Source of the DNA: an uncultured Pelagibacteraceae bacterium
GTDB lineage: Bacteria; Pseudomonadota; Alphaproteobacteria; Pelagibacterales; Pelagibacteraceae
Direction: 5' to 3'
DNA length: 40,391 nt
Assembly: GCA_902578525.1 (NCBI GenBank)
Contig: CACHDJ010000002.1
Span: 72,699-113,089 of the forward strand
Shown here: positions 1 through 40,391 of the stretch, piece by piece
Layout: each line of letters begins with the position of its first letter
How positions within the stretch are numbered: the first letter of the stretch is position 1
Notes under the pieces: model-generated
What the model was told of the DNA's origin: nothing
Database searches by the model: none
What the model saw: the letters and a program-made list of their open reading frames with translations, nothing else
Translations under genes and position numbers: made by a program

Positions 1-60
1 GTCTGCATAAGCAGATGAAATTAAAAGTAATAGGATAGATATAATCTTTGAAATTCTCAT
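1..60 (-). CDS. 5' end of an exported protein (partial)
   Basis: Only the first 20 codons are inside the window; the gene runs off the left edge. Translated from the ATG at 60, they give a basic start (MRISK), a hydrophobic core (IISILLLLIS) and an S-A-Y-A|D ending, which is a good Sec signal peptide with an AxA-type cleavage site. The mature protein lies outside, so no function can be given. It is divergent from the persulfide-dioxygenase-like gene on the + strand, with 69 bp between the two starts. Confidence 0.6.
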   Translation of the reverse strand, partial: MRISKIISILLLLISSAYAD

Positions 61-82
61 AATAAGAATTTAATATTATGTT

Positions 83-110
83 TTGTATTTACAATGGGTC
101 AAGTTATACT
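83..110 (+). promoter_or_regulatory. Candidate sigma-70 promoter of the MBL-fold gene
   Basis: A TTGTAT hexamer at 83-88 and TATACT at 105-110 are separated by 16 bp and lie 19 bp before the ATG at 130. This is a consensus match only. In DNA this AT-rich, chance matches are common. Confidence 0.35.
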
Positions 111-129
111 CAATAATAATTAAATTATA

Positions 130-810
130 ATGATTTTTAAACAGTTATTTGATACTAAATCTTCAACCTATACTTATTTAGTTTCTTCTGGACAGGGTAG
201 AGAGGCATTAATTATTGATCCAGTTTTAGAAAATATCACAGAATATATAAATGTGCTTAAAGAATTAAATCTAAAATTAGTAAAAGTAATTGATACCCAT
301 ATTCATGCCGATCATGTTACAGGTGCTTCTAAACTTAAGGATATAACAAAATGTTCAACAATAATGGGCGATCATACTCCAGCAGAAACAGTAGAAATAA
401 AAGTAAAAGATGATGAATATATTGATTTAGATAATCTAAAAATTAGAGCGATGTATACTCCGGGACACACTTCGGATAGTTATAGTTTTTTAATGAACAA
501 CTATCTTTTTTCGGGTGACACATTATTAATTAATGGAACTGGCAGAACAGATTTTCAAAATGGTAATGCAAAAGAGTCTTATAATTCAATATTTAATAAA
601 CTTTTAAAATTACCAGAAGAAACTCTTTTATATCCTGCTCATGATTACAAGGGTGAAAAAGTAAGTACAATTGGTAAAGAAAAAAAACAAAATCCAAGAT
701 TACAAGTTAACAGTGTCGATGAATATATTGAAATTATGAACAATCTGAATTTAAAGAAACCGGCTGAAATTGAGAATAATGTTTTTAGGAATATTAAATT
801 AGGTGCTTAA
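130..810 (+). CDS. MBL-fold persulfide dioxygenase (ETHE1-like)
   Basis: This is a 226-aa metallo-beta-lactamase fold protein. It shows THIHADH at 56-62, PGHT around His113, SGD with Asp130, and PAHD around His171. The pattern, together with the GTGRTDFQ segment after Asp130, matches the ETHE1/sulfur dioxygenase branch, in which one Fe(II) is held by two His and one Asp (here likely His57, His113 and Asp130). Family members oxidise glutathione persulfide to sulfite in the cytoplasm. No rhodanese domain is fused. The gene stands alone on + and ends 2 bp before the convergent thioredoxin-like gene. Glyoxalase II is the main alternative, but the short C-terminus and motif set favour the dioxygenase. 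Confidence 0.82.
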   Translation: MIFKQLFDTKSSTYTYLVSSGQGREALIIDPVLENITEYINVLKELNLKLVKVIDTHIHADHVTGASKLKDITKCSTIMGDHTPAETVEIKVKDDEYIDLDNLKIRAMYTPGHTSDSYSFLMNNYLFSGDTLLINGTGRTDFQNGNAKESYNSIFNKLLKLPEETLLYPAHDYKGEKVSTIGKEKKQNPRLQVNSVDEYIEIMNNLNLKKPAEIENNVFRNIKLGA

Positions 811-812
811 AT

Positions 813-1181
813 CTAAATCGAAGATTTTATAGCTTTATAAATTAAATCTTTACTTGTTTCACCTATACTTCTGTAAACTTCTTTATTATTTTTGAAAATT
901 AAAAGAGTAGTTTGATACTGAATATTGAATAATTTTGCTATCTCCTCATTATTTATATCAAATTTAAAATATTCAATATTTTCAAAATCATTTTTAGCTT
1001 TATCCAGAACTTTCATTTGACTTGCACAAGATGTGCAATATTTAACCCAAGAACTAACTATTACAATTTTGCCGTCTGATTGAGCTTTATCAAACAATTC
1101 TTTTTTAAAAGTTGTTTCTTTAGCTAAAACATTTGCGCTGAATGATAAAACTAAAAATATATAAATAAATATTTTTTTCAC
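813..1181 (-). CDS. Exported thioredoxin-fold protein (CTSC)
   Basis: A 122-aa protein with a signal peptide (KKIFIYIFLVLSF core, cleavage near the ANVLA|K position, about residue 20) followed by a thioredoxin-like domain. The redox motif is W-V-K-Y-C49-T-S-C52. Further on it has an FKFDINNEEIAKLFNIQYQ stretch and then TTLLIF, in the place where thioredoxins carry the cis-Pro loop, though a Pro is not evident. The sequence resembles DsbD C-terminal/TlpA-type reductases more than cytosolic TrxA, so a periplasmic thiol reductase role is inferred. It is the last gene of the minus-strand run fbpA-fbpB-fbpC-azlC-azlD and starts 6 bp after azlD stops. Confidence 0.72.
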   Translation of the reverse strand: MKKIFIYIFLVLSFSANVLAKETTFKKELFDKAQSDGKIVIVSSWVKYCTSCASQMKVLDKAKNDFENIEYFKFDINNEEIAKLFNIQYQTTLLIFKNNKEVYRSIGETSKDLIYKAIKSSI

Positions 1182-1187
1182 AATTTC

Positions 1188-1502
1188 TTATACTACAAAA
1201 ATTAAGAACCAATAAGAAGCTAATCCTGAAAATATTGTCGCAATTATACTTCTTGAGAAAATTCCAATTAATGTTGCAATTAATGCTGCTAAAATTTTTG
1301 GATTATTACCAATCAAAATTGATCCTGAGTTATCTAAAAATATAGCTGGAAATATAATAGCTGGAAATATTGCAGATGGTACATAAGATAAAACTTGTCT
1401 AATTCTATCATTAAACATTTCCTTTTTTATTAATGCTATCATTGAGAATCTCGTTAAATAAGTGATCAATCCACAATATATTATTAAAGCCCAATTACTC
1501 AT
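1188..1502 (-). CDS. azlD: AzlD-like branched-chain amino acid permease subunit
   Basis: A 104-aa integral membrane protein with about four hydrophobic segments and the AzlD family landmarks: a TYLTRFS motif near residues 15-21 and a conserved VPSAIFPAI segment near residue 41. AzlD is the small partner of AzlC, and together they export branched-chain amino acids or related compounds. The ATG overlaps the end of azlC by 8 nt, indicating translational coupling. Substrate cannot be read from the sequence. Confidence 0.85.
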   Translation of the reverse strand: MSNWALIIYCGLITYLTRFSMIALIKKEMFNDRIRQVLSYVPSAIFPAIIFPAIFLDNSGSILIGNNPKILAALIATLIGIFSRSIIATIFSGLASYWFLIFVV

Positions 1503-2190
1503 TTGTTTTTACCATTTTTATTAATATCGTAGCTACTAATAAACCTGTTAAACCAGCTACTATTGCATAGGCTTTGAAAGGAATATAATTAAATCCAAAT
1601 GTAGCGACCGATCCTGAAATAATTATCACAATAAAATTTATAAATTTTCTAAAATCATTAACTAAGAGAGCTAAAAATGTTAGAGGAATAGCAAAACTTA
1701 AGCCAAGTTTTTCTGGTATTGCTGCACCTAGTATGATTCCTAAAAATGTAGTTGATTGCCAAATTACCCAACATGTTGCACCAGCACCAACTAAATGAAA
1801 ATATTTATTTTGATCTTTATTTCTCTTTAAATACTCATTTGAAATTGCATATGCCTGATCTATTAAAAAATATGAAATAATAATTTTCCAAATTAATTTT
1901 AAATCTGACAAATGTTCAGATACAACAGCTCCATAAAGCAGATGGCGTGAGTTAACAGCACCAACTGAGCTTATAATCACGAAAGAAGAAGCTCCTCCAG
2001 AAAATAGTTGTAAAAGAACTATTTGGGAGGCCCCACCAAAAACTATTAATGACATTCCCATTGTTTCTAATGGACTAAATCCAACATCAATTGCAAGAAC
2101 TCCAAATATGAGACCAAAGGGAACTACAGGGATCATTAATGGACTAACATCAAATATCCCTTTTAAAAAAACTTTTAGATTACTTTTCAT
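1495..2190 (-). CDS. azlC: AzlC-like branched-chain amino acid permease subunit
   Basis: A 231-aa polytopic membrane protein of the AzlC family. Near the N-terminus is a PFGLIFGVLA segment, followed by GGASQIVLLQL and NSRHLLYG, all typical of AzlC. It is the large subunit of the AzlCD exporter in the inner membrane. It starts 16 bp after fbpC stops, so it may be co-transcribed with the iron ABC transporter. That linkage is unusual, and no functional tie between the two is visible. Confidence 0.87.
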   Translation of the reverse strand: MKSNLKVFLKGIFDVSPLMIPVVPFGLIFGVLAIDVGFSPLETMGMSLIVFGGASQIVLLQLFSGGASSFVIISSVGAVNSRHLLYGAVVSEHLSDLKLIWKIIISYFLIDQAYAISNEYLKRNKDQNKYFHLVGAGATCWVIWQSTTFLGIILGAAIPEKLGLSFAIPLTFLALLVNDFRKFINFIVIIISGSVATFGFNYIPFKAYAIVAGLTGLLVATILIKMVKTNE

Positions 2191-2206
2191 TTTCTAAAAG
2201 GTTTTA

Positions 2207-3268
2207 TTAGAAGCAAACTATATGATCAATATGAATTGGCCTTTTAATACCAAATTTTTCATCAACTTCATGTTGATGAATATGATGGGAATGAACAAAA
2301 ACTGGAATTAAAGCATTACTAGGTGTTTTAAGAGTGTAAATAAAATTAGTACCTCTAAATTTTCTATCTATCACCTCAAATTTTAAATTACTTTTATCAT
2401 CATGATGTAGGTCCTCTGGTTGAACTAAAAGTTTCACTTTTGACCCAATTGGAAAAGATCTTATAAAATTGCCTGTAATTGTTCCAAGATCTTTATTTTC
2501 TAAACTCTTAGGACTTGTCACCTCTGCAGGGATAAGAGTCCCTCTATTTAAAAAATTAACCACCTCAATCGAGTTTGGTAAATGATAAACATTATACGGA
2601 TCATCGAATTGCTTAAGCTCTTGATTCAAAATTATTCCACATTTTGATCCTAAATAAAAAGCTTCATAAGAGTCATGTGTAACAATTATTGTAGTAATCT
2701 TTGAATTTTTTAATATCTTTTTTAATTTTTCTTGTATCTCCTCCTTAAAACTTTGATCAACATTTGATAATGGCTCGTCTAACAATAATAGATCAGGCTG
2801 TGTTAGAAGAGACCTTGCTAGAGATGCCCTTTGAGCTTCTCCTGCACTAATTTCATGGGGATATTTATCGAGTATTTCGGAGATATCTAATAAATCCAAT
2901 ATTTCATCAAAATTTACTTGTTTGTCTTTTGTGCCTTTATTTCTTTCAGCACCTAAACATATATTTTTATTAACAGTGTAATGAGGAAATAAACTGTTTT
3001 CTTGAAAGGCAAGAGATATATTTCTATTTTCTGGTTCTACATTAATTTTTTCTGAAGACAATATTTTGCCTTTTAATTCTATAAAACCCTTATTAATTTT
3101 TTCTAGTCCTGCTATTGTTCTTAATATTGTGGTTTTTCCAATACCAGATGGTCCTAAAAGACATATAATATCTCCTTCTTTTTCTACTGAAAATGATACA
3201 TTCTTGACTTTAGTTTTACCTCCAATATTAAAGTCAACATTTTTTATTTCAAAAAAATTATTACTCAT
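2207..3268 (-). CDS. fbpC: Fe(III) ABC transporter ATPase
   Basis: A 353-aa ABC ATPase with Walker A GPSGIGKT (39-46), Q-loop Gln89, signature SAGEAQRA (141-148), Walker B LLLLDEP (160-166) and an H-loop in IIVTHD. The signature starts SAGEA rather than the usual SGGQQ. A C-terminal TOBE-like region follows (about 240-353), as in the Fbp/Afu/Pot group. Residues 333-341 contain a His-rich run (HSHHIHQHE). It lies directly after the permease gene, overlapping it by 8 nt, and with FbpA and FbpB forms a ferric-iron importer. The His-rich tail could bind metal, but that is speculation. Confidence 0.9.
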   Translation of the reverse strand: MSNNFFEIKNVDFNIGGKTKVKNVSFSVEKEGDIICLLGPSGIGKTTILRTIAGLEKINKGFIELKGKILSSEKINVEPENRNISLAFQENSLFPHYTVNKNICLGAERNKGTKDKQVNFDEILDLLDISEILDKYPHEISAGEAQRASLARSLLTQPDLLLLDEPLSNVDQSFKEEIQEKLKKILKNSKITTIIVTHDSYEAFYLGSKCGIILNQELKQFDDPYNVYHLPNSIEVVNFLNRGTLIPAEVTSPKSLENKDLGTITGNFIRSFPIGSKVKLLVQPEDLHHDDKSNLKFEVIDRKFRGTNFIYTLKTPSNALIPVFVHSHHIHQHEVDEKFGIKRPIHIDHIVCF

Positions 3269-4880
3269 GCAGTTCTCTTAAAATATATTTTGATGTAATT
3301 ATAATGAATAAACTTGCAATTAAAATTAAAAATAACGAAGGTACAGCAGCAGCTTCTAATAAATCCTCGGAAGCAGAAATATAAGCCGTAGTTGCAAAAG
3401 TCTCAAAATTAAAAGGTCTTAAAATAAGAGTTATTGGTAATTCTCTTATAATTTCTAATGAAATCAAAATTACAATAAATAATAAAGAGTTTCTTAAAAA
3501 AGGAATGTGTATATTCATAAATGTTTTTCTTTTTGAATAGCCAAGTAAATAAGCACCTTCATCAACTGAAATATTTATTTTTTCATACCCTGATTTTATT
3601 CCATTAAAGGCCAAAGAATAAAATCTGACAAAGTAAACTAACACTAGTCCAAGAATAGAACCTATGAATAATTTTTTAATTGAAGTAAAACCTAAAAATT
3701 TAATTATACTATTATCAAACCACGCTATAAAAGTAATAAAAGCAATAGCTAAAATAACTCCTGGTATTGCATAACCCGAAATAGACAAAGTAGATAAAAT
3801 ATTAAGAGTTTTATTATTTGAAACTCTATTCCCATAATTGGATATTAAAGAAAATATTAATAAGACTGAACTAGACAATACAACTAAATATAAGGTGTTT
3901 AAAACTAGATCAATTATTTGTAAATCAAATAAATTTTCAGGAAATTTTATTGTCCAATATAACATTTGACTCAATGGAAATAAAAAACTTATGAAAAATA
4001 CTGTAAAACAAAATGTGAATGCTAAAAAAGATTTTTTTCCAAAAAGTTTGATCTTTTCTTTTTGTTTAAATCCACCTTTGGAATTAAGATGGTATTTTGC
4101 TTTTCGTCTAGATAAATTTTCCAAAATAAATAATGAAAATATAAATATTAATAAAAAGAAAGATACTCTATTTGCAAAAGCTAAATCATCAAAAGTTATC
4201 CATGAATTATAAATACCTGTGGTAAGAGTGTTAATTGAAAAAAAATCAACTGCCCCAAATTCTGCTAAAGTTTCCATTGCTACTAATGATAATCCAGCAA
4301 CTATTGCAGGACGTGCAGCAGGTAATATTATTTTATAAAATGATTTAAACTTAGAAAAACCTAAATTTTTACCTAAATCAATTAAATTTTGTGATTGATA
4401 TAAAAATGATGCTCTTGCTAGAATATAAACATAGGCATATAAAGAAAAAGATATTGATAATATTGCTCCAAACATTCCATCAAATTTTGGAATATTCTTA
4501 TTATAATTAGCATCACCGAATAAGTTTTTTAAAATAGTGAAAGCTGTTCCATAATTCTCAAAAAAAGCTGTCAAAGAATACGCATAAATATAAGGAGGAA
4601 CTGCAAAAGATAATATTAAAGCCCATTTAAAAAAATTACTACCCGGAAATTTATAAAATGAAACCAAGTATGCTGTTCCTGTACCTAATATGAATGTCAA
4701 AATTAATACCGATAACAACAAAAAAAATGAATTTAAAATATACTCGATTAAAAAAGTATTTTTCAAAATTTCATAATAATTCGATGTATTTTCAAAAAAA
4801 CTTGTAAATACAGTAATAATTGGAATTAGTACAATAAAAGAAATTAGGAAAGATGTAAGATACCAACTGTTAAATTTCAT
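3261..4880 (-). CDS. fbpB: Fe(III) ABC transporter permease (fused dimer)
   Basis: A permease of 539 aa from the preferred ATG at 4880 (MKFNSWYLTSF). A longer open frame begins with GTG at 4949, but its added residues are unlike the family, while the ATG is preceded by AAGGCGGA on the coding strand. Two six-helix BPD_transp_1 halves are visible, each with an EAA loop: LGFSKFKSFYKIILPAARP in the first half and LGYSKRKTFMNIHIPFLRN in the second. This is the FbpB/SfuB architecture, in which one chain supplies both membrane halves. It sits between the 56-aa Cys protein and fbpC and works with FbpA in the periplasm. Confidence 0.9.
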   Translation of the reverse strand: MKFNSWYLTSFLISFIVLIPIITVFTSFFENTSNYYEILKNTFLIEYILNSFFLLLSVLILTFILGTGTAYLVSFYKFPGSNFFKWALILSFAVPPYIYAYSLTAFFENYGTAFTILKNLFGDANYNKNIPKFDGMFGAILSISFSLYAYVYILARASFLYQSQNLIDLGKNLGFSKFKSFYKIILPAARPAIVAGLSLVAMETLAEFGAVDFFSINTLTTGIYNSWITFDDLAFANRVSFFLLIFIFSLFILENLSRRKAKYHLNSKGGFKQKEKIKLFGKKSFLAFTFCFTVFFISFLFPLSQMLYWTIKFPENLFDLQIIDLVLNTLYLVVLSSSVLLIFSLISNYGNRVSNNKTLNILSTLSISGYAIPGVILAIAFITFIAWFDNSIIKFLGFTSIKKLFIGSILGLVLVYFVRFYSLAFNGIKSGYEKINISVDEGAYLLGYSKRKTFMNIHIPFLRNSLLFIVILISLEIIRELPITLILRPFNFETFATTAYISASEDLLEAAAVPSLFLILIASLFIIITSKYILRELHE

Positions 4881-4961
4881 ATTATAATCCGCCTTATAAA
4901 CATGAAAAAAGTAAAGTGTCCAAAATAAAACCCTGTTTATTGTGGACACAATTTAAGAAAA

Positions 4962-5132
4962 TCAAAAATTAAATACTTTTAGGATATGCGGAACCTCCTT
5001 AGTCTTAATTTCAGACAATTTTCTTTGATTTATTCTTTTATTGATTTTTTTACACTCCTGAACACAAGGGTAACATGCCTTGGAAGATTTATTATAATCA
5101 ATCTTAGAAATAAATTTTTTTTCTTGTTTCAT
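4962..5132 (-). CDS. 56-aa Cys-containing microprotein in iron operon
   Basis: An intact frame of 56 codons plus stop begins at an ATG 3 nt after the fbpA stop codon and ends 81 bp before the fbpB start. The protein is basic and has no signal peptide or membrane segment. Its centre reads KACYPCVQECKK, giving a C-x2-C-x3-C cluster (Cys20, Cys23, Cys27). A GGAAA element inside the fbpA 3' end could serve as ribosome binding site. Position, strand and spacing make it part of the fbp operon. I do not recognise the family; it is not a Bfd ferredoxin, whose Cys spacing differs. A metal-binding or redox-sensing role is only a guess from the cysteines. Confidence 0.5.
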   Translation of the reverse strand: MKQEKKFISKIDYNKSSKACYPCVQECKKINKRINQRKLSEIKTKEVPHILKVFNF

Positions 5133-5135
5133 TTA

Positions 5136-6164
5136 TTATTTCCAACCAGCAGCCGTCATTGTTTCTAATGCAGCAGCTTGATTTTTTCCATAAGAAGCTA
5201 ACTTAGTTTTCATATCTTGTTTGAAATCTAATCCTAAGTTATTCACTACTAATGGACTTGGTGAAACACCATCAATCATTGGAAACTCAAAAGTATTATT
5301 TGTAAAGTGCTCTTGAGATTGTGGAGTTAATAAAAACTCTACAAGTTTTACAGCATTAGCTTTATTAGGCGCTCCTTTAACTAAAGCTGCACAACTAACA
5401 TTCATATGCGTTCCTCTATCATTCTGATTAGGGAAGAAAGCTTTAACTTTTTTAGCAGCTTCTTGTTGCTCTGCACCTTTTTTACCAGATAACATCAAAG
5501 CTAAATAATAAGTGTTTGCCACAGCAATGTCAGCTTCTCCAGCAGCTACTGCCATAATTTGAGCTCTATCATTTCCTTTAGAGTCTCTAGCCATATTTGC
5601 AACAACTCCTTTTGCCCATTCAGCTGTAGCTTTTTTTCCATTATTTTCAATTAATGAGGCTACAAGAGATTTGTTATATATGTTGCTAGATTTTCTTATA
5701 ACTAATCTACCTTTCCATTTAGGATCAGCAAGACCTTCATAAGTCATTCCAGATAATTCAGCACCAGTAACTCTTTCAGGTGAATAATAAATTATTCTAG
5801 CTCTTTTTGCTATTCCAACCCATTTACTAGTTCTAAAGGTTTTTGGAACGGCAGCTTTTATAGCTTTAGACGTTAAACCACCTTGAAGGTGGCCTTTTGC
5901 ATCCATAGCACCACATCTTCCTGCATCAGCCGTGATGTAAAGATCTGCAGATGAATCAGAGCCCTCTTCTATTATTCTTTTTTCTAAAGCACCTGATTTT
6001 CCATTTATCAGATTAACTTTAATTCCAGTCATATTTGTAAACTTGGAATAAAGCTCTGCGTCAGCTTTATAATGTCTTGCATTAAAAACATTTACCTCAT
6101 TTGCAACTGCTAATGTCGACAGAAATAATGATGTAATTAATCCAAAAATAGTTATTTTACTCAT
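5136..6164 (-). CDS. fbpA: Periplasmic Fe(III)-binding protein (FbpA/FutA)
   Basis: A 342-aa ABC solute-binding protein. The chosen start is the ATG at 6164, preceded by GGAGA at 5-nt spacing; the frame is open 7 codons further but those lack a ribosome site. A signal peptide (MSKITIFGLITSLFLSTLAVA) leads into NEVNVFNARHY, the usual start of mature FutA/IdiA/FbpA proteins. The hinge region SSADLYITADAG and the paired tyrosines in ANTYYLALML, which bind ferric iron in this family, are present. It delivers Fe(III) to FbpBC. Two palindromes resembling Fur sites sit just upstream, so iron repression is likely. Confidence 0.93.
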   Translation of the reverse strand: MSKITIFGLITSLFLSTLAVANEVNVFNARHYKADAELYSKFTNMTGIKVNLINGKSGALEKRIIEEGSDSSADLYITADAGRCGAMDAKGHLQGGLTSKAIKAAVPKTFRTSKWVGIAKRARIIYYSPERVTGAELSGMTYEGLADPKWKGRLVIRKSSNIYNKSLVASLIENNGKKATAEWAKGVVANMARDSKGNDRAQIMAVAAGEADIAVANTYYLALMLSGKKGAEQQEAAKKVKAFFPNQNDRGTHMNVSCAALVKGAPNKANAVKLVEFLLTPQSQEHFTNNTFEFPMIDGVSPSPLVVNNLGLDFKQDMKTKLASYGKNQAAALETMTAAGWK

Positions 6165-6192
6165 TTGTTCTCCATATCTCCGCATTTGTTAT

Positions 6193-6213
6193 TGAGAATG
6201 ATAACTATTCTCA
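6193..6213. promoter_or_regulatory. 7-7-7 palindrome at fbpA promoter (iron operator)
   Basis: Perfect 7-bp arms TGAGAAT and ATTCTCA flank a 7-bp centre GATAACT. The site covers the inferred -10 element and start point of the fbpA promoter and touches the Fur-type palindrome at 6213-6231. Together they look like a tandem operator for an iron regulator (Fur, or a Rrf2-type such as RirA). Confidence 0.65.
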
Positions 6214-6230
6214 TTGATAATGATTATCAA
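6202..6230 (-). promoter_or_regulatory. Candidate promoter of the fbp operon
   Basis: On the minus strand, TTGATA (6230-6225) and TAGTTA (6207-6202) are 17 bp apart and lie about 40 bp before the fbpA ATG. The -35 is inside the Fur-type palindrome and the -10 is inside the second palindrome, an arrangement expected for repression. The -10 match is only moderate. Confidence 0.45.
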
Positions 6231-6231
6231 T
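6213..6231. promoter_or_regulatory. Fur box upstream of fbpA
   Basis: A perfect 9-1-9 palindrome with core TGATAAT-G-ATTATCA, identical to the classical Fur 7-1-7 consensus. It lies 49 bp before the fbpA start and overlaps its candidate -35 element. Iron-dependent repression by a Fur-family protein is the natural reading. Confidence 0.8.
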
Positions 6232-6276
6232 CGCAATAATGACGCACCTATCGTTTAGTGGCTAATTTGCGATTTT

Positions 6277-7167
6277 TTAGGCTTTCCAATCGCCTATTTT
6301 ACTGAATAAGAAGTTTCTAAATGCTTGAACTCTAGCTGTATTTTTTAATGATTGAGGATAAACAAAATGAGCTTCGGTAATTGGGCCCTCAGATTTAGGA
6401 AGTACTTTAATAATGTTATTAGAATTTGAAACTAAGTATTCAGGTAATGCTGCTAAACCTACCCCAGACTCTACTGCCAAAAGCAGTCCCATAACACTAT
6501 TAACCTTCATAACTGTTTTTCTTTTTTTACCATCATTCATTCCAAGTTTTAAAGCCCAATCTGGATTGTAAACAGGTGAAGGGGCTCCTTTTCCAAAAGA
6601 AATAAATTTATGTTTATTTAAATCATTAATTGTCTTAGGTATTCCAAATTTTTCCAAATATTTATTAGATCCATATATATAATACTTAATATCTACTAAT
6701 TTTTTTTGAATATAATTAAGTTGTTTTGGTCTTCTCATAAAAATACCTATATCTGCTTGACGAGTACTTAAATCCAACTCTTTATCATCAAATACCAACT
6801 CAATTTCAACTTCTGGATTAAGTCTCATAAACTCTTGTATTCTTGGTGTAAGCCAATGGGTTCCAAAACTTCTAACAGTTGTTATTGTTAATTTTCCAGT
6901 TGGTTTACTTTTTTGATCACCCAAAGAGGTCTCAACTTCCTTGAGTTTACTTATTACCTCATGAGCTGTTTTAAATACATATTCACCATTTTCTGTAAGA
7001 GTTAATCCTCGAGCGTGTCTTTCAAATAATTGAACTTTTAAATCTTGTTCTAAAGACTGAATTTGTCTACTTATAGCTGATTGACTTAGATTGAGATTAA
7101 TTGTTGCATTTGTAAAACTGCCTGCTTCAGCTACTGCATGAAATATTTTTAGTTTATCCCAATCCAT
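6277..7167 (-). CDS. LysR-family transcriptional regulator
   Basis: A 296-aa LysR protein: a winged helix-turn-helix at about residues 18-37 (the stretch SFTNATINLNLSQSAISRQI) and an effector-binding domain from about 90 on. The N-terminus MDWDKLKIFHAVAEAGSF is typical of a group common in alphaproteobacteria. Its ATG overlaps the acuI stop by 1 nt (TAATG), so it is translated with acuI and folE rather than divergently from a target gene. The target and the ligand are unknown. It ends about 110 bp before the fbpA start, but co-transcription with fbpA is unlikely because an operator region lies between them. Confidence 0.88.
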   Translation of the reverse strand: MDWDKLKIFHAVAEAGSFTNATINLNLSQSAISRQIQSLEQDLKVQLFERHARGLTLTENGEYVFKTAHEVISKLKEVETSLGDQKSKPTGKLTITTVRSFGTHWLTPRIQEFMRLNPEVEIELVFDDKELDLSTRQADIGIFMRRPKQLNYIQKKLVDIKYYIYGSNKYLEKFGIPKTINDLNKHKFISFGKGAPSPVYNPDWALKLGMNDGKKRKTVMKVNSVMGLLLAVESGVGLAALPEYLVSNSNNIIKVLPKSEGPITEAHFVYPQSLKNTARVQAFRNFLFSKIGDWKA

Positions 7168-8168
7168 TATTTATTTAAATCAACCAAAACTCTTCCTGAA
7201 ATTTCACCTTTTAATATTTTTGGATAAGTTTCAATTAACTCTTCTAAACTTACTGTTTGAATAGATTTTTCTAATAAACTAAAATCAATTAGGTTTGCAG
7301 CTTCACCCCAAATAAACTCTCTTCTTTTAATACTACAGTTAGCAGAGTCCATTCCCCAAAGTTTTATTCCTCTAAGCATAAATGGAATTACACTTGTGTT
7401 AAGTTCATTAGTATTTGCATTTCCACACACAGCTATTATTCCATTTGGGTTAGTTTGAACTATTGCATTAGCTAAGATTTTTCCACCTACCGTATCTACT
7501 ACACCATCCCATAAACCTTTATCGATTAGTCTCGGATCTTTGTCAAATTCAGCTCTATTTATAACAGTTTTAGCACCTATTGATTTTAAATGATCAGCTT
7601 TTGAATTTTTTCCTGTCACTGCAGTCACGTTGTAACCCATTTTATTCAATACAATCACTGCAATACTTCCGACACCTCCTGTCGCCCCAGTAACTAAAAC
7701 ATCGTTCACTTTTTCACCAAGCAATATTTCTTCTCTTGCTTTAATTGCAAAAGCACTCATTAGCGAGGTAAAGCCAGCAGTTCCAAGTATCATCGCTTGC
7801 TTACTTGTTAAATTTTTTGGTTTTTTTACTAAAAAATCTCCTTTAACTTTTGCTAGTTGCGAGTATCCGCCATAAAAGATTTCTCCAACTCTAAAACCAG
7901 TTAAAATAACCTCATCACCTTCCTTAAAATTTGAATTTTCACTTTCAATAACAGTTCCTGAAAAATCAATACCTGGTATATGAGGAAACTCTTTAACTAG
8001 TCTTCCTCCATTTTTTAAGATCATTCCATCTTTAAAGTTTAGATCAGAATAATCTACTTTAATTGTTACATCTCCGTGTTTTAAAAAACTTTTATCTATT
8101 GATTTGACTTCTCGAGTAAACTCTTCTCCTTTTTGATCAAGAATTAATGCTTTGAATTGATCTGACAC
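7167..8168 (-). CDS. acuI: Acryloyl-CoA reductase AcuI/YhdH family
   Basis: A 333-aa zinc-free medium-chain dehydrogenase. It has the YhdH/AcuI start FKALIL, SDLNFKDGM at 42-50 and the NADPH-binding GATGGVG at 161-167. AcuI reduces acryloyl-CoA to propionyl-CoA with NADPH, protecting cells that break down DMSP or acrylate. That role fits an organism with DMSP-linked genes, but the assignment within the quinone-reductase-like family is by similarity only. The start codon is GTG; no in-frame ATG lies near it. It begins 1 nt after folE ends. Confidence 0.82.
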   Translation of the reverse strand: MSDQFKALILDQKGEEFTREVKSIDKSFLKHGDVTIKVDYSDLNFKDGMILKNGGRLVKEFPHIPGIDFSGTVIESENSNFKEGDEVILTGFRVGEIFYGGYSQLAKVKGDFLVKKPKNLTSKQAMILGTAGFTSLMSAFAIKAREEILLGEKVNDVLVTGATGGVGSIAVIVLNKMGYNVTAVTGKNSKADHLKSIGAKTVINRAEFDKDPRLIDKGLWDGVVDTVGGKILANAIVQTNPNGIIAVCGNANTNELNTSVIPFMLRGIKLWGMDSANCSIKRREFIWGEAANLIDFSLLEKSIQTVSLEELIETYPKILKGEISGRVLVDLNK

Positions 8169-8169
8169 T

Positions 8170-8784
8170 TTAATCTTTTGAAATACTAATAAATCTTAAG
8201 TATCTATTTTGATAACTAAGATCATCTTTAAATTTACCTAAATAATAATTTGTTACAGTTGTAGCTTGTTCTTTTTTTATACCTCTCATAGTCATACATT
8301 GATGGGTTGAGTCTATTGTTACAGCTACTCCTTTTGCATCTAAAGACTCCATTAAGGTATTCGCAATCTGCATAGTTAATCTTTCTTGAGTTTGTAATCT
8401 TTTTGAAAAAACTTCCACTACTCTAGCTAACTTACTCAAACCAACAACTCTATCTTTTGGAATATATGCTACATGGGCTTTACCTATAATAGGTGCCATA
8501 TGATGTTCACAATGACTTTGAACGGAAATATTTTTTTGAATTACCATATCGTCATAACCATCTACGTCTCCAAAGGTTTTATCTAAAATCTTAGAAGGAT
8601 CTTCTTTGTATCCTTTAAAATATTCTTTAAAGGCTTTAACGACTCTTTTAGGAGTTTCTAATAATCCTTCTCTATTTGGGTCCTCACCCATCCAAGATAA
8701 TATTGTTTTGAAAGCTTCTTCAGCTTCCTTGTCAGAAACCTTATTTGAGATTTCGTTGCTATTCGTATCTTTAACTAATTTCAT
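8170..8784 (-). CDS. folE: GTP cyclohydrolase I
   Basis: A 204-aa enzyme making 7,8-dihydroneopterin triphosphate from GTP, the first step to folate. The zinc ligands Cys92, His95 (in HCEHHMAPI) and Cys163 (in HQCMTMRG) are all present, as is GLSKLARVVEVFSKRLQTQERLT. Length and motifs match FolE type I. A folate supply is relevant to the tetrahydrofolate-using enzymes in this window. It is divergent from hisI across a 76-bp AT-rich region and is the first gene of folE-acuI-lysR. Confidence 0.96.
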   Translation of the reverse strand: MKLVKDTNSNEISNKVSDKEAEEAFKTILSWMGEDPNREGLLETPKRVVKAFKEYFKGYKEDPSKILDKTFGDVDGYDDMVIQKNISVQSHCEHHMAPIIGKAHVAYIPKDRVVGLSKLARVVEVFSKRLQTQERLTMQIANTLMESLDAKGVAVTIDSTHQCMTMRGIKKEQATTVTNYYLGKFKDDLSYQNRYLRFISISKD

Positions 8785-8826
8785 TGTGAGTTTTATACCT
8801 ATAAATGCTTCTTTTTAAAATATTTA

Positions 8827-8842
8827 ATATATCGAGATATAT
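8827..8842. repeat. 7-2-7 palindrome between folE and hisI
   Basis: ATATATC and GATATAT arms are separated by GA in the 76-bp divergent intergenic region. It could be an operator for either gene or a chance feature of AT-rich DNA; no known regulator motif is matched. Confidence 0.3.
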
Positions 8843-8860
8843 GCTACATAATCACACTAT

Positions 8861-9328
8861 ATGTTCAAAAAAAGAGAGAATGTAGCTGAAATTGAAGAAG
8901 GAAATCTTCTTTCCCCAAAATTTGATAATGATGGGTTAATACCTGTTATTACAATGTGCTCTAAAACTAAAGAAGTTTTAATGCATGGATACATGAATGT
9001 TGAAGCGTTAAAAAAAACAATTGAAACCAAAGAAGCTCATTATTTTAGTAGATCAAGAAAAACTATCTGGCATAAAGGTAAAACAAGTGGCTTTATTCAA
9101 AAAGTTACTGAAATTAGAATTGATGATGATCAAGATTCTATTTGTTTAACTGTTGATATTGGAGGTGGAGCTAGCTGTCATGTAGGATATCGTTCATGCT
9201 TTTATAGATCAATTCCTTTAGGCCCGATAGATAATGGTAGAGAAGTTAAAATGAAATTCACTGAAAAAGAAAAAAAATTTGATCCAGAGGAAGTCTATAA
9301 AGGACAACCAAATCCAACTAAAATTTAA
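8861..9328 (+). CDS. hisI: Phosphoribosyl-AMP cyclohydrolase
   Basis: A 155-aa monofunctional HisI, which opens the adenine ring of phosphoribosyl-AMP in histidine synthesis. Conserved parts are VLMHGYMN, HYFSRSRKTIWHKGKTSG, and the zinc/metal region DIGGGASCHVGYRSCFYR. There is no fused HisE domain. The length is longer than the shortest HisI proteins because of about 25 extra residues at each end. The DUF2237 gene starts immediately at the next base after its stop. Confidence 0.95.
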   Translation: MFKKRENVAEIEEGNLLSPKFDNDGLIPVITMCSKTKEVLMHGYMNVEALKKTIETKEAHYFSRSRKTIWHKGKTSGFIQKVTEIRIDDDQDSICLTVDIGGGASCHVGYRSCFYRSIPLGPIDNGREVKMKFTEKEKKFDPEEVYKGQPNPTKI

Positions 9329-9703
9329 ATGTCAGATAAACAAAAAAATGTACTTGGTGAAGACTTGGAGGAATGCTCAAATGATCCTCTAACAGGATGG
9401 TTTCGCGATGGTTGTTGTAACACAGATGAAAATGATCATGGACTTCATACGGTTTGTGCTAAAGTTACTACTGAATGCTTGGAGTGGATGAAAGAAGAAG
9501 GTAATGATTTAATAACCCCACATCCTGAATTTGGATTTCCAGGTTTAAAAGATGGAGACGGATGGTGTTTGTGCGCAAGCTGGTATGCAAGAGCAGTCGA
9601 AGCAGGTAAAGGATGTCCAATATTTTTGAAAAGAACACATGAAAATACTCTTAAACATGTGCCTATTGAAACTTTAAAAAAGTTTGCAATAGATTTATCG
9701 TAA
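9329..9703 (+). CDS. DUF2237 family protein
   Basis: A 124-aa protein of the DUF2237 family. Landmarks are NVLGEDLEECSNDPLTGWFRDG, then CCNTD, GLHTVCAKVT, and HPEFGFPGLKDGDGWCLCA. It is rich in cysteine (positions in ECS, GCC, VCA, ECL, WCLCA and GCP), suggesting a metal site or disulfide-prone surface, but no biochemical role is established that I know of. It follows hisI without a gap, so both are probably on one transcript. It ends 1 bp before the convergent ETF-QO gene. Confidence 0.88.
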   Translation: MSDKQKNVLGEDLEECSNDPLTGWFRDGCCNTDENDHGLHTVCAKVTTECLEWMKEEGNDLITPHPEFGFPGLKDGDGWCLCASWYARAVEAGKGCPIFLKRTHENTLKHVPIETLKKFAIDLS

Positions 9704-9704
9704 C

Positions 9705-11324
9705 TTACATATTTCCATATTTTGGTCCGCCACCGCCTTCTGGAGTAACCCAAATAATATTTTGTGAAGGCTCTTTGATATCGCAAGTTTTACAGTGAAT
9801 ACAATTTTGAGAATTTATTACAAATTTATTTATGTTATTTTCTTTTTGAACTTCATATACACCTGCTGGACAATATCTCTGAGCAGGTTCGTCAAATTTT
9901 TCTAATGTATAATTAATTGGTAAATCTGGATCTTTGAGTTTTAAGTGAACAGGTTGATTATCATTATGATTGGTTCCTGTTAAATATACTGAACTTGTTT
10001 TATCAAAAGTAATAACATTATCGTATTTTGGATAATCTATTTTAGGCATATCCTTTGCCGGTTTTAAAGTTTCGTGATCTGCATGTTTATGTTTAAGAGT
10101 AAAGGGAAGTTTTCCTCTAAAGAGAATTTGATCAATTCCTGTGAATATTATTCCTAAAATTAAACCCCAGCTAAAACTAGGTTTTACATTTCTTGCCTCA
10201 AATAATTCTTTATATAACCAACTATTTTTAAATTTTTCTTCAAAGATTGATAAATCTTTATTTTTTTTTAAATGTTCAAAAATTGTCTCTCCTGCTAGTA
10301 TTCCACTTTTCATTGCTGTATGAGAACCTTTAATTTTAGGCATATTTAAAGTACCTGCATCACAACCAACTAATAAAGCTCCGGGCATAAACATTTTAGG
10401 TAAACTTTGAAAACCGCCCTCTATCAATGCTCTTGCTCCATAAGAAACTCTTTTTCCACCTTCAATTATTTTTTTTATTGCTGGATGAGTTTTAAACCTT
10501 TGAAATTCATCATAGGGGGACAAATGAGGGTTTTTATAGTCTAGACCAATTACATACCCTAAAAAAATCTGTTTATTTTCTGCATGATACATAAAACTTC
10601 CCCCATAAGTATTATTATCTAAAGGCCATCCTGCAGTATGCATTACTAGACCTTCCTCATGATTTTTTTCATCAATTTCCCAAATTTCTTTAAAACCAAT
10701 TCCATACTGTTGAGGATCTTTACCTTTGTCTAACTCAAATTTCTGAATAAGTTGCTTTCCTAAATGTCCTCTACATCCCTCAGCAAAAACAGTTACTTTT
10801 CCTAAAAGTTCAATACCTGGCTCAAAACCATCTTTTTTGTTTCCTTCTTTGTCTACACCCATGTCTTGGGTAGCCACACCTTTTACTGAACCATCATCGT
10901 TATATAAAATTTCACTTGCTGGAAAACCTGGAAAAATTTCTACTCCTAAAGTTTCAGCTTGTTCTGCTAACCATCTACATAAATTTGCAAGACTGATAAT
11001 GTAATTTTTGTGATTTTGTTGTACCGCAGGTAGTAACCATGTTGGCCAACTCAATGATTTTGTTTTTCCTAGAAATAAAAATTTTTCCTTTCTGACTTTT
11101 GTTTTAATTGGCGAATTTAATTCTCTCCAGTTAGGTAGAAGTTCGTCTAAGGCACGAGTTTCAAAAACATTACCACTTAAAATGTGAGCTCCTATTTCAG
11201 AAGCTTTTTCAAGTAAGCATATATTAAGATTAGGATCTAGTTGTTTTAATTTAATTGCAGTAGATAAACCAGATGGTCCTCCACCAATAATTACAACATC
11301 ATATTCCATTGATTCTCTAGACAT
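9705..11324 (-). CDS. etfD: Electron transfer flavoprotein-ubiquinone oxidoreductase
   Basis: A 539-aa membrane-associated ETF-QO. The FAD-binding DVVIIGGGPSG is near residues 9-19; the ubiquinone/membrane-associating domain lies mid-protein; the C-terminal 4Fe-4S domain has CIHCKTCDIKEPSQNIIW with another Cys upstream in RYCPAG. It passes electrons from reduced ETF to ubiquinone. A second in-frame ATG five codons in (MEYDVV) is an alternative start. It follows etfA by 23 bp and completes the route DMGDH to ETF to ETF-QO. Confidence 0.95.
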   Translation of the reverse strand: MSRESMEYDVVIIGGGPSGLSTAIKLKQLDPNLNICLLEKASEIGAHILSGNVFETRALDELLPNWRELNSPIKTKVRKEKFLFLGKTKSLSWPTWLLPAVQQNHKNYIISLANLCRWLAEQAETLGVEIFPGFPASEILYNDDGSVKGVATQDMGVDKEGNKKDGFEPGIELLGKVTVFAEGCRGHLGKQLIQKFELDKGKDPQQYGIGFKEIWEIDEKNHEEGLVMHTAGWPLDNNTYGGSFMYHAENKQIFLGYVIGLDYKNPHLSPYDEFQRFKTHPAIKKIIEGGKRVSYGARALIEGGFQSLPKMFMPGALLVGCDAGTLNMPKIKGSHTAMKSGILAGETIFEHLKKNKDLSIFEEKFKNSWLYKELFEARNVKPSFSWGLILGIIFTGIDQILFRGKLPFTLKHKHADHETLKPAKDMPKIDYPKYDNVITFDKTSSVYLTGTNHNDNQPVHLKLKDPDLPINYTLEKFDEPAQRYCPAGVYEVQKENNINKFVINSQNCIHCKTCDIKEPSQNIIWVTPEGGGGPKYGNM

Positions 11325-11347
11325 ACTTTAGTTTTTAACTGTAAGGA

Positions 11348-12301
11348 TTATTTTTGTATAGTGTTTAATTTGTTCAGTTCTTCCATGAACTGAGGGATAG
11401 CTTCAAACAGGTCCGCTTCTAAGCCATAATCCGCAACACTAAATATAGGTGCTTCACCATCCTTATTAATTGCAACTATTATTTTACTTTCTTTCATACC
11501 TGCCAAATGTTGGATTGCTCCCGAAATTCCTATTGCAATATATAAATCTGGAACTACTACTTTTCCTGTTTGACCAACTTGATGATCATTGCTGATATAA
11601 CCCGCATCCACTGCTGCTCTAGATGCACCTATGGCTGCACCTAACTTGTCTGCAACTTGAGTAATTAATTTAAAATTATCTCCACTTTGCATACCTCTTC
11701 CTCCTGAAACAACAATTCTTGCTGTGCCAAGTTCTGGTCTATCAGATTTAACTTCCTCTCTTTTTATAAATTTTGTACTTTTGAATTCTTCACCCGCCTC
11801 TGCGTTTTCAATTGTTGCAGAACCGCCTGAACTTTCGCAAGGGTCAAAGGATGTAGGTCTTATTGTTATACATTTTTTAGAATCATTTGTTTTTACCGTC
11901 GCAAATGCATTTCCTGCATAAATAGGTCTTAGAAAAGTATCTGGTGAAATTACTTTTATAATATCACTCACTTGAGAACTATCTAAATGTGCAGCTATTC
12001 TAGGCATTAAATTTTTACCAAAGGTATTTGCTGAACAAACGATATGAGAATAATTTTCAGAAGCTTTAATAATTACTGGTGCAAAATTTTCTGCGGTAAA
12101 ATTTTCATAATGTGGCGCGTCTACACATATTACTTTTTTAATCGCAGGAAGTTCAGATAATTTTTTTGATGCATCTCCACAGTCATGTCCAATGATTATT
12201 GCATGTACGTCTTGATCTATTTGCGATGCAGCAGTAACTGCATTTAATGTAAATGCTTTCAGATTATTGTTGTTATGTTCTGCTATAAGTAAAACTGCCA
12301 T
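11348..12301 (-). CDS. etfA: Electron transfer flavoprotein alpha subunit
   Basis: A 317-aa ETF alpha subunit. The C-terminal FAD domain carries SGGRGMQSGDNF, HQVGQTGKVVVPDLYIAIGISGAIQH and VAINKDGEAPIFSVADYGL, the family's signature regions. The N-terminal domain begins [11 protein letters not shown]. With EtfB it accepts electrons from dehydrogenases such as dimethylglycine dehydrogenase. Its ATG overlaps the etfB stop in a TAATG arrangement, so the subunits are translationally coupled. Confidence 0.96.
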   Translation of the reverse strand: MAVLLIAEHNNNNLKAFTLNAVTAASQIDQDVHAIIIGHDCGDASKKLSELPAIKKVICVDAPHYENFTAENFAPVIIKASENYSHIVCSANTFGKNLMPRIAAHLDSSQVSDIIKVISPDTFLRPIYAGNAFATVKTNDSKKCITIRPTSFDPCESSGGSATIENAEAGEEFKSTKFIKREEVKSDRPELGTARIVVSGGRGMQSGDNFKLITQVADKLGAAIGASRAAVDAGYISNDHQVGQTGKVVVPDLYIAIGISGAIQHLAGMKESKIIVAINKDGEAPIFSVADYGLEADLFEAIPQFMEELNKLNTIQK

Positions 12302-13050
12302 TATATCACCTTTGCCTCATTTTTTAATTTTTGAACTAATTCTGCTACATTTGCAACTTTAATACCTGCTTTTCTTTTTGGTGGTTCTTCTATTTTTATT
12401 TGTTCCACTCTTGGAGCAGTGTCTACACCTAAATCTGTGGCATTGATCTCTTCAATAGGTTTCTTTTTAGCTTTCATTATATTTGGTAATGAGGCATATC
12501 TTGGCTCGTTTAATCTTAAATCACAAGTTACAATTGCTGGAATGTTAACTTCTATTGTCTCTAACCCCTCGTCTATTTCTCTTGTAACTTCTAAACTATT
12601 TTCCTTAACCTCAATCTTAGATGCAAAAGTTGCTTGTGGCCAATTCAACAATGCGCTCAACATTTGTCCAGTTTGATTACAGTCGTCATCAATTGCTTGT
12701 TTGCCCATAAATACTAAATCTGGTTTTTCCTTTTCTACAATCTTTTGTAAAATTTTTGAAACAGCCAATGGTTCAAGTATGCCGTCAGCTTTAATATGTA
12801 TACCTCTATCAGCCCCAACTGCTAAAGCTTTTCTAACAGTTTCTTGAGCTTTTTCCTCTCCAATAGTTATTGCAACTATTTCTGTTGCTTTACCAGCCTC
12901 TTTAATTTTTACTGCTTCTTCTATAGCATTATCATCTGGTGGATTTGTAGACATCTTTACATTTTCTGTCACAACCCCTGAGCCATCTTCTTTAACTCTT
13001 ATTTGAACATTGTAATCTATTACTCTTTTAACAGCGACCAATATTTTCAT
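12301..13050 (-). CDS. etfB: Electron transfer flavoprotein beta subunit
   Basis: A 249-aa ETF beta subunit. It begins [15 protein letters not shown] and contains the AMP-binding region [16 protein letters not shown] and the recognition segment [15 protein letters not shown], where partner dehydrogenases dock in group I ETFs. It forms a heterodimer with EtfA. Its start overlaps the stop of the DMGDH gene by 1 nt, so it is made with its likely electron donor. Confidence 0.96.
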
Positions 13051-15482
13051 TAAGCTCTCAATAATTTATTTTCAGAGTCATATGGACTCTCATCTAATAC
13101 TGTAGCGTCGTACATTTCACCTAAGATATCAACTTGTAATTTGTCACCCACTTTTGCAAAATCTGGTTTTACCATTGCCAAAGCTATTGATTTATCTAAC
13201 CTAAATCCAAATTCTCCTCCTGTTGCTCTTCCGACTACCTTGTTATCTTTATATATAGGATTATTTCCTAAAACATCCGCATCTTTAGTATTATGAACTT
13301 CTAAAGTAACTAATTTATTATCAAATCCTTTTTCTCTCCATTTATTAAGAGCCTCTAGACCTATAAAGTTTCCTTTATTTGGATGAACAAATCTATCTAG
13401 ACCAGACTCATACGGAGAGTATTCTATAGATAATTCAGTGCCAACTAATTTATATGATTTTTCAAGTCTCAAACTGTTCATTGCCCTAATTCCAAAAGGT
13501 TTTATTCCCAAGCTTTTACCTTCTTCCATTAATTTATCAAAAATATGATTTTGATATTCAATTGGATGATGTAATTCCCAACCTAATTCACCAACAAAAT
13601 TTACTCTCATAGCATTTACCGGAGCATACCCAACATTAACATTTTTAGCTGTTAACCATTTAAAATTTTCATTTGAAAAATCATCTGTAGAAACTTTTTG
13701 CATTAATTCTCTAGCTTTGGGTCCTGCTACCACAAGAACTCCAGTGCTATTTGTAAGATCTTCAAATATAACTGAGCCATCATTTGGCATCCATTTTTGT
13801 ATCCAATCATGATCAAGCCTTAGATTTGCACCAGCAGAAACTAAATAATAAGAGTTTTCTGCTTCCTTCATAATTGTAAATTCTGAATGAACTCCGCCTT
13901 TGGTATTAAGTGCATGACACAAATTAATCCTACCAATTTTTTTTGGAATTTTATTGGCTACTAAATAATCTAAAAACTCCTCAGATTTAGGTCCTTTAAT
14001 TCTACATTTAGCAAATGCTGTCATGTCTAAAAGACCAACATTTTCTTTTACATTCTGACATTCTTTCTTAATTGCATCAAACCATTTAGATCTTCTGAAG
14101 GACCAATCATCCTTTTGCTCCATACCATCTCTTGCAAAAAAATTAGGTCTTTCCCATCCAAATTTTTGACCAAAAACTGCACCCAAATTTTTCATTCTTT
14201 CGTAACAAGGAGCAGTTCTTAGAGGTCTTGCAGCAGGTCTTTCTTCATCAGGATAGTGTGTAATAAAAACATGACTGTAAGCTTCTTCATTTTTAGCTTT
14301 TAAATAAGATTTAGTTGCGTAGTTTCCATACCGTCTCGGTTCAACACCAAGCATGTCTATAGTTGGTTCACCATCAACAATCCATTCAGCTAATTGCCAA
14401 CCTGCTCCTCCAGCAGCAGTAATTCCAAAACTATGTCCTTCATTAATCCAAAAATTTTTTAATCCCCAAGCAGGACCTACAATTGGATTGCCATCCGGAG
14501 TATAACAAATAGCTCCATTATAAACTTTTTTAACTCCAACTTCTCCAAAGGCAGGAACACGATGAATTGCGCCTTCAATATGTGGTGCAAGTCTATCTAA
14601 ATCTTCTTGAAATAGTTCGTACTCAGAGTTTTTGGAAGGTCCTTCAACATAGCAAGCTGGGGCACCATCTTCGTATGGTCCTAAAATTAATCCACCTGCT
14701 TCTTCTCTCATATACCATCTGCTATCACTATCTCTTAAAACTCCCATCTCAGGTAGTCCATCTTTTTTTCTTTTTTGAATTTCAGGATGTGGTTCAGTTA
14801 CAATATATTGATGCTCAACTGGTATGACTGGAATATCTAATCCAACCATCTCCCCTGTTTGTCTTGCAAAATTACCTGAGCAAGAGATTATATGTTCACA
14901 TTCAATTGAACCTTTATCAGTTTCAACAACCCAACCGTCTTTAGTTTGTCTCATAGCAACAACAGCAGTGTTTCTATAAATTTCTGCGCCCATGTTTCTC
15001 GCACCTGTAGCAAGTGCTTGGGTTAAATCAGCTGGTTGAATATAACCATCCTCTGGATGTTGAATTGCACCTACCAAATCATCTGTATGACATAAGGGCC
15101 AAATTTCTTTTACTTGATTGGGCGTTAAAAATTTAACATCAACACCTATAGTTTTAGCTACACCAGCATATTGATGGTATTCGTCCATTCTGTCTTTGGT
15201 ACTTGCTAAACGAATATTTGATACAACACTAAAACCCACATTTTTTCCAGTCTCTTCCTCTAATTTTTTATAAAGATCTACAGCATATTTATGAAGCTGT
15301 CCTACAGAATAACTCATATTAAACAGAGGCAATAATCCAGCAGCGTGCCAAGTTGAACCTGAAGTTAGCTCCTTACGTTCCACTAAAACAACATCAGACC
15401 AACCTTTTTTAGCTAAATGATATAGGGCACTAACACCTACTACACCACCTCCAACTACTACAACTTTAGTTTTTGTTTTCAT
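13050..15482 (-). CDS. dmgdh: Dimethylglycine dehydrogenase-like FAD/GcvT fusion
   Basis: An 810-aa two-part protein. The N-terminal half (about 1-390) is a D-amino-acid-oxidase type flavoprotein with [14 protein letters not shown] at 7-20 and STWHAAGL, whose His46 is in the position that holds FAD covalently in mammalian DMGDH. The C-terminal half (about 430-800) is a GcvT-type folate-binding domain ending in the barrel typical of T-protein. It would oxidise dimethylglycine (or sarcosine) and hand the methyl carbon to tetrahydrofolate, with electrons going to ETF. The ATG at 15482 has AGGAA upstream; the frame opens one codon earlier with TTG. The directly following etfB, etfA and ETF-QO genes support the role. 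Exact substrate is inferred. Confidence 0.88.
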
Positions 15483-15538
15483 CAACGATTCCTACTAAAT
15501 TTTTTGAAATAACGAAACAAAATTGTAACTATGTATAT

Positions 15539-16012
15539 TCAAATTGAACTTCCAAGTGGGATGGGATTTGAGACCATAGTAGTAAGCCAACAATCCTTGA
15601 GTTCCCCATCTTCAATATATTTTTCAACTTGCCAATTAAACTTATGGTAAATTTTATTCTTATCTAAAATAACTACTTCAAATTGAGCCCATTTCTCACC
15701 GCTTCCAAGCTGAGTAATTGTGTGACTTAGATGATTAAGCATCATCTGGTAAGTATCCCCTTTTATCATTCTTTTAAAATTGTCTAATGGACCAGTTACT
15801 TTTTTATTGTTTGGATGTGCAAAATTCCAAGTCTGTTCAATTCCGCTATCTTTATAATCTCTATCATTATTCATAAGGCCAACTAATTGGATTTTTACTA
15901 CTTCTTTAGGTAAAATTGAATTTTTAGGAATTAATAAATCTGCATTTACAAATGAAGCGTTAAAGAAAAAAAAAATTATTACACTAAACGTTAAGTGCAG
16001 TTTTTTTGACAT
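15539..16012 (-). CDS. Exported DUF4864-like protein
   Basis: A protein of about 157 aa with a clear signal peptide (MSKKLHLTF, then a hydrophobic run and N-A-D cleavage). The mature part resembles DUF4864: an N-terminal helix VKIQLVGLMNNDRDYKDSG, AWTFA-like WNFAHP, then FKRMIKGDTYQMMLNH and a C-terminal sheet ending WLTTMVS. The start is uncertain: adjacent ATGs at 16015 and 16012 precede the signal peptide, and the frame opens with GTG at 16042. It overlaps the end of the flavodoxin-fold gene by 29 nt. The family's function is unknown; it is probably periplasmic. Confidence 0.66.
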   Translation of the reverse strand: MSKKLHLTFSVIIFFFFNASFVNADLLIPKNSILPKEVVKIQLVGLMNNDRDYKDSGIEQTWNFAHPNNKKVTGPLDNFKRMIKGDTYQMMLNHLSHTITQLGSGEKWAQFEVVILDKNKIYHKFNWQVEKYIEDGELKDCWLTTMVSNPIPLGSSI

Positions 16013-16553
16013 CATTAAGGAATTCTTTTCTTTTTTTATCACCTACAAATGGTACAGCAAAGTATCTTCTATATATAACATCCGTTATGCCGCATATATT
16101 GAATACTCCTCTTCGAAGTCTTTTTGTTGGCATATTAAGAAAAAAAGTTCTTACAGCAAATTGTGGAGAACCATAAGTACAAAATATGACAGCTTTTTTT
16201 CCTTTTAAATTTCCAATTGGATATCCATAATTTCCAAAAAGTCTTTTAAATCTAAATGCCCAAGGTGGAGCTAAAACTTTGTCTATCCATCCTTCAACAA
16301 TTGCAGGCATTCTAAAATTCCATATTGGTGCAATTAATACTATTGCGTTAGAATTTTCTATTCTTTTCCTGTGATCTAAAACTATTTTGTCTGGTTCTTC
16401 TCCAGAAAAAACTGGATTAAACTTTTCATTATATAGATCAACAACATCTACATTATGTCCAATTTCCTCTACTGTTTTTATGAAAGTATCTTTAATTGCA
16501 GCATTAAATGACTTGTTATCATAGTGACCATATACAAGAAATATATTTTTCAT
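15984..16553 (-). CDS. Flavodoxin-fold NAD(P)H:quinone oxidoreductase
   Basis: A 189-aa protein of the NQO1/KefF/MdaB family. Features are the FMN phosphate-binding start VYGHYDNKSFNAAI, the segment APIWNFRMPAIVEGWIDKV, in which the W and the P/A-rich turn contact flavin, and TYGSPQ in the substrate/flavin loop. These are cytoplasmic two-electron quinone reductases; the true acceptor is unknown. It starts 1 nt after the CoA-binding gene ends, on the same transcript. It is not a ferredoxin reductase and so is not an obvious partner for the Rieske oxygenase at the head of the operon. Confidence 0.8.
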   Translation of the reverse strand: MKNIFLVYGHYDNKSFNAAIKDTFIKTVEEIGHNVDVVDLYNEKFNPVFSGEEPDKIVLDHRKRIENSNAIVLIAPIWNFRMPAIVEGWIDKVLAPPWAFRFKRLFGNYGYPIGNLKGKKAVIFCTYGSPQFAVRTFFLNMPTKRLRRGVFNICGITDVIYRRYFAVPFVGDKKRKEFLNDVKKTALNV

Positions 16554-16554
16554 T

Positions 16555-16989
16555 CTAACTTTGTAAAACTGGAAAGGCCTGACGTATTTTTAAAAAATGT
16601 TTTTGATATTCCATCTTAGTACACTTGTCTTCAATATATTCAATTTTATTTTCTTTAACAATTTTTTTTGCTTGCTCGCTTCTAATTCCAAGTTGTAACC
16701 ATAAAACTTTAGCCCTAATATTTATTGTATCTTTTGCAATATCTAAAACTTCTCTGGAGGGTCTAAAAACATCTACAATATCTATTTTATCTTTAATATC
16801 GGTAATTTTTGCAAAAACTTCTTCACCTAAAATTTTTTGTCCTTTTGCTGATGGATTAACTGGATAAACTTTATAACCATATTTTTGCATATATTTCATA
16901 ACAATAGTAGATGATTTAGTTGGATCATTACTTACTCCAATCATTGCAATGGATTTATACTTTGAAAGAATATCTTTAATATCGCTCAT
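16555..16989 (-). CDS. CoA-binding domain protein (YccU-like)
   Basis: A 144-aa Rossmann-fold protein of the CoA_binding_2 family. It has SIAMIGVSNDPTKSS near the N-terminus, GYKVYPVNPSAKGQKILGE, DIVDVFRPS and KVLWLQLGIRSEQA. These match stand-alone succinyl-CoA-ligase-type CoA-binding proteins such as YccU. They lack a catalytic histidine domain, and their function is not settled. It lies between the 60-aa membrane protein (11 bp) and the flavodoxin-fold gene. Confidence 0.86.
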   Translation of the reverse strand: MSDIKDILSKYKSIAMIGVSNDPTKSSTIVMKYMQKYGYKVYPVNPSAKGQKILGEEVFAKITDIKDKIDIVDVFRPSREVLDIAKDTINIRAKVLWLQLGIRSEQAKKIVKENKIEYIEDKCTKMEYQKHFLKIRQAFPVLQS

Positions 16990-17000
16990 TATTTTTATCT

Positions 17001-17183
17001 TTAGTTCCTTATTTTATCTTCACAGAACTTTTTTGCTTCTTTAGTGGTCATTTGTTTATTTAGTTGTTTACTGCCTGCAATACAAGCATCAATAGCTCTT
17101 TTAAAATTATGATCTCTAAAATCTAAAACAACATATAGTCCAACAATTATGAATATAACAATTAACATATTTTTAATTGTCAT
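17001..17183 (-). CDS. 60-aa single-pass membrane protein
   Basis: A small protein with one transmembrane helix (about residues 5-21, IKNMLIVIFIIVGLYVVLD) followed by a hydrophilic, basic tail with two cysteines (DACIAG and KFCEDK). The ATG overlaps the stop of the preceding crotonase gene in an ATGA arrangement, good evidence that it is translated. No family is recognised. The two cysteines, about 20 residues apart on one side of the membrane, could form a disulfide if periplasmic. Confidence 0.6.
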   Translation of the reverse strand: MTIKNMLIVIFIIVGLYVVLDFRDHNFKRAIDACIAGSKQLNKQMTTKEAKKFCEDKIRN

Positions 17184-17953
17184 TTATTTTTCCATTTTGG
17201 TTTTCTTTTTTCTAAAAATGCGGAAATACCTTCTTTAGCATCCATAGCCATCATATTTAACGTCATCATTTTGCTTGTATATGCATAAGCCTTTCTTAAG
17301 GGCATTTCTAATTGTTTATAAAAAGCTCGTTTACCAATTTTAATTGTAAGATTAGATTTTGAAGCAATCTTTTTAGCAATTTTCAATACTTCACTGTTCA
17401 ATTTTGTTTTTGAAAAACAATCATTAATTAATCCAACTTCTTTTGCATAATTTGCCTTAATAGGTTCTCCAGTAAGTAACATTTTCATCATAGGTTTCCT
17501 GTTAATTTTTCTGCTAACTGCCACCATTGGTGTGCTACAAAACAAACCAATGTTTACCCCAGGGGTAGCAAATAAAGCATCACTTGTACTGTAAGCTAAA
17601 TCACAACTTGCAACTAATTGACATCCGGCTGCATAGGCAGCACCATGAACTTTAGCAATAACTGGTTTTTTTCCTTCAACAATTTGGGTCATTAATTTTG
17701 AGCAAAGGTTAAATAATTTTTGATACTTTTCTTTTTTTTTTAATCCTCTTACCTCTTTTAAATTATGACCGGCACTAAATCCTTTTCCAGCTCCCTCAAG
17801 AATTATTACTTTAACTTTTTTATCATTATCAAGTTTTTTAAAAACTTTAATTAAATCATGAAGATTTTTTGTTGATAAAGAGTTATATGTTTTAGGATCG
17901 TTAATTATAACTCTTGAAATATCTTTTTCTTGATTAATAACTTTAATATTCAT
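17180..17953 (-). CDS. Crotonase-fold protein without catalytic Glu (ECHDC3-like)
   Basis: A 257-aa crotonase-superfamily protein. The CoA-binding and oxyanion-hole motif FSAGHNLKEV and the second loop HGAAYAAGCQLVASCD are clear. At the two positions where enoyl-CoA hydratases have glutamates it has Gln (AAGCQL instead of GGCEL) and Gly (FATPGVNIG instead of FGQPE), so hydratase chemistry of the usual kind is unlikely. The segment GVNIGLFCSTP matches the vertebrate ECHDC3 group as I recall it. It acts on an acyl-CoA or similar, but the reaction is unknown. It starts 6 bp after the nucleotidyltransferase ends, within the Rieske operon. Confidence 0.82.
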   Translation of the reverse strand: MNIKVINQEKDISRVIINDPKTYNSLSTKNLHDLIKVFKKLDNDKKVKVIILEGAGKGFSAGHNLKEVRGLKKKEKYQKLFNLCSKLMTQIVEGKKPVIAKVHGAAYAAGCQLVASCDLAYSTSDALFATPGVNIGLFCSTPMVAVSRKINRKPMMKMLLTGEPIKANYAKEVGLINDCFSKTKLNSEVLKIAKKIASKSNLTIKIGKRAFYKQLEMPLRKAYAYTSKMMTLNMMAMDAKEGISAFLEKRKPKWKNK

Positions 17954-17959
17954 TTAGGA

Positions 17960-18334
17960 TTATTTAAGTTTACCTTCTTCTCTCATCTTTGCTCTAATTT
18001 TGGTAGCTGAGATTTCTTGAATTTCTTTCGAAAGTTCGATTTCTTCAATTTTATATCCTACACCTCTTCCATAACAAATATTTGTGATATTTGGCACCAT
18101 CATAATCTTGAAACGTCCTTCAAACTCAGGATTTAATCTATCTTCAATATTCTTTTTAACAGTTTCAAAATCAAAAGGATTGTCATCAACCCCTTGAACA
18201 TCCCTAATTTGAATACAAACTTGACCTGTTTTTTTTATTATTTCTTTAAATAAAGTATAATGACCATCATGAAACGGTTGCCATCTACCTAACATTTGTG
18301 CAGTTGGTTTTTTATTATCCCAATTGTAAGTCAT
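17960..18334 (-). CDS. HxGH-type nucleotidyltransferase, NMNAT-like
   Basis: A 124-aa cytidylyltransferase/adenylyltransferase-fold protein. It has the nucleotide-binding LGRWQPFHDGH (HxGH type, about 15-25) and ISATKIR near the C-terminus, corresponding to the ISSTxxR motif. The ATG at 18334 has GGAGAT upstream and overlaps the kinase stop (TAATG). It resembles nicotinamide-nucleotide adenylyltransferase domains but is short and lacks a partner nicotinamide pathway gene here. Substrate unknown. Pairing with a kinase suggests sequential phosphorylation and nucleotidylation of one metabolite. Confidence 0.8.
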   Translation of the reverse strand: MTYNWDNKKPTAQMLGRWQPFHDGHYTLFKEIIKKTGQVCIQIRDVQGVDDNPFDFETVKKNIEDRLNPEFEGRFKIMMVPNITNICYGRGVGYKIEEIELSKEIQEISATKIRAKMREEGKLK

Positions 18335-18741
18335 TATTTTATCTCCTTTAATATTTTTGGTGCCCAATTTTTAGCATCTTGAGTTGTAACATGAAAGTCA
18401 TACTTGTCAGGTTTTACAAACATTTTATTTGTGTCATCAAATCTTCCCTCTTTTATTGTATCAACCCAAATAGTGAAGTCTGCAGGAAACAAACTTCTTG
18501 CTTTTGGTGTTGGGCAAATAAAATCAGCAACAACATAGTTTCCCTCAGTTTTTAATTTAGTTGCAAAGTCTGCCATTCTTTTGGCCTGTCTTTTTCTTCC
18601 TTCTTCAGAAAAATCCCAATCATTAGCTTCCTTTCTTACCTCGTCTGCATTTAACCTTTTTGCATTTAGCATCGGGCCTAACTCATTTGCTAAAGTTGTT
18701 TTCCCTGAACCAGGTAAGCCCATTATTAATATAATCTTCAT
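18334..18741 (-). CDS. APS-kinase-like P-loop kinase
   Basis: A 135-aa P-loop protein with Walker A GLPGSGKT at 8-15, an LNADEVRKEANDWDFS segment and VVADFICPTPKAR, like the core of adenylylsulfate kinase (CysC). It is about 60 residues shorter than typical CysC. The ATG at 18741 overlaps the methyltransferase stop; nine in-frame codons upstream lack support. CysC makes PAPS from APS, but no sulfurylase gene is here. The tight coupling with a nucleotidyltransferase points to another substrate. Confidence 0.8.
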   Translation of the reverse strand: MKIILIMGLPGSGKTTLANELGPMLNAKRLNADEVRKEANDWDFSEEGRKRQAKRMADFATKLKTEGNYVVADFICPTPKARSLFPADFTIWVDTIKEGRFDDTNKMFVKPDKYDFHVTTQDAKNWAPKILKEIK

Positions 18742-19367
18742 TATTTTACTCGATACAATCCAAGCCAAGCATTTACATCCTTGCTGGCTATATAATCTGA
18801 TTTAAAAAATTCTAATTCAACCCATTTATTATCTTGTTTTAAATTTTCAATTTTTTTATCAAAACCATATTCTTTGTAAATACCTTCATTAATTGTAAAA
18901 CAAATCAGTCCACCCCTTTTAGTTATTCGAACAAATTCATCTAAAGCTTGGGGTTTTACATGTCCAAAAGTAAAAGTTCCTACACACATTGTTGCTTCAT
19001 AAAAATTGTCTTGAACATCTATAGGTTTATTTAAATCAACCTTTATTAATTTTTGATAGAGATTGTTTGGAACAGAATCTAGTAATTTTTGTGAAAGATC
19101 AGCTCCGTGAAAATGCTTAAAACCAAATTTTTTTAATTGCAAACCTACTAAACCAGTGCCACATCCTGCGTCAAATATAAGAATTTCTTTGTTTTCTGTA
19201 TGTTTTTTAAAAACCTCAACAGTTTCTTTTGGTCCTGTGTAATTCCATTCAAGCATATCTTTATTGTATTTATCTTTGTCCCCCCACTCATCATAATATT
19301 TCATAACCTCATCAGTAGTCTTAAGTTTATAAATAGGAACTTTATTACCAACATCTTTCAATGCCAT
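18741..19367 (-). CDS. Class I SAM-dependent methyltransferase
   Basis: A 208-aa protein with SAM motif I FDAGCGTG at 65-72, the acidic ribose-binding residue Asp90 at the end of strand 2 (HGADLS) and a motif near TMCVGTFTFGHV. It is a small-molecule type methyltransferase (UbiE/Methyltransf_25-like); the acceptor is unknown. It starts 7 bp after the Rieske gene ends and its stop overlaps the kinase start, so all three are probably translated in series. Confidence 0.85.
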   Translation of the reverse strand: MALKDVGNKVPIYKLKTTDEVMKYYDEWGDKDKYNKDMLEWNYTGPKETVEVFKKHTENKEILIFDAGCGTGLVGLQLKKFGFKHFHGADLSQKLLDSVPNNLYQKLIKVDLNKPIDVQDNFYEATMCVGTFTFGHVKPQALDEFVRITKRGGLICFTINEGIYKEYGFDKKIENLKQDNKWVELEFFKSDYIASKDVNAWLGLYRVK

Positions 19368-19374
19368 TTTAATT

Positions 19375-20571
19375 TTACTCCATTAAACTATTTGCTACCC
19401 ATTTATGAAATTGATGAGTTGGTTGATCCATTACAGGAGAAAAGTTTCCACCATTATAAACTGGTGAACTTCTTCCATCCTGCATTCCTTCGATTGCACT
19501 TATATCTTCGATCATTACATCTTTCCAAAATCTTGAATTTTCTTTTCTCAATTCTTTCAAATATTCGCCATTCGCACTTTCATTTCCAACATAATACATC
19601 TGCATATGTTCTTTGGTCTTGTTCATTGATAAAGGTTCTAACCAAAAAACATAAAAATGATCAACATGTAAGCCAATCATTACATTAGGAAATAATGCAA
19701 TATATTCTGAATTTTTTAACTTATTTTTTTTCCAATTTGAAAATGAATTAAATTTTTTATTTCCTCTGATTAACTGTTCGTAATTTTTACTTCCTTGACC
19801 AGCAAATCTATTCGGTAATCCTTGAATATGATAATGATCATTAATATTAGAAACCTTATTTAACTCTGGGTGAATTGTTGGTAAATGATAGCTTTCACAA
19901 TAATTTTCAATCGCAAATTTCCAATTACATTTTACCTCTAAACTAAAGTAACCATAATCGTTTGAATGTACTATTAATTTCTGATCTTCTTTATTAATTA
20001 AATTAGACCATCTTTCTTCAAGAGGTTTAATATAATCATTAAAAGAAATTTCATTAGAATTAATATTAACAAAAATAATATCCATCCAAATTTTTGTTCG
20101 AACTTCTTTTAAATTGCTTTTAGTTTTATCAAATTTTTCAGATTGATGATTATTTAAACCTCCAATATGAGGAGTTGCTACTAGGTTTCCTTTAAAGTCA
20201 TAAGACCACGAGTGATAAGGGCATCTAATAACATTTTTAAAATTACATGCTTTGTCTAAAAGCTTAAATCCTCTATGGCTACATACATTATGAAACACTC
20301 GAATCTTCATATCTTTATCTCTAATTAAAATTAGAGGAATCCCGAGTAGATTGTATGGTTTAGCATCTCCTACGTTTGGAATAGAGCTTCCAACACCAAC
20401 TACTGTCCATTTATTGAAAAAAATCTTCTCTCTTTCGTGGTCTAAATAATTGGCATTTGTGTAGCACTCATTTGGTAAGCCATTTGCGACTTCTATAGAC
20501 TTATCTACATTATTTAATTTTTCAATATCTAGGATTTCTGAAATAGGTAAATTTTTAAGATTCTGATCCAC
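19375..20571 (-). CDS. Rieske [2Fe-2S] oxygenase alpha subunit
   Basis: A ring-hydroxylating-dioxygenase-type protein of 398 aa if it starts at the GTG at 20571. The Rieske cluster is held by Cys97-x-His99 and Cys117-x2-His120 (CSHRG and CPYHSWSYD). The mononuclear iron site has His229 and His234 (CESYHLPTIHPE), and a later Asp in IEDISAIEGMQDG as third ligand. The pattern is closest to the choline/glycine-betaine/carnitine monooxygenase group, an inference. The frame is open upstream to a TTG at 20652; the added 27 residues are basic and unlike the family. No reductase subunit is nearby. It heads the operon with the methyltransferase and kinase and is divergent from the MetF-like gene. Confidence 0.85.
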   Translation of the reverse strand: MDQNLKNLPISEILDIEKLNNVDKSIEVANGLPNECYTNANYLDHEREKIFFNKWTVVGVGSSIPNVGDAKPYNLLGIPLILIRDKDMKIRVFHNVCSHRGFKLLDKACNFKNVIRCPYHSWSYDFKGNLVATPHIGGLNNHQSEKFDKTKSNLKEVRTKIWMDIIFVNINSNEISFNDYIKPLEERWSNLINKEDQKLIVHSNDYGYFSLEVKCNWKFAIENYCESYHLPTIHPELNKVSNINDHYHIQGLPNRFAGQGSKNYEQLIRGNKKFNSFSNWKKNKLKNSEYIALFPNVMIGLHVDHFYVFWLEPLSMNKTKEHMQMYYVGNESANGEYLKELRKENSRFWKDVMIEDISAIEGMQDGRSSPVYNGGNFSPVMDQPTHQFHKWVANSLME

Positions 20572-20673
20572 AAAAAAAATTATCACGAGGTTATTTTTAA
20601 GCAACAAATTTCGTTTTATATTATTGCTGAATTTCTTTGACAGCTTTTTCAAAAAAGATAATGATCTGGAAAA

Positions 20674-21402
20674 ATGAACTTTTCTTTGGAAATTAGTCCC
20701 AAAACAGACCTTGATACAGTCCCAAAGGTAAGTGATGTTTATATCACAATGTTACCTGGTGGAGATTATAAAGAGACTGCTCAAAAAGCTATTGAACTAG
20801 TTAAAAAAGGATTTAACCCGGTACCACATTTTCCAGCAAGATCTATGCAGAATGAAATAGAGCTCAAAGATTATGTTGATATGTGTAAAGACGGAGGAGT
20901 TAAGCAAGCTTTAATTATAGGCGGTGGTAGAGAGCCATTAGGAAAATTTGATAGCTCATTTCAACTTTTAGAGACCGGTTATTTTGAAAAAATGAAGATA
21001 GGAATTGCTGGACACCCAGAGGGGAGTCCTGATATATCCGACTCAGATTTAGAAAAAGCTATGATAGATAAAAAGCCTTATGCTGATTACATAGTAACTC
21101 AATGGTTACTTGATCCTCAGCCTATCGTAGATTTTATATCTAAACAAAGCGTGCCAGTTCATGTGGGAATCACTGGGCCTTTAAAAATATCTAGCTTAAT
21201 AAAATTTGCTAATATTGTTGGAGCAAAAAATTCCCTTAACTTTCTTAAATCTAATTTTAGTAAGGCGTTAGATTTATTGAAACCTAAAGACCCTAATGAT
21301 TTAATTGGGAAAGTTAAATCGCATACTGATTTCTTCCACATTTATACATTCGGCGGCTTGAAGGAAACTAACAAGTGGTTGAAGGAGAATGGTTATGTCT
21401 AA
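20674..21402 (+). CDS. MetF-like methylenetetrahydrofolate reductase
   Basis: A 242-aa TIM-barrel protein related to 5,10-methylenetetrahydrofolate reductase but about 50 residues shorter than typical MetF. It has SLEISPKT at the N-terminus, VPHFPARSM (strand 2, in place of the usual AHLTC), IIGGGREP, IGIAGHPEGSP and GGLKETNKWL near the end. Because it is coupled to a DmdA-like gene (8-nt overlap), it may oxidise methyl-THF made by that protein to methylene-THF. That direction is inferred. Confidence 0.78.
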   Translation: MNFSLEISPKTDLDTVPKVSDVYITMLPGGDYKETAQKAIELVKKGFNPVPHFPARSMQNEIELKDYVDMCKDGGVKQALIIGGGREPLGKFDSSFQLLETGYFEKMKIGIAGHPEGSPDISDSDLEKAMIDKKPYADYIVTQWLLDPQPIVDFISKQSVPVHVGITGPLKISSLIKFANIVGAKNSLNFLKSNFSKALDLLKPKDPNDLIGKVKSHTDFFHIYTFGGLKETNKWLKENGYV

Positions 21403-22753
21403 AGAATTTGATTATACTAAACTAAGACATGTTACTTCAGTAGATCAATCAGATCGAGAAGTACCATATAATTTAAGACAAAGTGGACCAACAAAAGTTG
21501 AAATGCTAATTTCAACAAGGGTAAGAAAATCACCTTATTGGCATTTATCAATGCAAGCTGGATGTTGGAGAGCAACAGTTTACAATCGTATCTATCATCC
21601 AAGAGGTTATGTAAAACCTGAGGACGGTGGAGCTATGGTAGAATACGATGCTATAGTTAATCATGTAACAATGTGGAATGTTGCAGTAGAAAGACAAATA
21701 AGAGTTAAAGGTCCAGATGCTGAAAAGTTTACTAATTATGTAATTACTAGAGATGCAACTAAAATTTCTCCAATGAGAGCAAGATACGTAATTTTATGTA
21801 ATGCATACGGAGGAGTTTTGAATGATCCTATACTCTTAAGAATTTCTAAAGATGAATTTTGGTTTTCTTTGTCAGATTCTGATATTGGGATGTATCTTCA
21901 GGGTGTAAATGCTGATCAAAGATTCAACTGTTCTGTTGAAGAAATAGATGCTTGTCCTGTGCAAATTCAAGGTCCTAAATCTAAAGCTTTAATGAAAGAT
22001 CTTTGTGGAGATCAAGTTGATTTTGATAATATGCCATTTTATGGCTTAGCTGAAGTTAAAGTTGGAGGAAAAAGCTGTGTTATCTCACAATCAGGTTTCT
22101 CTGGTGAAGCTGGATATGAAATATATTTAAGAAATGCAACGCTTCATGCTGAAGATATGTGGAATGCAGTCTTGGATGCAGGAAAAAAACATAACTTAAT
22201 GGTTATTGCCCCTGCACACCATAGAAGAATTCAAGCTGGAATTCTTTCTTGGGGACAAGATATGGACCAACAACACAATCCTTTTCAATGTAACCTAGGT
22301 TATCAAGTTTCGCTTTCAGGTAAAGGTGAGTGGAATAAAAAAGAGGATTATGTTGGTAAAGCAGCTCTAGAAAAAATGAAGAATGAGCTAAAAGCTGGTA
22401 AAAAACCTTATAAACTCCAGCTAGTTGGTCTCGAATTAGGAGGAAAACCAATTGAAGATTATGCTCCAGATTTTTGGTTAGTTTCAAATGAACAAGGAGG
22501 AGATCCAGTAGGTTTCTTAACCTCTCCTTGGTATCATCCTGAAAAGAAAACTAATATTGCAATGGGATATGTGCCATTTGATGGAACTTTAAACACAAAT
22601 GGTTTTCCAAAAGGGAAGGTTGGAACTAAATATAAGGTTCATTTGCCTGAAAAATACTCTGATAAACCAGGCCAGCCTGTAGATGCAGTAGTAGTTGATA
22701 TTCCATTTAAAGAATCTTTCAACGCAAATACAAGGGAAGTTGTAAAAGGTTAA
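21395..22753 (+). CDS. GcvT/DmdA-like THF-dependent methyltransferase
   Basis: A 452-aa protein of the aminomethyltransferase (GcvT) fold, longer than DMSP demethylase DmdA (about 370 aa). DmdA-like stretches include MWNVAVERQIRVKGPDAEKF, SGFSGEAGYEIYL and SWGQDMDQQHNPF. The ATG at 21395 has AAGGAG at 7-nt spacing; an ATG 6 nt earlier is too close to that site. These enzymes move a methyl or methylene group to tetrahydrofolate. Substrate may be DMSP or another methylated compound. The overlapping MetF-like gene supports one-carbon oxidation. Not confidently DmdA itself because of length and divergence. Confidence 0.8.
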   Translation: MSKEFDYTKLRHVTSVDQSDREVPYNLRQSGPTKVEMLISTRVRKSPYWHLSMQAGCWRATVYNRIYHPRGYVKPEDGGAMVEYDAIVNHVTMWNVAVERQIRVKGPDAEKFTNYVITRDATKISPMRARYVILCNAYGGVLNDPILLRISKDEFWFSLSDSDIGMYLQGVNADQRFNCSVEEIDACPVQIQGPKSKALMKDLCGDQVDFDNMPFYGLAEVKVGGKSCVISQSGFSGEAGYEIYLRNATLHAEDMWNAVLDAGKKHNLMVIAPAHHRRIQAGILSWGQDMDQQHNPFQCNLGYQVSLSGKGEWNKKEDYVGKAALEKMKNELKAGKKPYKLQLVGLELGGKPIEDYAPDFWLVSNEQGGDPVGFLTSPWYHPEKKTNIAMGYVPFDGTLNTNGFPKGKVGTKYKVHLPEKYSDKPGQPVDAVVVDIPFKESFNANTREVVKG

Positions 22754-22761
22754 CTTTATTT

Positions 22762-22782
22762 AGGGGGAGATAAGCTTCCCCT
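22762..22782 (+). promoter_or_regulatory. GC-rich hairpin after the DmdA-like gene
   Basis: An 8-bp stem (AGGGGGAG pairing with CTTCCCCT, one G-U) with a 5-nt loop, in otherwise AT-rich DNA, 8 nt after the DmdA-like stop. It is followed by TTAAAATA rather than a T-run, so it is a weak terminator at best. It ends 7 nt before the ATG of the 34-aa ORF and could shield its start or stabilise the upstream mRNA end. Confidence 0.5.
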
Positions 22783-22789
22783 TAAAATA

Positions 22790-22894
22790 ATGACTAAAGG
22801 TTTTTTAATAGCAGTTTGCATTATTATAGCTCTTGCTTTAATACTCTTTCCATTAATTGTTTCTTACAAAGAACAAAAAAATAAAAAGAAATAA
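22790..22894 (+). CDS. 34-aa single-helix membrane microprotein
   Basis: An intact 34-codon frame encodes MTKGF, a hydrophobic helix (LIAVCIIIALALILFPLIV) and a basic tail (SYKEQKNKKK). The next gene's ATG follows its stop codon directly. The inside-positive C-terminal tail suggests the N-terminus is outside. It is too short for family assignment. Position within the transcript and a clean single-helix profile argue for a real gene. Confidence 0.45.
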   Translation: MTKGFLIAVCIIIALALILFPLIVSYKEQKNKKK

Positions 22895-23437
22895 ATGTTT
22901 GGTGAATTTTTAAATATTATTTTCAAATCTATAAAATTAGATAAAACACTTTACACAGATAATAAAAATTTTGGTGAAGCAGCTATTTATTTTGCTGGCT
23001 TAATTATGATTTTAGACGGAATTGCTGGTGCAGTTGCAGCAAATACAATTGTTAAAACTGCAATTGGAATGTCTGGTCTTACAGCAATATTAACATGGTT
23101 AGTTTGGGCAATATTTATTTATGTAATAGGTGTTAAGCTTTTTCCTGATAAAGAGACAAAAGTTCCCTTTAAAAAAGTTCTTATTGCAGTAGGTTTTGCA
23201 CATTCACCAGGATTAATTCGATTTTTTGCCGTAACACCAGAATTGATGATACCCATTATATTTTTAACTCAGTTTTGGATTTTTGCAGGTTTAATAATCT
23301 CTACAAAACAGGTATTAAATTTAAAATCTAATTTTAAATCTTTTGGAATTGTATTTTTATCTTTTTTAATAATAGCTTTTCTATCTATATCTTTTGTTAT
23401 GAGTAGAATGAATGCTCTTCCTATTAATAGTATTTAA
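22895..23437 (+). CDS. Yip1-like membrane protein
   Basis: A 180-aa protein with about five transmembrane helices and the sequence layout of bacterial YIP1-domain proteins: a soluble N-terminal segment, then paired helices with FGEAAIYFAGLIMILDG, an internal PFKKVLIAVGFAHSPGLI loop, and hydrophobic helices to the end. Function is unknown for bacterial members. It starts right after the microprotein stop, so the two may be partners. Confidence 0.68.
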   Translation: MFGEFLNIIFKSIKLDKTLYTDNKNFGEAAIYFAGLIMILDGIAGAVAANTIVKTAIGMSGLTAILTWLVWAIFIYVIGVKLFPDKETKVPFKKVLIAVGFAHSPGLIRFFAVTPELMIPIIFLTQFWIFAGLIISTKQVLNLKSNFKSFGIVFLSFLIIAFLSISFVMSRMNALPINSI

Positions 23438-23450
23438 ATTTAAAAACTAA

Positions 23451-23801
23451 TTAATTTTTTTGGTCATTATCAACAACAAGACATATCTCAGATTTAGTTA
23501 AAAATCTTCTTCCTGTTCCGTTATCTAAAGAAAACATTCCGCCAATTCCTTTTACTGCATCTATAGTTAAATCAGTGTGTTTCCACTTTTCATATTGATC
23601 ACCATTCATATAAAAAGGCACACCTCCGATTTCTCCTAATTTTACATCATTATCACCTAAAGGAAATTCTCCCTCTTGAAAACACATAGGAGCACTTCCA
23701 TCACAACAACCTCCTGATTGGTGAAACATTAATTTTTTGCCGTATTTTTCTTGCAGCTCAGATAGTAAATTTAGAGCTGAATGTGTTGCAGATACTTTCA
23801 T
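23451..23801 (-). CDS. DUF779 family protein
   Basis: A 116-aa protein with KLMFHQSGGCCDGSAPMCFQ, EIGGVPFYMNGDQYEKWKHTDLTIDA and GRRFLTKSE, the DUF779 pattern. DUF779 genes commonly accompany acetaldehyde/aldehyde dehydrogenases, as here. The CC and later Cys may form a metal or thiol site; the function is not established. The start at 23801 (MKVSATHS) is preferred because an upstream in-frame ATG at 23819 lies inside a perfect hairpin between this gene and the dehydrogenase gene. Confidence 0.85.
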   Translation of the reverse strand: MKVSATHSALNLLSELQEKYGKKLMFHQSGGCCDGSAPMCFQEGEFPLGDNDVKLGEIGGVPFYMNGDQYEKWKHTDLTIDAVKGIGGMFSLDNGTGRRFLTKSEICLVVDNDQKN

Positions 23802-23812
23802 TTTTAAAGTAC

Positions 23813-23837
23813 GGCCCATGATTTAGAATCATGGGCC
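23813..23837 (-). promoter_or_regulatory. Perfect 11-bp hairpin between aldehyde dehydrogenase and DUF779
   Basis: Arms GGCCCATGATT and AATCATGGGCC surround a 3-nt loop. It lies in the 51-bp gap between the dehydrogenase stop and the DUF779 start. No T-run follows on either strand, so it may act as an mRNA processing or attenuation element rather than a clean terminator. Confidence 0.6.
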
Positions 23838-23852
23838 AGTATATATTATTGA

Positions 23853-25397
23853 TTAAAAGAAGCCTAATTTCTTTTCAGCATAAGAGACATGTAAGTTCTT
23901 ATTCTGTCTATAGTGATTAAGCATCATTTTGTGAGTTTCTCTACCAACTCCTGATTGTTTATATCCTCCAAATGGTGAGTGAGCTGGATAAGCATGATAA
24001 CAATTAGTCCACACTATACCTGCTTGTATTGCTCTTCCCATTCTGTGAGCTATATTGGCATTTCTAGTCCATACAGCTGCGCCTAAACCATAAAGAGTAT
24101 CATTAGCAATTTCTAATGCTTCTGCTTCGTCTTTAAATTTAATCACAGATACAACTGGTCCAAAAATCTCTTCTTGGGAGATTCTCATCTTGTTGTTGGC
24201 TTCAAAAATAGTTGGTTGAATATAATTACCTTTTTCCAATCCACTATTAAGTTTACCAACACTTCCTCCAGCCAGAACCTTAGCACCCTCTTTTTTTCCC
24301 AATTCCAGATAAGATTTTATCTTTTCCATTTGTTCTACTGATGCTTGAGCTCCAATCATTGTTTCCATTTTTAAAGGATTGTCTTGAACAACTGCTTTAG
24401 TTCTTGCTATAGCTCTTTCCATGAACTTATCATAGATTGACTCTTGTACTAAAGCTCTGCTTGGACAAGTACAAACTTCACCTTGGTTTAGATTGAACAT
24501 TACAAAACCTTCTATACATTTATCAAAGAAGTCATCATCTTTATCCATGATATCTTCAAAGAAAATGTTAGGAGATTTTCCACCCAATTCCAGTGTTATT
24601 GGAATTATGTTTTGAGCAGCATACTGCATAATCAATCTTCCTGTTGTTGTTTCGCCTGTAAAAGCAACTTTTGCAACTCTTTTAGAAGATGCTAAAGGTT
24701 TACCCGCTTCTAATCCAAAACCACTAACAATGTTCACAACTCCTGGAGGTAATAAGTCTCCAATAAGTTCCATCATTACCATGATGGATGCTGGTGTTTG
24801 CTCTGCAGGTTTTAAAACAGAACAATTACCTGCTGCAAGAGCTGGTGCTAATTTCCAGGTTGCCATTAATAATGGAAAATTCCAAGGAACTATCTGACCA
24901 ACTACTCCTAATGGCTCAGGAAAATTGTAAGAATATTGGTTATTGCTAATTTCAGCAATAGAACCTTCTTCTGCTCTAATTACTCCTGCAAAATATCTCC
25001 AGTGATCTATCACTAAAGGTAAATCTGCTGCCATACATTCTCTAATAGGCTTACCATTATCTAAACATTCGGCAGTGGCTAATAAGTTTAGGTTTTTTTC
25101 TAAAACATCAGCAATCTTATATAAAATATTCGATCTTGTAGTGATGTCTGTTTTTCCCCATTCTGGAAAGGCTGCGTGAGCCGCATCTAGTGCTGCTTCA
25201 ACGTCTTGTTCATTAGATCGTGCTACTGAACAGATTTTCTCATTTGAAATCGGGCTTACATTATCAAAATATTTACCTGATTTAGGTTCTACAAATTTTC
25301 CATTAATGTAGTTTCCATATTTAGCTTTAAACGGAAATTTAACCTTTAAATGAGAAGTATCCAAGACAGATGACACTTTCATTGCTTCTGCACTCAT
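23853..25397 (-). CDS. Aldehyde dehydrogenase, AcoD/ExaC type
   Basis: An NAD(P)-dependent aldehyde dehydrogenase of 514 aa from the ATG at 25397 (MSAEAMKV), which has AGGAG at 8-nt spacing. Conserved parts: [29 protein letters not shown], the general-base Glu in [10 protein letters not shown], the catalytic Cys in [21 protein letters not shown], and the C-terminal KKLGFF typical of the acetaldehyde dehydrogenase group. It oxidises a short aldehyde to the acid; the substrate here is unknown. The adjacent DUF779 gene is the usual partner. The frame stays open 65 codons upstream and encodes a Lys/Arg-rich extension described separately. Confidence 0.92.
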
Positions 25398-25592
25398 TTT
25401 TTTTTCTCCTCTTTGTTTGTTAGTTTTTATTAGCTTATTATTTTTTCTAGATTTTTTAGAACGCTTCTTAGTCGCAGACTTTTTGGTCCCAACTTTTTTT
25501 TTCGTTTTTATTTTTTTTCTAGATTTTTTGACCAATTTATAGCTTTTTTTCTTGGTCTTTTGTTTTGCTATTTTTTTTCTTTTAATAGCCAT
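25398..25592 (-). other. In-frame Lys/Arg-rich N-terminal extension or leader
   Basis: Directly upstream of, and in frame with, the aldehyde dehydrogenase start are 65 codons beginning with ATG at 25592 and containing no stop. About half the residues are Lys or Arg (29 K and 5 R by my count), with one acidic residue, in short repeats such as KKSRKK and KKRSKKSRK. This is like histone H1-type tails. The strong ribosome site before 25397 suggests the enzyme can be made without it. Either a longer protein form exists, or this is a leader peptide that fuses by chance. No good ribosome site precedes 25592. Confidence 0.4.
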
Positions 25593-25708
25593 GTAATAGT
25601 TAACTAAGAATTATTAAGCGTGTCTATTTCAATTAATTTTTTTTTCTACTTTTAATTGCATTAATACTATATATTGTGGTCTTAAAATAACTCATTAATA
25701 TTTTTATT

Positions 25709-25954
25709 ATGAATAAAAACGAAAAGATTGAAATCCAGTCTGCTACGTTCGAAAGACTGTTAAAACATTTAGATGAGAGAAAAGATGTACAAAACATAGA
25801 TCTTATGAATCTAGCTAATTTTTGTAGAAACTGTTTATCAAGATGGTACAGAGAAGAGGCTGAAAAAAAAGGTATATCCATTTCAGATCCTGAAGCTAGA
25901 GAAAGAATTTATGGAATGCCTTACTCTGAATGGAAAGATAAATATCAGAAATAA
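25709..25954 (+). CDS. DUF1244 family protein
   Basis: An 81-aa protein with the DUF1244 sequence FERLLKHLDERKDVQNIDLM, NLANFCRNCLSRWYREEA, and the closing YGMPYSEWKDKYQ. The CRNC pair is conserved in the family. Function is unknown. It stands alone on + between minus-strand genes and ends at the base before the moaB stop. Confidence 0.9.
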   Translation: MNKNEKIEIQSATFERLLKHLDERKDVQNIDLMNLANFCRNCLSRWYREEAEKKGISISDPEARERIYGMPYSEWKDKYQK

Positions 25955-26455
25955 TTATTTTTCTTTCAATCTAGGAAACAATTCTACAAAGTTACATGGT
26001 TTATGGTTTATATCTAGTTGATGTTTTAATATTCCCTCCCAAGCATCAGTTACACCACCCGAAGATCCTGGTAATGCAAATATATATTTTCCATTTGCTA
26101 ATACTGCACTAGCTCTTGATTGTATGGCTGATGTACCAACAGTTTTTAAACTTATATTTCTAAAAACTTCCCCAAACCCTGGTATTTGTTTATCTGCTAT
26201 TTCATCAATTGCCTCTGGAGTAATATCCCTACCAGTAAGTCCTGTCCCACCTGTGGTAATAATTACATCTACTTTTTCATTATTGATCCAGTCTTTTAAT
26301 ATTAAAACTATTTCATCCTTGTTATCTTTACATATTTTTCTATCTAACAAAATATGATTAGCCTCATTAATTTTATCTACTAAAATTCTACCAGATTTAT
26401 CATTATCAAATGTTCTGGTATCTGTTACAGTCAATAGAGCGATGTTTACTTTCAT
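25955..26455 (-). CDS. moaB: Molybdenum cofactor biosynthesis protein B
   Basis: A 166-aa MoaB/MogA-fold protein, with NIALLTVTDTRTFDNDKSG, the molybdopterin-binding VIITTGGTGLTGRDITPEA, IQSRASAVLANGKYIFALPGS and the C-terminal helix. It adenylylates molybdopterin or is a MoaB of uncertain role. No other moa or moe gene lies nearby. Divergent from the TauE/SafE gene, with 14 bp between starts. Confidence 0.92.
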   Translation of the reverse strand: MKVNIALLTVTDTRTFDNDKSGRILVDKINEANHILLDRKICKDNKDEIVLILKDWINNEKVDVIITTGGTGLTGRDITPEAIDEIADKQIPGFGEVFRNISLKTVGTSAIQSRASAVLANGKYIFALPGSSGGVTDAWEGILKHQLDINHKPCNFVELFPRLKEK

Positions 26456-26469
26456 AAAAATTTATTAAT

Positions 26470-27216
26470 ATGATTATATTATCAATTTTATTTTTTATAA
26501 CAGCAATTTTATATTCAAGTGTTGGCTTTGGTGGTGGATCTACCTATTTGGCATTATTATTAATTTGGGAAATTCCATACTATATTTTTCCAGTAATAGC
26601 TCTTATTTGTAACATAATTGTAGTTACAGGAAATTCTATTAATTACATTCGCGCTGGAAATCATAATTTTAAATTATTAATACCTTTTTTAATTGGTTCA
26701 ATTCCCATGGCTTTTTTAGGTGGCTCTTTAATGATTAGTAAAGAAATATTTGAAATTTTATTATTTTTTGTACTGTCAATTGCTGGATTAATATTATTAA
26801 TAAACAATAAGTCTTATGTAGAAAAAAACATAATAATAAAAAAACTTAATTTAATTTTTTCAATCTTAATAGGTTCAGCAATAGGTTTAATTTCTGGTTT
26901 AGTAGGCATTGGAGGTGGAATTTTTTTAAGCCCAATTCTTTTTTTATTAAAAGCAGACAAACCAAAAAATATTGTTACTTCAGCATCGTTATTTATACTT
27001 ATAAACTCAATTTCTGGGATCTTTGGTCAATTAACTAAAGATATAGTGTTAAATGAAATTTTATTATATTTACCATTATTCTTAGCTGTTTTAATTGGTG
27101 GCCTTTTAGGAAATTTTTTAAATCTAAAAATTTTCTCAAACAGAACACTTGCAATAATGACATCTTTGTTGGTGATTTTTGTCTCTATAAGAATGGGTTT
27201 AAGAATATTTGTTTAA
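26470..27216 (+). CDS. TauE/SafE-family anion exporter
   Basis: A 248-aa membrane protein with about eight helices and two internally repeated blocks, each with a GxGGG motif: SSVGFGGGSTY near the N-terminus and SGLVGIGGGIF near the middle. This matches the TauE/SafE (DUF81) family, whose known members export sulfite, sulfoacetate or related anions. The substrate is unknown. A link to sulfur metabolism in this window (persulfide dioxygenase at 130-810 would make sulfite) is possible but the genes are far apart. Its stop shares TTAA with that of the convergent EamA gene. Confidence 0.85.
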   Translation: MIILSILFFITAILYSSVGFGGGSTYLALLLIWEIPYYIFPVIALICNIIVVTGNSINYIRAGNHNFKLLIPFLIGSIPMAFLGGSLMISKEIFEILLFFVLSIAGLILLINNKSYVEKNIIIKKLNLIFSILIGSAIGLISGLVGIGGGIFLSPILFLLKADKPKNIVTSASLFILINSISGIFGQLTKDIVLNEILLYLPLFLAVLIGGLLGNFLNLKIFSNRTLAIMTSLLVIFVSIRMGLRIFV

Positions 27217-28100
27217 AAAAATTTTTTATTATCTGCTTTTCTTACAAAATAAATACCTACAGAAACAGCTGCAAGTGAAATTAAAACTTTAAATGTAATT
27301 AATTCTTTTAAAAAGATATAACTTAAAATAGTTCCAAAAATAGGAATTAAATAAGAAACTTGAGACTGAAATATTAATCCATTATTAACTAGAATTCTGA
27401 ATCTTAATAACCAAGCAATTCCTGTAGACACTAATCCTAAATAAACGACTGAGATTGTTGAGTCTAATCTTGGGATGATATTCCATGGTTGCTCAATAAA
27501 AACCACAAGGGGAATAAGAATAATAATGGCCCAAATTAATATTGAGCCTGTAACATTTTCATTTTTTTTTTTGCTAATTTTTAAAGTTAAAACTCCACCA
27601 ATAACATAACAAGTCGATCCAAGAAGAATTAATAAAGCAGATAAAAAATTATTTTCATCAATTAATAAGTTGTCAGAGAACAGATAAATTATTCCTGAAA
27701 AACCAATTAAAATTCCAAAAGTTTTGATAAAATTAAACTTTTCATTTTTTGTATAAAAGTGACCTAAAACAGTTGAGCTTAAAGGTGTAGTAGACATTAG
27801 AATAGCTGCCAAATTACTTTGAACAGACTTTACTCCATAAGCGATTAAAAAAAAGGGAGCAACCAAATTTATGAATCCAATCATTGCAAACCAATGCCAA
27901 TCCTTAGAAAATGCTTCGATTTTGATATTTTTATAATAACAAATTAATAAAACTGGAATTGCTCCGAAAAAAACTCTTAGAAAAGCAATCGTTACTGGTC
28001 CAAAAGAATATGTAGCAATTTTTATATTAAAAAAAGCTGAAGCCCAGATTAAAGCTAATAATGTTAATAAGAAATAATCAATTAATTTTGGTTGTCTCAT
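27213..28100 (-). CDS. EamA/DMT-family metabolite exporter
   Basis: A 295-aa protein with ten predicted transmembrane helices in two EamA repeats; typical features are the WASAFFNIKIA N-terminal helix, YGVKSVQSNLAAILMSTTPL, and the second repeat from about 150. These drug/metabolite transporters export small molecules such as amino acids or nucleotides; the substrate cannot be told. The start overlaps the ybaK stop by 4 nt (ATGA). Confidence 0.88.
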   Translation of the reverse strand: MRQPKLIDYFLLTLLALIWASAFFNIKIATYSFGPVTIAFLRVFFGAIPVLLICYYKNIKIEAFSKDWHWFAMIGFINLVAPFFLIAYGVKSVQSNLAAILMSTTPLSSTVLGHFYTKNEKFNFIKTFGILIGFSGIIYLFSDNLLIDENNFLSALLILLGSTCYVIGGVLTLKISKKKNENVTGSILIWAIIILIPLVVFIEQPWNIIPRLDSTISVVYLGLVSTGIAWLLRFRILVNNGLIFQSQVSYLIPIFGTILSYIFLKELITFKVLISLAAVSVGIYFVRKADNKKFF

Positions 28101-28579
28101 TCAGTTATTTCTTTAGTTTCACTAGATGTTAATTTTATTAATTGATTTAATTCTATTTTAAAAACACAATTTGGATGACCAGCTGCTGCAAACAATGTTG
28201 TAAATCTATCTAAATTAATATCCACATAGATTTTTACCTTTTTTAAATGTCCAACAGGTGAAACACCCCCAATTGTATAACCAGTAATTTTTTTAACATC
28301 ATCAGGACTTGCCATTGATACATCTTTTTCATCTAAAATTTTTTTAAGTTTATTTAAAGAGCATCTTTTATCTCCAGAAACTAAGCATAATACAAAATTA
28401 TCACCGGCTCTAAAAAGTAAACTTTTAATAATTGCACCAACATTACAACCTAAAGCTGTAGCTGCATCTTGTGCCGTCCTTGCTGTTTTTTCTAATATGA
28501 TAATCTTAAGATTAGGATCAAATTCTTTAATTGATTTTTCAGCTCTTTTAACAGGTTCTTTATTGAGAATTTGGTTCAC
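28097..28579 (-). CDS. ybaK: YbaK/EbsC-type aminoacyl-tRNA deacylase
   Basis: A 160-aa YbaK/ProRS-editing-domain protein. It has ARTAQDAATALGCNVGAIIKSL, FVLCLVSGDKRCSLNKL, TGYTIGGVSPVGH and AAGHPNCVFKI, typical of the family that removes misacylated amino acids from tRNA. Whether it clears Cys-tRNA(Pro) or another substrate is unclear. The start codon is GTG; there is no nearby in-frame ATG. It is divergent from glnA with 141 bp between them. Confidence 0.88.
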   Translation of the reverse strand: MNQILNKEPVKRAEKSIKEFDPNLKIIILEKTARTAQDAATALGCNVGAIIKSLLFRAGDNFVLCLVSGDKRCSLNKLKKILDEKDVSMASPDDVKKITGYTIGGVSPVGHLKKVKIYVDINLDRFTTLFAAAGHPNCVFKIELNQLIKLTSSETKEITE

Positions 28580-28599
28580 AGATTTTTAAAATTGTTGTT

Positions 28600-28720
28600 T
28601 AATATTATTGCATAAATACATCACTTATGTGAAAATTGCATAGGTGTTATTTATTAAATAAGCAATATTTTTAGTGATTATTTTGTTAATTACCACCCGT
28701 AGAATTATAAAGGAGACAAA
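28600..28720 (+). promoter_or_regulatory. glnA promoter/leader with repeats
   Basis: The 141-bp gap before glnA has ATTGCATA at 28607-28614 and again at 28635-28642, then GCAAT at 28662-28666, the complement of ATTGC. Between them TTATTT and AAATAA can form an inner stem. A ribosome site AAGGAG (28710-28715) is 5 nt before the ATG. No sigma-54 -24/-12 element is visible. Regulatory role is inferred. Confidence 0.4.
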
Positions 28721-30127
28721 ATGAGCGCAGCAAATGTTTTAAAATTTATTAAAGAAAAAGAAGCAGAGTTTGTAGACCTAAGATTTACCGACCCAAGAGG
28801 TAAACTTCAACATTTAACTATGGATGTAACAGTTGTTGATGAAGATATGCTTAATAATGGAGTTTTTTTTGACGGTTCGTCTATTGCAGGATGGAAAGCA
28901 ATTAATGAATCTGACATGATTTTAAAACCAGATACTTCAAGAATGTTCATGGATCCTTTCACTTCTCATAATACTGTAGTTTTATTTTGTGATATTTTGG
29001 ATGCTATTAAAAAAGATCCTTATGAAAGAGATCCAAGAGGAGTTGCGAAAAAAGCTGAAGAATATTTAAAGGCTTCAGGTATTGGTGATAAAGCTTTTTT
29101 TGGTCCAGAGCCTGAATTTTTTGTTTTTGATGATGTAAGAATTAAAAATGATATGAACGAGTGTGGTTTCGTTCTAGATAGTAAAGAAGGACCTTATAAC
29201 TCTGGTAAAGAATATGAAAATGGTAACATGGGTCATAGACCTGGTGTTAAAGGCGGTTATTTCCCAGTGCCTCCAGTTGATAGTGAGCAAGATATGCGAG
29301 GTGAATATTTAAAAAATTTAAAAGAGGTAGGTATTAAAGTTGAAAAACACCACCATGAAGTTGCACCAAGCCAACACGAGTTAGGAATGTATTTTGGAAC
29401 ATTGGTTCAACAAGCAGACAATGTTCAATTGTACAAATATGTTGTACAAATGGTTACACACTCATTTGGTAAGACAGCAACATTTATGCCTAAACCAGTT
29501 GCAGGAGATAACGGTTCCGGTATGCATACTCATCAATCAATTTGGAAAGGAGACACTCCAGTATTTTCTGGAGATGCTTATGCAGGTCTATCTGAAACAG
29601 CATTACACTACATTGGTGGAATACTAAAACATGCCAAGGCAATCAATGCTTTCGCTAATGCAACAACAAATAGTTATAAAAGACTTATTCCTGGTTTTGA
29701 AGCTCCAGTTCTATTAGCTTACTCTGCAAGAAACAGATCAGCGTCATGTAGAATACCAATTACATTAAGTAAAAAAGGAGCTAGATGTGAAATAAGATTT
29801 CCAGATGCTTCAGGAAACCCTTATTTAACTTTTGCAGCAATGTTAATGGCAGGAATAGATGGGATTAAAAATAAAATTCACCCAGGCGAGTCTTTTGATA
29901 AAGACTTATACGAATTACCTCCAGAAGAAGTAAAATCAATTCCTACTGTTTGTGGATCATTGAGAGAAGCAATGGAGAGTTTAGATAAAGATAGAGAATT
30001 TCTAACTCAAGGTGGCGTATTCACTGATGATCAGATTGATGCTTATATTGCACTCAAGTTTGAAGAAATTCACAAATTTGAACATGCACCTCATCCTGTA
30101 GAATTTGAGATGTATTACAGCTGTTAG
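28721..30127 (+). CDS. glnA: Glutamine synthetase type I
   Basis: A 468-aa GSI enzyme that makes glutamine from glutamate, ammonia and ATP. Landmarks: [10 protein letters not shown] near the N-terminus, [41 protein letters not shown], the ATP-binding NRSASCRIP and the adenylylation site Tyr397 in [10 protein letters not shown]. The usual partner glnB is not next to it. Cultured SAR11 is reported to lack PII proteins and NtrBC, so control here must work otherwise. The preceding leader may be involved. Confidence 0.97.
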
Positions 30128-30137
30128 AATTCTCTAA

Positions 30138-30308
30138 TTACTGTTTAGTTGTTGCAATAGTATTTTTGTTAATACCTTTTTTTACCACATAATCTTGAGT
30201 GCCATTTGCACCAGTTTCAACCTCTTTACGTAAATCTTTAAAAAAAGATTTTTCTTTTAAAGAGTCTTTAAGATCTTTAACAAGATTTTTAAATTCAAAT
30301 TTATTCAT
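30138..30308 (-). CDS. 56-aa hypothetical protein after the suf operon
   Basis: A frame of 56 codons plus stop on the minus strand, 66 bp after sufA stops and 10 bp from the convergent glnA stop. The protein is charged and helical at its start (MNKFEFKNLVKDLKDSLKEK), then has KDLRKEVETGANGTQDYVV and a basic end. No signal peptide or membrane segment. It fills most of an otherwise empty gap, which favours a real gene. No family is recognised. Confidence 0.4.
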   Translation of the reverse strand: MNKFEFKNLVKDLKDSLKEKSFFKDLRKEVETGANGTQDYVVKKGINKNTIATTKQ

Positions 30309-30374
30309 AAAAGAATCATATACTAGATATGCATTTTATGCAATACTGCTATGCAACTTATGGGAGACTACTAC

Positions 30375-30710
30375 TTAACTTATTTTAAAGGACTCTCCAC
30401 AACCACATCGCTCTGTCTCATTAGGGTTATTAAATACAAAAGTTGAGGAAAAATCTTCTTTTTTGTAGTCCATTTCTGTTCCTAGGAGATACATGACTGC
30501 AGCTGAGTCTATAAAAACTTTCACACCTTTGTCCTCAATTATTTCATCATTTGGATTGAGTTCTTTAGAATACTCCATCACATAAGACATTCCAGCACAT
30601 CCACCAGATTTTACAGAAACACGCACTCCTAATGCATCCTTTTCAGCACTAGACATAATTTCTTTTATTCTACTTGCAGCCTTTTCGCTTAATTTAATTA
30701 TAGGGTTCAT
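30375..30710 (-). CDS. sufA: A-type iron-sulfur carrier protein
   Basis: A 111-aa HesB/IscA-type protein. The three cysteines that carry the cluster are present in KSGGCAGMSYV and RCGCGESF. It takes Fe-S clusters from SufBCD and hands them to apoproteins. The start at 30710 (MNPIIKLSEKAASRI) overlaps the SufT stop by 1 nt; a longer in-frame opening (to 30773) lies inside sufT and has no homologous sequence. Last recognised gene of the suf operon. Confidence 0.92.
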   Translation of the reverse strand: MNPIIKLSEKAASRIKEIMSSAEKDALGVRVSVKSGGCAGMSYVMEYSKELNPNDEIIEDKGVKVFIDSAAVMYLLGTEMDYKKEDFSSTFVFNNPNETERCGCGESFKIS

Positions 30711-31006
30711 TATAAGTTTAATTCTAATTTTGCTGCATCTGACATCATATCTTTTGTCCAGGGTGGATCCCAAACTAATTTAAGATCAACGTCATCAATT
30801 TCCTCAACCTGCATAGCGCCCTCTTTCACTTCTTTAGGTAAACTTTCAGCAACTGGACAATTAGGAGTTGTTAATGTCATTTTAATTTCGGCTTTTCTTC
30901 CTATAACTTGTATATCATAAATTAAACCAAGTTCATAAATATTTACAGGTAATTCGGGATCATAAATTTTTCTAATTTCATCTATAATTTTTTTTTTTAC
31001 TTCCAT
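30710..31006 (-). CDS. sufT: SufT / DUF59 Fe-S assembly factor
   Basis: A 98-aa MIP18 (DUF59) family protein, with IRKIYDPELPVNIYELGLIY, TLTTPNCPVAESLP and VWDPPWTKDMMSDAAK. The motif is that of SufT, an auxiliary maturation factor for Fe-S proteins. It lies between sufU (5 bp) and sufA (1-nt overlap), the usual order in alphaproteobacterial suf operons. Confidence 0.93.
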   Translation of the reverse strand: MEVKKKIIDEIRKIYDPELPVNIYELGLIYDIQVIGRKAEIKMTLTTPNCPVAESLPKEVKEGAMQVEEIDDVDLKLVWDPPWTKDMMSDAAKLELNL

Positions 31007-31011
31007 AAATA

Positions 31012-31476
31012 CTAATCTTCGGTGCTAACTTGTTTTCCATCATTTTCTATTGCAGAAACTAATGTATGCCATGATAAAGTAGCACATTTAACTCTCATTG
31101 GGTATTGCTTAACACCCGAAAGACACATTAATTTTGTTTTATCATCTTCTTTCAAAATTTTATTTTTAAGTTCAGGATTTTCCTTTATCATTCCTAGAAA
31201 ATCTTCAATAATTTCTTTAGCCTCATTATCACTTTTACCTTTTATTAAATCTGTCATTATCGAGGCTGATGCCATTGATATTGCACATCCACTTCCTTCA
31301 AAAGAAATATCCTCTACTCTCCTTTGTTCGTTTAATTTCAAATACACATGTACATTGTCTCCACATAATGGATTATTTCCTTTAGCATCTTTATTAAAAT
31401 TTTCTGTTTTTCCTAAATTTCTAGGATTCTTTCCATGTTCCAGGATTATCTCTTGATATAATTCTTTTAAGTTCAT
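31012..31476 (-). CDS. sufU: SufU-type scaffold/sulfur acceptor
   Basis: A 154-aa SufU/IscU-fold protein with the three cysteines in NPLCGDNV, EGSGCAISMASAS and KCATLSWHTL. Between the second and third Cys is an insertion of about 20 residues relative to IscU, which is the mark of SufU. It accepts sulfur from SufS, with zinc in the site. Its start overlaps the sufS stop by 4 nt. Confidence 0.94.
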   Translation of the reverse strand: MNLKELYQEIILEHGKNPRNLGKTENFNKDAKGNNPLCGDNVHVYLKLNEQRRVEDISFEGSGCAISMASASIMTDLIKGKSDNEAKEIIEDFLGMIKENPELKNKILKEDDKTKLMCLSGVKQYPMRVKCATLSWHTLVSAIENDGKQVSTED

Positions 31477-32693
31477 TTTATCTCAAAAATTTTTTTACAA
31501 TTATTAATTCCATCATTTAATTTATCTAGGTCATCTTTGGTATTATAAACTCCTAAGGATGCTCTTGCACTTGCAGAAATACCTAATTTATCGTGAAGTA
31601 TTTGACAACAATGGTGACCAGCTCTTATAGCAACTCCTGTTTCATCTAAAATAGTCGCGATATCATGTGGATGAACTCCTTCAACTGTAAATGATAATAC
31701 TCCCCTTCGCTCTTTTGGATTTCCAATGAGTTTTACAGAATTATTCTTTCTTAAAATTTCTTGACCATATTCTATTAATTCTTTTTCGTGATTTATTATA
31801 TTTTCAATCCCAATACTTTCCAGAAATTTTATTGACTGGTCAAAGGCAATTACCTGTGCGGTGGCCATTGTTCCAGCTTCATACTTATTAGGAAGCTCAC
31901 CATAAGAAATTCTATCTTTTTTTACTTCATTTATCATTCCCCCGCCTCCTTGGTACGGTGGAAGTTGCTCTAACCATTTCTTTTTTCCATACAAAACTCC
32001 GAGACCCGTTGGTCCATACATTTTATGACATGAAATAGCATAAAAATCACAATCTAAGTCTTGCATATCTAATTTTAAATGTGGTCCTCCCTGACATCCA
32101 TCTACTACAACGATAATACCTTTTGAGTGTGCTAATTGAGTTATCTCTTTAATCGGTAAAACTGCACCAGTAACATTGGATAAATGAGTTATAGCTATAA
32201 CTTTAGTTTTATTTGTAATCATTTTCTCTATATTTTCAATCGGTATGTCTCCGTCATCGTTTATCTCTGCAAATTTAATTATAATATTTTTGGATTTTCT
32301 TAAAAAATGCCATGGAACATAATTTGAATGATGCTCTAATTCTGTAATTAAAATTTCATCATTTGGTTTCAAGATTGTCTGTCCTAGAGTGTTAGCCACC
32401 AAATTTAGAGCTTCTGTTGCTCCTTTGGTAAACACAATTTCATTTTTATCTTTGGCATTAATATATTTTTGTACTGACAATCTTGTATTTTCATATAAAT
32501 TTGTAGCTGCAACAGCTAAATAATGAATACTTCTCCCCACATTTGAAAATTGTTTAGAGTAAAAATCATTTATCCTATTCAAAACAACTTTGGGTTTTTG
32601 AGATGAATTAGCGCTATCTAAATAAACTAAATCATTATTCTGAATTTTTTCATCAAAAATCGGAAATTCTTTTTTAATGTTGTTTATATTCAT
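31473..32693 (-). CDS. sufS: Cysteine desulfurase SufS
   Basis: A 406-aa group II cysteine desulfurase (PLP, aminotransferase class V). The PLP lysine lies in AISCHKMYGPTG and the catalytic Cys in RAGHHCCQIL. Other landmarks are YLDSANSSQKP and ITELEHHSNYVPW. It releases sulfur from cysteine for SufU and SufBCD. Overlaps sufD by 4 nt. Confidence 0.96.
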   Translation of the reverse strand: MNINNIKKEFPIFDEKIQNNDLVYLDSANSSQKPKVVLNRINDFYSKQFSNVGRSIHYLAVAATNLYENTRLSVQKYINAKDKNEIVFTKGATEALNLVANTLGQTILKPNDEILITELEHHSNYVPWHFLRKSKNIIIKFAEINDDGDIPIENIEKMITNKTKVIAITHLSNVTGAVLPIKEITQLAHSKGIIVVVDGCQGGPHLKLDMQDLDCDFYAISCHKMYGPTGLGVLYGKKKWLEQLPPYQGGGGMINEVKKDRISYGELPNKYEAGTMATAQVIAFDQSIKFLESIGIENIINHEKELIEYGQEILRKNNSVKLIGNPKERRGVLSFTVEGVHPHDIATILDETGVAIRAGHHCCQILHDKLGISASARASLGVYNTKDDLDKLNDGINNCKKIFEIK

Positions 32694-33937
32694 TCTTTCA
32701 ATCCAATAATATTTTTAATTAAGTTTTTTATTTCTGAGTCAGTAATCTTTTCAACAACATCTAGTAAAAAACCATTTATTAAAAGTTCTTTTGACTGTTG
32801 ATAATTTAATCCACGAGACATCAAATAAAAAATTGAGTCTTCATTTAAGCTTCCCGATGCTGATCCATGAGAGCATTTTACATCATCAGCGTAAATTTCT
32901 AATTCTGGTTTTGCATTAAATTCTGATGTTTCATCTAATAATATTGCTTTGCTTAATTGATACCCGTCAGTTTTTTGAGCTTTTGAGTTTACAAATATTC
33001 TTCCTTGATATGCAGATTTTGAATTTTTTCCAAGAACACTTTTAATCAGCTGATAACTTTTAGTGTTCTCGACTAAATGATTTATTGAAGTTCTTATTTC
33101 ATGCTGTTGATTTTCCTTTAATGAAAAAACTCCATTAATAAAAGCAGAAGAATATTCGCCGTTTAAATTACAGTTTATTTCATTTTTAAAATAATCTGAA
33201 CCAGCAGATAATATAAATGTTTCTGATACACTGTTATTGCCCTGTTCAATATTATTAAAAGAGTATTTTAAACTATTATTTTTAAATTTATCAATTTTAT
33301 AATTTTTAAGAATTGAGTTTTTTTCTAAATTAAAATTGTAAAAAATATTAATAAAGTTTTTAGCTGCGTTATCAGTAAAAAAATCAATAAGCCTTAAGCA
33401 GCTATTTTCTCCTAATTCAAAATCTAATCTTAAATTAATATTCGTTGACTTTATCTTATCATTTGTTGAGTGATAAATTATTAAAGGTTTTTTTAAAGAA
33501 TAATTCTTTTTAACTATAATTTTAAAAACTTTATGTGTAAGTGCACTATTTAAATCAATTAATGAGTTTTCATAATCAAATGATATATCTTTTTTAGTTT
33601 CATCACTTATTTCAATTTTATTTTGGTCTTCATAATTAAAATCAATTTTTTCTATTCTTCCATTAATAAAAATAATTTTATTATGCTCTAAACCATCAAT
33701 AAAAATAGATGAGTCAATTTTATTGGGTTGTGAATAATCATTAAAAAAACTTATATCACCAATGTTTTTCTTAATAATTTGATTTAAATCCAAAAATTTC
33801 CAATCTTCTTGTTTTCTATTTGGAAAACCTCTTTTAATAAACTTATTCAAAAAATCTTTTTTTATTTGAATTTCTTCCTTAGAAATCTTTGACGTTTTTA
33901 CTATCTTATCAAAATCTGACTGTAATTGTTCACTCAT
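32690..33937 (-). CDS. sufD: Fe-S assembly protein SufD
   Basis: A 415-aa SufBD-core protein. The N-terminal region is divergent, as usual for SufD, and the C-terminal core has GRIFVNSKAQKTDGYQLSKAILL, DDVKCSHGSASG and MSRGLNYQQSKELLINGFL. It forms the SufBC2D complex as the scaffold partner of SufB. It follows sufC directly with no gap. Confidence 0.94.
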   Translation of the reverse strand: MSEQLQSDFDKIVKTSKISKEEIQIKKDFLNKFIKRGFPNRKQEDWKFLDLNQIIKKNIGDISFFNDYSQPNKIDSSIFIDGLEHNKIIFINGRIEKIDFNYEDQNKIEISDETKKDISFDYENSLIDLNSALTHKVFKIIVKKNYSLKKPLIIYHSTNDKIKSTNINLRLDFELGENSCLRLIDFFTDNAAKNFINIFYNFNLEKNSILKNYKIDKFKNNSLKYSFNNIEQGNNSVSETFILSAGSDYFKNEINCNLNGEYSSAFINGVFSLKENQQHEIRTSINHLVENTKSYQLIKSVLGKNSKSAYQGRIFVNSKAQKTDGYQLSKAILLDETSEFNAKPELEIYADDVKCSHGSASGSLNEDSIFYLMSRGLNYQQSKELLINGFLLDVVEKITDSEIKNLIKNIIGLKE

Positions 33938-34672
33938 TTAATTAAAACTTTCGTATCCTTTTTTTTCTAATTCGATCGCTAATTCTGGACCACCAGATCT
34001 AATTATCTTTCCATTCATTAGAACATGAACAAAGTCTGGTTTTATATAATCTAATAATCTTTGATAATGAGTTATTATTAAAAAAGAATTATTTTTATTT
34101 CTCAAAGTATTAACCCCATCAGCAACTATCTTTAACGCATCTATATCCAATCCTGAATCTGTTTCATCTAAAATAGATAATTTTGGAGCTAACATTGACA
34201 TTTGCAAAATTTCATTTTTCTTTTTTTCTCCGCCTGAAAAACCAACATTCAATTGTCTATTTAGTTTTTCTTCGTCAAATTTTAATTCTTTTGCTTTTTC
34301 TTTAACAAGTTTTAAAAATTCTATCGCATCCAATTCTTTTTCACCTCTTGCTTTTCTAATTGCATTTAAAGATGTTTTTAAAAATATATTAGTGTTTACA
34401 CCTGGAATTTCTAATGGATATTGGAAAGCTAAAAATATTCCTTTGTGTGCTCTCTCCTCTGTCTCAAGATCAAACAAATTTTTGTTTTCAAATAAAATTT
34501 CACCTGATACCTCATAACCTTTTTTTCCTGATAGAATATTAGATAACGTACTTTTTCCTGAGCCATTTGGGCCCATAATTGCATGAACTTCACCAGGATT
34601 TATATTTAAAGAAAACCCCTTTAATATAGATTTGTTTTCAACGATAGCATCTAAATTACTTATTTTAAGCAT
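33938..34672 (-). CDS. sufC: Fe-S assembly ATPase SufC
   Basis: A 244-aa ABC-type ATPase with Walker A MGPNGSGKST (near residue 34), signature VGFSGGEKKKNEI and Walker B with the SufC feature LSILDETDSGLDIDAL. It powers the SufBC2D scaffold in the cytoplasm. Its ATG overlaps the sufB stop by 1 nt. Confidence 0.96.
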   Translation of the reverse strand: MLKISNLDAIVENKSILKGFSLNINPGEVHAIMGPNGSGKSTLSNILSGKKGYEVSGEILFENKNLFDLETEERAHKGIFLAFQYPLEIPGVNTNIFLKTSLNAIRKARGEKELDAIEFLKLVKEKAKELKFDEEKLNRQLNVGFSGGEKKKNEILQMSMLAPKLSILDETDSGLDIDALKIVADGVNTLRNKNNSFLIITHYQRLLDYIKPDFVHVLMNGKIIRSGGPELAIELEKKGYESFN

Positions 34673-36114
34673 TAACCAACACTCCCCTCCAAGCTAATGC
34701 CTACAAGTTTTTGGGCTTCAACTGCAAACTCCATTGGTAACTGTTGTAATACTTCTTTGCAAAAACCATTAACAATTAATCCTACAGCTTCCTCTTGATT
34801 TAATCCCCTTTGTTGGCAATAATATAATTGTTCATCACTAATTTTTGATGTCGTAGCTTCGTGAGCAATATTAGAGTCGAAATTTTTATTTTTAATGTAA
34901 GGAACTGTATGTGCACCACACTTATTTCCCATTAATAAAGAGTCACATTGTGTATAATTGCTAGAATTTTTTGCTTTTGAATTAATATCTACTAAACCTC
35001 TGTAAGTCATATCAGAAAATCCAGCACTTATACCTTTAGAAATAATTTTACTTCTAGTATTTTTTCCTAAATGAATCATTTTAGTCCCCGTGTCTGCTTT
35101 TTGATGATTGTTAGTAATCGCTATAGAATAAAATTCACCAATTGAATTATCACCTTTCAATATACAGCTTGGATACTTCCAAGTTATAGCTGAACCTGTT
35201 TCAACCTGTGTCCAAGAAATCTTAGAATTTTTTCCCTTACATAATCCTCTTTTAGTTACAAAATTATAAATTCCTCCTTTACCATTTTCGTCACCTGGAT
35301 ACCAATTTTGAACAGTTGAATATTTTATTTCTGCATCGTCCAAAGCAATCAATTCAACATTCGCTGCATGTAATTGATTTTCATCTCTCATTGGTGCAGT
35401 ACATCCCTCGAGGTAACTAACATAACTTCCTTTATCAGCAATAATTAATGTTCTCTCAAACTGACCAGTCTCTGATGCATTAATTCTGAAATAAGTCGAC
35501 AGTTCCATCGGACACTTAGTACCCTCAGGAATATAAACAAATGATCCATCTGTAAAAACAGCAGAGTTAAGTGTTGCAAAGAAATGATCAGTAACTGGTA
35601 TTACTGTACCTAAATATTTTTTCACAAGTTCAGGATGTTTTTGAATAGCTTCTGACATTGAACAAAAAATTATTCCGTGTTTAGTTAATTCCCCTTTAAA
35701 CGTTGTTGCTACTGAAACAGAGTCAAATACAGCATCTACAGCAATTCCATTTAGTCTTGCTTGCTCTTGCAATGGAATTCCAAGTTTTTTATATGTTTCT
35801 AAAAGTTTTGGATCAAGCTCGTCTAAACTTTTTGGTTTATCTTTCATACTTTTTGGTGCTGAGTAATAATATAAATCTTGATAATCAATTTTAGGATATT
35901 TCGGTTTTTGCCAATTTGGTTCTTTTAAAAGTTTTAACCTCTCGTAAGCTTTTAATCTAAAGTCTAACATCCATTGTGGTTCTTTTTTAATATTAGAAAT
36001 AAACTTGATCACATCTTCGTTTAATCCTTTTGGAGCTTTAATATTTTCTATCTCGGTGGTAAAACCATATTTATAATCTTTTAACTTTTCTATATCTTTT
36101 TCTCTTGTATCCAT
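34672..36114 (-). CDS. sufB: Fe-S cluster scaffold SufB
   Basis: A 480-aa SufB. Typical parts: [73 protein letters not shown], and [19 protein letters not shown]. It is the platform for cluster assembly with SufC and SufD. It begins 2 bp after iscR stops and so is probably on the IscR-controlled transcript. Confidence 0.97.
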
Positions 36115-36116
36115 TT

Positions 36117-36542
36117 TTAAATTCTTCTCTCAATGTTCTCTTTAACAAGATCTTCTAAGCTCTTTTTCTCAAAAAAATCATTTATATGGTTTTCTAGCTC
36201 ATCCCAAAGATTATGAGTTAAACATTTTGTAGATTTACCATTACAACCTTTTTTTGACTCTTTTTTGCACTGGACAGTTTTTACTTTTTCATCAACCGCA
36301 TCAAAGATATTAGTAAGTTTTATCTCTTTGGCTTTTTTGTTCAAAATATATCCACCTTGATTTCCTCTCACACTTTGAACAATTTCTTTTTTTCTAAGCT
36401 TAGAAAAAATTTGTTCGAGATAATCGAGGGAAATACCCTGTCTGAGTGAGATATCTCTAAGAGATACTGGGTTAACATTGTTAAATCTTGCCAGATCCAC
36501 TAAAGCCATCACTGCATATCTACCTTTAGATGTTAGTTTCAT
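36117..36542 (-). CDS. iscR: IscR-type Rrf2 regulator with Fe-S ligands
   Basis: A 141-aa Rrf2-family protein. The N-terminal winged helix ([18 protein letters not shown]) is near-identical to IscR, and the cluster region has Cys92, Cys100, Cys107 and His110, the set of three Cys and one His that holds [2Fe-2S] in IscR. Spacing of the cysteines is slightly wider than in E. coli. It heads the suf operon and has an IscR type 1-like site over its own promoter, so feedback repression by the clustered protein is likely. RirA is a family alternative, but the ligand spacing and site favour IscR. Confidence 0.9.
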
Positions 36543-36563
36543 AAATCCTATATATTATAAGGG

Positions 36564-36591
36564 TATATATAAACCCGACTAAAATAGTCAA
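36564..36591 (-). promoter_or_regulatory. iscR-suf promoter
   Basis: On the minus strand TTGACT (36591-36586) and TATATA (36569-36564) are separated by 16 bp. The start point would fall near 36557, giving a leader of about 15 nt with AGGAT before the iscR ATG. The -35 lies inside the IscR-like site. Confidence 0.6.
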
Positions 36592-36595
36592 GTAT
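36571..36595 (-). promoter_or_regulatory. IscR type 1-like binding site
   Basis: Read on the minus strand, this 25-bp element has GACTA and TAGTC arms around TTT, flanked by ATACTT and GGGTTT. Against the E. coli IscR type 1 consensus as I recall it, it differs at about one position, in the last half-site. It covers the -35 of the iscR promoter, the expected place for autorepression. Confidence 0.75.
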
Positions 36596-36652
36596 CTAAA
36601 AGAAAAAAAAACTAACATTTTGTCACGCACATGTGTTAAACGTAATTTTTTT

Positions 36653-36669
36653 TTGAGAATAATTATCAA
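36653..36669. promoter_or_regulatory. Fur-like box before the alpha/beta hydrolase gene
   Basis: An 8-1-8 near-palindrome TTGAGAAT-A-ATTATCAA, matching the Fur 7-1-7 core in 14 of 15 positions, 8 nt before the ATG at 36678. It would repress the hydrolase gene and lies too far from the iscR promoter (about 60 bp) for simple occlusion. Confidence 0.55.
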
Positions 36670-36677
36670 TATCAATT

Positions 36678-37334
36678 ATGGATAATAAAATTTTAGAAAT
36701 ATTTATTCCTGGTCCTGCTGGAAGACTCGAAGCAAAATATTATAAAAGTAAAAAAAACACTTCGCCAGTTGCATTAGTATTACAACCTCATCCTCAATAC
36801 GGTGGAACTATGAATAATAAAATTGTTGTAGAAACTTTTAAAATATTTATGCAAAACGATTTTTCTGTTTGTAGAGTTAATTTTAGAGGAGTTGGCAAAA
36901 GCGATGGAGAATTTGATAATGGTCAAGGTGAATTAGCTGATGCTGCAGCTGCATTAGATTGGTTAGAAAAAGAAAATTTTGATAACTCTCAATGTTGGGT
37001 ATCAGGATTTTCTTTTGGCTCATTAATTGCAATGCAGCTATTAATGAGAAGACCAGAAATTAATAGGTTTATAGCTATCTCTCCGCAACCAAATGTGTAT
37101 GATTTTTCTTTTTTATCACCATGTCCTTCATCGGGGTTAATGATTTATGGAAAAAAAGATGAATTAGTCCCAATTGATTATATTAAAGAATTAGATAAAA
37201 GATTGAGTGCACAAAAAGGAATTAAAGTAGAATTTCAACCTGTGTCAGAAGCGAATCATTTCTTTTCTAAAAATGAAGATCAGTTAATTAAATACTTAAA
37301 TAAATATATAAAAAAAGAAACTGCTCTTTATTAA
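36678..37334 (+). CDS. Alpha/beta hydrolase (COG2945-like)
   Basis: A 218-aa alpha/beta hydrolase with the nucleophile elbow GFSFG (Ser112), a VNFRGVGKSDGEFDNGQGE oxyanion region, an acid in YGKKDELVPI near residue 162 and the catalytic His in EANHFF near 198. It belongs to the small prolyl-oligopeptidase-like group with unknown substrates. The start lacks a ribosome site, so translation may be leaderless or weak. A Fur-like element just upstream suggests iron control, and it is divergent from iscR. Confidence 0.82.
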   Translation: MDNKILEIFIPGPAGRLEAKYYKSKKNTSPVALVLQPHPQYGGTMNNKIVVETFKIFMQNDFSVCRVNFRGVGKSDGEFDNGQGELADAAAALDWLEKENFDNSQCWVSGFSFGSLIAMQLLMRRPEINRFIAISPQPNVYDFSFLSPCPSSGLMIYGKKDELVPIDYIKELDKRLSAQKGIKVEFQPVSEANHFFSKNEDQLIKYLNKYIKKETALY

Positions 37335-38476
37335 AAATTTTTTATAATTACTCCACCTGAACAAGGTTTATTGCATCTAGTGGTATTTGGAAAAGATATT
37401 GGTAATTTTAAAAAACATCTAATAGCTAAATATGCAAAGGCCTGAGACTCTACAAAATCACCATCAATTTCAAATTCATCAATATTTTTTATATTTAATT
37501 CCTCATTGTTTAAAAAACGATATATGAAGCTTTTAATAGTTTTATTTTTTCTTCCACCACCACACAAAATAAAATTCTTAATTTTAATATTATTTAATTC
37601 ATCAATTTTCTTTAGACCTTCAGAAATTAAATAAGCAGTGAATTTAGTAAGTGTTGCACAACCATCCTCTAAACTTAACCCTTTTGCGAAAGTTATATCA
37701 AAATCATTTATGTCTAAAGATTCTTTTATTGAAGGTATTTCAAAATTATCTTTTACTTGATTTAAAACTAATTCATTAATTTTTCCTAATGAAGCTATAT
37801 TCCCATCTTTATCAAATTTATTTTTACTATTTTTTCTTAACCATTCATCGATTAAACAGTTACCAGGTGCAATGTCATAAGCAAAAATATCTTTTTCTAC
37901 ATTTTCATTATTCAAAATTGCTGTAACATTCGTAATTCCGCCTATGTTAATTATATTAATTGGATAATTAAGTTTAAATTCATTATTAATTTTTTTTGAA
38001 ACTAAGTAATGAAATATTGGGGTTAAAGGAGCTCCCTCACCATTATTTTCTAAATCTTTTTGTCTAAATTTGTTAATAACTTGACATTTTGTTAATTGAG
38101 ATAAAAGCTGACCATCTCCGATTTGTTTTGAAATTTTGTCTTTAGCTTTATGAAATATTGTTTGTCCATGAAAACCTATTAAATCTGGGCTAAATCCTTT
38201 ATTACCAATAAATTCGTTTACAATTTGAGCGTTAAATAATGTAAATTTTTTTTCAATTTCATTAATTTTTGCTGAGTTTTCTTCCAAATCATCAGAATTT
38301 TTTACTTCTTCTCTTAGAATAATTAATTCTCTATGTAATTCATCATCAAATTCGTAATATTTGTCATATAACTGTTCTATATGGTTATAACCATCTGATT
38401 TAATTAGTGATAAGTCTACTCCATCCATAGAAGTTCCACTCATCAACCCCAAAGTAGTAAATATCTTTTTTTTCAT
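37331..38476 (-). CDS. anmK: Anhydro-N-acetylmuramic acid kinase
   Basis: A 381-aa ASKHA-fold sugar kinase with the family start GLMSGTSMDGVDLSLI, IGFHGQTIFH, INIGGITNVT, DIAPGNCLIDEWLR and ILCGGGRKNKTI. It phosphorylates anhydro-MurNAc from cell-wall recycling. Divergent from tyrS; its stop shares a TTAA with the stop of the convergent hydrolase gene. Confidence 0.94.
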   Translation of the reverse strand: MKKKIFTTLGLMSGTSMDGVDLSLIKSDGYNHIEQLYDKYYEFDDELHRELIILREEVKNSDDLEENSAKINEIEKKFTLFNAQIVNEFIGNKGFSPDLIGFHGQTIFHKAKDKISKQIGDGQLLSQLTKCQVINKFRQKDLENNGEGAPLTPIFHYLVSKKINNEFKLNYPINIINIGGITNVTAILNNENVEKDIFAYDIAPGNCLIDEWLRKNSKNKFDKDGNIASLGKINELVLNQVKDNFEIPSIKESLDINDFDITFAKGLSLEDGCATLTKFTAYLISEGLKKIDELNNIKIKNFILCGGGRKNKTIKSFIYRFLNNEELNIKNIDEFEIDGDFVESQAFAYLAIRCFLKLPISFPNTTRCNKPCSGGVIIKNF

Positions 38477-38523
38477 ATTTATTTTTTTTTATCAAATATT
38501 GTATATTGTGGAACTATAGACCT

Positions 38524-39753
38524 ATGAATAAATTTTTAAAAGAATTTAAAGATAGAGGATACTTTTATCAGTGCACAAATGAGGATGAGTTATCTAAGCT
38601 ATTAGATAAAGAAAAAATCAGAGGTTATATCGGTTTTGACTGTACAGCAGAAAGTCTTCATGTTGGAAGTTTACTTCAAATAATGTGTTTAAGACTGCTT
38701 CAAAAACATGGACATAGACCTATTGTGTTGTTGGGAGGAGGTACTACTAGAATTGGTGATCCTTCAGGTAAAGACAAAACAAGAAAAATTCTCACTGAAA
38801 AAGAAATCGAAAAAAATATTAAAAGTATTGAAAAAATACTTAAAAGTTATTTAGATAATCAAAATCCAAAAACTAAGCCTATTTTTTTAAATAATTATTC
38901 TTGGCTTAAAGGATTAAATTATATTTCTTTTTTAAGAGATATTGGAAAACACTTCACAATAAATAAGATGCTTACTTTTGAGAGTGTTAAAACTAGATTA
39001 GAAAGAGAACAGTCATTAAGCTATATGGAGTTCAATTATATGATACTTCAAGCCTATGATTTTTTAGAATTAAATAAAAAAAAAAATTGTTCTTTACAAA
39101 TTGGTGGCTCAGACCAATGGGGGAATATAGTTAATGGGACTGAACTTATAAAAAGACATTCTGGAAAACAAGCGTATGGTTTAACTACACCTCTAATTAC
39201 ATTAGCATCAGGGACTAAAATGGGAAAAACAGAAACAGGTGCAGTGTGGTTAGATAAGAAATTATTGTCATCTTATGATTATTGGCAATTCTGGAGAAAT
39301 ATTGATGACAGAGATGTAATTAAATTTTTAAAAATGTTTACAGACTTAAAGATTGATGAAATAGATAAAATTAAAGATCAAGACATTAATAAGCTTAAAA
39401 TAAAATTAGCAAATGAAGCTACTTCTATGCTTCATGGTAAAAAAGTTGCTCAAAATTCAGAACAAGCTGCAAAAGAAGCTTTTTCAGGAAAATCACTTGG
39501 TTCTAATTTACCATCAATAAATATCAAGTCTGAGAATCTTAATAAACAAATAAGTATTATAGATCTAATAATTTTATCAAAATTAGAAAATTCTAAAAGT
39601 GAAATAAGAAGATTGATTAAAGGAAATGCTATCAAAATTAATGATAAAATAATATCTGATGAAAAACTTATCATCAAAAATCAATTCTTTAAAAACAACT
39701 ACTTAAAACTTTCTATAGGAAAAAAAAGACATTTAAAAATTGAATTGAATTGA
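38524..39753 (+). CDS. tyrS: Tyrosyl-tRNA synthetase
   Basis: A 409-aa class I synthetase. ATP-binding HVGS is at 46-49 (HIGH motif) with YIGFDCTAESLH before it. Tyrosine-site residues lie in EFNYMILQAYDF and QIGGSDQWGN, and KMGKT replaces KMSKS. An S4-like RNA-binding domain forms the C-terminus (LSKLENSKSEIRRLIKGNAIKIN begins it). The ATG at 38524 is preferred over an in-frame TTG at 38506. The last codons and the stop lie in a pentanucleotide repeat. Confidence 0.96.
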   Translation: MNKFLKEFKDRGYFYQCTNEDELSKLLDKEKIRGYIGFDCTAESLHVGSLLQIMCLRLLQKHGHRPIVLLGGGTTRIGDPSGKDKTRKILTEKEIEKNIKSIEKILKSYLDNQNPKTKPIFLNNYSWLKGLNYISFLRDIGKHFTINKMLTFESVKTRLEREQSLSYMEFNYMILQAYDFLELNKKKNCSLQIGGSDQWGNIVNGTELIKRHSGKQAYGLTTPLITLASGTKMGKTETGAVWLDKKLLSSYDYWQFWRNIDDRDVIKFLKMFTDLKIDEIDKIKDQDINKLKIKLANEATSMLHGKKVAQNSEQAAKEAFSGKSLGSNLPSINIKSENLNKQISIIDLIILSKLENSKSEIRRLIKGNAIKINDKIISDEKLIIKNQFFKNNYLKLSIGKKRHLKIELN

Positions 39754-39761
39754 ATTGAATT
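39739..39761 (+). repeat. ATTGA pentanucleotide repeat across the tyrS stop
   Basis: Four tandem ATTGA units (39739-39758) plus ATT cover the last four tyrS codons and the TGA stop. A change in unit number would change only the last few residues of TyrS and its stop position. It sits in the 6-bp gap between convergent genes. Confidence 0.7.
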
Positions 39762-40391
39762 AATTTTTTTTAATTTTTTCCAAAGTTCTAGTTATAAATC
39801 TTGGTGTTAATGTTTTAATTGGATTTACAGTAGTCTCTAATTGTTTTGGAGGGCCTTTTATCTTAAAACTAACACCAAAGACCCCTTCTCCAATCTTTTT
39901 TCCTATTAAGATATCACCAATTACAGGTATTGATGAGATTGTCCTGTTTACTGTTGTGGCCGGTACCAATGTGCCTCTTAAACTAATTAATTTGTCTTTT
40001 TCAATGTAACCATCCATTAAAATTGATATTGCAGGTCCAATTGCGTACATTTCCTTTATAGTCATTAGTTTTTTTTTATTCGAAAATTTCATTTCAAAAT
40101 CTGTAAATCTAATACCTTCTCCTGTTAATAAATCAGCTATTCCTTGCAATGAAGCTAATGTTAACAATTTAGCTAAAACTGGAATTTGTTGTACCTTAAA
40201 ATTATCAATTTTTAACGTAGAATCTGTAATTCCATTTTTTTTTATAGAAAAAAAATCGAGATCACCTTCTTCAAAACCTCTTATGAATTTATATCTATCA
40301 ACAAGAGGTTTGGCATTTCCAGAAAATAATGTTGTGATTTTTTCTTTACCATTATTTTTTATAGTTAGTTTAATATTTTTTTGATTTGAAA
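39760..40391 (-). CDS. AsmA/YhdP-like protein, C-terminal part
   Basis: The frame is open through the right edge, giving at least 209 codons of the C-terminus; the start is outside. A frame opening with TTG at 40167 is not the true start because the frame continues without a stop to 40391. The visible part has a beta-rich region and then LAKLLTLASLQGIADLLTGEGIRF, FKIKGPPKQLETTVNPIKTL and TPRFI, matching the AsmA-like C-terminal domain of YhdP-type proteins, which span the periplasm and help move lipids to the outer membrane. It ends 6 bp after tyrS. Confidence 0.75.
   Translation of the reverse strand, partial: SNQKNIKLTIKNNGKEKITTLFSGNAKPLVDRYKFIRGFEEGDLDFFSIKKNGITDSTLKIDNFKVQQIPVLAKLLTLASLQGIADLLTGEGIRFTDFEMKFSNKKKLMTIKEMYAIGPAISILMDGYIEKDKLISLRGTLVPATTVNRTISSIPVIGDILIGKKIGEGVFGVSFKIKGPPKQLETTVNPIKTLTPRFITRTLEKIKKN

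Follow-up and report, generated by a model that had tools for sequence, protein, structure and literature searches.

A compact kinase–nucleotidyltransferase pair proposed to activate sulfate in SAR11 bacteria

Introduction

Literature searched for novel or non-homologous ATP sulfurylases yielded the two known classes only. Sat (PF01747) is monomeric, belongs to the HxGH/HxxH nucleotidyltransferase superfamily and carries the motifs QxRNP/HxxH and GRDHAG. The CysD-CysNC system, a heterodimeric ATP sulfurylase with an APS kinase, combines a PP-loop protein, CysD, with a GTPase, CysN. Animal PAPS synthases (PAPSS) are bifunctional and have the kinase first and the adenylyltransferase second, often as a fusion. 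In phages, phrog_10255 is a single 230-aa protein for which PHROGs names a kinase only, leaving the second half without a function and the whole without a link to sulfate.

SAR11 bacteria have been published as being without sat, cysDN and other sulfate-activation genes (PMC5069961), and ATP sulfurylase as missing in most of them though AprAB is expressed (PMC10356861). The aprAB genes are under very strong purifying selection in what was termed an 'incomplete' pathway (PMC12636525), and the purpose of phage sulfotransferases has been called unclear (PMC10580990).

Here we describe a kinase and a nucleotidyltransferase (NT), each of about 15 kDa, encoded side by side in a 40,391-nucleotide stretch of DNA from an uncultured Pelagibacteraceae bacterium, hereafter the window. 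The pair is very probably (we put this at about 0.8) a compact sulfate-activation module making PAPS, with the NT as an ATP sulfurylase that may run in reverse together with AprBA, a chemistry that we infer from context. If true, the pair stands in for enzymes believed to be missing from SAR11. An overlooked sulfurylase of this kind would make sulfite oxidation complete, with a gain of ATP, in the ocean's most abundant heterotroph, would explain why SAR11 retains cysC, cysQ and sulfotransferases, and would supply PAPS to phage sulfotransferases.

The pair resembles PAPSS in gene order, in kinase fold and in the two reactions proposed, but its kinase is shortened and its NT (~120 aa) resembles NMNAT and PPAT and has no Pfam match to PF01747, the catalytic domain of Sat. 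With Sat itself the NT shares a superfamily and the proposed reaction; however, it is about one third of the size and has GRxQPxHxGH and YGRxVGY in contrast to the Sat motifs. The CysD-CysNC genes occupy the same genomic slot, show a mutually exclusive distribution in SAR11 and have similar consumers nearby, whereas the NT belongs to a different family, that of the HxGH nucleotidyltransferases, and matches neither PF01507 nor TIGR02034, the profiles used for CysD and CysN. Finally, phrog_10255 corresponds to the pair as one protein, both halves matching in order (E 3e-32 and 3e-24).

Results

The coordinates and minus strand of all genes in the first-pass annotation were verified in the window sequence (Table 1). 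The four genes it described as tightly packed are joined as claimed, with a 7-bp gap between the Rieske oxygenase and methyltransferase genes and one-base stop/start overlaps (TAATG) from methyltransferase to kinase and from kinase to NT. In Pfam the Rieske gene product scores 61 bits for Rieske and 158 bits for Ring_hydroxyl_A, and it reaches 119 bits against GbcA, far under the cut-off of 670; the methyltransferase matches Methyltransf_11 (40 bits). The crotonase reads CQL and PGV in place of the CEL and PEI of ECH and lacks both acidic residues of the usual motif, in line with the claim that it is non-catalytic. A role for it in sulfate activation is not indicated.

Table 1. Features of the locus in window coordinates
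Feature	Coordinates	Strand	Basis
Dimethylglycine/sarcosine dehydrogenase-like protein, ETF genes downstream; fixed flank	13050..15485	-	Profile matches, SAR11 loci
Protein without family assignment; fixed flank	15539..16015	-	Position in SAR11 loci
Flavodoxin-fold NAD(P)H oxidoreductase; optional	15984..16553	-	PF02525; 33/72 SAR11 loci
CoA-binding domain protein	16555..16989	-	PF13380; 67/72 SAR11 loci
60-aa membrane protein; optional	17001..17183	-	40/72 SAR11 loci
Crotonase-fold protein without two catalytic Glu	17180..17953	-	NF006008, 353 bits; follows NT in 72/72 SAR11 loci
NT (124 aa), compact nucleotidyltransferase with HxGH motif; proposed as ATP sulfurylase	17960..18334	-	Motifs, fold, C-terminal half of phrog_10255
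Kinase (135 aa), a shortened APS kinase; proposed to form PAPS	18334..18741	-	PF01583, N-terminal half of phrog_10255, fold of fused viral homologue, tree
SAM methyltransferase; optional passenger	18741..19367	-	PF08241; 29/72 SAR11 loci
Rieske oxygenase alpha subunit; optional passenger	19375..20571	-	PF00355, PF00848; 39/72 SAR11 loci
MTHFR-like protein; fixed flank in most SAR11 loci	20674..21402	+	PF02219, score slightly below cut-off
DmdA/GcvT-like demethylase; fixed flank	21389..22753	+	NF009133, 230 bits against a cut-off of 410

Gene neighbourhoods were counted at 72 SAR11 loci that include the flanks on either side. All of them contain the NT and the crotonase, and 65 the kinase, while the Rieske and methyltransferase genes are both missing from 22 and, where present, may stand in either order (Table 1). 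The genes are not scattered in SAR11, which would have spoken against a special pathway. Clustering of kinase and NT, and of the crotonase with them, is far beyond chance, but the Rieske and methyltransferase genes are inconstant members. Being optional and variable in order, they are therefore unlikely to be steps of a kinase–NT pathway.

These counts bear directly on the suggestion that a single small molecule is phosphorylated, nucleotidylated, methylated and oxidised in a dedicated pathway. The exact gene set indeed matches no named pathway, and its tight spacing in the window's genome speaks for such a route. However, the Rieske and methyltransferase genes are each missing from about half or more of the SAR11 loci, and neither was found beside the kinase–NT pair in phages, other alphaproteobacteria or haloarchaea. 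We rejected this four-step pathway, which is contradicted by the neighbourhood data and barely credible. The proposed order of kinase before NT likewise finds no support: eight SAR11 genomes hold an intact NT without an adjoining kinase gene, and APS kinases, the relatives of the kinase, use the product of an adenylyltransferase.

The window kinase matches PF01583 at 45.1 bits (Pfam cut-off 21.1) and scores 36 bits against TIGR00455, the curated adenylyl-sulfate kinase equivalog, below its cut-off of 138.7. Tight grouping with CysC would have spoken against a special pathway; here the outcome is mixed, as the kinase is an APS-kinase relative, but in the kinase tree the shortened kinases form a supported clade of their own beside CysC. 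GLPGSGKTT, D33, R36, F44, R49 and Q52 are invariant in this clade. The APS-site pattern D..R / F....R..N is present, with N to Q as the deviation; in haloarchaeal fusions position 52 is the canonical N, and one of these fusions (L189) matches the APS kinase domain profile at 152 bits. Additionally, a fused viral homologue has an APS-kinase fold, with the APS kinase of human PAPSS1 as its best Foldseek matches. The best reading is a shortened APS kinase, which would still phosphorylate the 3'-OH of APS.

The NT carries GRWQPFHDGH and ISATKIR, and 22 of its columns are invariant (>=95%) in 34 homologues. HxGH and ISxTxIR are both invariant and the fold is Rossmann-like, which places it in the HxGH nucleotidyltransferase superfamily; the predicted structure has the PPAT/NMNAT fold (pLDDT 89; Z ~11 to PPAT/NMNAT). 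With 20.5 bits against Pfam CTP_transf_like it lies just below the cut-off of 21, and it is therefore essentially unannotated. Its nearest solved relative by sequence is the archaeal NMN adenylyltransferase (PRK01153 / MJ0541; E 2e-10), than which it is shorter and in other genomic company.

These neighbours in sequence and fold, together with the GRxQPxHxGH and ISxTxIR motifs, might point to an NMN- or phosphopantetheine adenylyltransferase, with the kinase acting on its precursor or product in an NAD or CoA type of route. However, comparison with NMNATs showed that every curated cut-off is missed, and by far (NF002243, 28.4 against 127 bits; TIGR01527, 24.4 against 181 bits). SAR11 genomes also encode two further PF01467 proteins, with the sizes expected of NadD and CoaD, the neighbours are sulfur genes with no NAD or CoA genes among them, and such a role would leave the mutual exclusion with CysN unexplained. 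An NMNAT or CoaD function was rejected on scores, separate proteins and neighbourhood, and we consider it very unlikely.

The best reading of the NT is instead a compact (~120 aa) ATP sulfurylase distinct from both Sat and CysDN. Since it has no recognisable similarity to Sat and is nearest to NMNAT and PPAT, its substrate would have changed to sulfate or APS, a change for which its genomic context speaks. ATP sulfurylase structures are absent among the Foldseek/VIA matches listed for the NT, which we do not count against the function.

A scan of genome contigs gave SAR11 only among the best 80 matches, and the wider spread comes from a separate genome search; a viral scan yielded many relatives. 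Fused kinase–NT proteins occur in phages and alphaproteobacteria; plasmids of haloarchaea carry the NT joined to a canonical APS kinase (CysC), so that the NT travels with two kinase lineages, CysC and the shortened clade. Distances among kinases and among NTs are correlated (r=0.83). In SAR11 family f1 the pair adjoins one-carbon/DMSP-type genes and no sulfate genes; in family f2 it lies tail-to-tail with AprA-AprB. Another alphaproteobacterial family has the operon CbiX-SUMT-sulfite reductase-CysH-DUF2061-kinase-NT. At 43 of 82 viral loci a PF00685 sulfotransferase gene lies upstream on the same strand within 1.2 kb, most abutting or less than 100 bp away; two viral upstream genes (L063 and L066) look P-loop-like, gave no family in Pfam scans and were not counted. 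A sulfotransferase likewise adjoins the haloarchaeal CysC-NT fusions and units in alphaproteobacteria. The functional unit is the kinase–NT pair, as the first-pass annotation had supposed, and its neighbours handle APS or PAPS.

ATP sulfurylases accept oxyanions other than sulfate. An APS/PAPS-like route might accordingly activate another oxyanion or acid (e.g. selenate, molybdate, phosphonate or sulfonate), but the company of the pair is specific to sulfate metabolism (CysH, sulfite reductase, AprBA, sulfotransferases), which makes such a substrate very improbable.

CysN and the NT exclude one another in the SAR11 order. Among 217 SAR11-order genomes, 169 have the NT, 11 have CysN and none has both (p=2.3e-8, a value behind which there may be only about 3-5 independent events, because CysN occurs in a small number of genomes, some of which are relatives of one another). 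Sat was found in 2 of 38 genomes tested. In one lineage, CysD-CysNC-DUF2061 occupies the slot where relatives carry kinase-NT-AprBA; the two arrangements share the genes flanking the slot to the left and to the right, several of which are 84-97% identical. In Microvirga, with CysD-CysN directly downstream, the NT breaks 6 of the 22 invariant columns and the kinase domain 2 of 23; the NT domain alone has decayed next to CysDN. CysN and an intact NT do occur together in at least one genome (G246), and Sat and NT in G083. The window's genome (82% complete; read as stretches, ~688 kb with overlaps) encodes four sulfotransferases, AprBA and a CysQ-like phosphatase, and no Sat, CysD or CysN was found in it. 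Support for the ATP sulfurylase reaction comes from the genomic context, the mutual exclusion, the replacement at one locus and the decay of the NT domain.

Discussion

Genome comparison reveals the pairing, sulfur-related company, exclusion of CysDNC with replacement at its locus, and loss of NT residues near CysDN. We infer from this a substrate, sulfate or APS, and a direction for the NT, and a shortened kinase that still acts on APS. The NT would transfer AMP from ATP onto sulfate, giving APS and pyrophosphate as an ATP sulfurylase does, and the adjacent kinase would phosphorylate the 3'-OH of APS to yield PAPS, which could then be used by sulfotransferases, or by CysH where present. With AprBA, which would form APS from sulfite, the NT may catalyse the reverse reaction, in which APS and PPi yield ATP and sulfate.

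It is also conceivable, though unlikely, that the NT only removes APS, either by this reverse reaction or by phosphorolysis to ADP, thereby draining AprBA, with the kinase as a separate outlet. The pair adjoins AprBA in family f2, eight SAR11 loci keep the NT without a neighbouring kinase, and AprBA is present in the window's genome and core in Pelagibacteraceae (PMC12636525). However, the phage and haloarchaeal NTs are accompanied by sulfotransferases, which require forward synthesis, the NT replaces CysDNC, a forward enzyme, and the CysH-sulfite reductase operon requires PAPS or APS made from sulfate.

We therefore favour activation of sulfate by the pair. The NT probably represents a new class of ATP sulfurylase (~120 aa, NMNAT-like) that would give SAR11 both PAPS for sulfation and ATP plus sulfate from the APS of AprBA. 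Together with its APS kinase it would form a minimal PAPS synthase that moves between SAR11, other alphaproteobacteria, phages and the plasmids of haloarchaea. The eight SAR11 loci with an NT but no adjoining kinase fit its use on APS from AprBA.

Results

All the reading frames and junctions from which the first-pass annotation had proposed a four-enzyme pathway (Rieske oxygenase, methyltransferase, kinase and nucleotidyltransferase, hereafter NT) were found in the window sequence. Family searches identified the Rieske oxygenase and a Methyltransf_11 protein, matched the kinase to APS kinases (PF01583, 45 bits), and placed the NT narrowly under the CTP_transf_like cut-off. Kinase and NT matched, in order, the two halves of a 230-aa phage family (phrog_10255, PHROGs). 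Structure prediction gives the NT a PPAT/NMNAT fold (model pLDDT 89; Z about 11), its closest solved relative by sequence being the archaeal NMNAT MJ0541; in a fused viral homologue the kinase portion adopts an APS-kinase fold, with human PAPSS1 as top match. Since the window's genome encodes two further PF01467 proteins whose sizes fit NadD and CoaD, the NT is not required for NAD or CoA.

We compared the best 80 SAR11 loci, taking gene counts from the 72 with both fixed flanks: MetF-like and DmdA-like genes on one side, and a small gene of unknown function and a dimethylglycine-dehydrogenase-like gene on the other. NT and crotonase were present in all 72 and the kinase in 65. The Rieske gene occurred in 39 loci and the methyltransferase gene in 29; their relative order varied, and both were absent from 22. 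Median identity among loci was 94% for the NT, the highest of the interior proteins, 81% for the Rieske protein and 76% for the methyltransferase. Eight SAR11 loci have an intact NT and no adjacent kinase (a ninth, truncated by the contig start, is not counted), showing that the NT can persist without an adjacent kinase. The crotonase, which lacks both catalytic glutamates, invariably follows the NT in SAR11, and kinase–NT has no such neighbour elsewhere. The NT match of one complete SAR11 genome (G357) lies in two frames, reflecting either a frameshift or a sequencing error.

Coordinates of the features discussed
Feature	Location	Position (strand)	Size
Crotonase	window	17180-17953 (-)	
NT	window	17960-18334 (-)	124 aa
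Kinase	window	18334-18741 (-)	135 aa
Methyltransferase	window	18741-19367 (-)	
Rieske oxygenase	window	19375-20571 (-)	
Intact NT, no adjacent kinase	L116, L119, L122, L123, L131, L134, L135, L136	near 8001	
NT in two frames	L200 (G357)	about 7932-8305	
DUF2061	L198	8192-8452	
DUF2061	L263	11051-11278	
DUF2061	L191	9755-11344	
PF13759 oxygenase	L039	1701-2294	
PF13759 oxygenase	L086	848-1498	
AprA, AprB and co-travelling genes	L338 (G000 contig C2)	1148-4680	116 aa (conserved protein)

The NT was found in 169 of 217 SAR11-order genomes, in a minority of other alphaproteobacteria (several as a kinase fusion), in isolated phages, in at least 153 IMG/VR stretches and on haloarchaeal plasmids, where it is fused to a canonical APS kinase (cysC in the records). 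Three viral contigs (L020, L021 and L022) carry an NT 89% identical to that of SAR11 and no kinase; in L021 it adjoins DNA-methylase-like and SufE-like genes. The kinase tree splits into two supported halves, one holding CysC and the haloarchaeal fusions and the other the shortened kinases of SAR11, phages and alphaproteobacteria, indicating that a single NT family is combined with APS kinases of two types. Distances among the kinases correlated with those among the NTs (Mantel r 0.83; 0 of 2000 permutations).

The neighbours of kinase–NT were repeatedly genes of sulfur metabolism. One alphaproteobacterial family (f25) has the order CbiX, SUMT, sulfite reductase, CysH, DUF2061, kinase, NT, and in a SAR11 family (f2) AprA-AprB lies tail-to-tail with kinase–NT. 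On viral contigs a PF00685 sulfotransferase lay upstream on the same strand, within 1.2 kb, in 43 of 82 loci, and 36 of 46 viral sulfotransferase placements were abutting or at most 100 bp away; several loci lacking it stop at a contig edge, and some others have other sulfotransferase families. The haloarchaeal plasmid cassette (L187-L190) comprises a sulfotransferase, the CysC–NT fusion and usually a YqcI/YcgG-family protein. A TPR-sulfotransferase adjoins kinase and NT in genome G441, and in G935 a kinase–NT fusion sits within a surface-polysaccharide cluster alongside a PF00685 protein. The window's own genome (SAR11-type, 1.0 Mb) encodes four sulfotransferases, AprBA and a CysQ-like phosphatase; at 82% completeness it yielded no Sat, and neither a CysN above cut-off nor a PF01507 match of CysD/CysH grade. 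In SAR11, AprA and AprB co-travel with a membrane protein and a conserved protein of unknown function.

CysN was found in 11 of the 217 SAR11-order genomes, none of which has the NT (Fisher p = 2.3e-8, optimistic owing to relatedness of the genomes); the 11 span five genera, and hence more than one lineage. Of 38 genomes tested for Sat, only 2 carried it. At the f2 site, kinase–NT–AprBA in some genomes is replaced by CysD-CysNC-DUF2061 in another between shared flanks, one with common genes mostly 77-97% identical (about 50% for a faster-evolving 311-aa neighbour) and the other with common HlyD/ABC genes. A second CysDNC genome shares only the first flank. In Microvirga lotononidis, CysD and CysN lie directly downstream of a kinase–NT fusion. 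The NT domain of this fusion is broken at 6 of the 22 columns that otherwise stay invariant across 34 homologues, and the motifs affected include HxGH (G to S), YGRxVGY (R to L) and ISxTxIR (R to Q). Of 23 such columns in the kinase domain, 2 differ.

Discussion

Two non-homologous ATP sulfurylases have been named, Sat and CysDN (PMC6286981). Both are reported lacking in SAR11, for which cysC and cysQ are listed (PMC5069961); ATP sulfurylase is described as missing from most SAR11 (PMC10356861), and aprAB as part of the core and under strong constraint (PMC12636525). Separate lines of sequence comparison converge on the NT: it stands at sites needing a sulfurylase, is absent from SAR11-order genomes with CysN, is exchanged in place with CysDNC and has decayed beside CysDN. 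We therefore propose that the NT represents a class of ATP sulfurylase separate from both Sat and CysDN, with kinase–NT forming a minimal PAPS synthase. A literature search, with subscription papers and preprints outside its reach, found no publication linking the NT to sulfate. That some SAR11 have lost the adjacent kinase suggests that the NT may also serve AprBA-derived APS, the least certain step of the proposal.

Finally, we noted two further recurrent neighbours. The DUF2061 membrane protein is repeatedly near sulfate-activation genes, upstream of kinase–NT, downstream of CysNC or fused to CysN in Microvirga, and PF13759 2OG-Fe(II) oxygenase genes often follow kinase–NT in viral contigs.
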